Shown here piece after piece: positions 1 to 60,427 of a stretch of DNA of 60,427 bases. The stretch comes from Lachnospiraceae bacterium. GTDB taxonomy: Bacteria; Bacillota; Clostridia; Lachnospirales; Lachnospiraceae. Numbering within the stretch: position 1 is the stretch's first letter; every line of letters begins with the position of its first letter. The stretch lies in contig JAJPXU010000105.1 of the NCBI GenBank assembly GCA_021205305.1, positions 1 to 60,427 on the forward strand, in the 5' to 3' direction. The notes beneath the pieces are model-generated. The model worked only from the letters and a program-made list of their open reading frames with translations, made no database searches and was not told where the DNA came from. Made by a program: the position numbers and the translations under genes.

Positions 1-124
1 GGAAATTCAGGCAAGTATAAAGTCGAGATAATTTGGAGACGAGGTACTAGCATAAGATTGACGCCAGGCCGCCTGTCTGAAGAAGGATGCTTTGGGTAGA
101 ACTGGAACTAAGGATGAAAAATGG

Positions 125-1303
125 ATGAAAGAGAACAGATTAGAAAATATATTAAACAATCAAATAAATGATCAGACGTGCGCTTATATTGATATGCACT
201 GTGATACACTGCTGCGCACAGTAAGATACGAGAATGAGACCTTATATGACGGGAAGGGAATGCAGAGTCTGCGGCAAATGCAGGAGGCAGGGCAGAAGTG
301 TCAGTTCTTCGCAGTCTTCTTCCCACCGCGGGAAGAGTTGACAAGGGAACCTTTCTGGGAGAGACCTGATGTGAAAGCGGTCATTGCGGAAGCGTTTCCT
401 CGCGAGAGGTCTTCGTCTTCAGCGCTTCGGCCGGAGCAAAACGTTTGTCACTGGCAGATGGCAACAGCAGCAGATTATGCCGGTTTCTCAGAAAGTGTTT
501 CCTATGGCGCAGATGTTGAGGAAAAGCTGTGGAAAATTCTTACACAGAATCTGCGCCGGGAAGTGTCAGAGCATTCGGATATCATCGCGATGGCCCGAAC
601 TGCCAGCGAGATTGAGGAAAATTTCCGTGCCGGAAAGATGTCCGCCGTCCTCACCATCGAGGACGGCCGGATGGTCAATGGCAATATGGAACGTTTGATT
701 GCCCTGAGAGAAGAGGGCGTCTGCGCGATTGCTCTGACATGGAATTTTGCCAACTGCTTCGGCTCTCCGAATTCCAAAGATCCGGCGGTGATGAATACCG
801 GACTGACTTCCTTTGGAAAAGAAGCGGTGGAGGTCATGAACGACATCGGCATTCTGATTGATGTTTCCCATCTCTCCGACGGTGGTTTCTGGGACGTGGT
901 AAAGCTTTCAAAGAAGCCGTTTGTTGCGACGCATTCTAATTGCCGTGCCATCTCGCCGCATCAGAGGAACCTGACAGATGAGATGATCCGCGTGCTCGCC
1001 CAAAGAGGCGGGGTCAGCGGTCTGAATTTCAGTCCGGATTTTCTGAGCCCGGATCTGACCAACCAGGTGACACGCGTAGAACTTCTTGCCGATCATGTAA
1101 TGCATTTCATAAAGATCGGCGGTGAGGACTGTGTCGGTCTGGGTACGGACTTCGATGGCATTGAAGGAAGCTTTGAAATCGGATATCCTGCACAGATGTA
1201 TCTTTTGTTTGAAGAACTTTCCAGACGGGGATTGAGCCAGAGGCAGCTGGACAAGATAAAAAGCGGGAACGTGCTGCGGGTGATGCGGGAGGGCATCGGG
1301 TGA
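125..1303 (+). CDS. Membrane dipeptidase-type peptidase, family M19
   Basis: This is a zinc-dependent dipeptidase that should hydrolyse dipeptides, probably in the cytoplasm because no signal peptide is visible. The family landmarks are in order: the metal-binding HxD in DMHCDT (about residues 24-28), the bridging glutamate in LTIEDG, the histidine in IDVSHLSDGG, a second histidine in THSNCRAISPHQRNL, and the C-terminal GLGTDFDGI. The length of 392 residues is typical of bacterial M19 enzymes. I start at the ATG at 125 because an AAGGA lies about 11 bases upstream; the frame stays open to a TTG at 92, which has no comparable site. The gene stands alone, and the next gene begins about 150 bases later. 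The family assignment is firm but the substrate is not known. Confidence 0.93.
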   Translation: MKENRLENILNNQINDQTCAYIDMHCDTLLRTVRYENETLYDGKGMQSLRQMQEAGQKCQFFAVFFPPREELTREPFWERPDVKAVIAEAFPRERSSSSALRPEQNVCHWQMATAADYAGFSESVSYGADVEEKLWKILTQNLRREVSEHSDIIAMARTASEIEENFRAGKMSAVLTIEDGRMVNGNMERLIALREEGVCAIALTWNFANCFGSPNSKDPAVMNTGLTSFGKEAVEVMNDIGILIDVSHLSDGGFWDVVKLSKKPFVATHSNCRAISPHQRNLTDEMIRVLAQRGGVSGLNFSPDFLSPDLTNQVTRVELLADHVMHFIKIGGEDCVGLGTDFDGIEGSFEIGYPAQMYLLFEELSRRGLSQRQLDKIKSGNVLRVMREGIG

Positions 1304-1454
1304 AAGAAACGCGGAAGAAAGGTTTCTCTGATTTATTATTTTGCAACTCATTTCAGTAACAATTGTCACATTTACAAAAAATGAACTTGAAAGCCCTGCC
1401 GTTCTGTGGTACGATTTGCAAAAGGACACTATGAACAGAAGGAGGACGATCGAT

Positions 1455-4400
1455 ATGATATGGACAAAGAAAAGAAATTTGCCTGCAATTTTGCTGAGCA
1501 TGCTTTTACTGAGTTGTGCCTTATGTACGATGTTTTCTGACAGCAGAAGCTTTGCGGCTGATGAGGCAGACAGCGCGGTTTATGAAGCGGCGGGCTGGCA
1601 GATAAGCCTGGAAGATTCTGTACGCACATCATCTTTGAATACGGTGAGCGTTTCGCTGGGATATTCCAGCGTGGAGACGACGGATCTGGAGCAGATCGCC
1701 GCGGAGGGATATGAGTATTGTCTGCTGAAGCTTTCCTTTGTCAAGGTAGATAGCACGGAGGTCATTGCCTGGGATAATGTCGTCCTGACAGACGGGGATG
1801 GAAATCATTACTCGCGTATAGATGACAGCTTTATTTCCGATTATGATATGTCGCGCCTGCCGGGGACAGATCTGAATTTTGGCAGCTATGAGGGATGGAT
1901 TTGTTTTGAAATTCCGGAGACGGCGGAGAATCTCACACTGATCTGCTCCTTTGAGGAGGAAGAGCTGGCTATCCAGGTGACAGATGTGGACTCTACGGAA
2001 AACAAAACAGAGAGCGGCAGCGAAGAGACCACGGAGGGCAGCAGCGAAGCGACTTCTGAGTCTGATACAGGCGATGACGGAGAAATGTCGACCGAGCCGA
2101 CGTCAGAGATGGAATCCGAAATGGCTTCGGAGGCTGAGACTGAGGCAGGGACGGAAACTGACACGGAAACTGAGACGGAAACGGATTCTGCGGCCGGGAT
2201 TTCCTGGACGGAAATCGATTATGAGGATTACCTCGAGGAGCAGGCGGCGATTGACGATGCCCTGTACGCGGAGGCGCAGAGCGGATATTCGTTTGAAGCT
2301 CCATTTGTGGTAGTGAATCCGTATAAGAATTCTCCGCTGACCGCGATGGTGATTTTTACTACTTCGGAGGAGACCGGGGTGGAAGTCGTGGTCTGCGGAA
2401 AAGATGGGAAAAATAATATCACGACCACTTTTGAAGCGGAGACGACGCATATCCTGCCGATCTACGGGCTTTATGCGGGGGATACGACGGAGGTGGTGCT
2501 GACGCTGGACGATGGGACGAGTTCGACTCTGGAAATCACGACGGAAGCGCTGGACTCCTCCCTCACGGAAGCGGAGGTGACGGTCTGTGAGGAAGCCGCG
2601 CTGGATATCCTGGCAGAGGATGAGCTGACGTTTGCTTTTATCCAGAGTGCTTCGGAGGGAGCGAGCGGCGTGGTGGCCTATGATAACGCGGGCGATATCC
2701 GCTGGTATATGGACGAGGAGTATGTGTCCGCCTTTTCAATGAAACGTCTTTCAAACGGGAGGATGATGGCTTCCACAGCGGAGGTGATCAGCGGGTATTA
2801 TTATTCGACCGGGCTGGTGGAGTTTGACCTCTGCGGAAAGTTTTATGCGATTTACCTGATTCCGGGCGGCGAGCACCATGATTTTGTGGAACTCTCAAAC
2901 GGCAATCTTTTGGTGTGTTCCTGCACCGAAGACTTTTCGTCGGTAGAAGACCGGATTGTGGAGATCGACCGGGAGACCGGGGAAGTGGTCTATGAGCTGA
3001 ATATTGCGGATTTGATCGAGTCGGGGGACGGTGGCTCTGTCAACGCTACCGAGGATGACTGGTGCCATAACAATTCGATTGATTACGATGAGGAGACAGA
3101 TACGATTCTGCTTTCCTGCCGTCATCTGGATGCGGTGCTGGCAGTCAATAAGACTGAAAAGGAACTGGTGTGGATTCTGGGAGATCCGAGCGGATTTACC
3201 AGTGTTTCCGAGGATCTGTTTTTCACGCCGGTCGATGAGGACGGGGATTTTGAGTGGCAGTATGCCCAGCACAATGCGACCTTCCTGCCGAATGGCGACA
3301 TCCTGCTTTTTGATAATGGCACGCATCGGACAAAGGCTGGAGCAGAGGACGAGGGAACCACGGGAGACGATGTTTACTCGCGGGCAGTCCGTTATCACAT
3401 TGATACAGAAAACATGACGATTGAGCAGGTGTGGAGTTATGGGGAAGACCGGGGAGAAGCGTGGTATTCTTCCTATATTTCCGGCGCGGATTACCTGGAT
3501 GAGGATACTTATTGGGTTACCTCTGGCAGCAACAGCTACAGCACGGAGCTGGAGACCTATGATCTCACCGTAGCACAGTCCACGCAGGGTGTGCTGTGTA
3601 CCTACATCGATCTGGTTGTGGGGGATGAGCTGCTCTATGAAATGACGATCCCGGCTTCGACCTACCGAAGCATGCGCGCGACTCTTTACACGGAGGAAAA
3701 CACGTACAGCGTCACAGAAGAAGCCGTCTGGTACGGCAGCCTTGGCAGCGTCGCGCAGGCAGACGCCGAGGAACTGGCGGTGACGGCAGATGGAGAGACG
3801 GCTGCGCTGGCGGATTTCATTGCAGTCTGGGAAAACGGTGAAGAAGATTCGGTAAATGATGCAGAATCAGACGCTGCTTCTGACGAAGAAGGGGCAGTAT
3901 ATTCTGAAACAGCGGAAAGCGGCGAGAAAAATATAACAGAATATCTGACAGCAGTATCTGAGACGACGGGATTTACACTTTCAGAACTCGTTGAGACGCC
4001 GGATCGCGTCAGCATTTCCGGCTCCTGGCAGGAAACAGGAGAGGATGCTTCTCTGGTGCTGATCAATGAATCCGGCGACATTTGCCGGTTTACAATCGAA
4101 GCATCGTCTGCACAGACATCGGAAAGCGAGGAATCGTTCAGCCTGTGGATCACCGCTGATTCAGTGACAGCGGGACACCGTTATTACATTTACCTTTACA
4201 ATCAGGGCGTATTATACGCGACCGGTACCTACTGGAATGTCTATGTAGATACCAGAGAGTCTCTGGAAGATGAGGGCGCGCAGGAAGCCCTTTATGATGT
4301 GGACGGGCGCGTTTATACAGTGGTATCGGCTGGGATGACGGAGACAGAAGATGTTCCCGCAGAGTCTGAAAACGTGGAGATAGAAGCTGCGGATTCTGAC

Positions 4401-6317
4401 CAGGTGGAAACAGCTACAGAAATGGAGAGCATTACGGATGGAACAGCGACGGATCTGGAGGCATCTGCGGATGGGGAAGAAACTATGGTCATAACGACAA
4501 CGGACATGGAGACGGAGCTGACCATGCCGGAGCAGACGCAGGCCATTTCGGATGCGATTGTCGAGGAGGTAGAGACAAACGGCTATACCTTCGACGATCC
4601 TCTGGTGATTCTGAATCCCTATCAGAATACGCCTCTGACCGCGGTGGTGGCGTTTGAAACAGATGAAGCCTGCGAAGTGCGTGTGACTGTAAAGGGGAAA
4701 ACAGAAGAGCAGGACATTACGGATACGATTGATGCCGCTGCGCTGCACATTATCCCGGTGCTGGGGCTGTACGCTGCGTATGACAACGAAGTTGTGCTGG
4801 AATTGCTGGACGCGGACGGGAATGTCACGGAGACAACGACTGTGACCATTACCACGGAGGCGCTGCCTTCCTCCCTGCAGGGTGAAGTGGAAGTCGACAC
4901 GTATACGACCGAATCCTCCATGGGTCTGATGCTGGTTTCCGGTCTTTCCGCGCCGTATGCCTACGCCTTTGACGAGACCGGCGAGATTCGCTGGTACTGC
5001 ACGGTTGAGTGGGAATACTATGGGCTGTTTTTGCTGGAAAACGGACATTTCCTGATCGAGGCGGAGAATGTCCTTTACCCAAATGCCAGCATGCCGAACT
5101 CCTGTGAGTTCTGGGAGATGGACTACCTCGGACGCGTTTACAACGTGTATTATTTCCCGGAGGGCGTCCACCACGACATCCAGGAGATGACGCCGGACGG
5201 CAATTTCCTGATCCTGACGAATTCCAACGACGGTTATGAGCAGAACATGATTCAGGAGATTGACCGCGAGACCGGCGAGGTCGTTAAATCACTCAATCTG
5301 AACGAGCTTTTTGCGGGACTCGATTATATTGACCGCGACGACTGGTGCCATACCAACACAGTATCCTACGATGAGGAAACCGATACGATTCTGATTAGCT
5401 GCCGGAACCTGCATTCGGTTATCCGGATCGACTGGTCGACCGATGAAATTCTCTGGATTCTGGCTGACCCGACGGTCTGGGAGGGAACCGGCTATGAGGA
5501 TAAGGTACTGACTGCCACAGAGGATTTCCAGTGGCAATACCAGCAGCACGCGGCCTATGCCCTGGAGGAAGATCTCGACGGCAATCCGGACACGGTGGAA
5601 ATCATGCTGTTTGACAATCATTATTCCGCGTACAGGAAAGTATCTACCTACGATTATACACAGGCTTCCTATGTGAAGATTTACTCCGTAAATGCGGAAG
5701 AGATGACGGTTACGCTGCTGAAAAATTATGAGACCGCCTATTCCGTCATTACCTCCAACGCATTTTACGACAGCGACGCAAACCGGGTATTTTCCGTAAA
5801 TGCGTATTTGTCCACTTACCTGAATACGACAAACCGCGGGGAAATCTATGAGATTGATTACGAGAGCGGGGAAATTCTGAATTCGTGGAAGATTACCCAC
5901 CGGTTCTACCGGGGTTATTCGGTGTCCTTCTCCTTGAACGACTGTGCCGGAGCCTTCGAACTGTCGGATAACTACATCCGCGGAACGCTGCGGACGCCAG
6001 TAGAGGTGGATGCGGAAGATGCCGTGAGGATCACGGATAACGAAACGCTCTCAACCGATACGGTCAGCTTTACCCTGCGCGGCGATGTCCTCTATATGGA
6101 AGGCAGCGACCATATGTATACGCAGATCATTTTCAACGGGACAGAGCACACCTATGTCTATGATATCACGGATATCAAATCCCAGTCGAGCGATGTAGAC
6201 AGCTATCGCTATGAGATTCCGATTCCGCTTGGCGAGCTGGAAGCGGATACCTACACGATACAGGTGATGTATGACGACGAGCTGTATAATATTGAAGGAA
6301 GCTTTACGATTTCGTAG
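1455..6317 (+). CDS. Secreted tandem arylsulfate sulfotransferase (two ASST units in one chain)
   Basis: The predicted 1620-residue exported protein contains two copies of an ASST-like beta-propeller enzyme. ASST enzymes move sulfate from a phenolic sulfate ester to another phenol without PAPS. A signal peptide (basic MIWTKKR, hydrophobic core, cut near SFAA) opens the protein. Each unit has the ASST N-terminal strand motif (VVNPYKNSPLTAM and ILNPYQNTPLTAV) and three histidine motifs: HHD near residues 474 and 1239, DDWCHxN near 538 and 1299, and QxxQH near 606 and 1365. These resemble the active-site histidines of known ASSTs. Ser/Thr/Glu-rich linkers with ETETETE runs precede both units. 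The ATG at 1455 is chosen because AAGGAGG lies 9 bases upstream. The first unit carries a longer C-terminal extension than the second. Tandem fusion is unusual, since family members are normally single units of 500-650 residues. Substrates are unknown. Confidence 0.85.
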   Translation: MIWTKKRNLPAILLSMLLLSCALCTMFSDSRSFAADEADSAVYEAAGWQISLEDSVRTSSLNTVSVSLGYSSVETTDLEQIAAEGYEYCLLKLSFVKVDSTEVIAWDNVVLTDGDGNHYSRIDDSFISDYDMSRLPGTDLNFGSYEGWICFEIPETAENLTLICSFEEEELAIQVTDVDSTENKTESGSEETTEGSSEATSESDTGDDGEMSTEPTSEMESEMASEAETEAGTETDTETETETDSAAGISWTEIDYEDYLEEQAAIDDALYAEAQSGYSFEAPFVVVNPYKNSPLTAMVIFTTSEETGVEVVVCGKDGKNNITTTFEAETTHILPIYGLYAGDTTEVVLTLDDGTSSTLEITTEALDSSLTEAEVTVCEEAALDILAEDELTFAFIQSASEGASGVVAYDNAGDIRWYMDEEYVSAFSMKRLSNGRMMASTAEVISGYYYSTGLVEFDLCGKFYAIYLIPGGEHHDFVELSNGNLLVCSCTEDFSSVEDRIVEIDRETGEVVYELNIADLIESGDGGSVNATEDDWCHNNSIDYDEETDTILLSCRHLDAVLAVNKTEKELVWILGDPSGFTSVSEDLFFTPVDEDGDFEWQYAQHNATFLPNGDILLFDNGTHRTKAGAEDEGTTGDDVYSRAVRYHIDTENMTIEQVWSYGEDRGEAWYSSYISGADYLDEDTYWVTSGSNSYSTELETYDLTVAQSTQGVLCTYIDLVVGDELLYEMTIPASTYRSMRATLYTEENTYSVTEEAVWYGSLGSVAQADAEELAVTADGETAALADFIAVWENGEEDSVNDAESDAASDEEGAVYSETAESGEKNITEYLTAVSETTGFTLSELVETPDRVSISGSWQETGEDASLVLINESGDICRFTIEASSAQTSESEESFSLWITADSVTAGHRYYIYLYNQGVLYATGTYWNVYVDTRESLEDEGAQEALYDVDGRVYTVVSAGMTETEDVPAESENVEIEAADSDQVETATEMESITDGTATDLEASADGEETMVITTTDMETELTMPEQTQAISDAIVEEVETNGYTFDDPLVILNPYQNTPLTAVVAFETDEACEVRVTVKGKTEEQDITDTIDAAALHIIPVLGLYAAYDNEVVLELLDADGNVTETTTVTITTEALPSSLQGEVEVDTYTTESSMGLMLVSGLSAPYAYAFDETGEIRWYCTVEWEYYGLFLLENGHFLIEAENVLYPNASMPNSCEFWEMDYLGRVYNVYYFPEGVHHDIQEMTPDGNFLILTNSNDGYEQNMIQEIDRETGEVVKSLNLNELFAGLDYIDRDDWCHTNTVSYDEETDTILISCRNLHSVIRIDWSTDEILWILADPTVWEGTGYEDKVLTATEDFQWQYQQHAAYALEEDLDGNPDTVEIMLFDNHYSAYRKVSTYDYTQASYVKIYSVNAEEMTVTLLKNYETAYSVITSNAFYDSDANRVFSVNAYLSTYLNTTNRGEIYEIDYESGEILNSWKITHRFYRGYSVSFSLNDCAGAFELSDNYIRGTLRTPVEVDAEDAVRITDNETLSTDTVSFTLRGDVLYMEGSDHMYTQIIFNGTEHTYVYDITDIKSQSSDVDSYRYEIPIPLGELEADTYTIQVMYDDELYNIEGSFTIS

Positions 6318-6346
6318 GTAAGAACCAGATTAGAAAACAAGAAGCA

Positions 6347-6370
6347 GAGGGGGAGCGAAAGCTTCCCCTC
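6347..6370 (+). terminator. Hairpin after the ASST gene
   Basis: Arms GAGGGGGAGC and GCTTCCCCTC (one G-T pair) close a GAAA tetraloop 30 bases after the ASST stop codon. The stem is strong but the U-tract is weak, so it may be an inefficient terminator or an mRNA 3' stabiliser. The rest of 6318-6662 holds no gene. It contains an inverted repeat TTTCCTGC/GCAGGAAA (6401-6452) and the promoter for the next gene. Confidence 0.5.
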
Positions 6371-6588
6371 AGTGTCTGTACGCAGGGCTGCGAGAGATAA
6401 TTTCCTGCTGACGAAGGACGCAGTCTACGCTTGCGAATGGCTTCGCAGGAAATCGTTCTGGTGCTCAGAAACGGCGCAGATGGGCAGGATATGGCAGGCT
6501 GCACCTGCCCGACGGAATCCGGGATGGTGTCCTGATCATGCCATACAAAATTTCCTATGGAAAAAATGTAAATAACGACAAAAAAACG

Positions 6589-6617
6589 TTGTAATTTTTG
6601 CTGCAAAAGCATATACT
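6589..6617 (+). promoter_or_regulatory. Predicted SigA promoter for the AAA ATPase gene
   Basis: TTGTAA (6589-6594) and TATACT (6612-6617) are separated by 17 bases, which puts the transcription start near 6624, about 40 bases before the ATG at 6663. Confidence 0.55.
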
Positions 6618-6662
6618 GACAGGGAAAACAGAAAACTTATCATTAGACGAGGCGGTGATGAG

Positions 6663-7958
6663 ATGTATCGTTTTGCAATAGAAAAATTAAGAGAATGGAA
6701 AAAGAGTAAATATCGCAAGCCACTCATCATAGAAGGTGCCAGACAGGTCGGAAAGACCTGGCTTATGAAAGAATTTGGACGGCAGGAGTATGAAGATGTG
6801 GCCTACATTAATTTTGACCACAACAGCAAAATGGAGGAGCTGTTTTCCGCGGATCTGAATATTGAGCGATTGATCATGGGGATGGAAATCTATATTGGGA
6901 AGAAGATTGACTCGCAGAAAACTCTGCTGATTTTTGATGAAGTGCAGGAAGTTCCAAAGGCACTCACCAGCCTGAAATATTTTTATGAAAACGCGCCGGA
7001 ATATCAGATTGTATGTGCCGGCTCGCTTCTTGGGATTGCGCTGCACGAGGGGACGTCCTTTCCGGTAGGTAAGGTAGATTTCCTCCGCCTTTGGCCGTTG
7101 TCTTTTCAGGAATTTCTGATGGCAGTCGGGAAAGAGCAGTATGCAGAACTTCTGGAAAAACGGGATTATTGTCTAATTACGACGTTTCGAACTGTGTATA
7201 CGGATATTCTGAAACAGTATTATTATGTCGGGGGAATGCCGGAGGTGGTTGCGAGATTTGCCGAAAATCGGGATTTCAATGAGGTTCGGAAGATACAGCA
7301 GCAGATACTTTCGGATTATGAGCAGGATTTTTCCAAACACGCGCCAAACGAGATTGTTCCGCGCATCCGGCTGGTCTGGAACAGCATTCCTTCACAGCTT
7401 GCGAAGGAGAATCGAAAGTTTATCTATGGACTTCTGCGTGAAGGTGCGAGAGCGAAGGACTATGAGACCGCGATTATGTGGCTGTCAGACTGCGGACTTG
7501 TACACAAAGTGAGTCGGGTAAATGCACCCGGATTGCCGCTCAAAGCCTATGAAGACCTGAAAGCATTCAAGCTATTTCTGGTGGATGTGGGCTTGCTTTC
7601 CTGCATGGTTGGACTCAGACTAACGACACTGCTGGATGGAAACGATTTGTTCGTGGAATTTAAGGGAGCCCTGACGGAGCAGTTTGTATTACAGCAGCTG
7701 AAAACAATTGAGGATCTGAATCTCTATTATTATACTAATGACCGCGGTACCTGTGAGATCGACTTCATAGCGGATACGGGGGAGGCAATCATTCCGATTG
7801 AAGTAAAGGCGGAAGAGAACTTACGGGCGAAAAGCCTGCGGGCTTACTATGAAAAATATCAGCCCAAGCTGGCTGTGCGGACGTCGATGTCCGACTACCG
7901 GCGGCAGGACTGGCTGCTAAACCTGCCCTTGTACGCAATTGAGACATTCCCGGGATAA
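6663..7958 (+). CDS. AAA ATPase with DUF4143 domain
   Basis: This 431-residue protein has an N-terminal AAA P-loop ATPase domain: Walker A GARQVGKT near residues 26-33 and Walker B LLIFDEVQE near 84-92. A sensor-type segment VCAGSLLGIAL follows near 118, then a C-terminal DUF4143 domain that ends in the nuclease-like stretch EIDFIADTGEAIIPIEVKAEEN. This architecture is common and multi-copy in anaerobic Firmicutes and Bacteroides, and its physiological role is unresolved; nucleic-acid processing is the usual guess. GAGGCGGTGATGAG directly precedes the chosen ATG. The gene is monocistronic, between its own promoter and a convergent terminator. There are no signs of truncation. Confidence 0.88.
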   Translation: MYRFAIEKLREWKKSKYRKPLIIEGARQVGKTWLMKEFGRQEYEDVAYINFDHNSKMEELFSADLNIERLIMGMEIYIGKKIDSQKTLLIFDEVQEVPKALTSLKYFYENAPEYQIVCAGSLLGIALHEGTSFPVGKVDFLRLWPLSFQEFLMAVGKEQYAELLEKRDYCLITTFRTVYTDILKQYYYVGGMPEVVARFAENRDFNEVRKIQQQILSDYEQDFSKHAPNEIVPRIRLVWNSIPSQLAKENRKFIYGLLREGARAKDYETAIMWLSDCGLVHKVSRVNAPGLPLKAYEDLKAFKLFLVDVGLLSCMVGLRLTTLLDGNDLFVEFKGALTEQFVLQQLKTIEDLNLYYYTNDRGTCEIDFIADTGEAIIPIEVKAEENLRAKSLRAYYEKYQPKLAVRTSMSDYRRQDWLLNLPLYAIETFPG

Positions 7959-7959
7959 A

Positions 7960-8018
7960 TTAAGAGAAAAATAAAAATATATAAGGCGAGTAGGAGACAG
8001 AAGGCCGCCTCCTACTCG
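7960..8018 (-). terminator. Terminator of the gntR-distal operon end, overlapping the gntR stop
   Basis: Perfect 10-bp arms CGAGTAGGAG and CTCCTACTCG (7987-7996 and 8009-8018). On the minus strand they are followed by a T-rich stretch containing TTTTTATTTTT. The gntR stop codon lies inside the stem. The stem matches the 3' half of the dispersed repeat found at 41464 and 45696. It may also stop the convergent ATPase transcript. Confidence 0.65.
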
Positions 8019-8668
8019 ATTGCATGCGCAATCGCATACCGCATGGAATCGTTCAGATGCTCTTTCATCCGGTCGCCCGCCAGCGCAAAATCACCACTTC
8101 GGTAAGCTTCAAAAATCTGCATATGCTGTTCTGCAATATGAGACTGTGCCTCCGGCTCGGTCTCATAAATATTGGAAAAAATCGTCAGCTGACTGCGCAG
8201 CTTCTCCGCAGCCATTTTCAGGCGGCTGTTCCCGCAGTAATCATAGAAAATCAGATGAAAACGATCCGAATAATAAATCCAGTTCTGCGTATTTGCTTCC
8301 ATAGCAGAATCTAATTCAGAAGTATAGGTAACTGCTTCTTCCAGCTCCTGGCAGATGGCTGCCTGATCCGGGTGAGCAGCGCTGTAAAGAATCGCGAGGC
8401 GATCCAGGTCGCCCATGAACTGATAAAGCTCTTTCAGATCTTCCCGGGACAGTTCAATCACGTTTACACCGATATTCGAATAATAGCGAACCAGCCCGTC
8501 ATCCGTCAAGCGTGTCAGTGCTTCGCGAATCGGCGTGGAGCTAACTTCAAACTGTTCCTTGAGGTTTTTCAGGGTCAGTTTGGCTCCGGGGGCAATTTTC
8601 CGGGAAAGAATGTCGGCACGGAGAATCTCGTATATCTGGTCGGAAAGTGTGGCTTTATTTAATGGCAT
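8012..8668 (-). CDS. GntR-family transcriptional regulator, FCD (FadR) subgroup
   Basis: A 218-residue regulator with an N-terminal winged helix-turn-helix typical of GntR (KATLSDQIYEILRADIL at residues 4-20, then VSSTPIREALTRLTDDGLV near 42-60). A helical FCD effector domain follows, with the metal- or ligand-binding histidine pattern in DRFHLIFYDYCGN and IAEQHMQIFEAY. FCD regulators usually sense small organic acids and repress nearby catabolic genes. It is the last gene of the minus-strand flavoprotein/Opp region and is separated from the binding-protein gene by 205 bases that hold a hairpin and a palindrome. The AAGGGA upstream of the ATG is about 11 bases away. I infer that it controls the operon; the inducer cannot be read from sequence. 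Confidence 0.9.
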   Translation of the reverse strand: MPLNKATLSDQIYEILRADILSRKIAPGAKLTLKNLKEQFEVSSTPIREALTRLTDDGLVRYYSNIGVNVIELSREDLKELYQFMGDLDRLAILYSAAHPDQAAICQELEEAVTYTSELDSAMEANTQNWIYYSDRFHLIFYDYCGNSRLKMAAEKLRSQLTIFSNIYETEPEAQSHIAEQHMQIFEAYRSGDFALAGDRMKEHLNDSMRYAIAHAIE

Positions 8669-8771
8669 GGATGAAAATCCCTTCTGTAATATATTTTTGT
8701 GTTGTTCTAAGCCGTTGAGTGCAGTGAAAAACAGATCGAAACGATGACATTTCGCTTGCGATGAAATGCAT

Positions 8772-8784
8772 TCTTATAATAAGA
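8772..8784. promoter_or_regulatory. Perfect palindrome upstream of gntR, candidate operator
   Basis: TCTTATAATAAGA is a perfect 13-base palindrome about 105 bases upstream of the gntR start. GntR regulators bind short palindromes near their own promoters, so autoregulation is plausible but inferred. Confidence 0.35.
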
Positions 8785-8814
8785 TGGATTTCCGGTAACG
8801 TCAAGTGAACATTT

Positions 8815-8842
8815 TGGCGGGATGAGATTGCACATCCCGCCA
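8815..8842 (-). terminator. Hairpin between the Opp binding protein gene and gntR
   Basis: Arms TGGCGGGATG and CATCCCGCCA enclose an 8-base loop starting 30 bases past the binding-protein stop. There is no convincing U-tract on either strand. It may be a weak terminator or 3' stabiliser that sets high binding-protein mRNA and low gntR read-through. Confidence 0.45.
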
Positions 8843-8873
8843 GAAACATGGCAAATGGATTATCACTACTGAC

Positions 8874-10487
8874 TTACGCGTTCAATGCTGCAAACCGATA
8901 CATCGGCTCGCCCTTATCGTTGGTAGTCACGCCAGTGATAGATGGGTCAATGAGGCAGATATATACCTGTGTAACGACCGGGATGACATAGAAATTGTCG
9001 CTTACCAGGATGTTCTGCGCGTCATGCAGATACTGATTCCTCTCTTCTACGTCAGTGGTCAGATCCGAATTCGAGATTGCTGTGTCAAAATCTTCGTCTG
9101 CTACCCCATTATAGTTGGAAGTAGAATCACTGGTGTAAAGATTCAGGAAATTAATCGGGTCGTTGTAGTCTGCGGTCCAACTGTGGCGAATCAGTTCATA
9201 GCTGCCGTCTTTTTTCTCCTGCGCGTACACCTCGTCTTCCTCTCCGACCAGCTCGATATCAATGTTCAGTACGCTCTTGAGCTGTGCCTGAATCGCCTGT
9301 GCCATCAGAGAATCCTTTTCACTGTTCGGATATTTGTAGGTCAGCGTCGGGAAGCCTTCACCATCCGGATAACCAGCTTCGGAGAGAAGCTCTTTTGCGC
9401 GTTCCTCATCCTCGGTAAACAGAGGATCCTGCTCATCTTTGAAATATTCATCGCTGATAGTGGAGAGCATATATTCAGCCACATAATTGACAGAAGCAAT
9501 ATAGTCGGAACCGATGACACTACAGATTTCCTCACGGTTCAATGCGAGTGCGATTGCCTCGCGGACTCTTTCATCGTCCAGTGGAGCAACACTCAGGTTT
9601 GGCAGAATGAATTTGGAGGTAAGCATAGTCCAGATAAACAGGCCGGTCTCTTCTGTATACTGATCCTGCACATAGTCCGGAAGTCCCGTGACAACATTTA
9701 CTTCACCAGTCTGGTAAGCGGACAGAAGAGCAGTCTGGTCGCTGATAAACTGTACCGTGATTCGGTCAAGGCCAACCTTATCTGCCTGATAGTAGTATTC
9801 ATTTTTTACTACAGAATACCCGACGCCTTCTGTGTAGGACTCGAGACAGAAGGCACCATTGCCGAGAGAAGTGGAAGGATCTTTATACCAGCTTTCATTG
9901 TCATTGGTGGCTAGTCCGGCCTTGGAAGGATAGAAAACGGGCATAGACATCATTTTCAGAAAGTAGGAGCAAGGCTGATCCAGAGTAAACTGGAGCGTAT
10001 AATCATCGACCGCCACAGCCATTACGTCGTCCAGGCTGCCGTCTCCGGTATTATATTCCTCAGCCCCTACAATATTATAGAGCATATTGGCGTAGATTGC
10101 GTTTCCATTGTTGGGGTCAAGCGCACGCTGGATGGTGTTCACAAAGTCTGCCGCAGTGACCGCAGAGCCATCGCTCCACTTTGCATCTTCACGAAGATGG
10201 AAGGTCCAGACGAGATTATCGTCGCTGATTTCATAGCTTTCTGCAGATTCATAGATAATAGACCCGTCCGAATCATAGCTGACCAGACCGTCTGTACAAA
10301 GTTTCGCGTATTCTGTCCACATATCCAGAGCAAACCCTGCCGGATCTAATCCTCCTGTAGAAGAAACAGTAGCGATGGTGATTTCACCTCCGGCAGATTC
10401 CGCGTTGACGCCGAGCGGGGTGACAAGGGCTATAACGGATGATGCCGCTGCACCGCGTAAAAATTCTCTTCTTGATATTTTTTTCAT
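8874..10487 (-). CDS. Extracytoplasmic peptide/small-molecule binding protein with Tat signal
   Basis: A 537-residue solute-binding protein of the SBP_bac_5 (OppA/DppA) family that would deliver substrate to the adjacent OppBCDF transporter. The N-terminus is a twin-arginine signal, SRREFLRGAAA, followed by a hydrophobic stretch ending near GVNAES. Relatives in Gram-positives are usually Sec lipoproteins, so Tat export without a lipobox cysteine is odd and may mean folding before export. Family landmarks include the early LDPAGFALDMWTEY segment, WTFHLREDAKWSDGSAVTAADF near residues 94-115, and a conserved C-terminal NPxI-type stretch YNDPINFLNLYTS. The ligand is unknown, and despite the family name it need not be a peptide. 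A strong RBS (AAGGAGA) precedes the ATG. Confidence 0.9.
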   Translation of the reverse strand: MKKISRREFLRGAAASSVIALVTPLGVNAESAGGEITIATVSSTGGLDPAGFALDMWTEYAKLCTDGLVSYDSDGSIIYESAESYEISDDNLVWTFHLREDAKWSDGSAVTAADFVNTIQRALDPNNGNAIYANMLYNIVGAEEYNTGDGSLDDVMAVAVDDYTLQFTLDQPCSYFLKMMSMPVFYPSKAGLATNDNESWYKDPSTSLGNGAFCLESYTEGVGYSVVKNEYYYQADKVGLDRITVQFISDQTALLSAYQTGEVNVVTGLPDYVQDQYTEETGLFIWTMLTSKFILPNLSVAPLDDERVREAIALALNREEICSVIGSDYIASVNYVAEYMLSTISDEYFKDEQDPLFTEDEERAKELLSEAGYPDGEGFPTLTYKYPNSEKDSLMAQAIQAQLKSVLNIDIELVGEEDEVYAQEKKDGSYELIRHSWTADYNDPINFLNLYTSDSTSNYNGVADEDFDTAISNSDLTTDVEERNQYLHDAQNILVSDNFYVIPVVTQVYICLIDPSITGVTTNDKGEPMYRFAALNA

Positions 10488-10598
10488 GGTATTCTCCTTT
10501 TCTGATGTGCCTTTATGGCAAATAGTGGTTACAGGTCACAATCGGCGAAAATTGCGTTTCTTCAGTTGCTTTAGATGTGACCAGTAATGTATTGATGC

Positions 10599-11567
10599 TT
10601 ATTCATACAGTGTGCATGCTACTTTTCGGTCGTCCACCTCCTTTAGAACCGGCATTTTCTCCCGGCATTGCTCTGTGCAGTATTTGCATCTTGTGGAAAA
10701 GGGACAGCCAGATGGTACATGGATCGGGCTTGGCACTTCTCCTTCAAGAATGACGCGGTTCATCATCCCTGCGGTGTCAGGATCTGCCACTGGGATCGAG
10801 GAGATCAACGCTTTGGTATAAGGATGCAGAGGCTCCCTGTATATCTTTTCAGCGGGGCCAATCTCGACCAGATGGCCGAGATACATGACGCCGATCGCAT
10901 GACTGATATGGCGCACAGCGTTCAGATCGTGGGCAACGACAATATAGGTAAGCTGTCTTTCGTCCTGAATTTTTTCCAGTAAATTGATAATCTGCGCCTG
11001 TATCGAAACATCCAGAGCGGAAAAGGGCTCATCGCATACAATAAATTCCGGGTCCAGGGCAAGTGTACGGGCAATCCCGATGCGTTGGCGTTGTCCGCCG
11101 GAAAATTCATATGGATAGCGGCGGATGTGGTCTGGCTTCAGGCCGACCAGTGCAAGCAGTTGCTGGACACGTTCGGCACGCTCTTTTTTATCATACATCT
11201 GATAGATTTTCATTGGCTCTTCTATCATTTCGCCTACCGTGAAACGAGGATTGAGGCTTGCATAAGGATCCTGGAAAATCATCTGCATTTTCTTGCGCCA
11301 GGGATGCATCTGTGCTTGGTTCAGAGCAGTAATATCCGTTCCCTCGAAAAAAATTTTTCCGGAATCCGGTTCGTATATTTTCAGAATGGTACGTCCAAGG
11401 GTGCTTTTTCCGCAGCCAGACTCGCCGACAATACCGAGCGTCTGGCCTTTTTGTATAGAAAAGCTGACATCATTTACCGCCTGTACGTATTGCTTCGGCC
11501 CAAAGAGCTTTCCTTTTACAGGGAAAAATTTTTTTAAATGCTCCACACGTATTGTGGCTTCGCTCAT
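10599..11567 (-). CDS. Peptide-type ABC transporter ATPase, OppF/DppF-like
   Basis: One of the two ATPases powering the Opp-type importer. It has Walker A GESGCGKSTLG, the signature FSGGQRQRIGIARTL and Walker B FIVCDEPFSALD, then the oligopeptide/dipeptide C-terminal extension with a cysteine cluster (GCPFSTRCKYC), which in related proteins binds an Fe-S cluster. The start is placed at the ATG at 11567, which overlaps the TGA of the upstream oppD by four bases (ATGA). GGGAGG sits about 10 bases before it. The frame runs further upstream, but that part is inside oppD. The length of 322 residues is normal. Translational coupling to oppD is likely. Confidence 0.92.
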   Translation of the reverse strand: MSEATIRVEHLKKFFPVKGKLFGPKQYVQAVNDVSFSIQKGQTLGIVGESGCGKSTLGRTILKIYEPDSGKIFFEGTDITALNQAQMHPWRKKMQMIFQDPYASLNPRFTVGEMIEEPMKIYQMYDKKERAERVQQLLALVGLKPDHIRRYPYEFSGGQRQRIGIARTLALDPEFIVCDEPFSALDVSIQAQIINLLEKIQDERQLTYIVVAHDLNAVRHISHAIGVMYLGHLVEIGPAEKIYREPLHPYTKALISSIPVADPDTAGMMNRVILEGEVPSPIHVPSGCPFSTRCKYCTEQCREKMPVLKEVDDRKVACTLYE

Positions 11568-12625
11568 ATCTGGCAGCCTCCCTTCGCGTCCTGGGTAGCG
11601 ACGATATCCGCGGCTTTTTCTTTGCAGTATAGCCAGCATTTGCAGCTGTGCCCGTCAGAAAATTCCGTAGAGCAGGGCTTGTATTCCTTACAGATTTTCA
11701 TCGCATTTTCACATCGGCTGCAGAAGGTGCAGCCAGAATTCAGATGAAGCAGATTAGGCGGTGTACCCGGAATATAGCGCAATGGCGTTCGCTCTGCTTC
11801 TACTTTACCAATGCTGTTCAGAAGCCCTTTTGTGTACGGATGCCTGGTATTGTTGAAAATTTCCCTGACCGTTCCCTGTTCGACGATTTCACCGCCGTAC
11901 ATGATTACAATTCGATCACAGAGTTCGGCGACGACACCCAGGTCATGCGTAATGACAATAGCACTGGCACCCATTTCTTTTACAGATGATTCGATCAGTT
12001 TTAAGATTTGAGCCTGTACAGTTACATCCAGGGCAGTAGTTGGCTCATCCGCAATTAACAGCTTTGGCTCACACGCGAGTGCGGTTGCAATGATGATTCT
12101 CTGGCGCATTCCGCCGGAGAACTCATAGGGATACTGCTTCAGACGCTTTTCCGGGTTGGAAATTCCGACTTGTTTCAGAAGCTTTACCGCGCGGTTCCTG
12201 GCTTCTTCTTTTGAACAGTGCAGATGCTTGCGGATGCCCTCGGTCATCTGTGTCTCGATTTTCAACACCGGATTCAGGTAAGTCATCGGATCCTGAAAAA
12301 CCATTCCGATTTCTTTGCCGCGGATGTCCATCATCATCTTCTCATGAGCTTTTTTCTCTGCTTTCGTCTGCAGCTTCGCGGGAGAAAGCTCCCGGCCTTC
12401 AAAACGGATACTCCCTGAGATAATTCGCCCATTCTCCGCCAAAAGGTTCATCAAAGAGAGCATACTGACAGATTTGCCGGAACCGGATTCACCGACAATT
12501 CCCAGAATTTCACGGGTAGTCAGGTTAATATTGACGTCCCTGACCGCATGTACAGTCCCCTGTCCGGTCTCAAAATCAACCTTCAGATTTTCTATGGTAA
12601 GAAGTTCTTTGTGCAGCGCGTCCAT
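11564..12625 (-). CDS. Peptide-type ABC transporter ATPase, OppD/DppD-like
   Basis: The partner ATPase, 353 residues. It has Walker A GESGSGKSVSM near residue 45, signature YEFSGGMRQRI, Walker B LLIADEPTTALD and the H-loop IVITHDLG. The C-terminal region carries the family's cysteine cluster (GCTFCSRC) like its neighbour. The ATG overlaps the oppC stop by one base (TAATG) and the stop overlaps the oppF start, so oppC-oppD-oppF form a translationally coupled block. The extended C-terminus (KAADIVATQDAKGG) is slightly longer than usual. Confidence 0.92.
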   Translation of the reverse strand: MDALHKELLTIENLKVDFETGQGTVHAVRDVNINLTTREILGIVGESGSGKSVSMLSLMNLLAENGRIISGSIRFEGRELSPAKLQTKAEKKAHEKMMMDIRGKEIGMVFQDPMTYLNPVLKIETQMTEGIRKHLHCSKEEARNRAVKLLKQVGISNPEKRLKQYPYEFSGGMRQRIIIATALACEPKLLIADEPTTALDVTVQAQILKLIESSVKEMGASAIVITHDLGVVAELCDRIVIMYGGEIVEQGTVREIFNNTRHPYTKGLLNSIGKVEAERTPLRYIPGTPPNLLHLNSGCTFCSRCENAMKICKEYKPCSTEFSDGHSCKCWLYCKEKAADIVATQDAKGGCQI

Positions 12626-13539
12626 TACTTCCTTCCTTTCGGGTTCAGTGCATCTTCCAGGCCTTCGCCGATGAAATTAAGTGAGAAAATCACCAGACAG
12701 ATGACAGCCACCGGATAGACCATTTGCATCGGATACATGGCAAGACGCATTTTGGCGTCTTGCGCGAGCGTACCCAGGCTCGCTTGTGGGGCAGAGATGC
12801 CTATGCCGATAAAGCTTAAGAATGCCTCATTGAAAATCGCCTGCGGTACCATCAGCGTTGCTGTGACAATGACTGGTCCCAGTGTATTGACCAGCAAGTG
12901 CTTAAACAAAATTCTTTTTCTGGAAGCGCCAAGCACATAGGCCGCGATAGCAAATTCCCGCTCTTTTAGAGAAATGATCTGACCGCGAACCAGGCGGGCC
13001 ATATTAACCCAGCCATTCACACAGATGCCAATCATAACGCTATAGACATTCGATCCCAGAATCAGCATAATCAGGATAATGTAGATCATGGCCGGGATGG
13101 AATAAATAACATCCATAATCCGCATCAGAATCATATCCACTTTTCCGCCGACATATCCTGCTACCCCGCCATAGATTACACCGATGAGAACATTTACAAA
13201 GGTCGCTACAAAGCCAATCATCAGGCTGATCCGTGTGCCATAGAGTACTCGCGTAAACTCGTCACGTCCCATCTGATCTGTCCCGAACCAGTGAGACAGG
13301 GATGGACCATTGTTTGCGATGGAAGTATTCATTCCATCATATGGATAAGGAGAAATGAATGGTCCGATCACAGCAAACAGAACGATGATTGTGAGTAAAA
13401 TCAATCCGACCATGGCTCTCTTACTGTGACGAAAACGTTCCCATACATCTTTGGCAAAGGATTTGCTTTCCATTGGGATGTATTCATCATTTTTTTCTGA
13501 ATCGTTGAGCGGTTCAAAGTATTCTTCCGGTTTCAGCAT
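12625..13539 (-). CDS. Peptide-type ABC transporter permease, OppC/DppC-like
   Basis: Integral membrane subunit of 304 residues with a cytoplasmic N-terminal tail, a first membrane helix (MVGLILLTIIVLFAVIGPF near 40-58), and the binding-protein-dependent permease loop. The motif LGASRKRILFKHLLVNTLG is the EAA coupling segment that contacts the ATPases. PWFGTDQMGRD-type sequence (HWFGTDQMGRDEFTRVLYG) is characteristic of DppC/OppC. It lies 9 bases after oppB. Confidence 0.92.
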   Translation of the reverse strand: MLKPEEYFEPLNDSEKNDEYIPMESKSFAKDVWERFRHSKRAMVGLILLTIIVLFAVIGPFISPYPYDGMNTSIANNGPSLSHWFGTDQMGRDEFTRVLYGTRISLMIGFVATFVNVLIGVIYGGVAGYVGGKVDMILMRIMDVIYSIPAMIYIILIMLILGSNVYSVMIGICVNGWVNMARLVRGQIISLKEREFAIAAYVLGASRKRILFKHLLVNTLGPVIVTATLMVPQAIFNEAFLSFIGIGISAPQASLGTLAQDAKMRLAMYPMQMVYPVAVICLVIFSLNFIGEGLEDALNPKGRK

Positions 13540-13548
13540 AAAATGACC

Positions 13549-14466
13549 TCACCTTTCCAGTTTTATTCTCGGGTCAACAATTGCGCAGATTATATCCGAA
13601 ACCAGGTTGCAGAGTACGAGGATGATACCCAGAAAAACCGTCAGCCCCATGATGACCGTGTAGTCCCGGTTGCTGACTGAATTGACAAACTCCCGTCCGA
13701 TACCTGGAATAGTAAAAATATTTTCTACAACAAAGCTGCCTGTGAGCAGAAACGCGATCATAGGACCGGAGATGGTGATCACCGGGATCATTGCATTTTT
13801 CAGGACATGGACAAACCCGATCCGCGCTGGCCCTAATCCCTTAGCCTTCGCCATAATGACATAGTCTTCTGACATCGCCTCTGTATAGCTGCTCTTTACC
13901 AGCTTGGAAATCTGGGCGATGGGATACACGGATAGAGTGATTACTGGTAATACATAATGCTTCCAGCTGGTCAATCCTACCACTGGGAACATCTGGAGCA
14001 TAACGCCGAAGATTAGCATTAGCATCAGTGCCAGCACATAGTTCGGAATGCTGATACCCAGAACTGTGAGTACCATCAGTCCTCCGCGTACAGCTTCTTT
14101 TTTGGTGACAGCCATTGCGATACCGATAATTGTGCCGAGTACGAGGGCAATTGCGTAGGCAATGGCTCCGAGACGTATGGTATAAGGCGCCTCCATAGCA
14201 ATCAGCTCATTCACAGTCGTACCGACTTTTTTATAAGAAATCCCCAGGTTTCCATGTAGGAGATTATTCAGATATAGAAGAAATTGCTCCCATATCGGCC
14301 GGTCTAAGCCATAATAGCTCATAAGCCGATCCTGTATTTCTTGGGAGACATTGTTGATATCAAACGGGTTCCCGGGCATCAGCCTGGTAAGAAAAAAAGT
14401 CACCATAGTGAGGGCAAGCAGGCTGAGGGCGCCCATCAAAATACGTTTTGCTATATATTTTGCCAT
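13549..14466 (-). CDS. Peptide-type ABC transporter permease, OppB/DppB-like
   Basis: Second permease of 305 residues. The N-terminus KYIAKRILMGALSLLALTMV and the segment FFLTRLMPGNPF are signature features of DppB/OppB, and an EAA-type coupling loop (MAKAKGLGPARIGFVHVLKNA) follows. Six membrane helices are expected. Its start overlaps the ferredoxin gene by 16 bases, so the transporter and redox genes are one transcription unit. This overlap is the main reason to treat the flavoprotein, ferredoxin and importer as one functional module. Confidence 0.92.
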   Translation of the reverse strand: MAKYIAKRILMGALSLLALTMVTFFLTRLMPGNPFDINNVSQEIQDRLMSYYGLDRPIWEQFLLYLNNLLHGNLGISYKKVGTTVNELIAMEAPYTIRLGAIAYAIALVLGTIIGIAMAVTKKEAVRGGLMVLTVLGISIPNYVLALMLMLIFGVMLQMFPVVGLTSWKHYVLPVITLSVYPIAQISKLVKSSYTEAMSEDYVIMAKAKGLGPARIGFVHVLKNAMIPVITISGPMIAFLLTGSFVVENIFTIPGIGREFVNSVSNRDYTVIMGLTVFLGIILVLCNLVSDIICAIVDPRIKLER

Positions 14467-14786
14467 TTTCGCTCCTTTCCGGAGTCATCGACCGATACAG
14501 GGTTTCTGTCGACGGAGTGCCGTACCGGAACAAATTTCGCCTGATTCATCAGTGGATGCCGCAGACGGATTGCGCCATCTTTGGGACAGACCATGACACA
14601 ACAACCACAATAGTAACATTCTCCCGGGTAGATGACGACCGGAGGTTTTCCTTTTTCCGGGTTTGGGAGAAGAATATCTACCTGGCAGATGTTGACGCAG
14701 CGGTTGCAGCCAATACATTTTGCCTCGTCAAAGACCAATGGTCTGGCGCTGCAAGGGATAGTGGAAGCATAGAGTTCTTTTTCCAT
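14451..14786 (-). CDS. 2[4Fe-4S] ferredoxin-type electron-transfer protein (AprB-like)
   Basis: A 111-residue iron-sulfur protein with two cluster motifs, CIGCNRCVNIC near residue 24 and CYYCGCCVMVCP near 57, each giving four cysteines in the CxxCxxCxxxC pattern. A C-terminal tail of about 40 residues (RHPLMNQAKFVPVRH) follows and resembles the tail of adenylylsulfate reductase beta subunits. It should carry electrons to or from the flavoprotein encoded directly upstream. Its ATG overlaps the flavoprotein stop by one base (TAATG) and its end overlaps oppB. No signal peptide is present, so it is cytoplasmic. I avoid the name aprB because no sulfate-reduction genes are visible in the window. 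Confidence 0.85.
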   Translation of the reverse strand: MEKELYASTIPCSARPLVFDEAKCIGCNRCVNICQVDILLPNPEKGKPPVVIYPGECYYCGCCVMVCPKDGAIRLRHPLMNQAKFVPVRHSVDRNPVSVDDSGKERKWQNI

Positions 14787-16723
14787 TATTTCTCACCTCT
14801 GATATAATCCTGGTTTCTTTTCTCGTATTCCGTTTCCAGATCGCCAAAATATCCTTTTGGGACAGTGCCTTTTACCACCTTTCCGTTTTCATCCAGACGA
14901 ATCGTGATAAAAAGGTCGTTTTCCGGCGGATCCATCTGCGGAAAGTCACTTCGTTCAAAGAAGAGAGGAGCTGAACTGGATTCCCGCAGCAGGCAGGATT
15001 CCAAAATCAGCCTGGAGACGGTCAGAATATCAAATACCTCGTGTGCACGCATCAGTTCGTGCGGGTTCGAAGCAGTGATTTGTGGTACTACATCTGTTTC
15101 ATATTGCTTCAAAAGATCCAGGCCTTCCATCAGCAGATCTTTGCATTTGACACCGCCGCAGTAATTTTGCATCGCCTTGGAAATTGCCATATTCAGTTCC
15201 CGCCAGTCCATACCATTTTCCACGTTCAGCGGATGATAGAGCCGCTCCTTTTCCGCTTCACAGAAGGAACGGTCGATCAGTCCAAAATCCGTCCCTTCCG
15301 AGGCTCGTACGGCCTTACGGCCGGCATAATATCCAGTCGCGCAGGCATAACCACAACAGTCAGAAGCAAAAAGCTGGTCGCCCGCCGCATAAATGCCTTC
15401 AATATTAGTCTTCAGATCCCAATCTGTAATGATGCCGCCGGGAGCGCCGAATAACTGCCTCTCCTGTGCGAGAAATTCCGCGGACTGCCAGCCATTTCCA
15501 TAGCTCTGGAGCATATGCTTTTCAGGGTCAAAGCCTCGCTCAGTGTAGTTCTGATAAATTGGGATTTTGGTCTTGCCTTCCTCACCGACCATCATGCCCC
15601 AGATGACCTTGCGTTCCATTTCAGGCATTCGGCTCAGATCCGCATAAAACGGAAGCTGGTAGCCGCGCCGCATTAACTCGTCAAATGGTAGCGTTTCCGG
15701 TCCCCGGTATTCATACTTCGGATTGTCAATCACGCCGCCTTTCAGGAAAAACTTCTGTCCCGGAGCAGGGTAGTAGCGTTCAGACACGCTTTTAAGCTCC
15801 ACACCATCCCTGTTTACATAGGGAATTTCCACGCCTCTGGCATCCACCATCGTTGCCGCGTACCATGTATTGTGATTATTGCCAGTTCCGTATGGCGGAA
15901 AGCTTCTGCCAGAAGAAGAGAATTCGGCTTTGACGGATTTCTCCATCATTGTAAATTCGATTCCAGCGCGATATCCCATCGCGTGTCCACTGCCGATACT
16001 CTGTGTTGGACGAAATTCACAAAGTCCGACCAGATCCGGGTTGAACAGCCAGATGCGTGCGGGTCTTGACATAGTCAGAATTGTTTCCTTCGCACGGAAG
16101 ATCAGAAACTTCCCTGTACGTACATTCATACCGAGAGCGCCGATTCCGCGTTTTTTCCCGTTTTTCACCTCCGTCATCAGAGCGGTTGCTTCCGTGCGGT
16201 CATAAATTTTCACTCCGAGGCGGAGCAACTCTTTATATAAAGAAGGCTTAAAGGTCGAACCCCATACGCGAAGCGTAAAACGGTTGGCATAATCATAGGC
16301 AAACATCAGCTTTGTCTCATCATCCCGAAATTCCGCTCCTTTGAATTCATCTTCTGTATCTCGGATCTTTCCACCGAACTGTTCCATATCCAGAAGCCGG
16401 TCATAGCCTTCCCGACATTCGATATAATGGGCGATTCCATTGCTGTAGCCGTCCTGTTCACGGACATAAGCCTCTGCGATTTCCTTTGGTGTTACTTTGG
16501 AGCAGGGATTCGTGCAGGCACTTTCCCAGTGGTCAAAGCCGCTGCCGGCGCTTCCGCTGCGTTCCGTCGCGCCTTTTTCTACCAGAACAACGGATTTCCC
16601 GCGCCGGGCAGCTGCAATTGCGGCGTAGCATCCGGCAAGACCACCTCCAAGGACCAGAATCTCGCTGGTAACTGTTTCTTCCTGCCCGATTTCATTCTTA
16701 TATGGCCATTTGTATGAATTCAT
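14786..16723 (-). CDS. FAD-dependent oxidoreductase, fumarate reductase/AprA superfamily
   Basis: A 645-residue cytoplasmic flavoprotein. The Rossmann FAD-binding motif ILVLGGGLAGCYAAIAAARRGKSV lies near residues 22-45, followed by a short Gly/Ser-rich stretch (ERSGSAGSG) where this superfamily contacts FAD. A distinctive HWESACTNPCSKVTPKE segment comes next. The C-terminal half has IEGIYAAGDQLFASDCCGYA, which closes the FAD site, and then a helical capping domain. It belongs to the fumarate reductase/succinate dehydrogenase/AprA flavoprotein fold, and the paired ferredoxin makes an AprAB-like two-subunit enzyme. The canonical AprA substrate residues cannot be confirmed by eye and no sat or qmo genes are near. 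The substrate is probably what the linked importer brings in. It is first in the operon, behind a promoter whose -10 sits in a palindrome. Confidence 0.85.
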   Translation of the reverse strand: MNSYKWPYKNEIGQEETVTSEILVLGGGLAGCYAAIAAARRGKSVVLVEKGATERSGSAGSGFDHWESACTNPCSKVTPKEIAEAYVREQDGYSNGIAHYIECREGYDRLLDMEQFGGKIRDTEDEFKGAEFRDDETKLMFAYDYANRFTLRVWGSTFKPSLYKELLRLGVKIYDRTEATALMTEVKNGKKRGIGALGMNVRTGKFLIFRAKETILTMSRPARIWLFNPDLVGLCEFRPTQSIGSGHAMGYRAGIEFTMMEKSVKAEFSSSGRSFPPYGTGNNHNTWYAATMVDARGVEIPYVNRDGVELKSVSERYYPAPGQKFFLKGGVIDNPKYEYRGPETLPFDELMRRGYQLPFYADLSRMPEMERKVIWGMMVGEEGKTKIPIYQNYTERGFDPEKHMLQSYGNGWQSAEFLAQERQLFGAPGGIITDWDLKTNIEGIYAAGDQLFASDCCGYACATGYYAGRKAVRASEGTDFGLIDRSFCEAEKERLYHPLNVENGMDWRELNMAISKAMQNYCGGVKCKDLLMEGLDLLKQYETDVVPQITASNPHELMRAHEVFDILTVSRLILESCLLRESSSAPLFFERSDFPQMDPPENDLFITIRLDENGKVVKGTVPKGYFGDLETEYEKRNQDYIRGEK

Positions 16724-16777
16724 TTTTTTGCGATCCTCACTAATGCGTATATTTGAAAATTCATTTATAATTCCGAT

Positions 16778-16813
16778 GCTTTAAAGTGTAGCACTTTAAA
16801 GCGATGAATGCAA
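16778..16813 (-). promoter_or_regulatory. Promoter and operator of the flavoprotein-Opp operon
   Basis: On the minus strand, TTGCAT (16808-16813) and TACACT (16785-16790) are 17 bases apart. The -10 lies inside a perfect palindrome, GCTTTAAAGTG - TAG - CACTTTAAAGC (16778-16802). A repressor bound there would block RNA polymerase, and the operon's own GntR regulator is the obvious candidate (inference). Confidence 0.6.
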
Positions 16814-16882
16814 TATATATTTTGCAAAATGTTTATCCGATAATTGTGAACGGAGAGATTTCCTTCTGCGACAGTGTGCATA

Positions 16883-16912
16883 AAAAATGGAGGAACAAGA
16901 GTTCCTCCGTAT
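16883..16912 (-). terminator. Terminator for the plsC/nuclease-remnant transcript
   Basis: GGAGGAAC and GTTCCTCC (16889-16896, 16901-16908) close an AAGA loop. On the minus strand the stem is followed by ATTTTTTAT, giving a good intrinsic terminator. Confidence 0.75.
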
Positions 16913-16926
16913 ACTCATACATATAA

Positions 16927-17127
16927 TCAAATGTTGAATTCTTCTTTTAATTTCAGACAATAAGTCTTATCCTCTGTTGCTTTTTTTAAATCGTCTATTC
17001 TATTGCTGTCAAGCAGCTTTCGGATCAAAGAACACATATCTTCATTTTCCTGTGCTTTGCCTTTTTCAATGCCTTTTTCAATACCATCATCCACCAACAT
17101 TTGCCCAAGGCGTGTCATATAGATCAT
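16927..17127 (-). pseudogene. C-terminal remnant of a PD-(D/E)XK nuclease (Rpn/transposase-like) protein
   Basis: The 66 codons match only the tail of the Rpn/PD-(D/E)XK family. They cover the ...LGQMLVDDGIEKGIEKGKA helix and the closing RKLLDSNRIDDLKKATEDK segment. The nuclease domain that should precede it is missing. An AAGGAG just before the ATG may be accidental and lies next to the plsC stop, which the reading frame overlaps by four bases. I regard it as a decayed fragment left after a mobile or expanded family copy was lost. It could still be translated by coupling with plsC, so full inactivity is not proven. Confidence 0.7.
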
Positions 17128-17864
17128 CTCCTTTGCAGCTGCCTCCGCAGCATTCCTTCAATGACCTCCTGCGTATACTTTCCGAGCGCCTTCTGATTTT
17201 CTCTGGAGAGCTGTGCAGGGTAGATCGGCGCACCGTATTCAATCGTCACGTCCCTGCGGCGCACGTATGGCTTATGGTCTTCAAAGATCGCAGAGGACCC
17301 GCTGATTGCGATCGGGATGATCGGGCAGCCGGATTTGGTCGCGACTTTAAAGGAACCTTCATGGAAGGGCAGCATCTCCAGTTCACTGCTGCCTTTGCCG
17401 CACGTTCCTTCCGGAAAGATGGTGATGGAGACGCCATTTTTTATGAGATCCACACAGGAGAGAATCATCTTCAGCCCCGCGCGCAGATCGCTGCGGTCAA
17501 GAAACTGACAGTGCAGAAACTTCATCCAGCGGGAGAGCAGCGGGATCTTCAGCATTTCCTTTTTCGCGACATAGCCGGTCGGGCGCGGGCAGCGCGCGTA
17601 GGTGAGGATAATATCGAAATAACTGCGGTGGTTACTGATGTACAGGACAGGCGTGTCTTTTGGCACATGCGCCTCCCCGATCACAGTAAGCCGGGTCCCG
17701 GCCAGCCACGCAATCACCTTCAGCGCCCACTGGACAATCCGCAGGGAGCTGATGTCCCGCGCGTCGGGCCAGCGCTTTCCGATCAGCCATTCCGCCAGAA
17801 AAATCGGAATGGACGCAATCAGAAAGCAGGTTACGAAAGCTATGATCAAAATAAAACGAATCAT
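17124..17864 (-). CDS. plsC: 1-acyl-sn-glycerol-3-phosphate acyltransferase
   Basis: A 246-residue membrane-associated acyltransferase that makes phosphatidic acid from lysophosphatidic acid. An N-terminal membrane segment (IRFILIIAFVTCFLIASIPIFL) precedes the catalytic NHRSYFD motif (the NHxxxxD box, near residue 77) and the acceptor-binding FPEGT motif near 150. A third block, VPIIPIAISG-like (GCPIIPIAISGSSA), follows. Length and motif spacing fit PlsC. It stands apart from other lipid genes and is followed only by the nuclease remnant. Confidence 0.9.
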   Translation of the reverse strand: MIRFILIIAFVTCFLIASIPIFLAEWLIGKRWPDARDISSLRIVQWALKVIAWLAGTRLTVIGEAHVPKDTPVLYISNHRSYFDIILTYARCPRPTGYVAKKEMLKIPLLSRWMKFLHCQFLDRSDLRAGLKMILSCVDLIKNGVSITIFPEGTCGKGSSELEMLPFHEGSFKVATKSGCPIIPIAISGSSAIFEDHKPYVRRRDVTIEYGAPIYPAQLSRENQKALGKYTQEVIEGMLRRQLQRR

Positions 17865-17972
17865 GAAAAAGTCGCCTCTTTTGTTTTAGCCTGGTGTGCG
17901 TGGGACGCCCGTGCATATCGGTAAAATGTTTTGTACCCACGCGCATGATATATCATGTAATTCAATTGTAAT

Positions 17973-18015
17973 TGTTCAGGACAGTACTTCACACTTGCTG
18001 TGAAGGTACTGAACA
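17973..18015 (-). terminator. Imperfect hairpin downstream of malQ
   Basis: TGTTC..AGTAC..TTCACA pairs with TGTGAA..GTACT..GAACA around a 5-base loop just after the malQ stop. There is no clear U-tract, so terminator function is uncertain. Confidence 0.4.
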
Positions 18016-18022
18016 GTTACAT

Positions 18023-19570
18023 TTAATTCTGGTATCTTCCGTACAACTTCGTTACTTCCAACAGCCACTTCGCGAGCCCATCATGCAAGTCGCTCTTTTT
18101 GAAGCGGAATGCCCAGTTTGCCATCGCAACGCCAGGGGTATTCATGCGCGCCTCACTGCCGAGCTGCAGCACATCCTGGAACGGGAAAATCGCATATTTC
18201 GCGATGCTGCCCATGGCAAAGCAGATGAAATCATGGCCGACATTGTTGCCGTCCGCATTCGCCAGACGGCGGATTCGGTCCTGGATGATGTCTGGCTGTG
18301 ACCGGTACCAGCCGACAGTTGTGTCATTGTCATGGGTGCCGGTGTAGCAGATGCAGTTCGGCGTCGTATAATAAAACGGGATGTAGGTTGTGTCATTCAT
18401 GTCGCCAAAACCAAACTGCAGCACCTTCATGCCCGGGAAACCGAGCGAATCGCGCAGATGCTCGACTTCCGGCGTGATGACGCCAAGATCCTCCGCCCAG
18501 ATCGGGAGATCCTCGCCAAGCTCTTTTTCAATTGCACGGAACAGTTTTTCACACGGCCCTTTCACCCACTGGCCATTGACGGCGGTCTCTTCGCCTGCCG
18601 GAACGGCCCAGTACGCCTCGAAACCGCGGAAATGGTCAATGCGCAGGTAATCGGTCAGCGACAGCTGGCGGCGCACGCGGTTAATCCACCATTTATAGCC
18701 GGTCTCCTCGTGGTAATCCCAGTCATAGAGCGGATTGCCCCAGAGCTGGCCGGTCGCGCTGAAATAATCAGGCGGAACGCCCGCCACCTTACTCGGGTAG
18801 CCCTTCTCATCCAGCTGGAACAGCTTTTTATTGCTCCACACATCGGCGCTGTCCGGCGAGACAAAAATCGGAATATCGCCTATGATTTGAATCCCTTTTT
18901 CATTCGCGTAGGTGCGCAGTGCGTCCCACTGCTCCTGGAACAGGAACTGCAGAAAAGCATAGTAGCGAATCTGCTCGGCAAACTCGGCGCGCAGCGCCTT
19001 TTTCTGCTTCTCTGAGGGATCCCGGTATTCCGGTTCCCACTCCAGCCAGGAGATGCCCTTCTGCGCGTCCTTGCAGGCCATAAAAAGAGTATAATCATCC
19101 AGCCAGCTTTTCTGTTCCTCACAGAAGGCCTCAAAATCTTCAATCATTGTTTTGTCCGGCGTATGTAAAAAAGAAGTCCAGGCTTTTTTCAAAAGCATAT
19201 TTTTGAATGTAATCGCGGGACCGTAATCAATTTTATTCTCATCCCATTCGGGCATATCCGCTACGTCTTCTTTTGTCAGCAGGTTCTTTTTTATCAGCAG
19301 ATCCGGGCTGATCAGGAGCGGCTGTCCGGCAAATGCGGACGGACCCTGATAAGGCGAATCTCCAAAACCGGTCGGGCCAAGCGGCAGTACCTGCCACAGA
19401 TGCTGGCCGGATTTTTCCAGAAAATCTACAAAATCATAAGCGCCCGGACCGAGATCCCCGATCCCGTACGGAGACGGAAAAGACGTCGGGTGAGCCAAAA
19501 TGCCGCTTAAGCGTACGTGCTTTGGCTTTTCAATCGGTTCCACCGAAAATGGAGCAGTATAAGCAGTCAT
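18023..19570 (-). CDS. malQ: 4-alpha-glucanotransferase (amylomaltase)
   Basis: A cytoplasmic GH77 enzyme of 515 residues that disproportionates maltodextrins, moving glucan chains between acceptors and releasing glucose. Family motifs are clear: SFPSPYGIGDLG near the N-terminus, YQGPSAFAGQPLLISPDLL, and the nucleophile region LRIDHFRGFEAYWAVPAG. The acid/base loop IWAEDLGVITPEV and THDNDTTVGWY come after. GAGGAG lies about 10 bases before the ATG. It has no adjacent glycogen or maltose genes in the window. It points away from the lipoprotein gene across a 213-base divergent intergenic region. Confidence 0.95.
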   Translation of the reverse strand: MTAYTAPFSVEPIEKPKHVRLSGILAHPTSFPSPYGIGDLGPGAYDFVDFLEKSGQHLWQVLPLGPTGFGDSPYQGPSAFAGQPLLISPDLLIKKNLLTKEDVADMPEWDENKIDYGPAITFKNMLLKKAWTSFLHTPDKTMIEDFEAFCEEQKSWLDDYTLFMACKDAQKGISWLEWEPEYRDPSEKQKKALRAEFAEQIRYYAFLQFLFQEQWDALRTYANEKGIQIIGDIPIFVSPDSADVWSNKKLFQLDEKGYPSKVAGVPPDYFSATGQLWGNPLYDWDYHEETGYKWWINRVRRQLSLTDYLRIDHFRGFEAYWAVPAGEETAVNGQWVKGPCEKLFRAIEKELGEDLPIWAEDLGVITPEVEHLRDSLGFPGMKVLQFGFGDMNDTTYIPFYYTTPNCICYTGTHDNDTTVGWYRSQPDIIQDRIRRLANADGNNVGHDFICFAMGSIAKYAIFPFQDVLQLGSEARMNTPGVAMANWAFRFKKSDLHDGLAKWLLEVTKLYGRYQN

Positions 19571-19633
19571 AAAGTAATCTCCTCGTAAGTGATATAGTAT
19601 TGTTGCTTTGGTTGTCCAGAGTATTTATCTTTT

Positions 19634-19660
19634 CATTTTGATGCTGCTCTGGACTGGTTA
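19634..19660 (+). repeat. Dispersed 27-base intergenic motif, copy 1
   Basis: A stretch of the form ATTTTGATGCTGCTCTGGAC followed by TGGTTA, upstream of the PrcB-domain lipoprotein. Related copies occur at 40550-40576 and 44761-44787. GTCCAGAG about 25 bases upstream can pair with CTCTGGAC here. Confidence 0.45.
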
Positions 19661-19783
19661 TTTCAAATTATACTCAAAAAGTTCTTCTATGGCAATGGAA
19701 AATTGTCGTTCGTTTACAGACAATAGAATAAATTTGTCTGGTAAGGCATAAGAATAATAGAAAGCCTAAGCCCCGGAGACGAA

Positions 19784-20287
19784 ATGAAAAAACCATATGC
19801 GTACAGGAAAAACAACCCTCGAAAGAGCGATTTTCAAAAGAACAGTTTTCAAAGGAGCATTTTCCCCCAAAGACCCCGGACAGCGGTGTATCTTGGACGT
19901 CTGCTGCTGCTTTGCTGTCTGGCCGCGGTTCTCCTGGCGGGGTGCCGAAAAACGGAGAACGGGGAGCGGACGGAAGTGGATTTTTCTGTAATGACCGGCA
20001 AAGAACTGCCACAGGAACTTCTGGCCATCATCGAGGAAAACAAAGAAAGTGAGATGCGTCTGACCTGGACGGACGGGGAGGAAATGTATCTGATCCGGGG
20101 GTATGGGAAGCAGTCCACCGGAGGCTACAGCGTCGCGGTGGCAGAGTGCGCAGAGGATGAGGAAACGCTATGGTTTGACACCAGACTGATCGGACCACAG
20201 GATACGGAAAGTCTTTCCAAAGAAGCTTCTTATCCGTATCTCGTCGTGAAGATTGTTTCGACGGAAAAAGAAGTAGTGATTGACTGA
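19784..20287 (+). CDS. Lipoprotein with PrcB C-terminal-like domain
   Basis: A 167-residue predicted lipoprotein. An unusually long basic N-terminal region of about 35 residues precedes the hydrophobic core LGRLLLLCCLAAVLLAGC, whose VLLAGC end is a good lipobox. The exported part contains a PrcB_C-like fold: QSTGGYSVAVAECAE and, at the end, the conserved YPYLVVKIVSTEKEVV block. In oral spirochaetes PrcB stabilises a serine protease, while in Firmicutes this domain occurs in many small lipoproteins of unknown role. The nucleotides encoding the N-terminal part are A-rich and locally repetitive (FQKNSFQRSIF). It is 74 bases upstream of sipL and may share its sporulation context, which is inference. 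Confidence 0.7.
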   Translation: MKKPYAYRKNNPRKSDFQKNSFQRSIFPQRPRTAVYLGRLLLLCCLAAVLLAGCRKTENGERTEVDFSVMTGKELPQELLAIIEENKESEMRLTWTDGEEMYLIRGYGKQSTGGYSVAVAECAEDEETLWFDTRLIGPQDTESLSKEASYPYLVVKIVSTEKEVVID

Positions 20288-20330
20288 GAAAAGGAAGAGT
20301 TTCCACCAGGAATTGCCAAGTAAAATGTCT

Positions 20331-20338
20331 CATACATA
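20331..20338 (+). promoter_or_regulatory. Possible SigE-type -10 element for sipL
   Basis: CATACATA lies 24 bases before the sipL start and resembles the SigE -10 consensus CATACAnT. An AT-rich GGAATT about 16 bases upstream is a poor -35 match. SipL genes are mother-cell expressed in relatives, which supports the idea, but the match is imperfect. Confidence 0.3.
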
Positions 20339-20361
20339 GTTATGGAAGGGAGTCGGAAATC

Positions 20362-22005
20362 ATGGAATTATTAATGAAAAACATCCATATGTGCAGCCAG
20401 TCAAAGCATGCGGGTACGCAGCTTACTCTGGATGAGGATTTCAACGTGCCGGATGTATGCCCGGATGTAGAAATGATCATTCAGAGCCGGGAACGGGTGA
20501 CGCTGGAACACACAAGGGCAGAAAAAGGGAAACTTTGTCTGGACGGCTTTATGGAGGTAAGCATTTTATACATGGATGACACAAAAGAACGGCGGATACA
20601 TCGTCTGGATACAAAACTGCCGATTGACGAAAATTTTGCCATTGAAGGTCTTGAACCGGGAGAGGCTGTGCGGGTCCGTCATGAGACGGAGGACCTGAAC
20701 GTGTCGCTGATTAATTCGAGGAAGCTGGCCGTCCGTGCGCTGGTGAGCTTCGACGCGTCCGTAGATGAAATATATGACTTGTCAGCTGCGGCAGAAACGC
20801 GCCAGGAACAGAGCGAAAACACTCCTTTGCCGCTGTGTGAAAAAAAGCAGCATCTGGAATACTTGCAGCTGGAGGTACAGAACAAAGACATCCTGCGTCT
20901 GAAAGAGGATGTACAGCTCCCGTCAAACAAGCCGGATATGCGGGAAATTCTTTGGGAAGACGTGCAGTTTCGCGGCTGCCGGACGCACCTGGATACCGAT
21001 AAACTCACTGTGCAGGGAAGTCTGTTCTTGTTTGTCCTTTATCGGGCAGAGGATGAGAAGGAGAGCCTGCAGTGGATCGAGCAGACGATACCGGTCGAAG
21101 GAGAGCTTGCCTGTGCCGGAGCTGCTTCAGGGCTTGTACCGGACATCGAGGTAACTCTTGCCGGAGCGGACCTGACCGCCAAAGAGGACATCGATGGAGA
21201 ACTTCGAACCTTGCATCTGGAAGGAATGCTGGAGCTTAACATTCGCCTGTACGGGACAGACACAGCAGAGCTTCTCGCCGACATCTATTCCCCAGAGAAG
21301 AATCTGGAACTTACGACAGAAGAGGAGACTTATGAAATGCTGGTCATGCGAAACGAATCGAAATGCAAAGCGCAGGGCAAAATCCGCATTCAAAGCGCAA
21401 AGCCTCGTATCCTGCAAATCTGCCACTGCGGCGGAACTGCCCGGATTGACCTGACAAAGATCATGAAAACGCCTGCCCGCCCATTGAAAGATGCTTCGCA
21501 TGGGGCGGGCACCGAGGGCGGAATCAAAATCGAGGGCGCACTTTCCGTCTCTATTCTTTATATTTCTGCGGACGACACCATGCCGTTTGCCGTGCTGGAA
21601 GGGACCATTCCTTTCACATACATCGCCGAGGCACAGGGAATTGATGAAAATTGCCGCTACACATTAACGGCAAATCTGGATCAGCTCTCTGCCACTATGT
21701 CAGACAGTGAAGAGATTGATGTCCGTGCTGCGATCGGATTAAATTTGTTTGCCGTGCGCTCCGGAACGGTGCGCTGTATCCACGAGATTCAGGAGAAAGA
21801 CTATACGCCCAAGCAGCTGGAAGCTGTGCCGGGCCTGACCGGCTACATTGTCCAGGAGGGCGAAACACTCTGGGATATTGGAAAAGCGTATTTCCAGACG
21901 CCGCAGCAGATTGCTCAGATGAATGGACTTTCTTCTGAACAGGTCAAAAAAGGAGACTGTTTGATTTTGATGAAAAATGTGAATCCGGCACGGACCATGA
22001 TATAA
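20362..22005 (+). CDS. sipL: SipL-like spore coat morphogenetic protein (SPOCS/DUF3794 plus LysM)
   Basis: A 547-residue protein with repeated SPOCS (DUF3794) units across residues 30-470, seen as recurring segments such as KLCLDGFMEVSILYMDD, KLTVQGSLFLFVLY, LEGMLELNIRLYG and IEGALSVSILYIS. A C-terminal LysM domain (GYIVQEGETLWDIGKAYF to GDCLILM) occupies about residues 490-540. In Clostridioides difficile SipL binds SpoIVA through its LysM domain and is needed to encase the forespore with coat. This gene therefore indicates a true spore former. AAGGGAG gives a good RBS. It has no signal peptide, as expected for a mother-cell cytosolic protein. Confidence 0.9.
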   Translation: MELLMKNIHMCSQSKHAGTQLTLDEDFNVPDVCPDVEMIIQSRERVTLEHTRAEKGKLCLDGFMEVSILYMDDTKERRIHRLDTKLPIDENFAIEGLEPGEAVRVRHETEDLNVSLINSRKLAVRALVSFDASVDEIYDLSAAAETRQEQSENTPLPLCEKKQHLEYLQLEVQNKDILRLKEDVQLPSNKPDMREILWEDVQFRGCRTHLDTDKLTVQGSLFLFVLYRAEDEKESLQWIEQTIPVEGELACAGAASGLVPDIEVTLAGADLTAKEDIDGELRTLHLEGMLELNIRLYGTDTAELLADIYSPEKNLELTTEEETYEMLVMRNESKCKAQGKIRIQSAKPRILQICHCGGTARIDLTKIMKTPARPLKDASHGAGTEGGIKIEGALSVSILYISADDTMPFAVLEGTIPFTYIAEAQGIDENCRYTLTANLDQLSATMSDSEEIDVRAAIGLNLFAVRSGTVRCIHEIQEKDYTPKQLEAVPGLTGYIVQEGETLWDIGKAYFQTPQQIAQMNGLSSEQVKKGDCLILMKNVNPARTMI

Positions 22006-22058
22006 AAAGATGGTAAGCTGTTTTCGGGAACCATTTTGCAGGATATGCGCCCGGCGCG

Positions 22059-22228
22059 AAAATGCGTCAGGGCGCATTTGTGGTGTTGATTTAAACGCGA
22101 ATTTGTGTATAATATAGTGAACGACAAAATTCTTTTGCCATTCACTATATAGGATGCACACGGACGCATGAGGAATGGTTGCTTCGCAGCCTTGCGTCCG
22201 GCGCAAAGTAAAACGACTTACGTCGTTT
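22059..22228 (+). promoter_or_regulatory. ychF promoter and hairpin-rich leader
   Basis: The 355-base gap after sipL holds no gene. It has a predicted promoter TTGATT (22086-22091) - 16 bases - TATAAT (22108-22113), preceded by a small hairpin AAATGCG/CGCATTT. After the promoter come three inverted repeats in series: TATAGTGAA/TTCACTATA (22113-22149), CGGACGCA/TGCGTCCG with an inner GGTTGC/GCAGCC (22161-22200), and AAACGAC-TTAC-GTCGTTT (22211-22228). The leader is about 240 bases long, and I recognise no riboswitch class. Confidence 0.5.
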
Positions 22229-22360
22229 ACTATAGATAGCGTTCTTAATGAAAGAAGAGACTTTATCGCCGTGAAGCAACGAACAAACGACTTGGGACGG
22301 CTGAACAGTTAAGCGAAGATTACGAAAGAATAGAAAGGGTTGCAGGAGGTAAGTGATAGA

Positions 22361-23458
22361 ATGAAATTAGGAATTGTAGGATTGCCCAATGTGGGGAAAA
22401 GCACACTGTTTAATTCTCTTACGAAGGCGGGAGCAGAGTCTGCCAATTATCCGTTTTGCACGATTGACCCGAATGTGGGTGTGGTAGCGGTTCCGGATGA
22501 GAGGCTGAAACTGTTGTCGGATATGTATCATTCGGCAAAGGTAACTCCGGCAGTGATTGAATTTGTGGATATCGCGGGTCTGGTGAAAGGTGCGTCGAAG
22601 GGCGAGGGACTTGGAAATCAGTTTTTGGCGAACATTCGTGAGGTGGATGCGATTGTTCATGTGGTACGCTGCTTTGACGATACAAATGTCATTCATGTGG
22701 ACGGCTCTGTGGATCCGGTGCGGGATATTGAGACGATCAATCTGGAACTGATCTTTTCCGATCTGGAGATTCTGGAGCGCCGTATGGCGAAGACAGGACG
22801 TGCGGCTAATAATGACAAGGCCGCGGCGAAAGAACTTGCCCTGATGAAAGCGCTGAAGGCACATCTGGAGGACGGACAGCTGGCGATCACGTATCAGACG
22901 GATGATGAGGACGAGCTGAAATGGCTTTCCGAATATAATCTGCTCACGGCGAAGCCGGTGATTTTTGCGGCGAATGTCGCGGAGGATGATCTGGCTGACG
23001 ATGGACAATCAAACGATTACGTTGGCAAGGTGCGCGCTTATGCCGCCAAGACCGGCAGTGAGGTATTTGTGATCTGTGCGAAGATTGAGGAAGAGATTTC
23101 CGAACTGGAAGACGACGAGAAGCAGATGTTTCTGGAAGATCTGGGATTACAGGAGTCTGGTTTGGAGAAACTGATAAAGGCAAGCTATAGCCTGCTTGGC
23201 CTTTTGAGTTTCCTGACGGCGGGTGAGAAAGAGACGCGTGCCTGGACGATTAAAAAAGGAATGAAAGCACCGCAGGCGGCAGGGAAGATTCACTCAGACT
23301 TTGAACGTGGGTTTATCCGGGCAGAAGTGGTGAATTACCGGGATTTGCTGGACTGTGGTTCTCTGGCCGCAGCGCGGGAGAAAGGTCTCGTCGGACTGGA
23401 AGGAAAGGATTATGTCGTGCAGGACGGCGACGTGATTCTATTTCGGTTTAATGTGTGA
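22361..23458 (+). CDS. ychF: Redox-regulated ribosome-binding ATPase YchF (OLA1 family)
   Basis: A conserved Obg-family P-loop NTPase that prefers ATP and associates with ribosomes. G1 is GLPNVGKST near residue 8, the switch region is DIAGLVKGASKGEGLGNQFL, and the guanine-specificity loop is replaced by NVAE, as is characteristic of YchF. A coiled-coil insert (ERRMAKTGRAANNDKAAAKE) and a C-terminal TGS domain ending in YVVQDGDVILFRFNV complete it. The ATG at 22361 is preferred to an upstream in-frame ATG at 22340 because AGGAGGTAAGTGA lies just before it. It is expressed from its own promoter with a long leader. Confidence 0.95.
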   Translation: MKLGIVGLPNVGKSTLFNSLTKAGAESANYPFCTIDPNVGVVAVPDERLKLLSDMYHSAKVTPAVIEFVDIAGLVKGASKGEGLGNQFLANIREVDAIVHVVRCFDDTNVIHVDGSVDPVRDIETINLELIFSDLEILERRMAKTGRAANNDKAAAKELALMKALKAHLEDGQLAITYQTDDEDELKWLSEYNLLTAKPVIFAANVAEDDLADDGQSNDYVGKVRAYAAKTGSEVFVICAKIEEEISELEDDEKQMFLEDLGLQESGLEKLIKASYSLLGLLSFLTAGEKETRAWTIKKGMKAPQAAGKIHSDFERGFIRAEVVNYRDLLDCGSLAAAREKGLVGLEGKDYVVQDGDVILFRFNV

Positions 23459-23708
23459 ACGAAGTGAGCCAAGGCAAGCGGATTCACGCTTGCGTGAAGA
23501 CGCGTAGATTTGGCGAACGAGCATCATGAGCGTAGGACGAAGTCCGTAGCGAATGATGCGGAACCGCGAAGCGGTTCGTTCACACGATGAGTCATGGAAC
23601 CGGGTAAGCCACGCCATGCAGAATTGTCTTTCAGACGATGGCGTGGCCTGCGTTGTGCATCTACAGAGTAGCTGCGCAACCAATAGTGAGCCAAGGCAAG
23701 CGGATTCA
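23453..23708. repeat. Palindrome-rich intergenic element flanked by direct repeats
   Basis: Between ychF and lgt, a 24-base direct repeat (AGTGAGCCAAGGCAAGC plus GGATTCA) occurs at 23463-23486 and 23685-23708. Between and around the copies are nested palindromes. They are GTGTGAACGAA/TTCGTTCACAC (23453-23463, 23575-23585), GCATCAT/ATGATGC with inner GGAC-GAA-GTCC (23521-23559), GAACCGC-GAA-GCGGTTC (23561-23577), and GCCACGCCAT/ATGGCGTGGC (23608-23617, 23638-23647). No credible coding sequence is present. Confidence 0.75.
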
Positions 23709-23740
23709 TGCTTGTGCAGAGAGGAGGCAGCATCTTTTCA

Positions 23741-24688
23741 ATGGAAGGTTCCATCCGTTTTCCGCATTTAGGCATTACTCTGACAGATGTGGTGAAGAGT
23801 TTTCAGATTGGGGGACTGACGATTGCCTGCTACGGAGTCGTTCTGGCGGTGGCGATGATGACAGGGCTTCTTCTGGTCATGAAGGTGGCGAAAGCGACCG
23901 GACAGAAGGAGGACGATTATTTTGACCTGGGCATTCTCGCGATTGCCATAGCAGTGGTCTGTGCGCGGATTTACTATGTTGTGTTTTCCTGGAATTATTA
24001 CAGCAGTCATCTGGCCGAGATTTTTAATCTGCGAAAGGGTGGTCTGGCGATCTATGGCGGCGTGATTGGCGGTGTGGCAACAGTACTTGTATTTTGCCAT
24101 ATACGGAAACTCAATGCCGGCCGGACACTGGATACCATGTCTGTGGGTCTGGTGTGGGGACAGGCACTGGGCAGATGGGGAAATTTTTTTAACCGGGAGG
24201 CGTTTGGAGAATATACGGATAACCTGCTTGCGATGCAGCTTCCGGTCAGCGATGTGAGGGCTTCGGAAATTACGGAGACGATGCGTGCACATATTCTGAC
24301 AATTGATGGGATAGAGTATATTCAGGTACATCCTACGTTCCTCTACGAATCACTCTGGAATCTGGGTGTGCTGGCGGTGCTGCTGTTTGTCACATGGCGG
24401 CTGCATCGCAGAGAAAAGCCGGAGGATGGCGTTGTGTTTCTGCTCTACCTGCTCTTATATGGAGCGGGAAGATTCTGGATTGAAGGACTGCGTACGGATC
24501 AGCTGATTTTGTTCGGAACCGGTATTCCGGTATCGCAGGCACTGTCGGCGATTTTGGTGGTTTTTTCGCTGGTAATGCTCATTTGCCTGTGGGTGCGGAA
24601 GATGACAGGGGGAAGATGGAGAAGTACGATAGAGAATGGAAAAAGAAAAGATACGTTGTCCGATGGAAATGTCGGAGACGAAGAATAA
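23741..24688 (+). CDS. lgt: Prolipoprotein diacylglyceryl transferase
   Basis: Membrane enzyme that attaches diacylglycerol from phosphatidylglycerol to the lipobox cysteine of prelipoproteins. It has 315 residues with seven expected membrane helices. Family motifs are KGGLAIYGGVIGG (the usual H/R-GG-L-GG block), GRWGNFFNREAFG and HPTFLYESLWNL. I choose the ATG at 23741 because GAGGAGG lies 13 bases upstream and MEGSIRFPHLGI fits the family N-terminus. An earlier in-frame ATG at 23708 lies in the flanking direct repeat and lacks an RBS. The 3' end overlaps the Spo0E-like gene by 53 bases. The tail is longer and more charged than usual. Confidence 0.93.
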   Translation: MEGSIRFPHLGITLTDVVKSFQIGGLTIACYGVVLAVAMMTGLLLVMKVAKATGQKEDDYFDLGILAIAIAVVCARIYYVVFSWNYYSSHLAEIFNLRKGGLAIYGGVIGGVATVLVFCHIRKLNAGRTLDTMSVGLVWGQALGRWGNFFNREAFGEYTDNLLAMQLPVSDVRASEITETMRAHILTIDGIEYIQVHPTFLYESLWNLGVLAVLLFVTWRLHRREKPEDGVVFLLYLLLYGAGRFWIEGLRTDQLILFGTGIPVSQALSAILVVFSLVMLICLWVRKMTGGRWRSTIENGKRKDTLSDGNVGDEE

Positions 24689-24959
24689 GGAAATAGCAGA
24701 TGAGGAAGGAACCTGGAACAAATCCAGGCTGCAAAGAAGGATTGAGGAAGAGAGAGAAAAGCTGAATCTTCTCGTGGAGAAGCGGGGGATGACAGAGGAA
24801 GCATATTTGCAAAGCCAGGTGTTAGATGAACTGATTGTGCGATATATGGAAGAGGATGTGGGAATTGTCCCCACCGTGGAACCGCAGCCGGATGTGGGAA
24901 TTGCCTCCACCGTGGAATCGAAGCCGGATGTGGGAATTGCCCCCACCGTGGAATCGTAG
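24636..24959 (+). CDS. Spo0E-like aspartyl-phosphate phosphatase with C-terminal peptide repeats
   Basis: A 107-residue protein whose middle (about residues 31-70) matches the Spo0E family: two helices RIEEEREKLNLLVEKRG and EEAYLQSQVLDELIVRYMEE, with the diagnostic SQxLDxLIxxY. Spo0E proteins dephosphorylate Spo0A and delay sporulation. Normal members end soon after this motif. Here three 12-residue repeats of the type DVGIxPTVExxP follow, encoded by 36-bp tandem DNA repeats, and the amber stop falls inside the third unit. The start is uncertain, and internal ATGs at 24663 and 24669 would shorten it by 9 to 11 residues. The overlap with lgt suggests co-transcription. Confidence 0.75.
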   Translation: MEKEKIRCPMEMSETKNKEIADEEGTWNKSRLQRRIEEEREKLNLLVEKRGMTEEAYLQSQVLDELIVRYMEEDVGIVPTVEPQPDVGIASTVESKPDVGIAPTVES

Positions 24960-24998
24960 TTGGATATGGGAATCGTCCCCACTGTGGAATTACAATTG
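24855..24998 (+). repeat. Four exact-length 36-bp tandem repeats crossing the Spo0E-like stop codon
   Basis: Units begin at 24855, 24891, 24927 and 24963, each opening with GATGTGGGAA or GATATGGGAA and sharing CCCCAC-GTGGAA. The third unit contains the TAG at 24957-24959, so the fourth unit (still in frame) is untranslated. The copies have diverged by several substitutions, including TCCCC to CTCCA-type changes. Confidence 0.9.
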
Positions 24999-25018
24999 CA
25001 TGATATAGAAAAGAAAGG

Positions 25019-25047
25019 CTGCCGCTGTTTTTAGCGGCGGTTTTTTT
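25019..25047 (+). terminator. Intrinsic terminator of the ychF-lgt-spo0E-like region
   Basis: CTGCCGCT and AGCGGCGG (ending in a G-rich arm with G-U pairing) flank GTTTTT and are followed by seven Ts. This is a textbook Rho-independent terminator. Confidence 0.9.
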
Positions 25048-25100
25048 ATGCGCAGGGCCGGGCAAGGTGTTTTGCGGCTTTTTCGCCCCTGCTCGATTGC
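25046..25100. repeat. Dispersed post-terminator repeat, copy C (short)
   Basis: Begins TTATGCGCAGGGCCGGGCAA immediately after a terminator T-tract and ends CTGCTCGATTGC. It matches the 5' half and the very end of copy A (41464-41556), with the central part deleted. The remaining bases to 25189 show no gene. Confidence 0.7.
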
Positions 25101-25189
25101 ACTTAACCTGCTGTTCGGAACTGTTATTACAAGATATTGTATCTGAATTTGAAAGACACACAAGTTTCAAAAAAACAGTGAATTAAGGC

Positions 25190-25218
25190 TTGTTTTTTGT
25201 AGGAAATTAATGTATAGT
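25190..25218 (+). promoter_or_regulatory. Promoter of the division and cell-wall cluster (mraZ promoter)
   Basis: TTGTTT (25190-25195) and TATAGT (25213-25218) are 17 bases apart, putting the start near 25225, just ahead of the MraZ boxes. The leader to mraZ is about 135 bases. Confidence 0.75.
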
Positions 25219-25227
25219 AAGTTGCAA

Positions 25228-25274
25228 GTGGTAGAAAGTGGTGCTTCGTGGTGACTTATTGGGGAATTGTGGGG
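25228..25274 (+). promoter_or_regulatory. MraZ operator: five TGG(G/T)-type boxes
   Basis: TGGT boxes begin at 25229, 25239 and 25249, and TGGGG boxes at 25260 and 25270, so the spacing is 10, 10, 11 and 10 bases. MraZ is known to bind about 10-bp-periodic GTGGG-type repeats upstream of its own gene. The boxes lie at about +4 to +50 of the predicted transcript, a good position for autorepression. Confidence 0.8.
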
Positions 25275-25359
25275 AGACGATTTCCGATGAGTGCCGCAGA
25301 CAGAAATACCGGCGGCAGGTTTCTTTGACCGTCTGTTTTTCCGAAGAAGGTGTGTCATG

Positions 25360-25791
25360 ATGTTTATGGGAGAATACAATCATACGATTGATTCCAAAGG
25401 CAGACTGATCATCCCGGCGAAATTCAGAGAACTATTGGACGATGAATTTATTGTGACGAAGGGATTGGATGGATGCCTGTTTGCTTTTCCTAAAAATGAA
25501 TGGCAGATCTTTGAGGAGAAGCTGCGAAAATTACCACTTACACAGAAGAACGCCAGAAAATTCACACGTTTCTTCATGGGCGGCGCGACCACATGCGAAC
25601 TGGACAAGCAGGGGAGAATTCTTTTACCGCAGAATTTAAGAGAATTTGCGAAGCTGGATAAGGATGTGGTACTGTCGGGGAACCTGAATCGTATTGAAAT
25701 CTGGAACAAAGCAGACTGGACGGAAAACAATGCTTATGACGATATGGATGAGATCGCGGAGCAGATGTCAGATCTGGGCTTAGATATATAA
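25360..25791 (+). CDS. mraZ: Transcriptional regulator MraZ
   Basis: A 143-residue DNA-binding protein made of two SpoVT/AbrB-like beta units. The first has [24 protein letters not shown] (residues 3-26) and the second [22 protein letters not shown] (about 75-96). These DxKGR and DxQGR motifs form the DNA-contact loops. MraZ oligomerises and represses the division and cell-wall cluster that it heads. The start MFMGEYNHT is chosen over the ATG three bases earlier because it gives 9-base spacing from AAGAAGG. The upstream boxes at 25228-25274 are its expected target. Confidence 0.95.
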
Positions 25792-25906
25792 GACCATTGA
25801 TCTGCGGTGTAAACTTATTGTACGGGTCATGCCGCGGCGTGAAGGGCCGTCTGGGATGGCATGACTGATCTGTAAATTTATGGTTTACCCGCAAGGGGAG
25901 GATTAT

Positions 25907-26866
25907 ATGGAATTTCACCACAGATCGGTACTTCTTTCCGAGAGCATTGAGGAACTGCGGATAAAACCAGACGGAATTTATGTAGATGGTACACTCGGCG
26001 GGGGTGGGCATTCCCTGGAAATATGTAAACGGCTGACCGGCGGCGGACGTCTGATTGGGATTGATCAGGACGAGGACGCGATAGAGGCAGCTACATGGCG
26101 ATTAGACGAGTTTAAGGACCGCGTGACGATTATACGCAGCAATTACTGCTATATGAAGGACGAGCTCCGTAAGCTTGGTGTGTTATCTGTAGATGGAGTC
26201 ATTTTGGATCTGGGGGTCTCCTCTTACCAGCTCGATACGGCAGAGAGAGGTTTTACCTACAGAGAGGACGCTCCGCTGGACATGAGGATGGATCAGCGGC
26301 AGACCTTTACGGCGATGGATGTTGTGAACGAATATAGCGAGATGGAGCTGTACCGCGTCATCCGCGATTATGGGGAGGAAAAGTTCGCAAAGAATATTGC
26401 CAAACATATCGTGAACGCCCGCGAACAAAAAAAACTGGAAACAACTGGGGAGTTAATTCATGTTATAAAAGCGGCGATCCCGATGAAAGTGCGGGCAGTA
26501 GGAGGACACCCGGCCAAAAAGACATTTCAGGCCATACGGATTGAGGTAAACCGGGAACTGGAGGTTCTCGAGGAGTCTCTGGAAAGTATGGTGGATTTAT
26601 TGAATGAGGAGGGACGCATCTGCGTGATTACATTCCATTCGCTGGAAGACCGGATTGTGAAGAACAAGTTCCGGGATATGGAGAATCCCTGTACATGTCC
26701 GAAAGAATTTCCGGTATGTGTGTGCGGGAAAAAGCCGAAGGGAAAGGTGATCACTCGTAAGCCGATCGTTCCGTCAGAGGAAGAATTAGAGATGAACAGC
26801 AGAGCGAAGAGCGCGAAACTTCGCGTTTTTGAATCATTCGGGAAATCTGCTGAACGTAGAAGATAA
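25907..26866 (+). CDS. rsmH: 16S rRNA (cytosine-N4)-methyltransferase RsmH
   Basis: SAM-dependent enzyme that methylates N4 of C1402 in 16S rRNA. It has 319 residues. The SAM-binding motif [15 protein letters not shown] lies near residues 25-39, followed by [11 protein letters not shown]. The RsmH-specific [16 protein letters not shown] and the C-terminal [16 protein letters not shown] block are also present. The true start is the ATG at 25907 ([10 protein letters not shown]), five bases after AAGGGGAGG; the nine upstream in-frame codons are leader. It occupies the usual second place in the cluster. Confidence 0.96.
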
Positions 26867-26909
26867 ACGAAGACAACGAAAATTTAGCAAGTAAGAGCGG
26901 GAGAGAATC

Positions 26910-27434
26910 ATGGCAGAAAAGAGATACAGCAGGGGGACTTCTCGAAACAACAGCAGAAGGAAGAACACGAAAAGTGCTATGGCTGGAGAGGGGGATTCCT
27001 ATACCTATGTGGATGGAAATACGGTGCGGCAGCTCCGTGTGGCTGCCCGTCCGGAACCGGAAGAGCCGATTTCTGTCAGCCAGACGACCCGGAAGAATCG
27101 GGAGCGGTCGCTCCAGATGAATTTGGGGTATGTGCTTTTCCTTACAGCTGCGGCGGTGGTCACGGTATTTGTATGTGTGAATTTTCTGCAGCTGCGCGCG
27201 GCGAACACGCTTCTTCAGGAGAAGGTGGCGTCTCTTACCGCTGAGCTGGATTCCGCGGTGTTGGAAAACGACTCGGAATACAATCGCGTGATGAATAGTG
27301 TAGATCTGACGCATATAAAAGAAGTGACGACGGAGGAGCTGGGCATGCAGCTGGCCACGTCGGATCAGGTGGTGACTTATGAGGCACAGACCAGTGATTA
27401 CGTCAGACAATATTCCGAGATACCGGAAGAGTAG
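26910..27434 (+). CDS. ftsL: Cell division protein FtsL
   Basis: A 174-residue bitopic membrane protein. A basic cytoplasmic N-terminal region of about 70 residues precedes one membrane helix (GYVLFLTAAAVVTVFVCVNF, near 72-91). An extracellular coiled coil (LRAANTLLQEKVASLTAELDS) follows, and the conserved KEVTTEELGM end comes just after it. FtsL joins FtsQ/DivIB and FtsB/DivIC to activate septal synthesis by FtsW and the division PBP. The position between rsmH and pbp2 supports the call more than sequence similarity, because this family diverges fast. Confidence 0.85.
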   Translation: MAEKRYSRGTSRNNSRRKNTKSAMAGEGDSYTYVDGNTVRQLRVAARPEPEEPISVSQTTRKNRERSLQMNLGYVLFLTAAAVVTVFVCVNFLQLRAANTLLQEKVASLTAELDSAVLENDSEYNRVMNSVDLTHIKEVTTEELGMQLATSDQVVTYEAQTSDYVRQYSEIPEE

Positions 27435-27444
27435 GTGAAGCAAT

Positions 27445-29790
27445 TTGGCAAATCGGGTAAAAAAAGAGCGTAGATTTTCAAAACGAATGCAGGTAAAGCT
27501 TTTGGCTTTATTTGGATTCGTTTTGTTGGGATTGGTGGTTTTACTGATCCAGATTGCGTATATTAATGTGACAAAAGGGAATACCTATGCAAAACAGGTG
27601 CTTTCCCAGAATAATTATGACAGTCAGACCCTGGTCGCCCGCAGAGGGGAGATCCAGGATACCAATGGGCGGGTGCTTGCCTACAGTGAGAAAGTCTACA
27701 ACCTGGTTCTGGACTGCAAAGCGATCAACGAGGACGCAGATACGTACCTGGAGCCGACGGTGTCGGTGCTGAGCGAATACTTTGGCCTGGATGAACTGGC
27801 GCTGCGGAAACTGATCACAGATGAGAGCACGGCCAGCAGCCAGTATCAGGTGCTGTCCGTGAAAGCGGATGACGAGGAACAGTATCTGACTGCGGATGAA
27901 AAAGAAGCATACGAGGATTATATTGATGAGTACGCGGATGTCTCCTCGGATGACCTGAGTGAGGCGGAAAAAGTGGAAAAAAAGAACCGTTCTCTGGTGA
28001 CCGGAGTTTCTTTTGAGGAGAAATACGTCCGTCATTATCCGCTTGGTTCGCTTGCGAGTAATACGATTGGGTTTGCGAACAGTTTAGGGGACGGGATTGT
28101 CGGCCTGGAGGCATATTATGATGAGCAGCTGCAGGGGACGAACGGCCGGATTTTCGGTTATCTGAATGAAGATAGTGAATACCAGACCAAAACAATCGCC
28201 CCGGAGAACGGCTACACGCTGGTGACAACGCTGGATGTGAATATCCAGGAGATTGTGGAGAATGTGATCGCAGAGTTTGATGAGACCTACGGCGATGATA
28301 CGGATGACGGCACTTCCAAGCACGGGGCGGCGAATGTCGGCGTGGTAGTGATGGATCCGGATACGGGTGCCGTTCTCGCGATGGCGACAAATCAGAGTTT
28401 TGATCTCGAAGATCCGGACAGCGTGATTTATGACTGGTATACGGAAGAAGAAGTCGAGGAGATGCAGGATACGATCATCACAGACGAATCCGGGAATGAA
28501 ATCACACAATATGTCTCGACCCTCTATGATCTGTGGGGCAATTTCTGTGTTTCTGACAGCTTTGAGCCTGGTTCTACTTATAAACCGATTACCATTGCGG
28601 CGGCACTGGAGATCGGCGCGATCTCCACGGATGACACCTACTACTGTGACGGTGGGGAATACGTCACAGATACGGAGATTCACTGCGACGTGTATCCGGG
28701 TGCACACGGGCTGGAGACACTGGAGGATGCATTGGTAAATTCCTGCAATGATGCCCTGATGCAGATTGCGGCGAAAATGCATGTTTCGAATTTCCTGAAA
28801 TATCAGTCGCTGTTTGGTTTTGGACAGAAAACCGGCATCGATCTGCCGAATGAATCTTCCGGCGTGATTTACACACAGGAAAAGATGAATGAGGTAGAGC
28901 TGGCGACCTGTTCGTTCGGTCAGGGCTTTACCTGTACGATGATCCAGGAGATCGCGGCTTTCTGTGCGGTCGTAAACGGGGGCTATTATTATCAGCCGCA
29001 TGTGGTGGACAAGATCCTCGATGAGGATGGGGCGATTGTCAAAGATAATTCCAGTCTGCTTCTGAAGCAGGTGATTTCCACTTCGACCTCAGATACGCTC
29101 AAAGAGTACCTGGAGAGTGTCGTAGAGGACGGTACCGGAAAGACAGCCCGTGTGCCGGGCTATCGGGTCGGCGGCAAGACCGGTACGGCGGAAAAGATTG
29201 ATTCGGAGACCGGGGAACGCGCGGATGGGCTGTATCTGGTTTCCTTTATCGGTGCAGCGCCGATCAATGACCCGGAAGTGGTCATCTACGTAGTGGTCGA
29301 TGAGCCGAATGTGGAAAACCAGGCAAGCAGCAGCTATGCACAGAAGATTTTCCAGGCCATTGCGCTGGAGGTTTATCCATATCTGGGATTAACGGCGACC
29401 GAAGAGATTACGGACAGCCTGCTGGCTGAGCTGGGACTGACGGAGGAGGACGTCGAGCAAGTGGATACTTCAGCGAGCGTAACTACGTTCCAGGCATTTG
29501 ACTCTTATGGGAATCTCTACAGCAATGCGCGTGTCGTGGACGGCGAAGTTGTGGATGAGTATGGCAATGTGATCGCAGGCGCCTATATAGATGAGGACGG
29601 CACGGTCTATGACGGATATATGAACGCCGTCTCTACAGTGGAGACAGATGACGGCAGCAGCGAGGATGATGACACGGAGGAGTCAATCGCGACGAATCCG
29701 GATATGGCGGTGCCGCTGGATGAAAATTCTGCGGACGATTCGGACACCACCCTGGTAGATCCGACGGATATTGCCGAAGAAGAAGAATAG
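27445..29790 (+). CDS. Division-type class B penicillin-binding protein (FtsI/PBP2B-like) with extra C-terminal module
   Basis: A 781-residue septal transpeptidase. A basic tail and one membrane anchor (VKLLALFGFVLLGLVVLLIQIAY) lead into the dimerisation domain (LVARRGEIQDTNGRVLAYS) and the transpeptidase domain with SxxK (GSTYK near 375), SxN (NSCND near 433) and KTG (GGKTGTAEK near 577). In place of PASTA domains it ends with a ~46-residue module (29494-29631), then an acidic tail. The module matches the end of FtsQ in this cluster. The TTG start at 27445 follows AGGTGA and lies 10 bases after ftsL. Being next to ftsL and ahead of spoVD supports the vegetative division role. Confidence 0.92.
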   Translation: MANRVKKERRFSKRMQVKLLALFGFVLLGLVVLLIQIAYINVTKGNTYAKQVLSQNNYDSQTLVARRGEIQDTNGRVLAYSEKVYNLVLDCKAINEDADTYLEPTVSVLSEYFGLDELALRKLITDESTASSQYQVLSVKADDEEQYLTADEKEAYEDYIDEYADVSSDDLSEAEKVEKKNRSLVTGVSFEEKYVRHYPLGSLASNTIGFANSLGDGIVGLEAYYDEQLQGTNGRIFGYLNEDSEYQTKTIAPENGYTLVTTLDVNIQEIVENVIAEFDETYGDDTDDGTSKHGAANVGVVVMDPDTGAVLAMATNQSFDLEDPDSVIYDWYTEEEVEEMQDTIITDESGNEITQYVSTLYDLWGNFCVSDSFEPGSTYKPITIAAALEIGAISTDDTYYCDGGEYVTDTEIHCDVYPGAHGLETLEDALVNSCNDALMQIAAKMHVSNFLKYQSLFGFGQKTGIDLPNESSGVIYTQEKMNEVELATCSFGQGFTCTMIQEIAAFCAVVNGGYYYQPHVVDKILDEDGAIVKDNSSLLLKQVISTSTSDTLKEYLESVVEDGTGKTARVPGYRVGGKTGTAEKIDSETGERADGLYLVSFIGAAPINDPEVVIYVVVDEPNVENQASSSYAQKIFQAIALEVYPYLGLTATEEITDSLLAELGLTEEDVEQVDTSASVTTFQAFDSYGNLYSNARVVDGEVVDEYGNVIAGAYIDEDGTVYDGYMNAVSTVETDDGSSEDDDTEESIATNPDMAVPLDENSADDSDTTLVDPTDIAEEEE

Positions 29791-29862
29791 AGTACGGGAA
29801 ACGGTGAATGTATGGCCAGAGATCGGAATAAACTATAAAAACAAGATGTCTCTGGAGTATTT

Positions 29863-31689
29863 ATGCAGAAAACAAGACCTTTCCACCGCAGAAAGATTCT
29901 GCTGATTTTCGCGATATGTATGCTGGCGCTGGTCTTTCTGATCGGGAGACTGGCGTATCTGATGATTGGAAAATCAGAGTATTACGCGACTCTGGCGGAA
30001 GATTTGCATGAGCGGGAGCGGTCGATCAAGGCAGCCCGCGGCCGGATACTGGACCGCAATGGGACGGTGCTTGCAGATAACCGGACGGTCTGTACGGTAT
30101 CGGTCATACATAGCCAGATCACAGATGCGGAAGCGGTTATCGAGATGCTGAGCGAGGCGCTTGGCATGGAAGAGGAAACCGTCCGGACGCGGGTAGAGAA
30201 GGTCAGCTCAATGGAGCGGATCAAAAGCAACGTTGACAAGGAGACCGGCGATCTTATCCGCAGCTACGGGCTGGATGGCGTGAAGGTCGATGAAGACTAT
30301 AAGCGTTATTATCCGTTTGGCAGCATGGCATCGAAGGTGCTGGGCTTTACGGGCGCGGACAATCAGGGAATCCTTGGCCTGGAAGTGCGCTACGAAGAGG
30401 TTCTTTCCGGGACGCCGGGGACGATCCTGACGCTGACGGACGCGCGCGGGATTGAGATAGAGGATACCGCGGAGACGCGGGTAGAGCCAATCGCGGGGGA
30501 TGACCTGGTCATCAGTCTCGATTACAATATTCAGCAGTATGTGGAGCAGGCCGCCGGTAATGTGCTGGAGCAGAAGCAGGCGGACAGTGTGTCGATTATC
30601 GTGATGAACCCGCAGAACGGGGAAATCTACGCGATGACCAATGTGCCGGAGTTTGATCTGAATGATCCGTATACCCTGACGGAGCTGTTTCTGGAAATCA
30701 ACTACGGGGAGGAATCCTCTTCCGGTGACAGCACAGGGGATACAGATGCGGCAGAAGAGACCCTGACAGAGACGGCGCTCACCGGGGAAGAACTTCAGGA
30801 TGCACTTAATCAGATGTGGCGCAATGGCTGCATCAACGATACCTATGAGCCGGGTTCGACGTTTAAAATTATCACGGCGGCTGCCGGATTGGAAGAGGGT
30901 GTGGTCACACTGGACGACACGTTCTACTGTCCGGGATATAAGCTGGTGGATGATCGGCGGATTCGCTGTCATAAGACGGCAGGGCATGGGTCGGAGACGT
31001 TTCTTGAGGCGGCGCAGAATTCCTGTAATCCGGTTTTTATCGAGGTCGGGCTTCGCCTGGGCGTTGACAATTATTTCAAATATTTCAATCAGTTTGGTTT
31101 AAATGATAAGACAGGGATAGACCTGCCGGGCGAGGCGGCGACGATCATGCATAAAAAAGAAAACGTGGGGCAGGTGGAACTTGCCACGATTTCTTTTGGG
31201 CAGTCGTTCCAGATCACGCCGATTCAGCTGATTACAACGGCCAGTTCGATTATCAATGGCGGTACGCGCATCACCCCGCATTTTGGCGTGAGCGTGAAGA
31301 CGGAGGATGGTACGCTGCTGGAGGTGTACCAATATGACGAGGACGAGCGGATTCTCTCAGAGGAGACATCCGAGACCATGCGTTATCTGCTGGAACAGGT
31401 CGTAGACGGCGGTTCCGGCAAAAATGCGTATATCGAAGGCTATCGGATCGGCGGAAAGACCGCGACGTCCGAGACACTTCCGCGTGGGCAGGGGAAATAT
31501 ATTTCTTCCTTTATCGGCTTTGCTCCGGCGGACGATCCGCAGGTGATTTGCTTGTGTGTGATCAACAATCCGCAGGGAACTTACTACGGCGGTACCATTG
31601 CCGCGCCGGTAGTGAAGGACATTTTTGAAAATATACTGCCTTACCTGGGAATTGAGAAAGCAGAAACCGCTGACCAGGCGGAGACATGA
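29863..31689 (+). CDS. spoVD: Class B penicillin-binding protein, SpoVD-type (sporulation)
   Basis: A 608-residue paralogue of the preceding PBP. It has one membrane anchor (ILLIFAICMLALVFLIGRLAY), the dimerisation domain (AARGRILDRNGTVLADN), and a transpeptidase domain with GSTFK near residue 331 and NSCNP near 388. The third active-site motif reads GGKTATSE, i.e. KTA rather than the usual KTG. SpoVD builds spore cortex peptidoglycan with SpoVE. There is no PASTA domain and none of the extra C-terminal module seen in its neighbour. CTGGAG lies before the ATG. The assignment to SpoVD over another division PBP rests on order and on the lack of the C-terminal module. Confidence 0.85.
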   Translation: MQKTRPFHRRKILLIFAICMLALVFLIGRLAYLMIGKSEYYATLAEDLHERERSIKAARGRILDRNGTVLADNRTVCTVSVIHSQITDAEAVIEMLSEALGMEEETVRTRVEKVSSMERIKSNVDKETGDLIRSYGLDGVKVDEDYKRYYPFGSMASKVLGFTGADNQGILGLEVRYEEVLSGTPGTILTLTDARGIEIEDTAETRVEPIAGDDLVISLDYNIQQYVEQAAGNVLEQKQADSVSIIVMNPQNGEIYAMTNVPEFDLNDPYTLTELFLEINYGEESSSGDSTGDTDAAEETLTETALTGEELQDALNQMWRNGCINDTYEPGSTFKIITAAAGLEEGVVTLDDTFYCPGYKLVDDRRIRCHKTAGHGSETFLEAAQNSCNPVFIEVGLRLGVDNYFKYFNQFGLNDKTGIDLPGEAATIMHKKENVGQVELATISFGQSFQITPIQLITTASSIINGGTRITPHFGVSVKTEDGTLLEVYQYDEDERILSEETSETMRYLLEQVVDGGSGKNAYIEGYRIGGKTATSETLPRGQGKYISSFIGFAPADDPQVICLCVINNPQGTYYGGTIAAPVVKDIFENILPYLGIEKAETADQAET

Positions 31690-31829
31690 TGAGAAAAGAT
31701 TTCTGCTGTTTTTGCAGGGCAGTATCTGGTTTGGTATTGTCACTGCTGAAGTGGATAATAACAGAAAAAGCGTAGATGCGCGGAAATTGATTTCGAACAG
31801 CCGCGCGGTATACAAGGAGGAGAAAGAGT

Positions 31830-32813
31830 ATGTACATGAATCCGGATATTTTTATTCCACTGTTGGCGGCGTTCGCAATCAGCGTAGCGCTTAGCCCCTT
31901 TGTGATTCCATTTTTGCGGCGGCTGAAGGTCGGACAGACGGAACGGGCGGAAGGCGTACAGTCTCATCTGAAAAAGGGCGGTACACCGACGATGGGAGGG
32001 CTGATTATGCTGATTGCCATCGTAATTACTTCCTTATTTTTTATTGGGCGTTATCCGCGAATCATTCCGGTACTGTTTCTGACGCTGGGGTTTGGAATCA
32101 TTGGTTTCCTGGATGATTACCTGAAGGTCGTGATGCACCGTTCCGATGGTTTGTATCCGAAACAGAAAATGCTCGGGCAGATTATTGTGACGACAATTTT
32201 TATTATTTATATCTGGAAAATGGACAATTCCTGTCTGGAACTCCTGATTCCGTTTAGCGGGGGCGGCGTGATTACGGGAGACTCGTTTGGCGGGCTCTTT
32301 AAATATCTGTCCATTCCGCTGGCATACTTTGTGATTATCGGAACCGTGAATGGCGTAAATTTTACCGACGGTCTGGACGGGCTTGCGAGTGGCGTGACTC
32401 TGATGGTGGCGATTTTCTTTACGGCCGCGTCCATGGTTCTCGGAGGAGGCATCGAGCCGCTGACTGCCGCGGTAGCAGGCGCGCTGATTGGTTTTCTGCT
32501 GTTCAATGTTTACCCGGCGCAGGTGTTTATGGGCGATACCGGTTCGCTGGCACTGGGAGGCTTTGTGGCAGGCAGCGCCTATCTGCTGCGTATGCCGCTC
32601 TTTATTCTGATCATCGGCCTTGTTTATCTGATCGAGGTGCTTTCTGTCATCATCCAGGTGACCTATTTTAAGAAGACAGGCGGAAAACGGTTTTTCAAAA
32701 TGGCGCCGATTCATCATCACTTTGAACTCTGCGGATGGTCGGAGACGAGAATCGTGACTGTGTTCACGGTAGTGACTGCGTTCCTGTGCCTGCTGGCGCT
32801 GTACGCACTTTGA
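31830..32813 (+). CDS. mraY: Phospho-N-acetylmuramoyl-pentapeptide transferase
   Basis: Membrane enzyme that loads phospho-MurNAc-pentapeptide onto undecaprenyl phosphate to make lipid I. It has 327 residues with about ten helices. Diagnostic motifs are KKGGTPTMGGL near residue 48, the catalytic FLDDYLKV near 92, NGVNFTDGLDGLASG near 175, and the MAPIHHHFELCGW motif near the C-terminus. AAGGAGG lies 9 bases before the ATG. The 140-base gap before it shows no convincing gene. Confidence 0.96.
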   Translation: MYMNPDIFIPLLAAFAISVALSPFVIPFLRRLKVGQTERAEGVQSHLKKGGTPTMGGLIMLIAIVITSLFFIGRYPRIIPVLFLTLGFGIIGFLDDYLKVVMHRSDGLYPKQKMLGQIIVTTIFIIYIWKMDNSCLELLIPFSGGGVITGDSFGGLFKYLSIPLAYFVIIGTVNGVNFTDGLDGLASGVTLMVAIFFTAASMVLGGGIEPLTAAVAGALIGFLLFNVYPAQVFMGDTGSLALGGFVAGSAYLLRMPLFILIIGLVYLIEVLSVIIQVTYFKKTGGKRFFKMAPIHHHFELCGWSETRIVTVFTVVTAFLCLLALYAL

Positions 32814-32888
32814 TGTACACAGGCGCGAGAGGAAAATAGCAGCTTTGCTGCTCGCGTAAGGAAAAAAGTTTTCAAGGAGGAGTAAGTT

Positions 32889-34349
32889 ATGGATCTGACA
32901 AACAGCCGCGTTCTGGTATTTGGCGCGGGTAAAAGCGGGATTGGCGCGGCAGGGCTGCTTTTGCGGGCTTCTGCCGCCGAAGTGATTCTGTATGACGGAA
33001 ATGAACAGCTGGACAGGGTGGCTCTGGCCGAAAAAGTGGCGGAGACATCTCAGAATATGAAAACGTCCCTTCGCGAAAGCCAGGCGGCGGATCATCTGGA
33101 GGTGATTTTGGGCGAGCTGCCGGCGGAGGTGATCAGAGGGCTGAATCTGGTAATCCTCAGCCCGGGTGTACCGACGGATCTGCCTCTGGTGAACGCGCTG
33201 CGGGAGAGCGGTGTGCGGATCTGGGGGGAAGTGGAGCTTGCCTGGGAATGCGGACAGGGCGATGTTCTGGCGGTGACCGGAACGAATGGCAAAACGACTA
33301 CCACGAGTCTGCTCGGTGAGATAATGGAAAACTATGTACAATGGCTGCGGGAGCGGGCGGAAGAGAATACTTCCGGCGCGGAGACCGGGAAGGATAACGT
33401 CTATGTTGTCGGCAATATTGGCAATCCCTATACGGATGTGGCGGATCAGATGACAGAGAAAACAATCACGGTCGCGGAGATTTCGAGTTTTCAGCTGGAG
33501 ACAATTGAGGGCTTTGCGCCGAAGGTCAGCGCAATTTTAAACATCACGCCGGATCACTTAAACCGTCATCACACGATGGAGGAGTACATAAGGGTCAAGG
33601 AACGGATCACGGAAAACCAGGGCAAGACGGATACCTGTGTTTTAAATTATGAGGATGAAATCCTGCGGGAGTTTGGAAAGACCTTAAAGACAAAGGTCAT
33701 TTTCTTCAGCAGTCTGCATACACTGGAGAAGGGGCTGTACCTGAAAGAGAATCAGATCTGCTATAACGACGGCAAAACAGAGACCGTCATCTGTTCGACG
33801 GATGAGCTGAATATTCTGGGCCGTCATAATCATGAGAATGTCATGGCGGCGGCAGGGATGGCGATTGCCTACGGCGTGCCCATAGAAGTCATCCGCGATA
33901 CAGCCTGCGCATTCAAGGCTGTGGAGCATCGGATCGAGTATGTGACAGAGAAAAAAGGCGTCGTTTATTACAACGATTCGAAAGGAACGAACCCGGATGC
34001 CGCGATCAAAGGAATTCAGGCCATGAACCGTCCGACGCTGCTGATCGGCGGCGGTTATGATAAAAATTCTTCCTACGAGGAATGGATTCAGGCATTTGAA
34101 GGAAAAGTGAAGTATCTGGTATTGATCGGACAGACGAGAGAGAAAATTGCCGAGGCAGCGAAAAACTGCGGATTTGAGGCCTGCGTGCTCAAGGATTCTC
34201 TGCAAGAAGCCGTGGCGTTTTGCGCAGAAAACGCGGTCAGTGGAGACGCGGTGCTGCTCTCACCGGCCTGTGCCAGCTGGGGTATGTTCCCGAATTATGA
34301 GGAGCGCGGCAGGCAATTTAAAGAACTGGTAAATCAACTCGATGGATGA
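32889..34349 (+). CDS. murD: UDP-N-acetylmuramoyl-L-alanine:D-glutamate ligase
   Basis: Cytoplasmic Mur ligase, 486 residues, that adds D-glutamate to UDP-MurNAc-L-Ala. The N-terminal Rossmann-like domain starts LVFGAGKSGIGAAG. The ATP-binding loop is VTGTNGKTTTTSL near residues 130-143. The substrate-binding NITPDHLNRH and the C-terminal domain YYNDSKGTNPDAAIKG follow. It is about 30 residues longer than common MurD, because of an insert around residues 150-165 (QWLRERAEENTSGAETG). AAGGAGGAG gives a strong RBS. The stop region carries the RBS of ftsW. Confidence 0.95.
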   Translation: MDLTNSRVLVFGAGKSGIGAAGLLLRASAAEVILYDGNEQLDRVALAEKVAETSQNMKTSLRESQAADHLEVILGELPAEVIRGLNLVILSPGVPTDLPLVNALRESGVRIWGEVELAWECGQGDVLAVTGTNGKTTTTSLLGEIMENYVQWLRERAEENTSGAETGKDNVYVVGNIGNPYTDVADQMTEKTITVAEISSFQLETIEGFAPKVSAILNITPDHLNRHHTMEEYIRVKERITENQGKTDTCVLNYEDEILREFGKTLKTKVIFFSSLHTLEKGLYLKENQICYNDGKTETVICSTDELNILGRHNHENVMAAAGMAIAYGVPIEVIRDTACAFKAVEHRIEYVTEKKGVVYYNDSKGTNPDAAIKGIQAMNRPTLLIGGGYDKNSSYEEWIQAFEGKVKYLVLIGQTREKIAEAAKNCGFEACVLKDSLQEAVAFCAENAVSGDAVLLSPACASWGMFPNYEERGRQFKELVNQLDG

Positions 34350-34358
34350 GGTGATACT

Positions 34359-35561
34359 CTGGAGTGGAATCCGGATTCTGAGAGAGAAAATGTCCGCGTA
34401 CACTTTGGCGGCCAGTCGGCCGGCAAAGGGTATGAGAGCTGGGGACAGGAGGGACGCTATGGCGGCCGGCTCTTTGGAGGTACGGCAGACGGTCTGCTGA
34501 CGCTTGCGATCCTCTTCCTGTGTGGCTTTGGCCTGCTGGTGCTTTCGAGCGCCAGCGCCTACAATGGCCAGGTGCGCTTCGGCGACGCGGCCTGGTATCT
34601 GAAAAAACAGTTTTTTGCCATGACGCTCGGTCTGGCAGCGATGGCAGGAATTTCCTCCATTGATTACCATGTGCTGAGACGTTTTTCTGGGGCAGCCTAT
34701 CTGCTTTCTCTGTTTTTGTCCGGCGCGGTTCTTCTGTTTGGAGACGCCTATAATGGGTCGCGGCGCTGGCTTTCGATCGGACCGCTGTCTTTTCAGCCGG
34801 CAGAATATGCCAAACCGGCCGTGATTCTTCTTCTTGCCAGTGTGGTCAGCCGGATGATGGGAAAAGTGCGCGGGGGTGCGATGATCGCTTCTGTCTTTCT
34901 GATGGTTCTGCCGATTGTTGCGCTGGTGGGGACGAACAATCTGAGTACGGCAGTCATTATCCTGGGGATTGCGGTCATCATGATTTTTGTTTCAAATCCG
35001 AAGATCTTGCCTTTTCTCTGGGTAGCAGTGGCCGGGATTGGATTTCTGGCGATCTTTTTAAGCCTGGAGTCCTATCGGTTGGAAAGACTGGCGATCTGGC
35101 GAAACCCGGAACTGTATGAGAAAGGATATCAGACGCTGCAGGGTCTGTACGCGATCGGCTCCGGCGGACTCTTTGGCCTGGGACTCGGTAACAGCCTGCA
35201 AAAGCTGGGTTTTGTTCCGGAAGCGCAAAATGACATGATTTTTTGCGTGATCTGTGAAGAACTGGGGCTCGTGGGCGCAAGTCTTCTGATTCTTTTGTTT
35301 CTTCTGCTGCTGTGGCGATTTATGGTGATTGCGACACATGCGCCGGATCTGTTTGGCGCCCTCCTTGTGGTGGGCATCATGGGGCATATTGCAATTCAGG
35401 TGATCCTGAATATCGCGGTGGTGACCAATACCATCCCCAATACCGGAATTACGCTTCCGTTTATCAGCTACGGCGGAACTTCGATGCTGTTTCTGCTTGC
35501 GGAGATGGGGTTGGCGCTTTCTGTGAGCCGCTACAGCGCCTGGCCGGGAAAACGGCGGTGA
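34359..35561 (+). CDS. ftsW: Septal peptidoglycan glycosyltransferase FtsW (SEDS family), probable CTG start
   Basis: SEDS-family polymerase that works with the division PBP. Motifs are NGSRRWLSIGPLSFQPAEYA, GTNNLSTAVI, GSGGLFGLGLGNSLQKLGF, PEAQNDMIFCVICEELG and TGITLPFISYGGTSM. No ATG, GTG or TTG lies in frame before the GTG at 34539, and starting there would cut off the first membrane helix (LLTLAILFLCGFGLLVL). The frame is open back to the murD stop, and a CTG at 34359 sits 4 bases after GAGGTGAT. That gives 400 residues, a normal FtsW length. A frameshift from the ATG at 34342 cannot be excluded. SpoVE-like function is an alternative, but the position favours FtsW. Confidence 0.85.
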   Translation: MEWNPDSERENVRVHFGGQSAGKGYESWGQEGRYGGRLFGGTADGLLTLAILFLCGFGLLVLSSASAYNGQVRFGDAAWYLKKQFFAMTLGLAAMAGISSIDYHVLRRFSGAAYLLSLFLSGAVLLFGDAYNGSRRWLSIGPLSFQPAEYAKPAVILLLASVVSRMMGKVRGGAMIASVFLMVLPIVALVGTNNLSTAVIILGIAVIMIFVSNPKILPFLWVAVAGIGFLAIFLSLESYRLERLAIWRNPELYEKGYQTLQGLYAIGSGGLFGLGLGNSLQKLGFVPEAQNDMIFCVICEELGLVGASLLILLFLLLLWRFMVIATHAPDLFGALLVVGIMGHIAIQVILNIAVVTNTIPNTGITLPFISYGGTSMLFLLAEMGLALSVSRYSAWPGKRR

Positions 35562-35631
35562 AGGGGTGTGCACATTCGCCATGGTTCATACATATAGTAT
35601 AAGGCGATATGTATGAATGGAGGCAGACCGC

Positions 35632-36921
35632 TTGCGCTATCTGGAAATTTCGGGGAAAAGACCGCTCCGCGGCGAACTGACGATACAGGGATCGAAGAAT
35701 GCGGCCTTGCCGGTTCTGACGGCCTGTCTGCTGGGCGATGGCCCATGTGTGATTGAGAATTGCCCGCAGATTCAGGATGTCGAGGATACGCTTGCGATTC
35801 TCCGAAAACTGGGCTGCAAAACAGGCCGTGTCGGGCATACCGTCTCCGTCGACGCGTCAGGGGCGGAACAATTTGCCATTTTCGGCGCGGAAGCAGAAAG
35901 AATCCGCTCTTCCGTCTTGTTTTTAGGCGCGCTTCTTGGTAGAATGGGAGAAGCGGCGCTTCCCTATCCGGGAGGGTGTGTGATTGGCAGCCGTCCGATT
36001 GATTTGCATCTGAAAGCGATGAAGAAGCTGGGCGTGCGTTTTTTTGAAAGGCCGGATACCGGAACCCTGCGGGAAGAACGTGGTATTTACGCGAATGCCT
36101 TCCATTTGCACGGAGCCTGCATTCAATTGCCGCAGCCAAGTGTCGGGGCGACGGAGAACACGATCCTCGCGGCGGTTCTTGCTGATGGCGAGACGGTGAT
36201 TGAGAACGCGGCTCTGGAGCCGGAGACGGATGAACTTTGCCGATTTCTGAATCTGCGTGGGGCAGATATTCGAAGAGAACGCGGCGGCCGGATTCGAATT
36301 ATCGGGAAAAAGAAGCTGGAAGCGGTGCGCTACCGCCTGGATGCGGACCGGATTGTGGCAGGAAGCTATTTGCTGGCAGGGGCAGCCTGTGGCGGAACCG
36401 TTCATTTTCGCAATTTGCCGGCCGAACAGCTTGCGGCGCTGCTTGCCATCCTGTCGCGGATGGGAGTTGCGATTACGGAAGAAGGCACCTTGTGCGCAGA
36501 AGGACGTCTTCTGGCAGCGGGGGATGTTGTGACTGCTCCATACCCTGGGTTTCCGACGGATTTACAGTCGCCGCTGATGGCGGTTCTCTGTGTCGCGCAG
36601 GGCGTGAGCCAGATCTGCGAGACGGTGTTTGAGAATCGATTCCGCACGGCGGCTGAGCTGCGAAAAATGGGTGCGGATATTACAATAGAAGGCAGCTGCG
36701 CACGGATGAAAGGCACGGCGGCACTGCATGGGGCGGACGTGAATGCACCGGATTTGCGCGGCGGCGCGGCGCTGGTGGCAGCGGCTCTGGCGGCAGCCGG
36801 ACGTTCCAGAATACAGGGATACGATTATATTGCACGGGGATATGAGGATATCTGCCGTGATTTTCAGAGCCTGGGGGCGGATATCCGCCTGACGGATGAC
36901 AGGGATGAAAAGGTTTGGTGA
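35632..36921 (+). CDS. murA: UDP-N-acetylglucosamine 1-carboxyvinyltransferase
   Basis: Cytoplasmic enzyme catalysing the first committed step of peptidoglycan synthesis, enolpyruvyl transfer from PEP to UDP-GlcNAc. Motifs are IQGSKNAALPVL, the fosfomycin-reactive cysteine in PGGCVIGSRPIDLH near residue 114, and PYPGFPTDLQSPLM near 305. I place the start at the TTG at 35632 (MRYLEISGKRPL), 8 bases after TGGAGG; an ATG at 35617 overlaps that RBS and adds five odd residues. The 429-residue length fits. The murG gene that often sits between ftsW and murA is absent here. Confidence 0.94.
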   Translation: MRYLEISGKRPLRGELTIQGSKNAALPVLTACLLGDGPCVIENCPQIQDVEDTLAILRKLGCKTGRVGHTVSVDASGAEQFAIFGAEAERIRSSVLFLGALLGRMGEAALPYPGGCVIGSRPIDLHLKAMKKLGVRFFERPDTGTLREERGIYANAFHLHGACIQLPQPSVGATENTILAAVLADGETVIENAALEPETDELCRFLNLRGADIRRERGGRIRIIGKKKLEAVRYRLDADRIVAGSYLLAGAACGGTVHFRNLPAEQLAALLAILSRMGVAITEEGTLCAEGRLLAAGDVVTAPYPGFPTDLQSPLMAVLCVAQGVSQICETVFENRFRTAAELRKMGADITIEGSCARMKGTAALHGADVNAPDLRGGAALVAAALAAAGRSRIQGYDYIARGYEDICRDFQSLGADIRLTDDRDEKVW

Positions 36922-36925
36922 ACAT

Positions 36926-38086
36926 ATGAGAACAAGACGGAAACGGATTCTGAAAAATTTCGGGTTTTTGCTGGTATTGGTTGTTCTGGTGCTGGCAGTT
37001 CTGTTTTTGTTCCGGGTGCGTAAAGTGACGGTATCCGGAAACAGCCGTTATTCCTCAGAACAGATTGAGGAGGGGCTGCTGACCGATTTCTTTTCAAAGA
37101 ATACTCTTGTTCTCTGGTGGACCTATAAAGATGGGGATATACCGGATACGATGCCTTACCTCGAAAGCATGAAAATTACGATGGATTCTCCGTTTTCCAT
37201 TACCGTTACCGTTTCGGAGAAAGAACTGGTCGGTTATTTTGATACAGGGAGTTATGCATATTTTGACGACAGTGGAATCATTCTGGAGATTACAGACACC
37301 GTCTACAGCGATATCCCGGTTATTACGGGTGTCAGTCTGGGAGAAGTGACTTTGTATCAGAAGGCGCCGACAGAGAGCAATTCCCAGCTGCGCACGATTT
37401 TGAGCCTACTGGAGCTGCTGGATTACCAGGGGCTGACGGCGAAAGAAATTCGTTTTGCGGACGATTCAGATATTACAGTGACCATCGGTTATATTGACGC
37501 GATTCTCGGGCAGGATGAGTATCTGGAGGAAAAAGTAGCGAACTTAAGAGCCATCCTGGACACCATGTCGAGCATGACGGCAGGTACGCTGCATCTGGAA
37601 AATGTGACAGGAAAGAATGAAGATATTGTATTTTCGCCTTCTGATGAGGTGATTGAGGAGACAGAGACCCAGACAGAGCAGCTGGAAGACGACAGTGCGG
37701 ATGGAACTGCCAATGTCGACACGTCGACGCTTGGCGGCGCCACGACAGATGGCGGCGCAGCGAGCGGAAGCGTGGACAGCGCAGACGGAGACAGTGGTTC
37801 GGACGATTCGGATGACAGCGGCTCCGATGATGACAGCGGCGATTCCGCCGATGCGGATTCCGGTGAGGAAGAGGATTCTGCCGATACGACGAGTTACAGT
37901 GCAGATGTGATGGCATTTAATTCCAGCGGGCAGCTGATCCATCATGTATCGATTCAGGACGGCGTCGTGGTGGACTCCAGCGGAAACGAGGTGGACGGCT
38001 GTTATGTGAACGAGGACGGGAATATAGTGGACGCATATCAGAACATCATTGACCCGGTGACAGGAGATGCGCTGAATTTACAATAA
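36926..38086 (+). CDS. ftsQ: Cell division protein FtsQ/DivIB with acidic linker and shared C-terminal module
   Basis: A 386-residue bitopic protein. A short basic tail, a membrane helix (NFGFLLVLVVLVLAVLFLF) and a POTRA domain (VRKVTVSGNSRYSSEQIEEG onwards) come first, followed by the DivIB beta domain. From about residue 230 the chain becomes a very acidic, Ser/Asp-rich linker of roughly 90 residues, followed by a ~46-residue module at 37913-38050. That module aligns with the end of PBP2 (about 20 of 46 identical). The ATG at 36926 is chosen because GGTGA, overlapping the murA stop, lies 4 bases before it; an earlier in-frame ATG at 36896 lies inside murA. Confidence 0.85.
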   Translation: MRTRRKRILKNFGFLLVLVVLVLAVLFLFRVRKVTVSGNSRYSSEQIEEGLLTDFFSKNTLVLWWTYKDGDIPDTMPYLESMKITMDSPFSITVTVSEKELVGYFDTGSYAYFDDSGIILEITDTVYSDIPVITGVSLGEVTLYQKAPTESNSQLRTILSLLELLDYQGLTAKEIRFADDSDITVTIGYIDAILGQDEYLEEKVANLRAILDTMSSMTAGTLHLENVTGKNEDIVFSPSDEVIEETETQTEQLEDDSADGTANVDTSTLGGATTDGGAASGSVDSADGDSGSDDSDDSGSDDDSGDSADADSGEEEDSADTTSYSADVMAFNSSGQLIHHVSIQDGVVVDSSGNEVDGCYVNEDGNIVDAYQNIIDPVTGDALNLQ

Positions 38087-38108
38087 TAAAAAAAAGTGAA
38101 GAAAAGAC

Positions 38109-38137
38109 TTGATTAATCTGGCGAGAAATTATATTAT
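38109..38137 (+). promoter_or_regulatory. Predicted SigA promoter for ftsZ
   Basis: TTGATT (38109-38114) and TATTAT (38132-38137) have a 17-base spacer in the 143-base gap between ftsQ and ftsZ, allowing ftsZ expression independent of the upstream cluster. Confidence 0.6.
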
Positions 38138-38229
38138 AGTGGGTAGTATTGTGTGCAGGAAATGTGACCTGTAAGGCGCGAGAGCATACATATACCGGAT
38201 GTGCCGGACTGCAAGAAGGAGGAAACACG

Positions 38230-39396
38230 GTGTTAGAGATAATGTCAAACGAAATGGAATCTGCCGCGAAGATTATAGTGATTGGCGTCGGCGGTGCTGG
38301 AAATAATGCGGTGAACCGCATGGTAGAGGATACGATTGCCGGAGTGGAGTTTATCGGGATCAATACAGATAAGCAGGCGCTGCTTCTGTGCAAGGCACCT
38401 TCGACGATACAGATCGGAGAGAAAGTGACGAAGGGGCTGGGCGCGGGAGCCAGACCGGAGATTGGACAGCAGGCGGCTGAGGAGAGCACCGAGGAGATCC
38501 GCCAGGCGATACAGGGAGCGGATATGGTGTTTGTTACCTGCGGCATGGGCGGCGGTACAGGTACCGGCGCGGCTCCGGTAGTAGCCGGGATTGCGAAAGA
38601 GATGGGGATTCTGACGGTCGGTGTTGTGACGAAGCCGTTCCGTTTTGAGGCGAAGACCCGTATGAACAATGCCCTGATGGGGATTGAGAAGCTGAAGGAA
38701 AATGTAGATACGCTGATCGTGATCCCGAATGATAAGCTTCTGGAGATTGTGGATCGCCGTACGACGATGCCGGAGGCATTGAAGAAGGCGGATGAGGTTC
38801 TGCAGCAGGCGGTACAGGGTATCACAGACCTGATCAACCTGCCGGCTTTGATCAACCTCGATTTTGCCGACGTACAGACGGTTATGAAGGACAAGGGTAT
38901 TGCGCATATCGGTATCGGACAGTCTAAGGGTGATGATAAGGCTCTGGAGGCAGTGAAGCAGGCCGTATCCAGTCCGTTGCTGGAGACGACGATCGCAGGT
39001 GCGAGCCATGTGATTATCAATATTTCCGGAGATATTTCCCTGATCGACGCGAACGATGCGGCAAGCTATGTGCAGGAGATGACAGGCGACGATACAAATA
39101 TTATCTTTGGCGCGATGTATGACGATACCTATGCAGACGAGTGCAGCATTACGGTGATTGCGACTGGTCTGGAAGATGCGAACAGCACGAAGCAGGACAG
39201 GCCTGCAAGACGGAGCTATTCGTCCGCGGCTTCGACCACTCACAGAGAGGCATCCACTGGCCCATCGGCATTTCCAAAGATGCCGTCCGTATCGCCGATC
39301 CGGAGTTCTTCATCGACTTCTGGTTCGACGCGGGTTCCGACCGGGAAGGTGCAGGAGAAGGATATTCAGATTCCGGATTTCCTGCGCAGAAGCTGA
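38230..39396 (+). CDS. ftsZ: Cell division GTPase FtsZ
   Basis: Tubulin homologue that forms the Z-ring. It has 388 residues. The nucleotide-binding [13 protein letters not shown] near residue 20, the tubulin signature [13 protein letters not shown] near 112, and the T7 synergy loop [12 protein letters not shown] near 213 are intact. The disordered Ser/Thr-rich linker ends in the partner-binding peptide [12 protein letters not shown]. The GTG at 38230 is preferred because AAGGAGG is 7 bases upstream, whereas the ATG at 38242 would be 19 bases from it. Confidence 0.97.
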
Positions 39397-39536
39397 TTCC
39401 TGCGAAGCAGCAAGGCAGGCAGACAGAGGCATAAGGAATCCGTCGGCAAGCCGACACCTTATGACATAGCCTGTGCGGATATTTCGTGAAGCAGAGTCGA
39501 GTGAATACATGCCAAAGCTGGCTTAGATATGAAAAG

Positions 39537-39565
39537 AAAAAGGGGCTGCGCAGGCAGCCCTTTCC
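39537..39565. terminator. Bidirectional terminator between ftsZ and aroE
   Basis: AAAGGGGCTGC and GCAGCCCTTT form a stem with one bulged G, between A-rich and T-rich flanks, serving convergent ftsZ and aroE transcripts. The preceding 140 bases after ftsZ hold only small inverted repeats. Confidence 0.8.
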
Positions 39566-39567
39566 TA

Positions 39568-40431
39568 TTAATTAAAATATTTTTCACGGATCGCTTCGAG
39601 GGGCAGATCCTGGCCGGTCCAGATGCGGAAAGCAGCTTCTCCCTGATAGAGCAGCATATAAAGACCGTTGGAGGTGCGGCAGCCGATTTTACCCGCTTCT
39701 TCGAGCAGTCGGGTGCGGCGCGGATTGTATATGATATCGGATACCATCAGATCCGGATGCAGGCAGGAAAGATCGGCAATCGGCAGTGCATCTGTATGCG
39801 GAGCCATCCCTACGGAGGTCGCGTTGGTCAGAAGCGTGCTTGCTTCCAGCGCCTGGCGAACGGCAGTCTGGTCGTTCAGGTCAATCACGTCCGCCTTGCA
39901 GGAGGTTCCGGCATTGATCTGATCCGCGAGACGGATGGCGTTCGGAAAAGAGCGGCCATTTTTCCGGTTCAGAATGTGCAGGACGGGTACGCCGCTAAGA
40001 GCGGCCTGGACTGCGATGGAAGAGGCGGCGCCGCCTGCACCGAGCAGACTCATCGCTCCGCTGGTGAAGTCATAGCCGATTTTCTGCATGGAATGGATGT
40101 AACCGATCCCGTCTGTGTTGTAGCCGATCAGGCGGCCGTTTTCGTTATTGACTGTGTTTACCGCACCGATCATGCGGGCTGCCTCGGAGATGTCGTCGAG
40201 GTGCTCCATAATGCGTTCTTTATCCGGCATGGTCAGGTTGAAACCGAAGACGTTCATGTCGCGGAGAATCCGCACCATGGTCCCAAGATCGGTATCCCTG
40301 GTGTCAAAGCACAGATAGACGCAGTCGATATCCAGAAGCCGGAAAGCTTCATTGTACATAGCGGGAGAAATACTGTGCGCCACAGGCGAACCAAGCAGGC
40401 AGCCAAGGCGTGTATGGCCGGTAATTTGCAT
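39568..40431 (-). CDS. aroE: Shikimate dehydrogenase
   Basis: NADP-dependent enzyme reducing 3-dehydroshikimate to shikimate. It has 287 residues. The substrate-binding SPVAHSISPAMYN near residue 15 is clear. The catalytic Lys/Asp pair lies in NLTMPDKERIM and IGYNTDG. The dinucleotide-binding SLLGAGGAASSIAVQAA follows near 128-144. GGAGG precedes the ATG. It is oriented against the division cluster and diverges from aroD, with which it shares the pathway. Confidence 0.94.
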   Translation of the reverse strand: MQITGHTRLGCLLGSPVAHSISPAMYNEAFRLLDIDCVYLCFDTRDTDLGTMVRILRDMNVFGFNLTMPDKERIMEHLDDISEAARMIGAVNTVNNENGRLIGYNTDGIGYIHSMQKIGYDFTSGAMSLLGAGGAASSIAVQAALSGVPVLHILNRKNGRSFPNAIRLADQINAGTSCKADVIDLNDQTAVRQALEASTLLTNATSVGMAPHTDALPIADLSCLHPDLMVSDIIYNPRRTRLLEEAGKIGCRTSNGLYMLLYQGEAAFRIWTGQDLPLEAIREKYFN

Positions 40432-40549
40432 AGCGTGTGCCTCCTGATAGAATGGAATGATTGATATATGAAGTAAATATCTTCTGCTACTATATCACAG
40501 ACAGGGTGGGATGGGCAAGTTCATTCCAAAATGAAACTACAGCTTTTTT

Positions 40550-40576
40550 AATTTTGATACTGTTCTGAACGGTTAA
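40550..40576 (+). repeat. Dispersed 27-base intergenic motif, copy 3
   Basis: AATTTTGATACTGTTCTGAA plus CGGTTAA lies just upstream of the aroD RBS and resembles the stretches at 19634 and 44761. Regulatory meaning is unknown. Confidence 0.4.
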
Positions 40577-40594
40577 AACGAAGGGAGAACAATC

Positions 40595-41353
40595 TTGACA
40601 AAGAATCATGCGATTACAGTACGAAATCTGACTCTTGGGGACGGAAGCCCCAAAATCTGTGTTCCGATTACGGCGCGCAATCCGGAAGAACTCCGGGAGC
40701 AGCTGGTGAAGGTACGTGAGGTCCCCTGTGACATGGCAGAACTGCGCGCGGACTATTATGATGGCGACCCGATTGAGGAATTGGCCGCGCTGCGCGGGCA
40801 GATGCCGGATATGCCGATTTTGTTTACTTTCCGCACGAAAGAGGAAGGCGGGGAACGTGAGATTTCCCTTGAAGAGTATGCTTCCCTGAATCGGCGGGCG
40901 GCCGGGGACGCTACGACGGCCGCAGCGGCAGATTTCATTGATCTGGAATACAATCGGGGCGAAGGTTTTCTGCGGGAACTTTGCCGGGAATTACAGGAAA
41001 AGGATGTAAAAGTGATCGCTTCCTTCCATGATTTTAACCAGACGCCGGATCCGGATACACTGGTTCGCCTGCTCTGCCGGATGCAGGAGCTGGGGGCGGA
41101 TGTGACGAAAGCAGCGGTGATGCCCTGCAATGAGCGGGATGTATTGAAGCTATTGCAGGCGGCGGTAGAGATGAAGGAGAAGTACGCAGATCGCCCGTAT
41201 ATCGTGATGTCGATGGGACGCCTGGGAGGCGTCAGCCGGCTGGCCGGAACCCTGACCGGGTCGGCGGTGACCTTTGCGGCTGCGGCAGCTTCTTCCGCAC
41301 CTGGGCAGATGGATGCCGACCTGGTGGCGCAGGTACTCTCTGTGTTAAAATAG
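40595..41353 (+). CDS. aroD: 3-dehydroquinate dehydratase, type I
   Basis: Schiff-base dehydratase of the shikimate pathway, 252 residues. Seen are ELRADYYDG near residue 49, the catalytic histidine in IASFHDFNQTPD near 148, the Schiff-base lysine in VTKAAVMP near 172, and the C-terminal GSAVTFAA strand. The start is a TTG at 40595, with GGGAGA about 8 bases upstream. Together with the divergent aroE it supplies shikimate. The bases right after the stop belong to the spoIIGA control region. Confidence 0.94.
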   Translation: MTKNHAITVRNLTLGDGSPKICVPITARNPEELREQLVKVREVPCDMAELRADYYDGDPIEELAALRGQMPDMPILFTFRTKEEGGEREISLEEYASLNRRAAGDATTAAAADFIDLEYNRGEGFLRELCRELQEKDVKVIASFHDFNQTPDPDTLVRLLCRMQELGADVTKAAVMPCNERDVLKLLQAAVEMKEKYADRPYIVMSMGRLGGVSRLAGTLTGSAVTFAAAAASSAPGQMDADLVAQVLSVLK

Positions 41354-41429
41354 AGTCGAAGAATGTCGTGAAAAAAATCGAATCAGCTTCCTGATTTTGA
41401 CAAAAAGTGAACCCTCTGCGGCGTATACT
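41354..41429 (+). promoter_or_regulatory. Spo0A-type spoIIG promoter with 21-base spacer
   Basis: Perfect TTGACA (41397-41402) and near-perfect TATACT (41424-41429) are 21 bases apart. B. subtilis spoIIG is known for a 22-base spacer and activation by Spo0A~P. Upstream lie 0A-box-like sites AGTCGAA (41354), TGTCGTG (41364) and AATCGAA (41376), the first two exactly one helical turn apart. Confidence 0.7.
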
Positions 41430-41457
41430 GGAAACAAGTACGCCGCAGAGGGTTTTT
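41412..41457 (+). terminator. aroD terminator, overlapping the spoIIG -10
   Basis: Perfect 14-bp arms CCCTCTGCGGCGTA and TACGCCGCAGAGGG (13-base loop) followed by TTTTT. Transcripts starting at the embedded promoter (about 41436) would lack the 5' arm and escape termination. Confidence 0.9.
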
Positions 41458-41463
41458 CTTATC

Positions 41464-41556
41464 TTATGCGCAGGGCCGGGCAAGGAGTCTTGCAGCTAAA
41501 GCGCACCCGGCCCGCGCGGGCGAGCAGGAGGCAAAAGGCCGCCTCCTACTCGATTA
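41464..41556. repeat. Dispersed post-terminator repeat, copy A (full length)
   Basis: Begins TTATGCGCAGGGCCGGGCAA, continues through CCGGCCCGCGCGGGCGAG, and ends in the CGAGCAGGAGGC...GCCTCCTACTCG hairpin. It lies seven bases after a terminator and forms most of the spoIIGA leader. Related to 25046, 45696 and 7987. Confidence 0.75.
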
Positions 41557-41580
41557 GCAAAACGGATTCGGAGGATGCGG

Positions 41581-42360
41581 ATGTATTATGAAATCTACAT
41601 AGATCAGTTTTTCCTGGAACAGTTTTTGAGCGGATTTCTGCTGCTTTCTGTGGCGGGAAGACTCAGCCGGGCGTCGCCATCCCCCGCCAGGCTGGTTTTT
41701 GCGAGCCTGGCAGGGGCGGCCTGTATGTCGGTGTCGGTTTGTCTGGGTCGGCTGAAGCTTTATCCGTTAGGATTTTTCGCCGCTGCCGGCTGCGCATTTT
41801 GGAGACGCCCGCTGCGAAAAAAATGGCAGGAGAATTTGCAGGCAGTGCTTTGCCTGCTGGCGGTGACAGTCTTTTTTGGCGGTGCGGTGGAAGCATTGAC
41901 CGCACTTCTGCCGTTGCCTCTGCTGGCGGCCCTTTTCGCTGCATATGCGCTTGTATCTGTTCTTTCCGGTTATGTGCGGGAAAAATTTCGCGAAACGGAA
42001 AACAGGGCAAGCGTTTGCATTTGCCTGAAAAGTCGAAGCCTGGTGCTGGAGGGGCTTCTCGATACCGGCAATTTTCTCACAGAGCCGATTACCGGGCATC
42101 CGGTCAGCATCGCGGATGAAAAAGCACTTGCCTCCCTGCTGGACACGGATTGGGAGGAACGTCAGGGCTTTTGCCTGATTCCCTACCATAGTCTTGGCAT
42201 GGACAACGGCTGGCTGCGCGGGGTGACGTTTGATGAGATGACGGTAACCATGCGGCGCGGCAGCCGGACGATTCGCCGTCCCATGATTGCCCTCTACGAG
42301 GAAAATGTGAGCGCCGGAAACAGGTACCAGATTATTGTTCACCCGGAACATGCGCCGTGA
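41581..42360 (+). CDS. spoIIGA: Sporulation sigma-E factor-processing peptidase
   Basis: Membrane aspartic protease that activates pro-SigE in the mother cell after a signal from the forespore. It has 259 residues, with an N-terminal half of about five hydrophobic helices and a C-terminal aspartic-protease domain. The catalytic motif is LLDTGNFLTEP near residue 160. It is immediately upstream of its substrate sigE. The ATG at 41581 follows CGGAGG by 6 bases; an ATG at 41575 is too close. The N-terminal half is diverged, as usual for this family. Confidence 0.92.
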   Translation: MYYEIYIDQFFLEQFLSGFLLLSVAGRLSRASPSPARLVFASLAGAACMSVSVCLGRLKLYPLGFFAAAGCAFWRRPLRKKWQENLQAVLCLLAVTVFFGGAVEALTALLPLPLLAALFAAYALVSVLSGYVREKFRETENRASVCICLKSRSLVLEGLLDTGNFLTEPITGHPVSIADEKALASLLDTDWEERQGFCLIPYHSLGMDNGWLRGVTFDEMTVTMRRGSRTIRRPMIALYEENVSAGNRYQIIVHPEHAP

Positions 42361-42410
42361 GCGCAGCGCACCGGGTGTCCTGAATTTTTGACAAAGAAGG
42401 AGTTTCATTT

Positions 42411-43163
42411 ATGGTTGTAAAAGTAGCAGTTCCACAGCGTTTTCAATTTAAGATGTCAGCCGGGGCGGCGGAAGTGCTTTTTTCACGTCCGAAAGACAGC
42501 CATTACATCGGGGGGACGGAAGTGCTCCCGCCTCCGCTGAATCAGGAGGAGGAACATACGCTTCTATCGGCGATTGGCCGGGAGGATGATCAGCGTGCGA
42601 GAAAGGAATTGATTGAACACAATCTTCGGCTTGTCGTATACATAGCGAAAAAATTTGACAACACGGGGGTAGGGGTAGAGGATCTGGTATCCATCGGAAC
42701 CATTGGCCTGATCAAAGGGATTAATACGTTTAATCCAGAGAAAAAAATCAAGCTGGCTACCTATGCTTCGCGCTGCATTGAGAACGAAATCCTGATGTAC
42801 CTGCGGCGAAACAGCAAAACAAAAATGGAAGTCTCCATCGAGGAACCGTTAAATACGGACTGGGACGGCAATGAACTTCTTCTTTCGGATATCCTGGGTA
42901 CGGATGAGGATGTGATTTCGCGTGATATGGAGACGGAGGCAGAGTATAAGGTGCTACAGAACGCGATCAGTAAACTTTCCAAACGGGAGCAGACGATTGT
43001 CTGCCTGCGCTTTGGACTCAACACAAAAGACGGACAGGAGAAGACGCAGAAAGAAGTCGCTGATTTGCTTGGCATTTCACAGTCCTACATCTCCCGTCTC
43101 GAAAAGCGCATCATCAAACGCCTGCGGTGTGAGATTGCAAAGATGGATGCGCCTGGGCGCTGA
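42411..43163 (+). CDS. sigE: RNA polymerase sporulation sigma factor SigE (pro-form)
   Basis: Mother-cell sigma factor of 250 residues. The first 25-30 residues ([18 protein letters not shown]...) are the pro-sequence removed by SpoIIGA. Region 2 is [21 protein letters not shown] and [19 protein letters not shown]. The promoter-contact helix is [17 protein letters not shown]. Region 4 has the [29 protein letters not shown] lies before the ATG. It is co-transcribed with spoIIGA across a 50-base gap. Confidence 0.96.
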
Positions 43164-43230
43164 TATTGTCAAGGCCTGAAATTTTTTTTATTTTCGCCGG
43201 TCACGCATAGCTGCGCCGCAAAAAGAGAAT

Positions 43231-43237
43231 CATTCTA
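43231..43237 (+). promoter_or_regulatory. Possible SigG-type -10 upstream of sigG
   Basis: CATTCTA matches the SigG -10 consensus CATWMTA. A GCATA at 43205-43209 matches the -35, but the 21-base spacing is longer than the usual 17-18. Autoregulation of sigG is known in Bacillus, so this is plausible but weak. Confidence 0.3.
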
Positions 43238-43299
43238 TCAGGAAGAAAAGTCAGGGGTGGACTCTGTAGATTCCTGACATGAACTGGAGGATGATTCGC

Positions 43300-44076
43300 A
43301 TGGCATTTACAAAGGTAGAAATTTGTGGCGTCAATACTTCACGCCTTCCGATTTTAACGAGTGAGGAGAAAGCGTTTCTGTTTGAACAGATTCAAAAGGG
43401 CGATGAAAATGCGAGGGAACTGTACATCAAGGGAAATTTGCGGCTGGTACTCAGTGTCATCCGGCGGTTTTCCAACAGCAACGAGAACGTAGACGACCTT
43501 TTTCAGATTGGCTGCATTGGGCTTATGAAGGCGATTGATAATTTTGATACAGGGCAAAATGTAAAATTTTCAACTTACGCAGTGCCGATGATCATTGGAG
43601 AAATCCGCCGCTATCTCAGGGACAATAATTCTATCCGTGTCAGCCGTTCGCTTCGCGACACTGCGTATAAAGCGATTTATGCAAAGGAAACCTACACAAA
43701 GCAAAACCAGCGGGAACCGACCGTCAATGAAATCGCGGATGAGATCGGCATATCCAGCGAAGAGATTGTCAATGCGCTTGACGCGATTCAGAGTCCAGTG
43801 AGCCTGTACGATCCGGTTTACACAGAAGGAGGGGATACTCTCTATGTCATGGACCAGATCAGTGACAGGAAAAATCGCGAGGAAAACTGGGTTGAGTCCA
43901 TCTCCCTGCGCGAGGCGCTCGAACGCCTGCCGGAACGCGAAAAACATATCATTGAACTGCGCTTTTATGAGGGGAAGACACAGATGGAGGTCGCTTCTGA
44001 GATTGGCATTTCACAGGCTCAGGTGAGCCGTCTCGAAAAAAATGCGCTGAAGTCCATGCGGAATTTTCTTAATTGA
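43300..44076 (+). CDS. sigG: RNA polymerase sporulation sigma factor SigG
   Basis: Late forespore sigma factor, 258 residues. The N-terminal KVEICGVNTSRLP motif is the hallmark of SigG and a contact site for anti-sigma factors. Region 2 (LYIKGNLRLVLSVIRRFSN, DLFQIGCIGLMKAIDNFD), region 3 (REPTVNEIADEIGISSEEIV) and region 4 (MEVASEIGISQAQVSRLEKNAL) are complete. The ATG at 43300 has CTGGAGG about 10 bases upstream; an ATG at 43279 precedes that site. The order spoIIGA-sigE-sigG is standard for Clostridia and Bacilli. Confidence 0.96.
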   Translation: MAFTKVEICGVNTSRLPILTSEEKAFLFEQIQKGDENARELYIKGNLRLVLSVIRRFSNSNENVDDLFQIGCIGLMKAIDNFDTGQNVKFSTYAVPMIIGEIRRYLRDNNSIRVSRSLRDTAYKAIYAKETYTKQNQREPTVNEIADEIGISSEEIVNALDAIQSPVSLYDPVYTEGGDTLYVMDQISDRKNREENWVESISLREALERLPEREKHIIELRFYEGKTQMEVASEIGISQAQVSRLEKNALKSMRNFLN

Positions 44077-44121
44077 CGCGCACGACCGCGTATAATGGCT
44101 GCTTTGCAGCCTTTATCATTA

Positions 44122-44175
44122 TTCTAACACACATCTTTTTTCTAACATATATCTATTTTCTAACACTTTCTTCGG
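44122..44175. repeat. Three 18-base repeats between sigG and ymxH
   Basis: Units starting TTCTAACA begin at 44122, 44140 and 44158 with exact 18-base spacing. The third runs into the 3' end of ymxH. Right beside it lies a perfect 12-bp inverted repeat GATATCATCCTC/GAGGATGATATC (44175-44210) inside ymxH. Confidence 0.65.
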
Positions 44176-44447
44176 ATATCATCCTCATTGACCTCGACGA
44201 GGATGATATCTGCGCCAATTCGGATAATACAGCGCCAGGGAATCACATACTCATATTCCCGGCCAAGAAACCAGCACAGTTTCCCCTCGCCAGGCAAAAT
44301 CAGGGAGAGAATGCATCCGGAACGGGGATCCATTTCCAGGTCACTGACACAGCCGAGCGTCCGGCAGGTACAGATGTTAATAACCTCTTTCTGGCGCAGG
44401 CTGTAATAGCGCATCGGCGGGGGCGGAGAAGGTAAAGGTTCATTCAT
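44160..44447 (-). CDS. YlmC/YmxH-family sporulation-associated PRC-barrel protein
   Basis: A small protein of 95 residues with a PRC-barrel fold: SLRQKEVINICTCRTLGCVSDLEMD in the N-terminal half, then WFLGREYEYVIPWRCIIRIGADIILVEV. YlmC/YmxH members are conserved in endospore formers, often next to sigG, and their biochemical function is unknown. The start at 44447 (MNEPLPSPPPP) has only a weak AAAGG upstream; a shorter form could begin at MRYYSL. The gene is convergent with sigG, whereas relatives often keep it co-directional. Confidence 0.75.
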   Translation of the reverse strand: MNEPLPSPPPPMRYYSLRQKEVINICTCRTLGCVSDLEMDPRSGCILSLILPGEGKLCWFLGREYEYVIPWRCIIRIGADIILVEVNEDDIRRKC

Positions 44448-44547
44448 GGCAGAGCGGCCTTTTTCTTTTATCGTATGCTGGAGGACGGTGGAAGGTGACG
44501 AAAGGAATGCACAAAATGACGAACAGCAGGCCACAGTCTACGCTTCG

Positions 44548-44590
44548 CTTCGGTCGGCGCTAACCGAACGTCCACTGGACGTTCAGCGCC
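44548..44590. repeat. 43-base palindromic element, first copy
   Basis: Contains CTTCGGTCGGCGCTAA, then GAACGTCCA-C-TGGACGTTC, then AGCGCC, giving a long hairpin with outer GGCGCT/AGCGCC arms. The second copy starts 111 bases later. Part of the 457-base gap 44448-44904, which holds no gene. Confidence 0.75.
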
Positions 44591-44658
44591 ACCTGCTGCG
44601 CAGGCTATAAGCCGCTGACGCGTCTTATGTCTGTGGCTTGATGGGCGTCTCCGTTCCA

Positions 44659-44701
44659 CTTCGGTCGGCGCTAAGCGGATGTCCACTGGACATCCAGCGC
44701 C
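44659..44701. repeat. 43-base palindromic element, second copy
   Basis: Same frame as the first copy (CTTCGGTCGGCGCTAA and AGCGCC ends). The inner arms changed together to GGATGTCCA-C-TGGACATCC, a compensatory change that preserves pairing. Confidence 0.75.
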
Positions 44702-44710
44702 CGCCCATCC

Positions 44711-44767
44711 CGAAATGAAAATACAGCCCTTAGCAGGTAAACCTGCACAGGCTGTTTTTTCATTTCG
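44711..44767 (+). terminator. Long hairpin terminator before the secreted acidic protein gene
   Basis: An 18-base arm CGAAATGAAAATACAGCC pairs with GGCTGTTTTTTCATTTCG with one mismatch, around an inner GCAGG-taaa-CCTGC hairpin, with the T-run on the 3' arm. It could also act on the minus strand. Confidence 0.7.
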
Positions 44768-44787
44768 ATGCTGTTCTGGATTGGTTT
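44761..44787 (+). repeat. Dispersed 27-base intergenic motif, copy 2
   Basis: CATTTCGATGCTGTTCTGGA followed by TTGGTTT, overlapping the end of a terminator. Similar stretches occur at 19634 and 40550. Confidence 0.45.
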
Positions 44788-44816
44788 ACAATCTTAAGAA
44801 AACATTTCCGTGACTT

Positions 44817-44845
44817 TTGGCGGAGATGATATTATACTGTATATA
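44817..44845 (+). promoter_or_regulatory. Predicted promoter of the secreted acidic protein gene
   Basis: TTGGCG (44817-44822) - 17 bases - TATATA (44840-44845). An overlapping TATACT at 44833 is a second -10 candidate. The leader is about 50 bases. Confidence 0.5.
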
Positions 44846-44904
44846 AATAAAAGGGCGGTTCTGAACGTGGACGGCCTGGTCATTCTATTTTAGGAGATGT
44901 TAAA

Positions 44905-45558
44905 ATGAGGATGAAGAGCGAACTGACATGGAAGGGAAAAAAGATTGCCATGGCGGCTGCCTGCTGTTTGCTGGCGGCTACAGGCCTGTGCTGTGTGAGC
45001 ACGCAAGAGGTGCGTGCGGAGGAGACAGCAGCAGGTATGTCTGGAGGGATGAACGGCGCATTTGCGGAGGAAAGCACCGCCGATGAGCAGGCAATGACGG
45101 AAGAAGAGACGCCGGGGACTTATACGATGGAAGAGGGCTGGTGCCTGGATGAAGAGCTGAGCACGGAAGAGGAGGAAGTATACCGGCTGGAGACAAGCGA
45201 GGAGGGACAGGAGACCTCCACGATTTCCTGCAGCTACCTGGAGACGAATTACTCCCGGCAGGATTATGAGCAGCTTCGCGATATGCTGACGAACAATCTG
45301 ATTTATGATAATGTGAACGCGCAGATCACCACCAGTGCAGTGTATACCCTGTCGATGGATTATCTCTATATCGTGCTGGTGGATGATTCCACCGAGGAAT
45401 ATTGTGATATCTACCATTATGTGGTTGGAGATTACCAGTGCTTCTGTGTGCAGGTGAGAGAGTACCGCGCGGAGGCAGAGCTGGCCAAGGCGCAGGAGCA
45501 GGCCACTCCTCGGGAAGTCGGACAGACGGTAGCGGAAGGATTTGTGTGGAAAGAATGA
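44905..45558 (+). CDS. Secreted acidic protein of unknown function
   Basis: I do not recognise a family. The 217-residue product has a clear signal peptide (basic MRMKSELTWKGKK, hydrophobic MAAACCLLAATGLCC, cleavage near VRAEE). A Glu/Thr-rich acidic stretch of about 60 residues is followed by a folded-looking C-terminal part (SYLETNYSRQDYEQLRDML, VYTLSMDYLYIVLVDD) and a charged tail. The last third could be an alpha/beta domain. Several cysteines (two in DYQCFCVQV-type context) might pair outside the cell. AGGAGATG precedes the ATG. It is monocistronic, with its own promoter and terminator, between the sporulation genes and the cellobiose phosphorylase. Confidence 0.75.
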   Translation: MRMKSELTWKGKKIAMAAACCLLAATGLCCVSTQEVRAEETAAGMSGGMNGAFAEESTADEQAMTEEETPGTYTMEEGWCLDEELSTEEEEVYRLETSEEGQETSTISCSYLETNYSRQDYEQLRDMLTNNLIYDNVNAQITTSAVYTLSMDYLYIVLVDDSTEEYCDIYHYVVGDYQCFCVQVREYRAEAELAKAQEQATPREVGQTVAEGFVWKE

Positions 45559-45657
45559 TGTGCAACACGAGGGCGATGAGCTTTCGTGTTTAAGAATGAT
45601 TTTTGCGTAAAATGGCAAGATTTTAACTCTGATTTAGAAATCATTTGTAAAGAAAAA

Positions 45658-45688
45658 CAGGAGGGATACCACAATCGGTTCCCTCCTG
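45658..45688 (+). terminator. Terminator after the secreted acidic protein gene
   Basis: CAGGAGGGA-t-ACC pairs with GGT-t-CCCTCCTG around an ACAATC loop, with CTTCATTTTAT after it. The U-tract is moderate. It is followed eight bases later by repeat copy B. Confidence 0.7.
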
Positions 45689-45695
45689 CTTCATT

Positions 45696-45785
45696 TTATG
45701 CACAGAGCCGGGTAAGGAATTTTGCGGCTAAAGCCGCATCCGGCTCGCGCAGCGGATAAGGTGAGAGGACTCCTCCTATCCGATT
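45696..45785. repeat. Dispersed post-terminator repeat, copy B
   Basis: Starts TTATGCACAGAGCCGGGTAA and ends with CGGATAAGGTGAGAGGA...TCCTCCTATCCG. It is a diverged relative of copy A with paired changes in the terminal hairpin (GAG/CTC to GAT/ATC type). It sits between two convergent genes. Confidence 0.7.
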
Positions 45786-45793
45786 TTATTTCA

Positions 45794-48304
45794 TTATCCC
45801 ATAATCGCGGTCACTTCATAGTGTGTCTTGCCTTCTGCGAACGGTACGACGTTCCCGTCGATCTCCTCGCCGTCTACGATCAGCTTTGCGATGCCCTTCT
45901 GGACATTGTTCGGGTTTTCTACGCGGATGTCGTAGGTCGCGCCGCGGAAGCTTCTGCTAATCGTGAAATCGCCAAAGCCTTCCGGTACGCACGGGTCAAT
46001 GCCGAGACCGTCAAACTGCGGCTGGATGCCGAGGATAGCCTGTGAAACGTCTACAAAGGTCCATGCGGCGGTACCGGTCAGCCAGCTGTTCTTCGCTTCA
46101 CCGTGACGCGGAGCGTCCGCTCCGGCTACCATCTGAGAGTATACGTACGGCTCTGTGCGGTGAATCTCACTGATGTCCTCAATGTAGGCCGGGCAGGTCT
46201 TGCGATAGATCTCAAACGCGCGGTTTCCACGGCCGACTACAGTCTCGGCGATGGATACCCATGGGTTGTTGTGGCAGAAGATACCGGCGTTCTCTTTGTA
46301 TCCTGGCGGATAAGAGGAGACCTCGCCAAGGTTCAGGTAATACTTCGTGTAAGCAGGCTGCAGGAGCATGATGCCGTATTTGGTATCGAGACGCTCTTTT
46401 ACGGAGTCAAGCGCTTTCACAGCCTGGCCTTCCTTTACGCCGATGCCGGCCATGACACAGAAGCCCTGCGGTTCGATATAAATCTGTCCTTCCTCACATT
46501 CTTTGGAGCCAATCTTCTGGGACTGGGCGTCATAAGCGCGGACAAACCATTCGCCGTCCCAACCGGCGGTGAGTACCGCGTCGTACATCGCCTGGACTTC
46601 TTTTTCTGCGGAAGCTGCCAGATCGTCTTTTCCGAGGCGGCGGCAAAGTTCTGCATATTCACGGCCGTATTTGACGAACATACCGGCGATGAAGACAGAT
46701 TCCGCTACCGGTCCTTCGGAAGGTCCGGTCGTCTGGAAAGATTCACCAGGCGTGTCGGAGAAGCAGTTCAGGTTCAGGCAGTCATTCCAGTCCGCGCGGC
46801 CGATCAGAGGAAGATCGTGTGGACCTTTGTGTGTCACGATGTAGTTGAAGGAGCGGGTCAGATGCTCAAAGAGCGGAACCGCGGTCGACTCGTCGTTGTC
46901 GAACGGAACCATTTCATCGAGGATGGAGTAATCACCACTTTCTTTTATGTAAGCAGAAGTACCGGCGATCAGCCAGAGCGGGTCATCGTTGAAACCGCTG
47001 CCGATGTCCATGTTGCCCTTCTTGGTCAGCGGCTGGTACTGATGGTATGCGCTGCCATCCGCGAACTGGGTGGAAGCAATGTCAATGATACGTTCACGCG
47101 CACGCTCCGGAATCAGATGCACGAAGCCAAGCAGATCCTGGCAGGAATCACGGAAGCCCATGCCGCGGCCTGTACCGGATTCATAATAGGAAGCTGAGCG
47201 GGACATATTGAAGGTCACCATGCACTGATACTGGTTCCAGATATTGACCATGCGGTTCACTTTTTCATCTTTGGATTCTACATGATATTTCGAAAGCAGG
47301 CTCTCCCAGTACGTGTTCAGTGCCGCAAAGGAGGCGTCTACTTTTTCCTTTGTGTCAAAGCGGGCGATCAGCTCTTTCGCCGGCGTTTTATTGATGACGC
47401 CCGGAGCCTCCCATTTTTCTTCGTTCGGGAGCTCTGCGTAGCCGAGCAGGAAAACAATGTTTTTCTCTTCGCCAGGAGCAAGTGTTACATCGATCTGATG
47501 CGCCGCGATCGGATACCATCCGCTGGCAACCGAATTCTCACATTCGCCATTTTCGACTGCCGCAGGATTCGACGCGTCACGGTAAGCGCCAATGAAGCTG
47601 TCTCGGCTGGTGTCAAAGGAGGCAACCGGGGCGTTCACTGCGGAGTACGCATAGTGATTGCGGCGCTCGCGGTACTCCGTCTTGTGATAGATAACAGAGT
47701 TAGCGCCGTCTAAATGCGAAGCATTTTCTCCCATAGACGGCGCGACCTGCCGCCGAACATCGTGAGGGGGCGCTACCTCGATTTCTACTTCGCCAGTGCT
47801 CAGGTTCCGCTGGTAGTTGGTCATATCATCTACCGCGTTCCAGAGACAGAACTCGATGTAGGAGAAAAGTTTCAGGGACTTCGTCTCATTGGAGGTATTT
47901 TTCAGTGTGAGAGAATTGATCTCACAGGAGGCGTCCATCGGGACAAACGCGAGCAGATCTGCGCTGACACCGTTTTTTGACGCAAGAAAACGGCTGTAGC
48001 CAATACCGTGGCGGCACTCATAGGAGTCCAGATCGGTCTGCGTTGGCTTCCATCCGGGATTCCAGACGGTATCACCATCCTTGATATAGTAATATTTGCC
48101 GTTCATATCGTAGGGAACGTCATTGTAACGGTAACGGGTGATACGAAGAAGCTTCGCGTCCTTATAAAAGCTATAGCCGCCGCAGGTGTTGGACACCAGC
48201 GAAAAGAAATCATTGCAGCCCAGATAGTTGATCCAGGGCAGCGGCGTCTTCGGAGTGGTGATGACGTATTCGCGGTTCGCGTCGTCGAAGTAACCAAATT
48301 TCAT
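45794..48304 (-). CDS. Cellobiose phosphorylase-type enzyme (GH94)
   Basis: A cytoplasmic enzyme of 836 residues that phosphorolyses a beta-glucosidic disaccharide into alpha-glucose-1-phosphate and a free sugar. Family GH94 is shown by the N-terminal sheet domain ([28 protein letters not shown]), [14 protein letters not shown], and the catalytic region [12 protein letters not shown] near residue 505. [16 protein letters not shown] and the C-terminal [14 protein letters not shown] follow. Residues and length best fit cellobiose phosphorylase, but laminaribiose- or cellodextrin-specific relatives cannot be excluded by eye. It is divergent from a LacI regulator with matching operators, so induction by its sugar is likely. 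Confidence 0.9.
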
Positions 48305-48367
48305 AATTATTCTCTCCTTTTGTGGTTTTATTCCCGCGTAACAACGGCAATTGTGCCGACACGGAAT

Positions 48368-48384
48368 GAAAACGATTAAGTAAA
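48368..48384 (-). promoter_or_regulatory. LacI-type operator on the phosphorylase side
   Basis: GAAAACGATTAAGTAAA has the LacI-family core AAnCGnTT and shares 16 of 17 bases with the site at 48591. It would lie about 27-43 bases into the phosphorylase transcript, suited to roadblock repression. Confidence 0.7.
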
Positions 48385-48417
48385 CCCCCGAAACCAGATT
48401 CGACTTAAATCAGACCT

Positions 48418-48446
48418 AGTATATCCTATATTTTTTGGAAAAGCAA
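48418..48446 (-). promoter_or_regulatory. Promoter of the GH94 gene
   Basis: On the minus strand TTGCTT (48441-48446) and TATACT (48418-48423) have a 17-base spacer, giving a start near 48411 and a ~107-base leader containing the operator. Confidence 0.65.
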
Positions 48447-48546
48447 CCCTTATTTTGATTTGATTTCGGTCGAATTGCTTTTCGTTGAACAGGAAGGATT
48501 TACGAAACTTCTGGAAAAATAACTTGTCAAATCTACGAAATTTTCC

Positions 48547-48607
48547 TTGAAATTTCCAGAAATAGTAGTAAAATAGGGGATAATAACAACGAAAACGTTT
48601 AAGTAAA
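48547..48607 (+). promoter_or_regulatory. lacI-like gene promoter and operator
   Basis: TTGAAA (48547-48552) - 16 bases - TAAAAT (48569-48574), with operator GAAAACGTTTAAGTAAA at 48591-48607 just downstream, in the same orientation as the phosphorylase-side site. This suggests autoregulation. The rest of the 328-base intergenic region shows no gene. Confidence 0.6.
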
Positions 48608-48632
48608 TGTGAGGACAGATTGGGGAGCGGCA

Positions 48633-49643
48633 ATGGTTTCAATGAAAGATCTGGCGAAGATCTGTGGGGTATCCGTGGCGACGGTCAGCAAAGCGCTGAA
48701 TGATTACAGCGATGTCGGAGAAGACACCAAACGGCGGGTTCGGGAAGCGGCGGAGGCGGCCGGATATCTTCCCAATACGGTCGTCCGCGCGGCGAAGATG
48801 AATCGCAGCTGGAACCTGGGGATTCTGTACGCAGATGAGGCGCAGAGCGGTCTGACACATGATTTTTTTTCACCGGTCCTGGACAGTTTTCGGCGACAGG
48901 CGGAGCACAGAGGGTATGACATCACCTTTATTAATAAACACCTGGCCGACCAGCGGATGAGCTATTACGAGTATTGCCGTTTTCGCCAGGTGGACGGCGT
49001 ATTGATCGCGTGTACGGATTTTTACAATGCAGATGTGCAGGCGCTGATTCGCAGTGATGTACCAGTCGTGACGCTGGATCACGTCTTTGACAATCGGATA
49101 GCGGTCGTTTCTGATAATGTGAAGGGAATGACCACTTTGATCAATTATGTGTATTCCATGGGACATACAAAAATTGCTTACATACATGGGGCAGATTCGT
49201 CCGTCACCCGCAGCCGCAAGGGCAGCTTTTACCGTTCTCTGGCGGAGCATGGGATTGAGATTCCGGATGCGTATATCCGCGAGAGTGATTATCGGGACAC
49301 TGCCGCCGCGCGCGCGATCACACGCGAACTTCTGGAACTGCCGGACCCGCCCACCTGTATCTTTTATCCGGATGATTATGCGGCGCTCGGAGGGATGCGT
49401 GCGATCCGGGAAAAAGGACTGAAAGTTCCGGACGACATCTCGATCGTCGGTTACGACGGCATCCCGATTGACCGCATTCTGCGGCCGAAGCTGACGACCA
49501 TTCACCAGGCAACGACAGAGATCGGGAAAATTGCGGCGGAACAGCTGGTTGGGCTGATTGAGAAGCCCAAGACGACACTCATCGAGCGCATACTCGTCGA
49601 GGGAGCATTTGTGCAGGGGGATTCTGTGAGGAGAATCGGATAA
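48633..49643 (+). CDS. LacI-family transcriptional regulator
   Basis: A 336-residue regulator. The DNA-binding domain MKDLAKICGVSVATVSKALND is at residues 4-24, with the hinge helix near PNTVVRAAKMN. The effector-binding periplasmic-binding-protein-like domain follows (GILYADEAQSG, VDGVLIACTDF, VPVVTLDHVF, SIVGYDGIPIDRILRPKLTTIHQ). The ATG at 48633 is chosen because GGGGAG lies 5 bases before it; a GTG at 48609 overlaps the operator. It probably represses the divergent GH94 gene and itself. Confidence 0.92.
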   Translation: MVSMKDLAKICGVSVATVSKALNDYSDVGEDTKRRVREAAEAAGYLPNTVVRAAKMNRSWNLGILYADEAQSGLTHDFFSPVLDSFRRQAEHRGYDITFINKHLADQRMSYYEYCRFRQVDGVLIACTDFYNADVQALIRSDVPVVTLDHVFDNRIAVVSDNVKGMTTLINYVYSMGHTKIAYIHGADSSVTRSRKGSFYRSLAEHGIEIPDAYIRESDYRDTAAARAITRELLELPDPPTCIFYPDDYAALGGMRAIREKGLKVPDDISIVGYDGIPIDRILRPKLTTIHQATTEIGKIAAEQLVGLIEKPKTTLIERILVEGAFVQGDSVRRIG

Positions 49644-49649
49644 ATTGAA

Positions 49650-49676
49650 ACGGGATGGGCAAAACCCATCCCGTAA
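49650..49676. terminator. Bidirectional terminator between the lacI-like gene and the ABC operon
   Basis: Perfect 10-bp arms ACGGGATGGG/CCCATCCCGT with a CAAAA loop. T-rich flanks lie on both strands. Confidence 0.85.
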
Positions 49677-49683
49677 AACATTT

Positions 49684-50478
49684 TTACCCTAACAGCGCGG
49701 AATCATTGGAAAATTGCTCACCACTGACCTTTTCGAACTGATCGAGAAGATCCGGGACGGTGAGTTTTTTCTTTTCTTCCCCACGGATGTCGAGGATGAT
49801 CTTGCCTTCGTTCATCATGATAAGGCGGTTTCCGTGAGTGATCGCGTCTTTCATGTTGTGTGTGATCATCAGTGTAGTCAGGTGATCACGGTTCACGATG
49901 AGGTCTGTGATTTCCAACACCTTTGCGGCTGTCTTCGGATCCAGGGCAGCTGTGTGCTCATCGAGGAGAAGAAGCTTCGGTTTCTGGAGGGTCGCCATCA
50001 GAAGCGTGAGTGCCTGGCGCTGCCCGCCGGAGAGCAGGCCGACCTTGGCGGTCATGCGGTTTTCCAGGCCAAGTCCCAGCATCGTAAGCAATTCCCTGTA
50101 TTCCGCGCGCTCCTGCTTCGTGATACCGGGTCGCAGCAGGCGTACCTTGCCGCGGCGTTCCGCGAGCGCGAGGTTTTCCTGAATTTCCATCGTGGCGGCA
50201 GTGCCGGTCATCGGGTCCTGGAAAACACGCCCAAGATAAGCGGCGCGCTTGTGTTCCGGGAGCTTTGTTACATTGACGCCATCAATCAGGATCTGTCCTT
50301 CGTCGACGAACCAGGTACCAGCCACTGCGTTTAAAAGTGTGGATTTGCCGGCTCCGTTGCCGCCGATGACCGTGACAAAATCACCGTCTTCCAGATTCAG
50401 AGAAACACCGGCGAGCGCGGTTTTCTCATTGATGGTGCCAGGATTAAAGGTTTTGTAGATATTCCTTACATCAAGCAT
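49684..50478 (-). CDS. ABC transporter ATPase (TrpXYZ-like / ABC.X4 importer)
   Basis: A 264-residue ATPase with Walker A GGNGAGKSTLL near residue 40, signature LLSGGQRQALTLLMA, and Walker B LLLLDEHTAALDPKT with the HTAALD variant typical of this importer group. The H-loop is LMITHNMK. It begins one base after the permease stop. The three-gene set (binding protein, BPD_transp_2 permease, ATPase) is the family linked to tryptophan or other small aromatic/nucleoside substrates in streptococci. The substrate here is not determined. Confidence 0.92.
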   Translation of the reverse strand: MLDVRNIYKTFNPGTINEKTALAGVSLNLEDGDFVTVIGGNGAGKSTLLNAVAGTWFVDEGQILIDGVNVTKLPEHKRAAYLGRVFQDPMTGTAATMEIQENLALAERRGKVRLLRPGITKQERAEYRELLTMLGLGLENRMTAKVGLLSGGQRQALTLLMATLQKPKLLLLDEHTAALDPKTAAKVLEITDLIVNRDHLTTLMITHNMKDAITHGNRLIMMNEGKIILDIRGEEKKKLTVPDLLDQFEKVSGEQFSNDSALLG

Positions 50479-50479
50479 T

Positions 50480-51448
50480 TTAGCGGCCTCCTTTCTGCGT
50501 CCCGGCGGAAGAATCAGACACGTCGGGTGTGCCGGAGACAGTTTTGTGTACAGGCTTGCTGAAGTATTTGCCTTTCCAGTAAGGAACCGCCAGGAAGATC
50601 GCTACGACGCACGCAGAGAGCAGCTTCAGAAGGTCTGTGTCAATGCCAAGCCAGATGACAACCTGCAGCACGATATAATAGATGATCGCGCCAAAAGAGA
50701 CCGCCAGAAGCTGCAGCGCAAAATTGCGGAAGATTTTCCCGAAAATCGCTTCGCCGATAATGACTGCGGCCAGACCGATGACGATCGCGCCGCGGCCCAT
50801 ATTTACGTCCGCAAAGCCCTGATACTGCGCGAGCAGGGCACTGGAAAACGCCACCAGGCCATTGGAAAGCATCAGGCCGATCACTTTGTTAAAATTCGTA
50901 TTGATGCCCTGGGCGCGGGACATACCGGGATTGCAGCCGGTCGCGCGCAGGGAAGCACCGTATTCTGTCCCGAAAAACCAGTAGAGGATGGCGATCAGAA
51001 CAATCGTAATGACGATCACGATCACAATGGTATTCTGCCAGATGGGGACGCCTTTGATGTAGCGGAGCGATACCAGAAGGTCATAATTGTTTACATTCAC
51101 GGCCTGGTTGGATTTCCCCATAATCTTCAGGTTTACGGAATACAGAGACAGTTGCGTGAGAATACCGGCCAGGATCGCCGGAATCCCCATGAACGTGTGT
51201 AAAATGCCGGTCGCGAGCCCGGCGAGCATCCCGGCGCCGGTCGCGGCCAGCATGGATACCCAGATATTGTGGCCGCTCATCAGCATCATAATGCAGACCG
51301 CTCCGCCGGTGGCCATCGTGCCATCTACGGTCAGATCTGCGATATCCAGAATGCGGTAGGTGATGTATACGCCGATCGCCATAATGCCCCAAACAAGCCC
51401 CTGGGCACAGGCTCCCGGCAATGCATTAAGCAGAGTGTTGATATTCAT
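50480..51448 (-). CDS. ABC transporter permease (TrpY-like, BPD_transp_2)
   Basis: A 322-residue membrane protein of the branched-chain amino-acid-type permease family. About eight or nine helices are expected, e.g. GLVWGIMAIGVYITYRILDIADLTVDGTMATGG near the N-terminus and TGCNPGMSRAQGIN for the ATPase-coupling loop. A hydrophilic C-terminal tail (HKTVSGTPDVSDSSAGT) is longer than in close relatives. It lies between the binding-protein and ATPase genes, separated from the former by a terminator. Confidence 0.9.
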   Translation of the reverse strand: MNINTLLNALPGACAQGLVWGIMAIGVYITYRILDIADLTVDGTMATGGAVCIMMLMSGHNIWVSMLAATGAGMLAGLATGILHTFMGIPAILAGILTQLSLYSVNLKIMGKSNQAVNVNNYDLLVSLRYIKGVPIWQNTIVIVIVITIVLIAILYWFFGTEYGASLRATGCNPGMSRAQGINTNFNKVIGLMLSNGLVAFSSALLAQYQGFADVNMGRGAIVIGLAAVIIGEAIFGKIFRNFALQLLAVSFGAIIYYIVLQVVIWLGIDTDLLKLLSACVVAIFLAVPYWKGKYFSKPVHKTVSGTPDVSDSSAGTQKGGR

Positions 51449-51561
51449 TTGTCAATTCCTTTCTCTTTCCTGTGCAGACCAGGTGTTATTACTCGCAGCA
51501 GTTCTGTGAAAAGCAAGCATTTTGAGTGCAAAAGAAATGTAACTTTTGATATTTTTTGAAA

Positions 51562-51594
51562 AACAGCGAGAGAGGCGAACCCTTTCTCGCTGTT
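51562..51594 (-). terminator. Internal terminator between binding-protein and permease genes
   Basis: AACAGCGAGA and TCTCGCTGTT form a 10-bp stem. On the minus strand it is followed by TTTTC. It lies 50 bases after the binding-protein stop, so it should favour excess binding protein over permease through partial read-through. Confidence 0.8.
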
Positions 51595-51642
51595 CTGCGC
51601 ATTTCTATATTTGATTTTATTACACTGGATAAGCAGGAGGAT

Positions 51643-52638
51643 TTATTCTGCAGCCTCTGTCTCGGTCTCAGCCTCTTCCTCAGCGCCGATTGCTACATAG
51701 TCGTCCGGAATCTCAATGCCAAGCGTCTCAACGATTTCGGCGTTATACTCTTTGGTCACTTCCGGAGCGTATTCAATCGCCATCTCAGAGATATCTGCCT
51801 CGCCAGTCAGGATCTGAACAGCCATCTCGCCAGAGATGTATCCGATGTCATAATAGCTGATGGAAAGGGTGGCTACGCCGCAGCCGCTGCAGACGCCTTC
51901 CTCGCCGGCGATGATCGGAACACCGGCGTCCAGGCATACATTGTTGATCAACTCGGTGTTGGCTGCTGCCGTGTTGTCCGTTGGGATGTAGATAACGTCG
52001 CTCTCACCTGCGGCGGTCTGTGCTACAGCCTGGATATCATTTGAATCGGAGAATGAGTAATAGGTTACCGTATATCCATACTCTTCAAGGTATGTAGAAA
52101 TCGTGTCTGCCTGATACTGTGAGTTTGCCTCAGCAGAGCAGTAGAGGATGCCGACATTGACAGCGTCCGGGAACAGTTCATTCAGCATCGCAGCCTGCTC
52201 ATCCAACGGAGCCAGGTCGGAAGTACCGGAGATGTTGCCGCCAACAGTACCGGTGAACTCGATGTCAAGTGCTGAGCCGTAATCGGTGATAGAGGTACCC
52301 AGGATCGGGATCTCATCCGTTGCCGCCGCGCAGGCCTGCAAAGACGCTGTTGCGTTCGCCAGAATCAGATCAACCTCGCTGGTCACGAAAGAGTTGGCTG
52401 CGGTTGCACAGGTTGAAGAATCGCCTTGTGCGTTGACTTCATCGAAAGTAACCGCGTCGCCGAACGCTTCGGTCAGAGCGTCTTTGAAGCCCTGCGTCGC
52501 CGCATCCAGTGCGTCATGCTCTACCAGCTGCAGAATGCCGATCGTATAGGTCTCGGCCTCATCCGCGCTCACCCCAACGCCGCAGAAGCTGGCAACCATC
52601 GCTGCCGAAAGAATAGAAGCTAAAATCTGTTTCTTCAT
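51643..52638 (-). CDS. ABC transporter substrate-binding protein (TrpX-like)
   Basis: A 331-residue exported binding protein of the ABC_sub_bind family. It has TYTIGILQLVEHDALDAATQGF near residue 30, ILANATASLQACAAATDEIPI, the ligand-contact GTSITDYGSALD, and a closing IAGEEGVCSGCGVATLSISYYDIG. The signal peptide (KKQILASILSAAMVASFCGVGVSA) contains a cysteine, but VASFC is a poor lipobox, so membrane anchoring is uncertain. A C-terminal EEEAETETEAAE tail is unusual. It leads the operon. Confidence 0.9.
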   Translation of the reverse strand: MKKQILASILSAAMVASFCGVGVSADEAETYTIGILQLVEHDALDAATQGFKDALTEAFGDAVTFDEVNAQGDSSTCATAANSFVTSEVDLILANATASLQACAAATDEIPILGTSITDYGSALDIEFTGTVGGNISGTSDLAPLDEQAAMLNELFPDAVNVGILYCSAEANSQYQADTISTYLEEYGYTVTYYSFSDSNDIQAVAQTAAGESDVIYIPTDNTAAANTELINNVCLDAGVPIIAGEEGVCSGCGVATLSISYYDIGYISGEMAVQILTGEADISEMAIEYAPEVTKEYNAEIVETLGIEIPDDYVAIGAEEEAETETEAAE

Positions 52639-52705
52639 GGTAATATCCTCCTCAGTTTTTTACGTCAGGCACCCGCTCTGGCGGGCTGCCTGCACAGATA
52701 AAGGA

Positions 52706-52734
52706 ATTATAATGCTTTAAAGCAGGAAAGTCAA
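52706..52734 (-). promoter_or_regulatory. Promoter of the TrpX-like ABC operon
   Basis: On the minus strand TTGACT (52729-52734) - 17 bases - TATAAT (52706-52711), close to consensus. The spacer contains the palindrome TGCTTTAAAGCA, a possible operator. The leader carries a GC-rich hairpin (GGCACCCGC/GCGGGCTGCC, 52670-52691). Confidence 0.8.
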
Positions 52735-52808
52735 GAAATCAGGGGAAATTTGCTAAAAAATATGGCTGGAAAAACAGAAAAAGGCAAGTGGAAAATGCAA
52801 AAAAGAGG

Positions 52809-52837
52809 TTGACATTTCGGACTTTTGGGGTTAGACT
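52809..52837 (+). promoter_or_regulatory. Strong promoter for the antisense RNA
   Basis: TTGACA (52809-52814) - 17 bases - TAGACT (52832-52837). It points into the terminator and the 3' side of the small peptide gene on the other strand, with no coding sequence downstream. Confidence 0.75.
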
Positions 52838-52843
52838 AAATTC

Positions 52844-52925
52844 AGTATCAGAAAAACAATGATGCCACATGGCACAAAAAGCGAACCCCTCGGAGGAAGG
52901 TGAGTCCTCTGAGGGGTTCTTGCTC
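52844..52925 (+). ncRNA. Predicted short antisense RNA (candidate type I antitoxin)
   Basis: A transcript from the promoter at 52809-52837 to the bidirectional terminator would be about 80 bases and noncoding. It would be complementary to the 3' end of the convergent small-peptide mRNA through the shared terminator region. This is the arrangement of RNAII in the Fst system and RatA with TxpA. Existence is inferred from promoter and terminator only. Confidence 0.45.
52883..52919. terminator. Shared bidirectional terminator
   Basis: GAACCCCTC and GAGGGGTTC with inner GAGGA/TCCTC form a two-part stem. On the minus strand CGCTTTTTG follows (good U-tract); on the plus strand TTGCTCTTTA follows. 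Confidence 0.85.
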
Positions 52926-52960
52926 TTTACGGTGAGCTGATCCGTTTAGGCTGCTGTCGT

Positions 52961-53062
52961 CTACTTATTTCTGTCCAGCCATTTGCTAATGCAGTTGTAT
53001 ATGTAGCTTCCAATTACACTCGCTATGACAGAAACCAGAAAAACAATGATAGTATCCGCCAC
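52961..53062 (-). CDS. 33-residue single-span membrane peptide, candidate type I toxin
   Basis: The frame starts at GTG 53062 and encodes 33 residues: a short start, one hydrophobic helix (TIIVFLVSVIASVIGSYIY, about residues 4-22), and a polar, net-positive tail ending KWLDRNK. An excellent RBS, GGAAGGAGGTGA, lies 7 bases upstream. The shape (short N-terminus, one helix, charged tail with W-L-D-R) resembles the Fst/Ldr class of type I toxins and small hydrophobic peptides of Firmicutes, but I cannot prove homology by eye. Its mRNA would end at the terminator shared with a convergent short RNA. The gene is too short for most annotation pipelines. A TATAGT at 53102-53107 (minus strand) is a possible -10. 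Confidence 0.65.
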   Translation of the reverse strand: MADTIIVFLVSVIASVIGSYIYNCISKWLDRNK

Positions 53063-53240
53063 ACGACATCACCTCCTTCCATTTGGAATGAGTCGACGAC
53101 AACTATACGATATCACATAATTTAATATATGTCCACATAAATATTACTACAAAATATGAGAAAGAATAAAATGATCTGTGAATGACAATATCAGATAGAA
53201 AATAATGTATTTGCAATGAATATATGAGAAAGGAGCTATC

Positions 53241-54560
53241 ATGCGAAGAACAATCCTCGTCGGGGTCGATCTCGGCAATGATCCGAATTTTGATTATCAT
53301 ATGGAAGAACTGGCGGGCCTGGCGGAGGCCTGTGAGATGGAGGTCGTGGCGCGTGTGACGCAGAAGATGGCCGTGACCAATGCCGCCCTATACGTCGGTA
53401 CCGGCAAGGTAGAAGAGATCCGGCTGGCGGCGGAGACCGTGGAGGCGGACTGTGCTGTCTTTGACAACTCTCTGAAACCGTCGCAGCAGAGAAATCTGCA
53501 AAAAGAACTGGATCTGCCGGTACTCGACCGGACGAATTTGATCCTGGAGATTTTTGAAAAGCGGGCGCGGACAAAAGAAGCCCGGCTGCAGGTCGAGAGC
53601 GCGTCCCTCCAGTATATGCTGCCCCGTCTGGTCGGGATGCGGGAAGCTTTGTCACGACAGGGCGGCGGCGCGGGAGCGGGCGGCGGCTCCGGGGCAGGCG
53701 GCGGCCTCGCGAACCGTGGAGCCGGAGAGCAGAAGCTGGAGCTGGATCGCCGGAAGATCGAAAAGCGGATCAGCGAGCTGCGCCGCGAACTCGATGCCAT
53801 CGAACAGGACCGCGCGACTCAGCGGCAGAAACGGCAGAAGAGTGAACTGCCATCTGTGGCTCTGGTCGGCTATACGAACGCAGGAAAATCTACCTTATTA
53901 AATAGGATGCTTGACAAATACATGGGAGAGTCTTATCTGGATCGCGCAGGCAAAAGCACAGAGGACAAAAAGGTCCTGGAAAAAGATATGCTTTTTGCGA
54001 CTCTGGACACGACGGTTCGCCGCATCTCTCCGGGAGACAACCGCGACTTTCTTTTGTCGGATACGGTCGGCTTCATCGATCAGCTGCCCCACACCCTCAT
54101 CAAAGCCTTTCGTTCCACCCTGGCGGAAGCCTGCGGCGCGGATCTGCTGCTGCAAGTGGTCGATTATTCGGATCCGCACTATCGGGAACAGATGGAAGTA
54201 ACGGCAGATACTCTCCGGGAACTGGGCGCGGAAAAAATACCCTGCATCTACGTGATGAACAAGGCCGACCAGATGATGGAAATGCATGACCTGCCCAAAG
54301 TTGTCGGCGATAAGATTTATATGTCCGCAAAAGAAGGAAGCGGACTGGAAGAATTGCTGGAACTGATCCGGGCGAAGCTGTTCGCGGACTATGTCAGCTG
54401 TGAAATGCGGATTCCGTACACAGACGGCGCGGCGGTCGCTTATCTGAAAGAGCACGCGGTCGTCCATTCTCTTGAATACGAAGCGGATGGCGCCATCCTG
54501 CAGCTTCTCTGTAAAAAAAGCGACGCCGGACGGTATGCGAAATATCGGGTGGAAATGTAG
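53241..54560 (+). CDS. hflX: Ribosome-associated GTPase HflX
   Basis: A 439-residue GTPase that splits stalled or stressed 70S ribosomes. The N-terminal HflX domain has YVGTGKVEEI and VFDNSLKPSQQRNLQKELDLPVLDRT. A glycine-rich loop (GGGAGAGGGSGAGGGL) sits in the middle, then the coiled coil KRISELRRELDAIEQDR. The G domain has G1 GYTNAGKSTLLN, G3 DTVGFIDQLP and G4 NKAD. AAAGGAG precedes the ATG. The glycine-rich loop is expanded compared with E. coli HflX, as is common in Clostridia. Confidence 0.96.
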   Translation: MRRTILVGVDLGNDPNFDYHMEELAGLAEACEMEVVARVTQKMAVTNAALYVGTGKVEEIRLAAETVEADCAVFDNSLKPSQQRNLQKELDLPVLDRTNLILEIFEKRARTKEARLQVESASLQYMLPRLVGMREALSRQGGGAGAGGGSGAGGGLANRGAGEQKLELDRRKIEKRISELRRELDAIEQDRATQRQKRQKSELPSVALVGYTNAGKSTLLNRMLDKYMGESYLDRAGKSTEDKKVLEKDMLFATLDTTVRRISPGDNRDFLLSDTVGFIDQLPHTLIKAFRSTLAEACGADLLLQVVDYSDPHYREQMEVTADTLRELGAEKIPCIYVMNKADQMMEMHDLPKVVGDKIYMSAKEGSGLEELLELIRAKLFADYVSCEMRIPYTDGAAVAYLKEHAVVHSLEYEADGAILQLLCKKSDAGRYAKYRVEM

Positions 54561-54662
54561 TTGAGACTGGACAAGAAAAAAGGCAGATGTTAGAATGAAT
54601 ATAGGAGCAGGCAGCATTCGAGTAAAACAGGATAGCAAAATCGATTCTGGGAGGTGTTCAAT

Positions 54663-54980
54663 ATGAAAGATAAGAGTACGAAAGATACGATTTATACGAT
54701 AGAAGAAATAAGAGAAAAAAGTGGTAAAATATTTCGCAGAAATCGTTTTGTAAAGCGAGCTTTTTTATTTGGATCCTATGCCAGGAGGGAAGCTACCTCC
54801 AGAAGTGATCTGGATTTTGAGATAGATGCGGAGGATGGAGTAGGTATAGAGTTTTTTGGATTATACGATTTTTTGCAGGATGAATTCGGAAAAAATGTGG
54901 ATGTCTTAACTTCAAATGAGGTATCACAATTGCAAGATTATAGAATTGAAAGGGATAAGATATTGCTTTATGAACGATAG
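54663..54980 (+). CDS. MntA-like minimal nucleotidyltransferase (antitoxin)
   Basis: A 105-residue nucleotidyltransferase with the family motif GSYARREATSRSDLDFEID (GSx10DxD), the catalytic site of polymerase-beta-like enzymes. In MntA/HepT modules MntA AMPylates and neutralises the HEPN toxin. The ATG at 54663 follows GGGAGG by 8 bases; a GTG three codons earlier overlaps that site. The 3' end overlaps the HepT-like gene by 11 bases. Confidence 0.88.
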   Translation: MKDKSTKDTIYTIEEIREKSGKIFRRNRFVKRAFLFGSYARREATSRSDLDFEIDAEDGVGIEFFGLYDFLQDEFGKNVDVLTSNEVSQLQDYRIERDKILLYER

Positions 54981-55389
54981 GACAAAAGTGGTTTATAACA
55001 TGGCTCGTATGTATGAATACGCCAGGGATGCTCTGGAAATATGCAGACAAAATGAGGATAAGTATGATCAGGTGATTGAAAATATGGTAACAAAGCATGC
55101 TGTTAATATGTGTATTGTTCAGATGGGAGAGCATGCAGCAAGAATTAGAGATATAGATCCGGAGTTTTACAGAGAAAGTCAGCTTGGTCTGTATCAGATT
55201 AAAGGGATGAGGGATCGAATCACTCATTCGTACGGAGAGGTGGATTATGCGATTGTAAAGCAGGTCCTTGAAAGGGATATTCCAGTATTTGTGGCGAGTG
55301 TAAAAGAACAGATTCCGGAAGAAATACTGAATAATCCTTATCAACTCTATGAGAGGGAATTTGAAGACGGCGATTTATCAGGCAGGTAG
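54970..55389 (+). CDS. HepT-like HEPN ribonuclease (toxin)
   Basis: A 139-residue all-helical HEPN protein with the catalytic RX4HXY motif intact (MRDRITHSYGEVD), preceded by VNMCIVQMGEHAARIRD, typical of HepT/DUF86. It would cleave RNA, and its tyrosine is the residue AMPylated by MntA in characterised pairs. The ATG overlaps the antitoxin stop region (ATGAACGATAG), and AAAGGGATAAGATATTGC provides only a weak RBS, so translation is probably coupled to the antitoxin. Both genes are more AT-rich than hflX, hinting at horizontal gain. Confidence 0.88.
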   Translation: MNDRTKVVYNMARMYEYARDALEICRQNEDKYDQVIENMVTKHAVNMCIVQMGEHAARIRDIDPEFYRESQLGLYQIKGMRDRITHSYGEVDYAIVKQVLERDIPVFVASVKEQIPEEILNNPYQLYEREFEDGDLSGR

Positions 55390-55392
55390 TTC

Positions 55393-56112
55393 TTATTCCA
55401 ACATCATACACGCGCAGAACCCATAATGCGGCTGGTAGCAGAATATCTCTACAGCCGTATTTTTTTGTATCCCCGGCAGAACCACACGCATCTTCTGCGC
55501 CTGGAGGGAACACTTCGAAAATACCAGCTCCCACTGTGGATCCGGATTCCGGAAAAGAGAGAAAAAGGAAGCATTGATCAGCTGATACACGGGCAGACTG
55601 ACATGCGCAGCGAAAGCGTCATTTACGTAGCGGAACAGGAAATCCCGCGTGCCGGTATCCTCTCTCGTAATCGTCTCCATAATACAGAACGGGAGCGGAA
55701 AGTGGTCAAAGGCATGGAACTCTTCCATGAGTTCTCGCTGCATCTGCGGATTGCTGTGCGCCTGGGCATAGGCATTCCGATATTTCGAGATGGCGCTGCG
55801 GATCTGTGTTCGGTGTCTGCGGCTGTAGGGGATGCGGACATTATCCGTCAGGACGACAGCTTTGTCATCCATATGCTGGTAATATGCAAGAGAAATCACG
55901 CAGTTCCGGCTGACCTGCAAAAACTGCCCCTCCGGCAGCATCTCCACCAGAGCCCCGATGGTTAAAAAAATGCGAATAGGGGGGGTATCTTCTCCGTACA
56001 AATGTATCGTGCACAGTTTGTCACTCACCTGTGCGTACGTAATACTGTTCACTGGAATCTGGCATTCTTTCCGGTTAATCCTGACTGATATGGTTTCTTT
56101 CTCATCCGACAT
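55393..56112 (-). CDS. LytTR DNA-binding protein with C-terminal PAS-like domain
   Basis: A 239-residue regulator. The N-terminal LytTR domain has SVRINRKECQIPVNSITYAQV, then GALVEMLPEGQFLQVSRNCVISLAYY and the basic segment IPYSRRHRTQIRSAISKY. A PAS-like domain follows (LPFCIMETITREDTG, FLFRYVNDAFAAHV, NASFFSLFRNPD). LytTR normally sits C-terminal to a receiver domain, and here there is no receiver and the order is reversed. I start at the ATG at 56112 because GGAG lies 9 bases before it; an upstream TTG/ATG (56160/56154) has no RBS. It diverges from the coiled-coil/signal-peptidase/adhesin genes and may regulate them. Confidence 0.8.
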   Translation of the reverse strand: MSDEKETISVRINRKECQIPVNSITYAQVSDKLCTIHLYGEDTPPIRIFLTIGALVEMLPEGQFLQVSRNCVISLAYYQHMDDKAVVLTDNVRIPYSRRHRTQIRSAISKYRNAYAQAHSNPQMQRELMEEFHAFDHFPLPFCIMETITREDTGTRDFLFRYVNDAFAAHVSLPVYQLINASFFSLFRNPDPQWELVFSKCSLQAQKMRVVLPGIQKNTAVEIFCYQPHYGFCACMMLE

Positions 56113-56415
56113 TTCCAAACACTCCACAATTGTATGACATAGCTGCTGCAGCATTATCAATGTGACAAATTCAACTAATTTGATTCAATAAAAGACCAGT
56201 TTACATGGCAAAAATGACAAAAAAATCTCTTACAAATTTTATCACAATTGTAACATTTATGGAAGCGAAAATACGGAAACAGTTACGAAAACAAGTTTCG
56301 TGTCGCAAACGGCAAAATAATTTATTTTAAATTCCGTGAACGGATATATAACGTGCCTATTACGCAAAAAAATGCTTATGCGGAAAAAAGATTGAAACAG
56401 AAAAGCCATGGGTGT

Positions 56416-56479
56416 AAAATATTCTATACATAATTCTGGAAAAACAGAAAATATCCTGTACATAATTGTGAAAAATGAT
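56416..56479 (+). repeat. 32-bp direct repeat upstream of the coiled-coil gene
   Basis: Two adjacent units beginning AAAATAT and sharing TACATAATT (56416-56447 and 56448-56479), about 23 of the first 28 bases alike, spaced three helical turns. This suggests a regulator site. Elsewhere in the 441-base intergenic region a near-palindrome ACGAAA...TTTCGT lies at 56285-56301. No gene is seen. Confidence 0.65.
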
Positions 56480-56553
56480 GGCAACGGGCATGAGAAAAAG
56501 AAATAAGAATTGACGCTTTTCCTCAGCCTGAATTTTAGACGTGGGACAAAAAG

Positions 56554-57408
56554 ATGAATGAAAAAGAACTTCGACGCCTGAGAAGGGCGGATCTCCTGGA
56601 AATGTTGATTGATCAGAGCAAGGAAGCCGATCGCCTGCGCGGGCAGATCGCGGAAATGGAAGCTCAGGTGCAGATGCGCGATGCGCGTCTGCGTGCGAGT
56701 CAGGAACGTCTCGCTGAATATGAGACGGAAAAGAAAGCGTTTGAGACGGAACGGCAGGAACAGGAAAAGGAGCGCCGTGAAAGCGAGGCGGAGCGCCGGG
56801 ACCTGGATGCGCGCGTGCAGGAATACGAGGCGTTGGCACATGATTGGGAAACCAAGGCGCACGAATGGGAGACAAAATTCCACCAGCAGAGACTGGAGAC
56901 AGAGCAGCAGCTCACTCGTGTAGCCGAATTACAAGGACAGCTGGCGCAGAACCAGTTCGATTCCATGTGTGAACAAATGCAGGAAGTCGCGGATGTAATT
57001 CCGGAAACGACGAAAGCGAAGGCGATACTGGATCGGTCAAACGAGGCGATGGGTTCTTACCTGGGACAGATCACTGCCCTGAACGAAATGGCCAGCCAGG
57101 CAGCGCAGATGATGAGCGAGGCGCAGACAGTCGCTGAACAATATCGGCAGATGATGAGCGAGGCGCAGACGGTATCTGAGCAGTATCGGCAGACGGTGAG
57201 CGAGGCGCAGACGGCGTCTGAACAGTATCGGCAGACGGTGAACGAGGCGCAGACGGCATCCGAGCAATATCGTCGGATGGTAGAGCGGCTAACTGCAGCG
57301 GTGAGCCGCCGCCTGGAGAGTGTGCATGCAGCGTTAAAACAAAAAGATGGTACGGATAGTACCCACAGGAAGAATGGAATACGCGAGATGCTTGATCGCA
57401 GAAGATAG
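56554..57408 (+). CDS. Coiled-coil protein with 14-residue repeats, function unknown
   Basis: A 284-residue, highly charged protein predicted to be almost entirely coiled coil: an N-terminal region rich in Glu/Arg (LRGQIAEMEAQVQMRDARLR), then QQLTRVAELQGQLAQ, then four repeats of the form MMSEAQTVxEQYRQ at residues 186-241. Fourteen residues equal two heptads, so the repeats extend one helix. There is no signal peptide or membrane segment, so it is cytoplasmic. It lies upstream of signal peptidase I and a surface adhesin, which suggests a scaffold for export or surface assembly, but this is inference. The RBS is poor (GGGAC, about 11 bases). It resembles coiled-coil neighbours seen beside adhesin loci rather than SMC proteins. 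Confidence 0.75.
   Translation: MNEKELRRLRRADLLEMLIDQSKEADRLRGQIAEMEAQVQMRDARLRASQERLAEYETEKKAFETERQEQEKERRESEAERRDLDARVQEYEALAHDWETKAHEWETKFHQQRLETEQQLTRVAELQGQLAQNQFDSMCEQMQEVADVIPETTKAKAILDRSNEAMGSYLGQITALNEMASQAAQMMSEAQTVAEQYRQMMSEAQTVSEQYRQTVSEAQTASEQYRQTVNEAQTASEQYRRMVERLTAAVSRRLESVHAALKQKDGTDSTHRKNGIREMLDRRR
57109..57276 (+). repeat. Four 42-bp tandem repeats in the coiled-coil gene
   Basis: Units at 57109, 57151, 57193 and 57235, each containing GAGGCGCAGAC and CAGTATCGGCAG-like ends. The near-identity suggests recent duplication and probable copy-number variation between strains. Confidence 0.85.
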
Positions 57409-57477
57409 TTTCCGTGACGGAGGAAAACGGAAGAAAGCCACATTGGAAGAAAGCACAGTCATTCCCGGAGGACGGCA

Positions 57478-58065
57478 ATGAGCAGAAAAAAGAAAAACCT
57501 GGAAATGCCGACAGTCGAGGAACTGGAAAAGGAGCTTCACCGGGAAAAATACCGAAAAAATTTCCGTAAAACCCTGCGCAGTACGATCTATCTTCTGATT
57601 ACTGTGGCAGCGGCATCTGTATTAGTGGCTACCCTGTTTCTGCCGGTATTGCAGATCTACGGGACTTCAATGACGCCGACTCTGACAGACGGAGATATTG
57701 TAGTCTCCCTGAAATCCTCAGAATTTGTGCAGGGAGATATCGTAGCTTTTTATTACAACAACAAAATTCTCGTCAAACGCGTAATCGCCACCGAGGGCGA
57801 ATGGGTGAGCATGGACGAGGATGGCAACGTATATGTAGACGGTACACTGCTTGACGAGCCGTATGTTTCAGAACTCGCCTACGGGGAATGCGATATTACA
57901 TTTCCTTACCAGGTGCCGGAAGGCAAGCTTTTCGTGCTGGGCGACCACCGGTCCGTATCCGTAGACAGCCGCAGTTCCGCGGTTGGCTGCGTTTCTGAGG
58001 AGCAGATCGTCGGAAAACTGACATTCCGCGTCTGGCCGATCACGTCCTTTGGGAAGCTGGAATAG
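57478..58065 (+). CDS. lepB: Signal peptidase I
   Basis: Membrane serine protease that removes Sec signal peptides. It has 195 residues, one N-terminal membrane helix (STIYLLITVAAASVLVATLF), the nucleophile serine in YGTSMTPTL (Ser64) and the general-base lysine in ILVKRVIATEG (Lys100). The box GDHRSVSVDSR follows near residue 159. GGAGG precedes the ATG. The gene lies directly between the coiled-coil gene and the adhesin gene, so it may be a dedicated peptidase for that surface protein, as seen in pilus loci. Confidence 0.95.
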   Translation: MSRKKKNLEMPTVEELEKELHREKYRKNFRKTLRSTIYLLITVAAASVLVATLFLPVLQIYGTSMTPTLTDGDIVVSLKSSEFVQGDIVAFYYNNKILVKRVIATEGEWVSMDEDGNVYVDGTLLDEPYVSELAYGECDITFPYQVPEGKLFVLGDHRSVSVDSRSSAVGCVSEEQIVGKLTFRVWPITSFGKLE

Positions 58066-58137
58066 CCAGGCAGGGGAAAACAGGCATTGGGAACTCAAAA
58101 ATAAGCGGAAAGAGAGCGGAAAGGAGGTGCCTGAAAA

Positions 58138-60427
58138 GTGAGCAGATGGCTAATGGAACGTGTCCGAACATTTCTTCAGGCACATCACAGACGACATAAT
58201 TGGTACAAGGTGCTGAGCGCCCTGGCGGTTGTCGTCGTTTTTGCTACGACCTACATGCTGATTTTGCCCGCGATCACCCTGGAAACAGATACTTCTGAGA
58301 ATGTGGCCGTGGTTCAGGAGCCCGCAGAGAATACGATAGAAAATACTGATACTGATTCTTCTCAGACCGCCGCTCAATCCGAAGCGGCCGCAGAACCTGC
58401 CGTTGCGCAGGAAACTACAGAGAGCACGGCAAGTTCAGAAACGACAGCGACTACAGATAACACAGCAGTCACAGAATCCACCACTTCAGAGACAGACAAT
58501 TCGAACTCGACGACAGATGCTTCCGCCACGACGGAAAACAGCACTGGCGAAACATCCAATACATCTGCCACAGAATCAGAGACAGAATCGACTTCTGACA
58601 CAGATGCAATTACAGAAAATACTTTAGCATCAGAAACTATTGCAGATGAAAAAACGTCAGAGAATATCACAGAGCAAGCAGCAGAACAATCCACAGAGCT
58701 CCAGACAGAGGGTGTGGATAACTCGGATTCCACAGAAAGCGAAGATGTGGAAGAAACAGAACTCGATGTGGATAAGTTATCGGACGAAATCAAGACCCAA
58801 AAACTCATTACAGTAGAGACAGAAACCGAGACAGAAATCGAAACAGAAGCTGCGTCAGGAACCGAAACGAAAAACGAAACAGAAACCGAAAATGAATCAG
58901 CGGCCACAACGACATCAGCGGCTACAGCGACCACCGTACTTCATTGGGTAATTACCATTGATCCTTCACAGCTCGACGTAACCGGCTGGGTGCTGGGCGG
59001 AACGGTGTCTGTAAATGGCGTGGAAACCGATCTGGAGACCATCCGGCAGGCCATTACCATAACCGAAGCGACAGAAGCAACCACCGATGTGGAGAAAGTG
59101 ACTGCTTCTTCTATTCCGTATACGTTCAAAGCAATCGACGAATCAGAAGAAATTGATTATAAGTACGAGATCCGCTTTGACACAGAAATCGCGGCCGCTG
59201 AGACAGACACGGTCGTGCAATTTACGGCAGAATTTACCCTTCCGGGTCAGGAAGAGGATGAAGAACCGGCGATAGCGATAGCGTCCGATAAAATAATTGT
59301 GAAAGCTGTTGTGGCGGAGACAGAAGCGGAAACGGAGTCAGCGTCTGAGACGGGAACCGAGACAGAGACGGAGACAGAATCGGATACAGAATCGGATACA
59401 GAAACTGAGATGGAGACAGAATCAGAGACCATAGCGGAAACTATGATTGTAACTGGCACATTTGTGGAAACTGCTAACACACTGCTGACTGGAGCAGATA
59501 CAGACGGTTCGGGTACGGAAGCGAATACGGAAACCGAAACAGCATCCGAAGAGGAAAGTGAAACAGAGAGCGAAGATCCAAATGCGGGAATTGTTCTGCT
59601 GTCATCATCAGCTACAATTGATTTGGCACAGTATATTACAGCTTTTACGATCCAACAGGTCAACACATCTGGGATATGGAAAGATGTGTATGATAATGCG
59701 ACAGGTACGTATGTATTTGAGGAAGGGAGAAGTATAAAGTTTTCTTTAGATTATACAATACCAGAGGAAACAGTAACAGCAGATTGCTATGTGGTGACGT
59801 ATCAGTTGCCAACAGGTTTTACCTACACTTATGATACGGGCAATATTAATTGGACTAATCCGGAGACGGGTGTGACGGTGTCTGTTGGTACGTATGTAGT
59901 GAATACCAATGGTCAGGTGACATTGTCTTTTGATACAAGTAGTGAATTCTTCAAGACGGATTCGGAATTTAGCGGAACACTGTCATATATCTGTACGTAC
60001 AGTGAATCATCTACCAGTGGTTCCACTACAGTCAAATTCAATGAAGATTATGAATTTACTTATACTGTGAATGAATCCAGCGGCGGCGGTCAGGAGAAAG
60101 TAAGTACTGACAGTGCATATAATGTTTCCAAGTCCGGAACAAAGCTGGACGGAAACGTGATGCAATATGAGGTGGACATTGAGGCGGGATTATATGGTTC
60201 AACAAATGTTACATTTACGGATACGTTGACGGTAACAGCTTCGAATACGACTGTGGACAGTAAGAAGCTTATGTTTGATATTGTTTCGATCAAAGACACT
60301 AGTGGAAACATTTTGAATCCTCTTGCTGATTTATCTACCTATGAGACAGAAACTGAAACAGAAACTGAGACAGAGACGGTGGTAGACGAAGGAACCGGAA
60401 ATACCAGTACTATTACAACAACAATAA
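58138..60427 (+). CDS. Large cell-surface adhesin-like protein (3' end beyond window)
   Basis: The frame is open from GTG 58138, 8 bases after AAGGAGGTG, to the end of the window: 763 codons with no stop. The N-terminus has a membrane/signal segment ending VVVVFATTYMLILPAITLE, a signature of large Firmicutes surface proteins with SpaA/Cna B-type domains. Residues 60-260 and another block around residues 400-490 are Ser/Thr/Glu-rich (ETETE repeats). Between them and afterwards lie beta-rich stretches (TVSVNGVETDL, then WKDVYDNATGTYVF and YNVSKSGTKLDGNVMQYEVDI) like adhesion collagen-binding and SpaA modules. An LPxTG anchor, if any, lies beyond the window. Signal peptidase I directly upstream fits a surface export cassette. 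Confidence 0.85.
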   Translation, partial: MSRWLMERVRTFLQAHHRRHNWYKVLSALAVVVVFATTYMLILPAITLETDTSENVAVVQEPAENTIENTDTDSSQTAAQSEAAAEPAVAQETTESTASSETTATTDNTAVTESTTSETDNSNSTTDASATTENSTGETSNTSATESETESTSDTDAITENTLASETIADEKTSENITEQAAEQSTELQTEGVDNSDSTESEDVEETELDVDKLSDEIKTQKLITVETETETEIETEAASGTETKNETETENESAATTTSAATATTVLHWVITIDPSQLDVTGWVLGGTVSVNGVETDLETIRQAITITEATEATTDVEKVTASSIPYTFKAIDESEEIDYKYEIRFDTEIAAAETDTVVQFTAEFTLPGQEEDEEPAIAIASDKIIVKAVVAETEAETESASETGTETETETESDTESDTETEMETESETIAETMIVTGTFVETANTLLTGADTDGSGTEANTETETASEEESETESEDPNAGIVLLSSSATIDLAQYITAFTIQQVNTSGIWKDVYDNATGTYVFEEGRSIKFSLDYTIPEETVTADCYVVTYQLPTGFTYTYDTGNINWTNPETGVTVSVGTYVVNTNGQVTLSFDTSSEFFKTDSEFSGTLSYICTYSESSTSGSTTVKFNEDYEFTYTVNESSGGGQEKVSTDSAYNVSKSGTKLDGNVMQYEVDIEAGLYGSTNVTFTDTLTVTASNTTVDSKKLMFDIVSIKDTSGNILNPLADLSTYETETETETETETVVDEGTGNTSTITTTI

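Follow-up and report, generated by a model that had tools for sequence, protein, structure and literature searches.

The gap of some 600 bases between the substrate-binding protein (SBP) gene of an ABC transporter and hflX in a Lachnospiraceae bacterium becomes a recognisable module, and it very probably represents a chromosomal type I toxin-antitoxin locus with the regulatory architecture of par (Fst/RNAII). The window analysed is the whole 60,427-nucleotide stretch of contig JAJPXU010000105.1, and the features of interest within it are as follows.

51643–52638, minus strand: SBP gene of an ABC transporter (best NCBIfam match TrpX, 232 bits, cut-off 390)
52809–52837, plus strand: antitoxin promoter, TTGACA-17-TAGACT, 10 of 12 consensus bases
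52843–52929, plus strand: predicted antitoxin antisense RNA; ends approximate, the 5′ end beginning at the direct repeat
52849–52863, plus strand: antitoxin copy of the codon 5–9 repeat (DRb-like), CAGAAAAACAATGAT
52864–52869, plus strand: antitoxin start-codon block (DRa-like), GCCACA, predicted to pair with UGUGGC at the GTG start
52883–52919, bidirectional: predicted terminator hairpin of 15 pairs, common to both transcripts
52955–52969, minus strand: 3′ arm, around the stop codon, of a possible 5′-3′ closure of the toxin mRNA
52961–53062, minus strand: toxin-candidate ORF, 33 codons, GTG start (VADTIIVFLVSVIASVIGSYIYNCISKWLDRNK)
53036–53050, minus strand: toxin-side partner of the codon 5–9 repeat, 15/15 identical
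53058–53063, minus strand: toxin-side start-codon block, UGUGGC (duplex prediction)
53067–53080, minus strand: Shine-Dalgarno sequence (SD) of the peptide gene, GGAAGGAGGTGATG
53077–53088, minus strand: 5′ stem-loop TTCC-AAAT-GGAA, taking in the 5′ end of the SD (predicted fold)
53087–53101, minus strand: 5′ arm of the possible 5′-3′ closure (pairing in the window sequence)
53107–53135, minus strand: candidate toxin promoter, TGGACA-17-TATCGT, 9 of 12 consensus bases
53241–54560, plus strand: hflX, neighbour of the peptide locus

The original prediction described a 33-residue peptide gene with a near-perfect ribosome binding site, a hydrophobic helix and a charged tail, opposed by a promoter for a noncoding transcript of about 80 bases, with one bidirectional hairpin serving both transcripts and an ABC operon and hflX on either side. 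Each of these elements is present: the GTG-initiated frame follows the SD, the peptide (VADTIIVFLVSVIASVIGSYIYNCISKWLDRNK) is a single hydrophobic stretch followed by a KWLD tail, the plus-strand RNA is predicted to be about 83–87 nt, and the SBP gene and hflX flank the locus. The hairpin has a T run (GCTTTTT) on its minus side and a weaker one (TTGCTCTTTA) on its plus side. Both predicted transcripts fold below their shuffles, with z = -5.5 for the plus-strand RNA and z = -3.5 for the peptide mRNA.

Two features are absent from the original prediction, namely the direct repeat CAGAAAAACAATGAT and the start-codon block. Because the 5′ end of the antisense RNA repeats the toxin start region, the two RNAs are complementary at the terminator and, separately, at the translation start. 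The duplex predicted for the window has an energy of -45.0 kcal/mol and consists of two helices with seven mRNA bases bulged between the blocks; in relatives such as L040, L049 and L053 it is the start-codon block that gives the best match. Judged from the sequence, these start-region repeats are the DRa/DRb anatomy of Enterococcus par (Fst/RNAII). In the published description, par of pAD1 has two promoters that face each other, a single terminator used in common, the repeats DRa and DRb where translation begins, and an SD covered by a 5′ hairpin (PMC7472228). The promoters, bidirectional terminator hairpin, paired start-region repeats and SD-capturing 5′ hairpin of the window match this arrangement, in agreement with the Fst/RNAII layout originally proposed.

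A simple mechanism would be that the minus-strand RNA encodes the 33-residue hydrophobic peptide, which probably inserts into the membrane and is harmful if made, and that the strong plus-strand promoter yields an antisense RNA of about 85 nt. This RNA would pair with the toxin mRNA in two places, namely the stem-loop of the shared terminator and the region where translation begins, in the latter case through the two repeats (at the start codon and at codons 5–9, on either side of the bulge), and would thereby block ribosome binding. Until the antisense RNA binds, translation may be restrained by the 5′ hairpin that covers the SD, perhaps closed by 5′-3′ pairing. Sequence and comparison show the anatomy, the covariation of the repeats, the strand-specific wobble bias, the preference of each predicted pairing for its own partner within a genome and the occurrence on plasmids and phages; we infer transcription, translational repression, membrane insertion, toxicity and any benefit to the host.

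Relatives were gathered by peptide similarity alone. Forty-three places were fetched by peptide match, from the matches of this genome and a search of 98 genomes, and a scan of genome contigs found 290 encoded relatives, of which 79 loci were kept; with the window and five phage or plasmid loci these make 128 loci. Twelve were dropped, three with frames that are too long (L039, L070, L152), one non-member (L067), one with a short flank (L103) and seven that share their 5′ region with another locus, which left 116 for the count of cognate repeats. To score a repeat, the region around the toxin start (-12 to +36) was compared with bases 20–220 past the stop, and the best match free of gaps was taken. 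Loci with damaged toxins (L007, L038) are included in the counts; in L038 the toxin start is lost, and its frame position was set by hand for the repeat tests and its peptide used in no profile. A purine-rich SD similar to that in the window lies upstream of most of the relatives listed.

A cognate repeat scoring at least 10 is present in 105 of the 116 distinct loci, as against 81 of 2,320 mismatched toxin/antitoxin pairings, and at a score of at least 13 the counts are 63/116 and 10/2,320. The position of the repeat stays nearly constant, and its letters vary from locus to locus, changing in step on the two sides. In a later set drawn from plasmids, phages and IMG/VR, 31 of 32 loci have a wobble score of at least 12 (9 of 256 swaps do so); the 32 include 26 distinct loci, of which 25 also reach a score of 10 when identity alone is counted. 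The cognate start-region repeat thus provides a test, using nothing but sequence, that can support members lying beyond the significance of a peptide match. Two examples are L223 and L224, with single-sequence E values of 0.38 and 0.59, in which repeats were found and membership was later confirmed by profile.

The mismatches within the repeats are informative as to strand. Forty-four are compatible with G-U pairing, seven are the opposite, pair-breaking transitions and 27 are transversions, whereas the non-cognate best-match control has no wobble bias (84 vs 82). Restricting the count to distinct repeat pairs scoring at least 11 gives a ratio of 30 to 6, and the later set has a bias of 9 to 3 that is not significant alone. 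The wobble-type mismatches comprise 30 T-to-C and 14 G-to-A changes, and drift in base composition does not explain the bias because the former raise G+C and the latter lower it. On the pattern of these substitutions, the pairing between repeats is RNA-RNA and strand-specific.

Eleven of the 116 loci score below 10. Wobble scoring gives four of these a repeat near the usual place (L043, 12.8; L050, 11.2; L109, 10.6; L133, 10.4), and the repeats of L145 and L151 are weak even so. In the remaining five (L083, L085, L097, L138 and L154) wobble scoring found no convincing repeat adjoining the gene. We note that these five encode MEYI-type peptides, from Eubacterium ramulus and others, and that L108, which is counted among the 105, is a similar case with a 12-base match far downstream and a poor promoter. 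The MEYI-type relatives have an SD and a terminator, and a convincing antisense unit was not found beside them; they may be solo toxin genes, or may be controlled otherwise or from elsewhere.

The promoters and terminator recur with the peptide above shuffles, a check that was proposed with the original prediction. Among the 105 loci with a repeat score of at least 10, which were used for these counts, an antisense promoter with at least 10 of 12 consensus bases is present in 86 (about 2 in base shuffles) and a stem of at least nine pairs with at least four G-C, lying between the stop and the repeat, in 104 (12 of 105 when base-shuffled). At least four T residues occur within eight positions after the stem on the toxin strand in 85 of the 105. 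Toxin promoters reach 10 of 12 in 41 loci, compared to about 2.6 in shuffles. The distance from the antisense -10 to the repeat is 9–14 nt in 72 of the 105 and 15–30 nt in 23, with the repeat elsewhere in ten. The capture of the SD is also specific to the locus, with the own SD half folding better with the 5′ UTR than swapped halves do in 76 of 103 loci (p about 5e-9; two of the 105 were left out). Pairing between the mRNA 5′ end and the stop region reaches a score of 10 in 32 of 116 loci and in 194 of 1,740 swaps, so that the 5′-3′ closure seen in the window is modestly above swaps in the family and is proposed tentatively.

Many genomes contain several copies, and these appear to be insulated from one another. 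In 14 genomes with at least two loci in hand, all 34 toxins score best with their own antitoxin. The window's genome (G000) has seven family copies at E 0.001, one of which (on C130) has an altered tail, and in the seven-by-seven matrix each of the seven toxins matches its own antitoxin best; duplex energies for the seven copies agree with the repeat matrix. The same is true of all seven copies of G036 then in hand, with eight copies found later. Of the 16 places fetched alongside these in-genome matrices, 14 hold a family member together with its repeat; the repeat scores of L232 and L234, which lie in long unrelated frames, are 6.0 and 6.4. Across 102 loci (L038, L059 and L108 being left out) predicted cognate duplexes average -39.4 kcal/mol and non-cognate ones -21.8, and the cognate duplex lies below the mean of its own swaps at every one of the 102 loci and is more stable than each of 20 sampled rivals at 87, with a mild bias in this test from placing the antisense window by the cognate repeat, of which the repeat-score count is free. 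Non-cognate pairing within a genome is weaker, yet still present (for one toxin -34.1 compared to -42.5 kcal/mol).

Since each antitoxin copies the start region of its own toxin, several modules could coexist in a cell with little cross-regulation. The E. faecalis par loci likewise do not interfere with one another, presumably through their poorly conserved DRa and DRb (PMC7472228). Taken across genomes, the sequence comparisons strongly suggest that these loci form a large family of bacterial toxins under RNA control, with little interference among the copies, and with so many insulated paralogues the evolution of antisense specificity becomes readable. A bolder view, which we put forward as a speculation somewhat more apt to fail than to hold, is that evolution has built the family into a set of mutually orthogonal antisense switches, with one peptide scaffold and many barcodes. 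On this view the seven start-region words within one genome would be such barcodes, and the fast joint change of toxin frame and antitoxin 5′ end at the hflX-SBP site, described below, would reflect selection for a private barcode. We also considered whether chromosomal antitoxins might silence plasmid or phage toxins (anti-addiction), and rejected the idea: a wobble score of 14 is attained by 5 of 4,958 cross pairs in this direction and by 4 of 4,958 in the reverse one, or about 0.1%.

The original prediction noted no exact match of the peptide to a known toxin, and the window peptide is indeed below every Pfam and NCBIfam cut-off; eight other members scanned singly also reach no NCBIfam cut-off. 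With the Fst model (NF033608) the window peptide scores 10.2 bits against a cut-off of 26, and five of the 56 members have a match at E ≤1 (best E 0.0033; best score among the matches listed 16.5 bits). One member aligns to positions 1–26 of the 28-position model, below the cut-off. Matches are more numerous with NF047374, a model of a C. difficile type I toxin, where the window peptide scores 23.5 bits (E 5.6e-5; cut-off 60) and matches at E ≤1 are found for 31 of the 56 members (best E 2.4e-5; best score among the matches listed 24.6 bits). Pfam gives scattered weak matches of the 56 members to 20 families (best E 0.0013). PADLOC yields weak matches (best E 0.013). Rfam has nothing above its gathering score in 52600–53300, where two weak matches have E values of 0.64 and 0.84, and the sole match among solved structures is a serpin at E 1. 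A 52-position phage profile of unknown function, phrog_738, is matched weakly by 47 of the 56 members (best E 1.2e-5); it may represent a family of type I toxins, and a possible function for it is thus suggested.

These scores suggest a weak kinship of the family to the Fst and C. difficile type I toxins. Like Fst, the peptides are hydrophobic with a conserved W and a charged C-terminal tail (the W is invariant in 56 aligned members, and K and L are present in at least 90%). Unlike Fst, the window peptide lacks the PXXXG(C) motif, and so do 134 of the 136 family peptides checked; P...G/C occurs only in L007 and L225, within tails altered by an inserted repeat. Because the Fst cut-off is not reached and PXXXG is absent, we do not file the family as Fst, and the locus is best described, from these comparisons, as par-type in its regulation with a toxin family of its own. 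A further difference from par/Fst is that the present family is found mostly in Clostridia, and that a genome of this genus can hold as many as nine copies (at E 1e-4). TxpA/RatA, to which the layout was also originally compared, has an antisense overlap confined to the 3′ region; the likeness to it is less close, since a repeat of the start region is characteristic of par.

Two other systems are relevant. Lpt/RNA II of Lactobacillus rhamnosus plasmids has a 29-residue toxin and an antitoxin RNA of 74 nt, 24 of which are complementary to the region of the start codon (PMC5608710), and as described it resembles the present family in the short toxin and the complementarity to the start region. 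It is reported there as plasmid-restricted in Lactobacillus, whereas our family occurs in many copies on clostridial chromosomes; one member (L077) is found on plasmids of Ligilactobacillus salivarius. The C. difficile pairs CD2517.1-RCd8 and CD0956.2-RCd10 have convergent toxin and antisense RNAs and small peptides with an N-terminal transmembrane segment, and the C. difficile type I systems are described as having several copies per genome, antitoxins that are mostly cognate-only, and prophage copies (PMC6563280, PMC7699646). The convergent RNAs and the preference for the own antitoxin (both predicted here), the small size of the peptide, the multiple copies and the presence on phages are shared with our family. 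The C. difficile tails are lysine-rich, whereas that of the window peptide is KWLD, and the best listed NF047374 score of 24.6 bits falls well short of 60; the passages on these systems used here do not mention start-region repeats. Among the literature matches listed, with many subscription papers (including a survey of par homologues) lying outside the scope of the search, there is no paper on this toxin family. The name asparagiforme appears in PMC6563280, and some family members may have been seen before.

The site between hflX and the SBP gene could be compared across genomes of the genus. SBP matches number 48, in 39 of 47 genomes; 30 loci were fetched, hflX adjoins the SBP gene in ten of these, and the module is present in seven of the ten. 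In one of the seven, G035, the promoter, SD and start of the toxin are gone but the antitoxin repeat has persisted. At the hflX-SBP sites of G042 and G028 the module is absent and no remnant is visible in the alignment. In G010 (C34, L174) the antisense promoter and one repeat are joined to the hflX SD, with the junction as in G035, which suggests that the rest of the module was lost by deletion between the two repeats. The original prediction had named a peptide frame broken in close relatives as evidence against it, and it was not refuted: the 102-base frame is identical in G036 (0/102 changes), as is the hairpin (0/37), with 42/500 changes in hflX, 4/40 in the antisense 5′ part and 6/29 in the antisense promoter. 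G040 departs from the window to a much greater degree in the toxin frame (38/102), antisense 5′ part (19/40) and hairpin (9/37), with 9/78 changes in the toxin promoter and 5′ UTR and 47 in 418 aligned positions of hflX. Its toxin start is diverged, yet its own repeat matches at 17/17. No close counterpart of the G040 frame is present among the loci in hand, and it may have arisen by divergence in place or by replacement from an unseen source.

The family is widespread. Within the genus, 33 of 47 genomes carry one to nine copies (E 1e-4), and class-wide at least 26 of 393 sampled genomes have one at E 0.001, with up to 20 candidates scored per genome. The relatives are mostly in Clostridia, and many of the peptides have 27–31 residues. 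Seventy-two plasmid records have a match at E ≤1, weak matches included, with hosts such as Streptococcus, Enterococcus, Ligilactobacillus, Aerococcus and Carnobacterium; the plasmid loci tested for repeats are from nine of these records and three others. In 40 plasmid records listed there is no annotated gene under the match, the gene table being incomplete. There are also 22 IMG/VR loci and eight phage records. Together these point to a toxin family that extends over Clostridia, Negativicutes, small Gram-positive plasmids, fecal phages and an inovirus record, and the plasmid and phage copies suggest a role in the retention of mobile DNA. The inovirus relative (L288; bajarodino virus 15, PQ006183.1, Inoviridae) has no annotated gene at its position and passes the cognate-repeat test; no inovirus paper is among the ten literature matches listed of 54.

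Seven toxin-gene copies have a palindromic repeat (core CCCGCTTGCGGGAGGAT) inserted at the same approximate place, just before the KWLD codons: G000:C130 (L007), G000:C165 (L236), G036:C20 (L225), G036:C33 (L070), G038:C204 (L230/L237), G032:C156 (L231) and G042:C1 (L244). The KWLD tail is lost from the frame in the five of these copies that were translated. These five keep an intact antitoxin repeat; of the six copies that could be tested, all but L236, L244 alone has none (score 7). Antitoxin-only loci are known elsewhere, as in E. coli orz (PMC11264685).

The peptide could instead be a small membrane protein with a non-toxic physiological role, for example a regulator of the ABC transporter, with its translation tuned by a cis-antisense RNA. 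The proximity of the window copy to an ABC transporter operon is consistent with this, as are the seemingly solo copies that lack a recognisable antisense partner, since a cell would not be expected to tolerate a toxin made without restraint. However, small plasmids and phages carry copies, some species lack the module at the hflX-SBP site, and the profile kinship points to type I toxins. The pattern of decay also argues against it, in that the toxin is hit (the start in G035 and the tails of the seven palindrome-bearing copies) while the antitoxin repeat survives in G035 and in all but one of the six testable copies. A non-toxic role therefore seems unlikely to us.

The direct repeats themselves might be DNA elements, either protein-binding sites or recombination repeats, and the G010 deletion does resemble a loss between two repeats. 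A DNA site would be expected to have symmetric mismatches, as in the 84:82 control, but the 44:7 bias is strand-specific for G-U pairing; moreover, the letters vary by locus, the position is that of the translation start, and in 72 of 105 loci the antisense -10 is followed at 9–14 nt by the antitoxin repeat. We regard this interpretation as highly improbable and take the repeats to be RNA pairing sites. Chance juxtaposition of a spurious small ORF with an unrelated promoter and terminator deserves mention because ORFs this short are common, with 132 of at least 20 amino acids in 9 kb of the region. It is already refuted by the comparative data, and we give it practically no weight: the frame is 100% identical in a species with 8% divergence in hflX, a single scan found 290 encoded relatives, and cognate repeats are present in 105 of 116 loci.

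The palindrome with core CCCGCTTGCGGGAGGAT is also dispersed outside the toxin genes, with matches in 15 of 47 genomes of the genus and up to 25 in one of them. Five other stretches of the window (41501–41556, 44589–44653, 45699–45752, 47701–47772 and 55396–55437) have 79–90% identity to fetched loci on other contigs or in other genomes, and are possible dispersed repeats.
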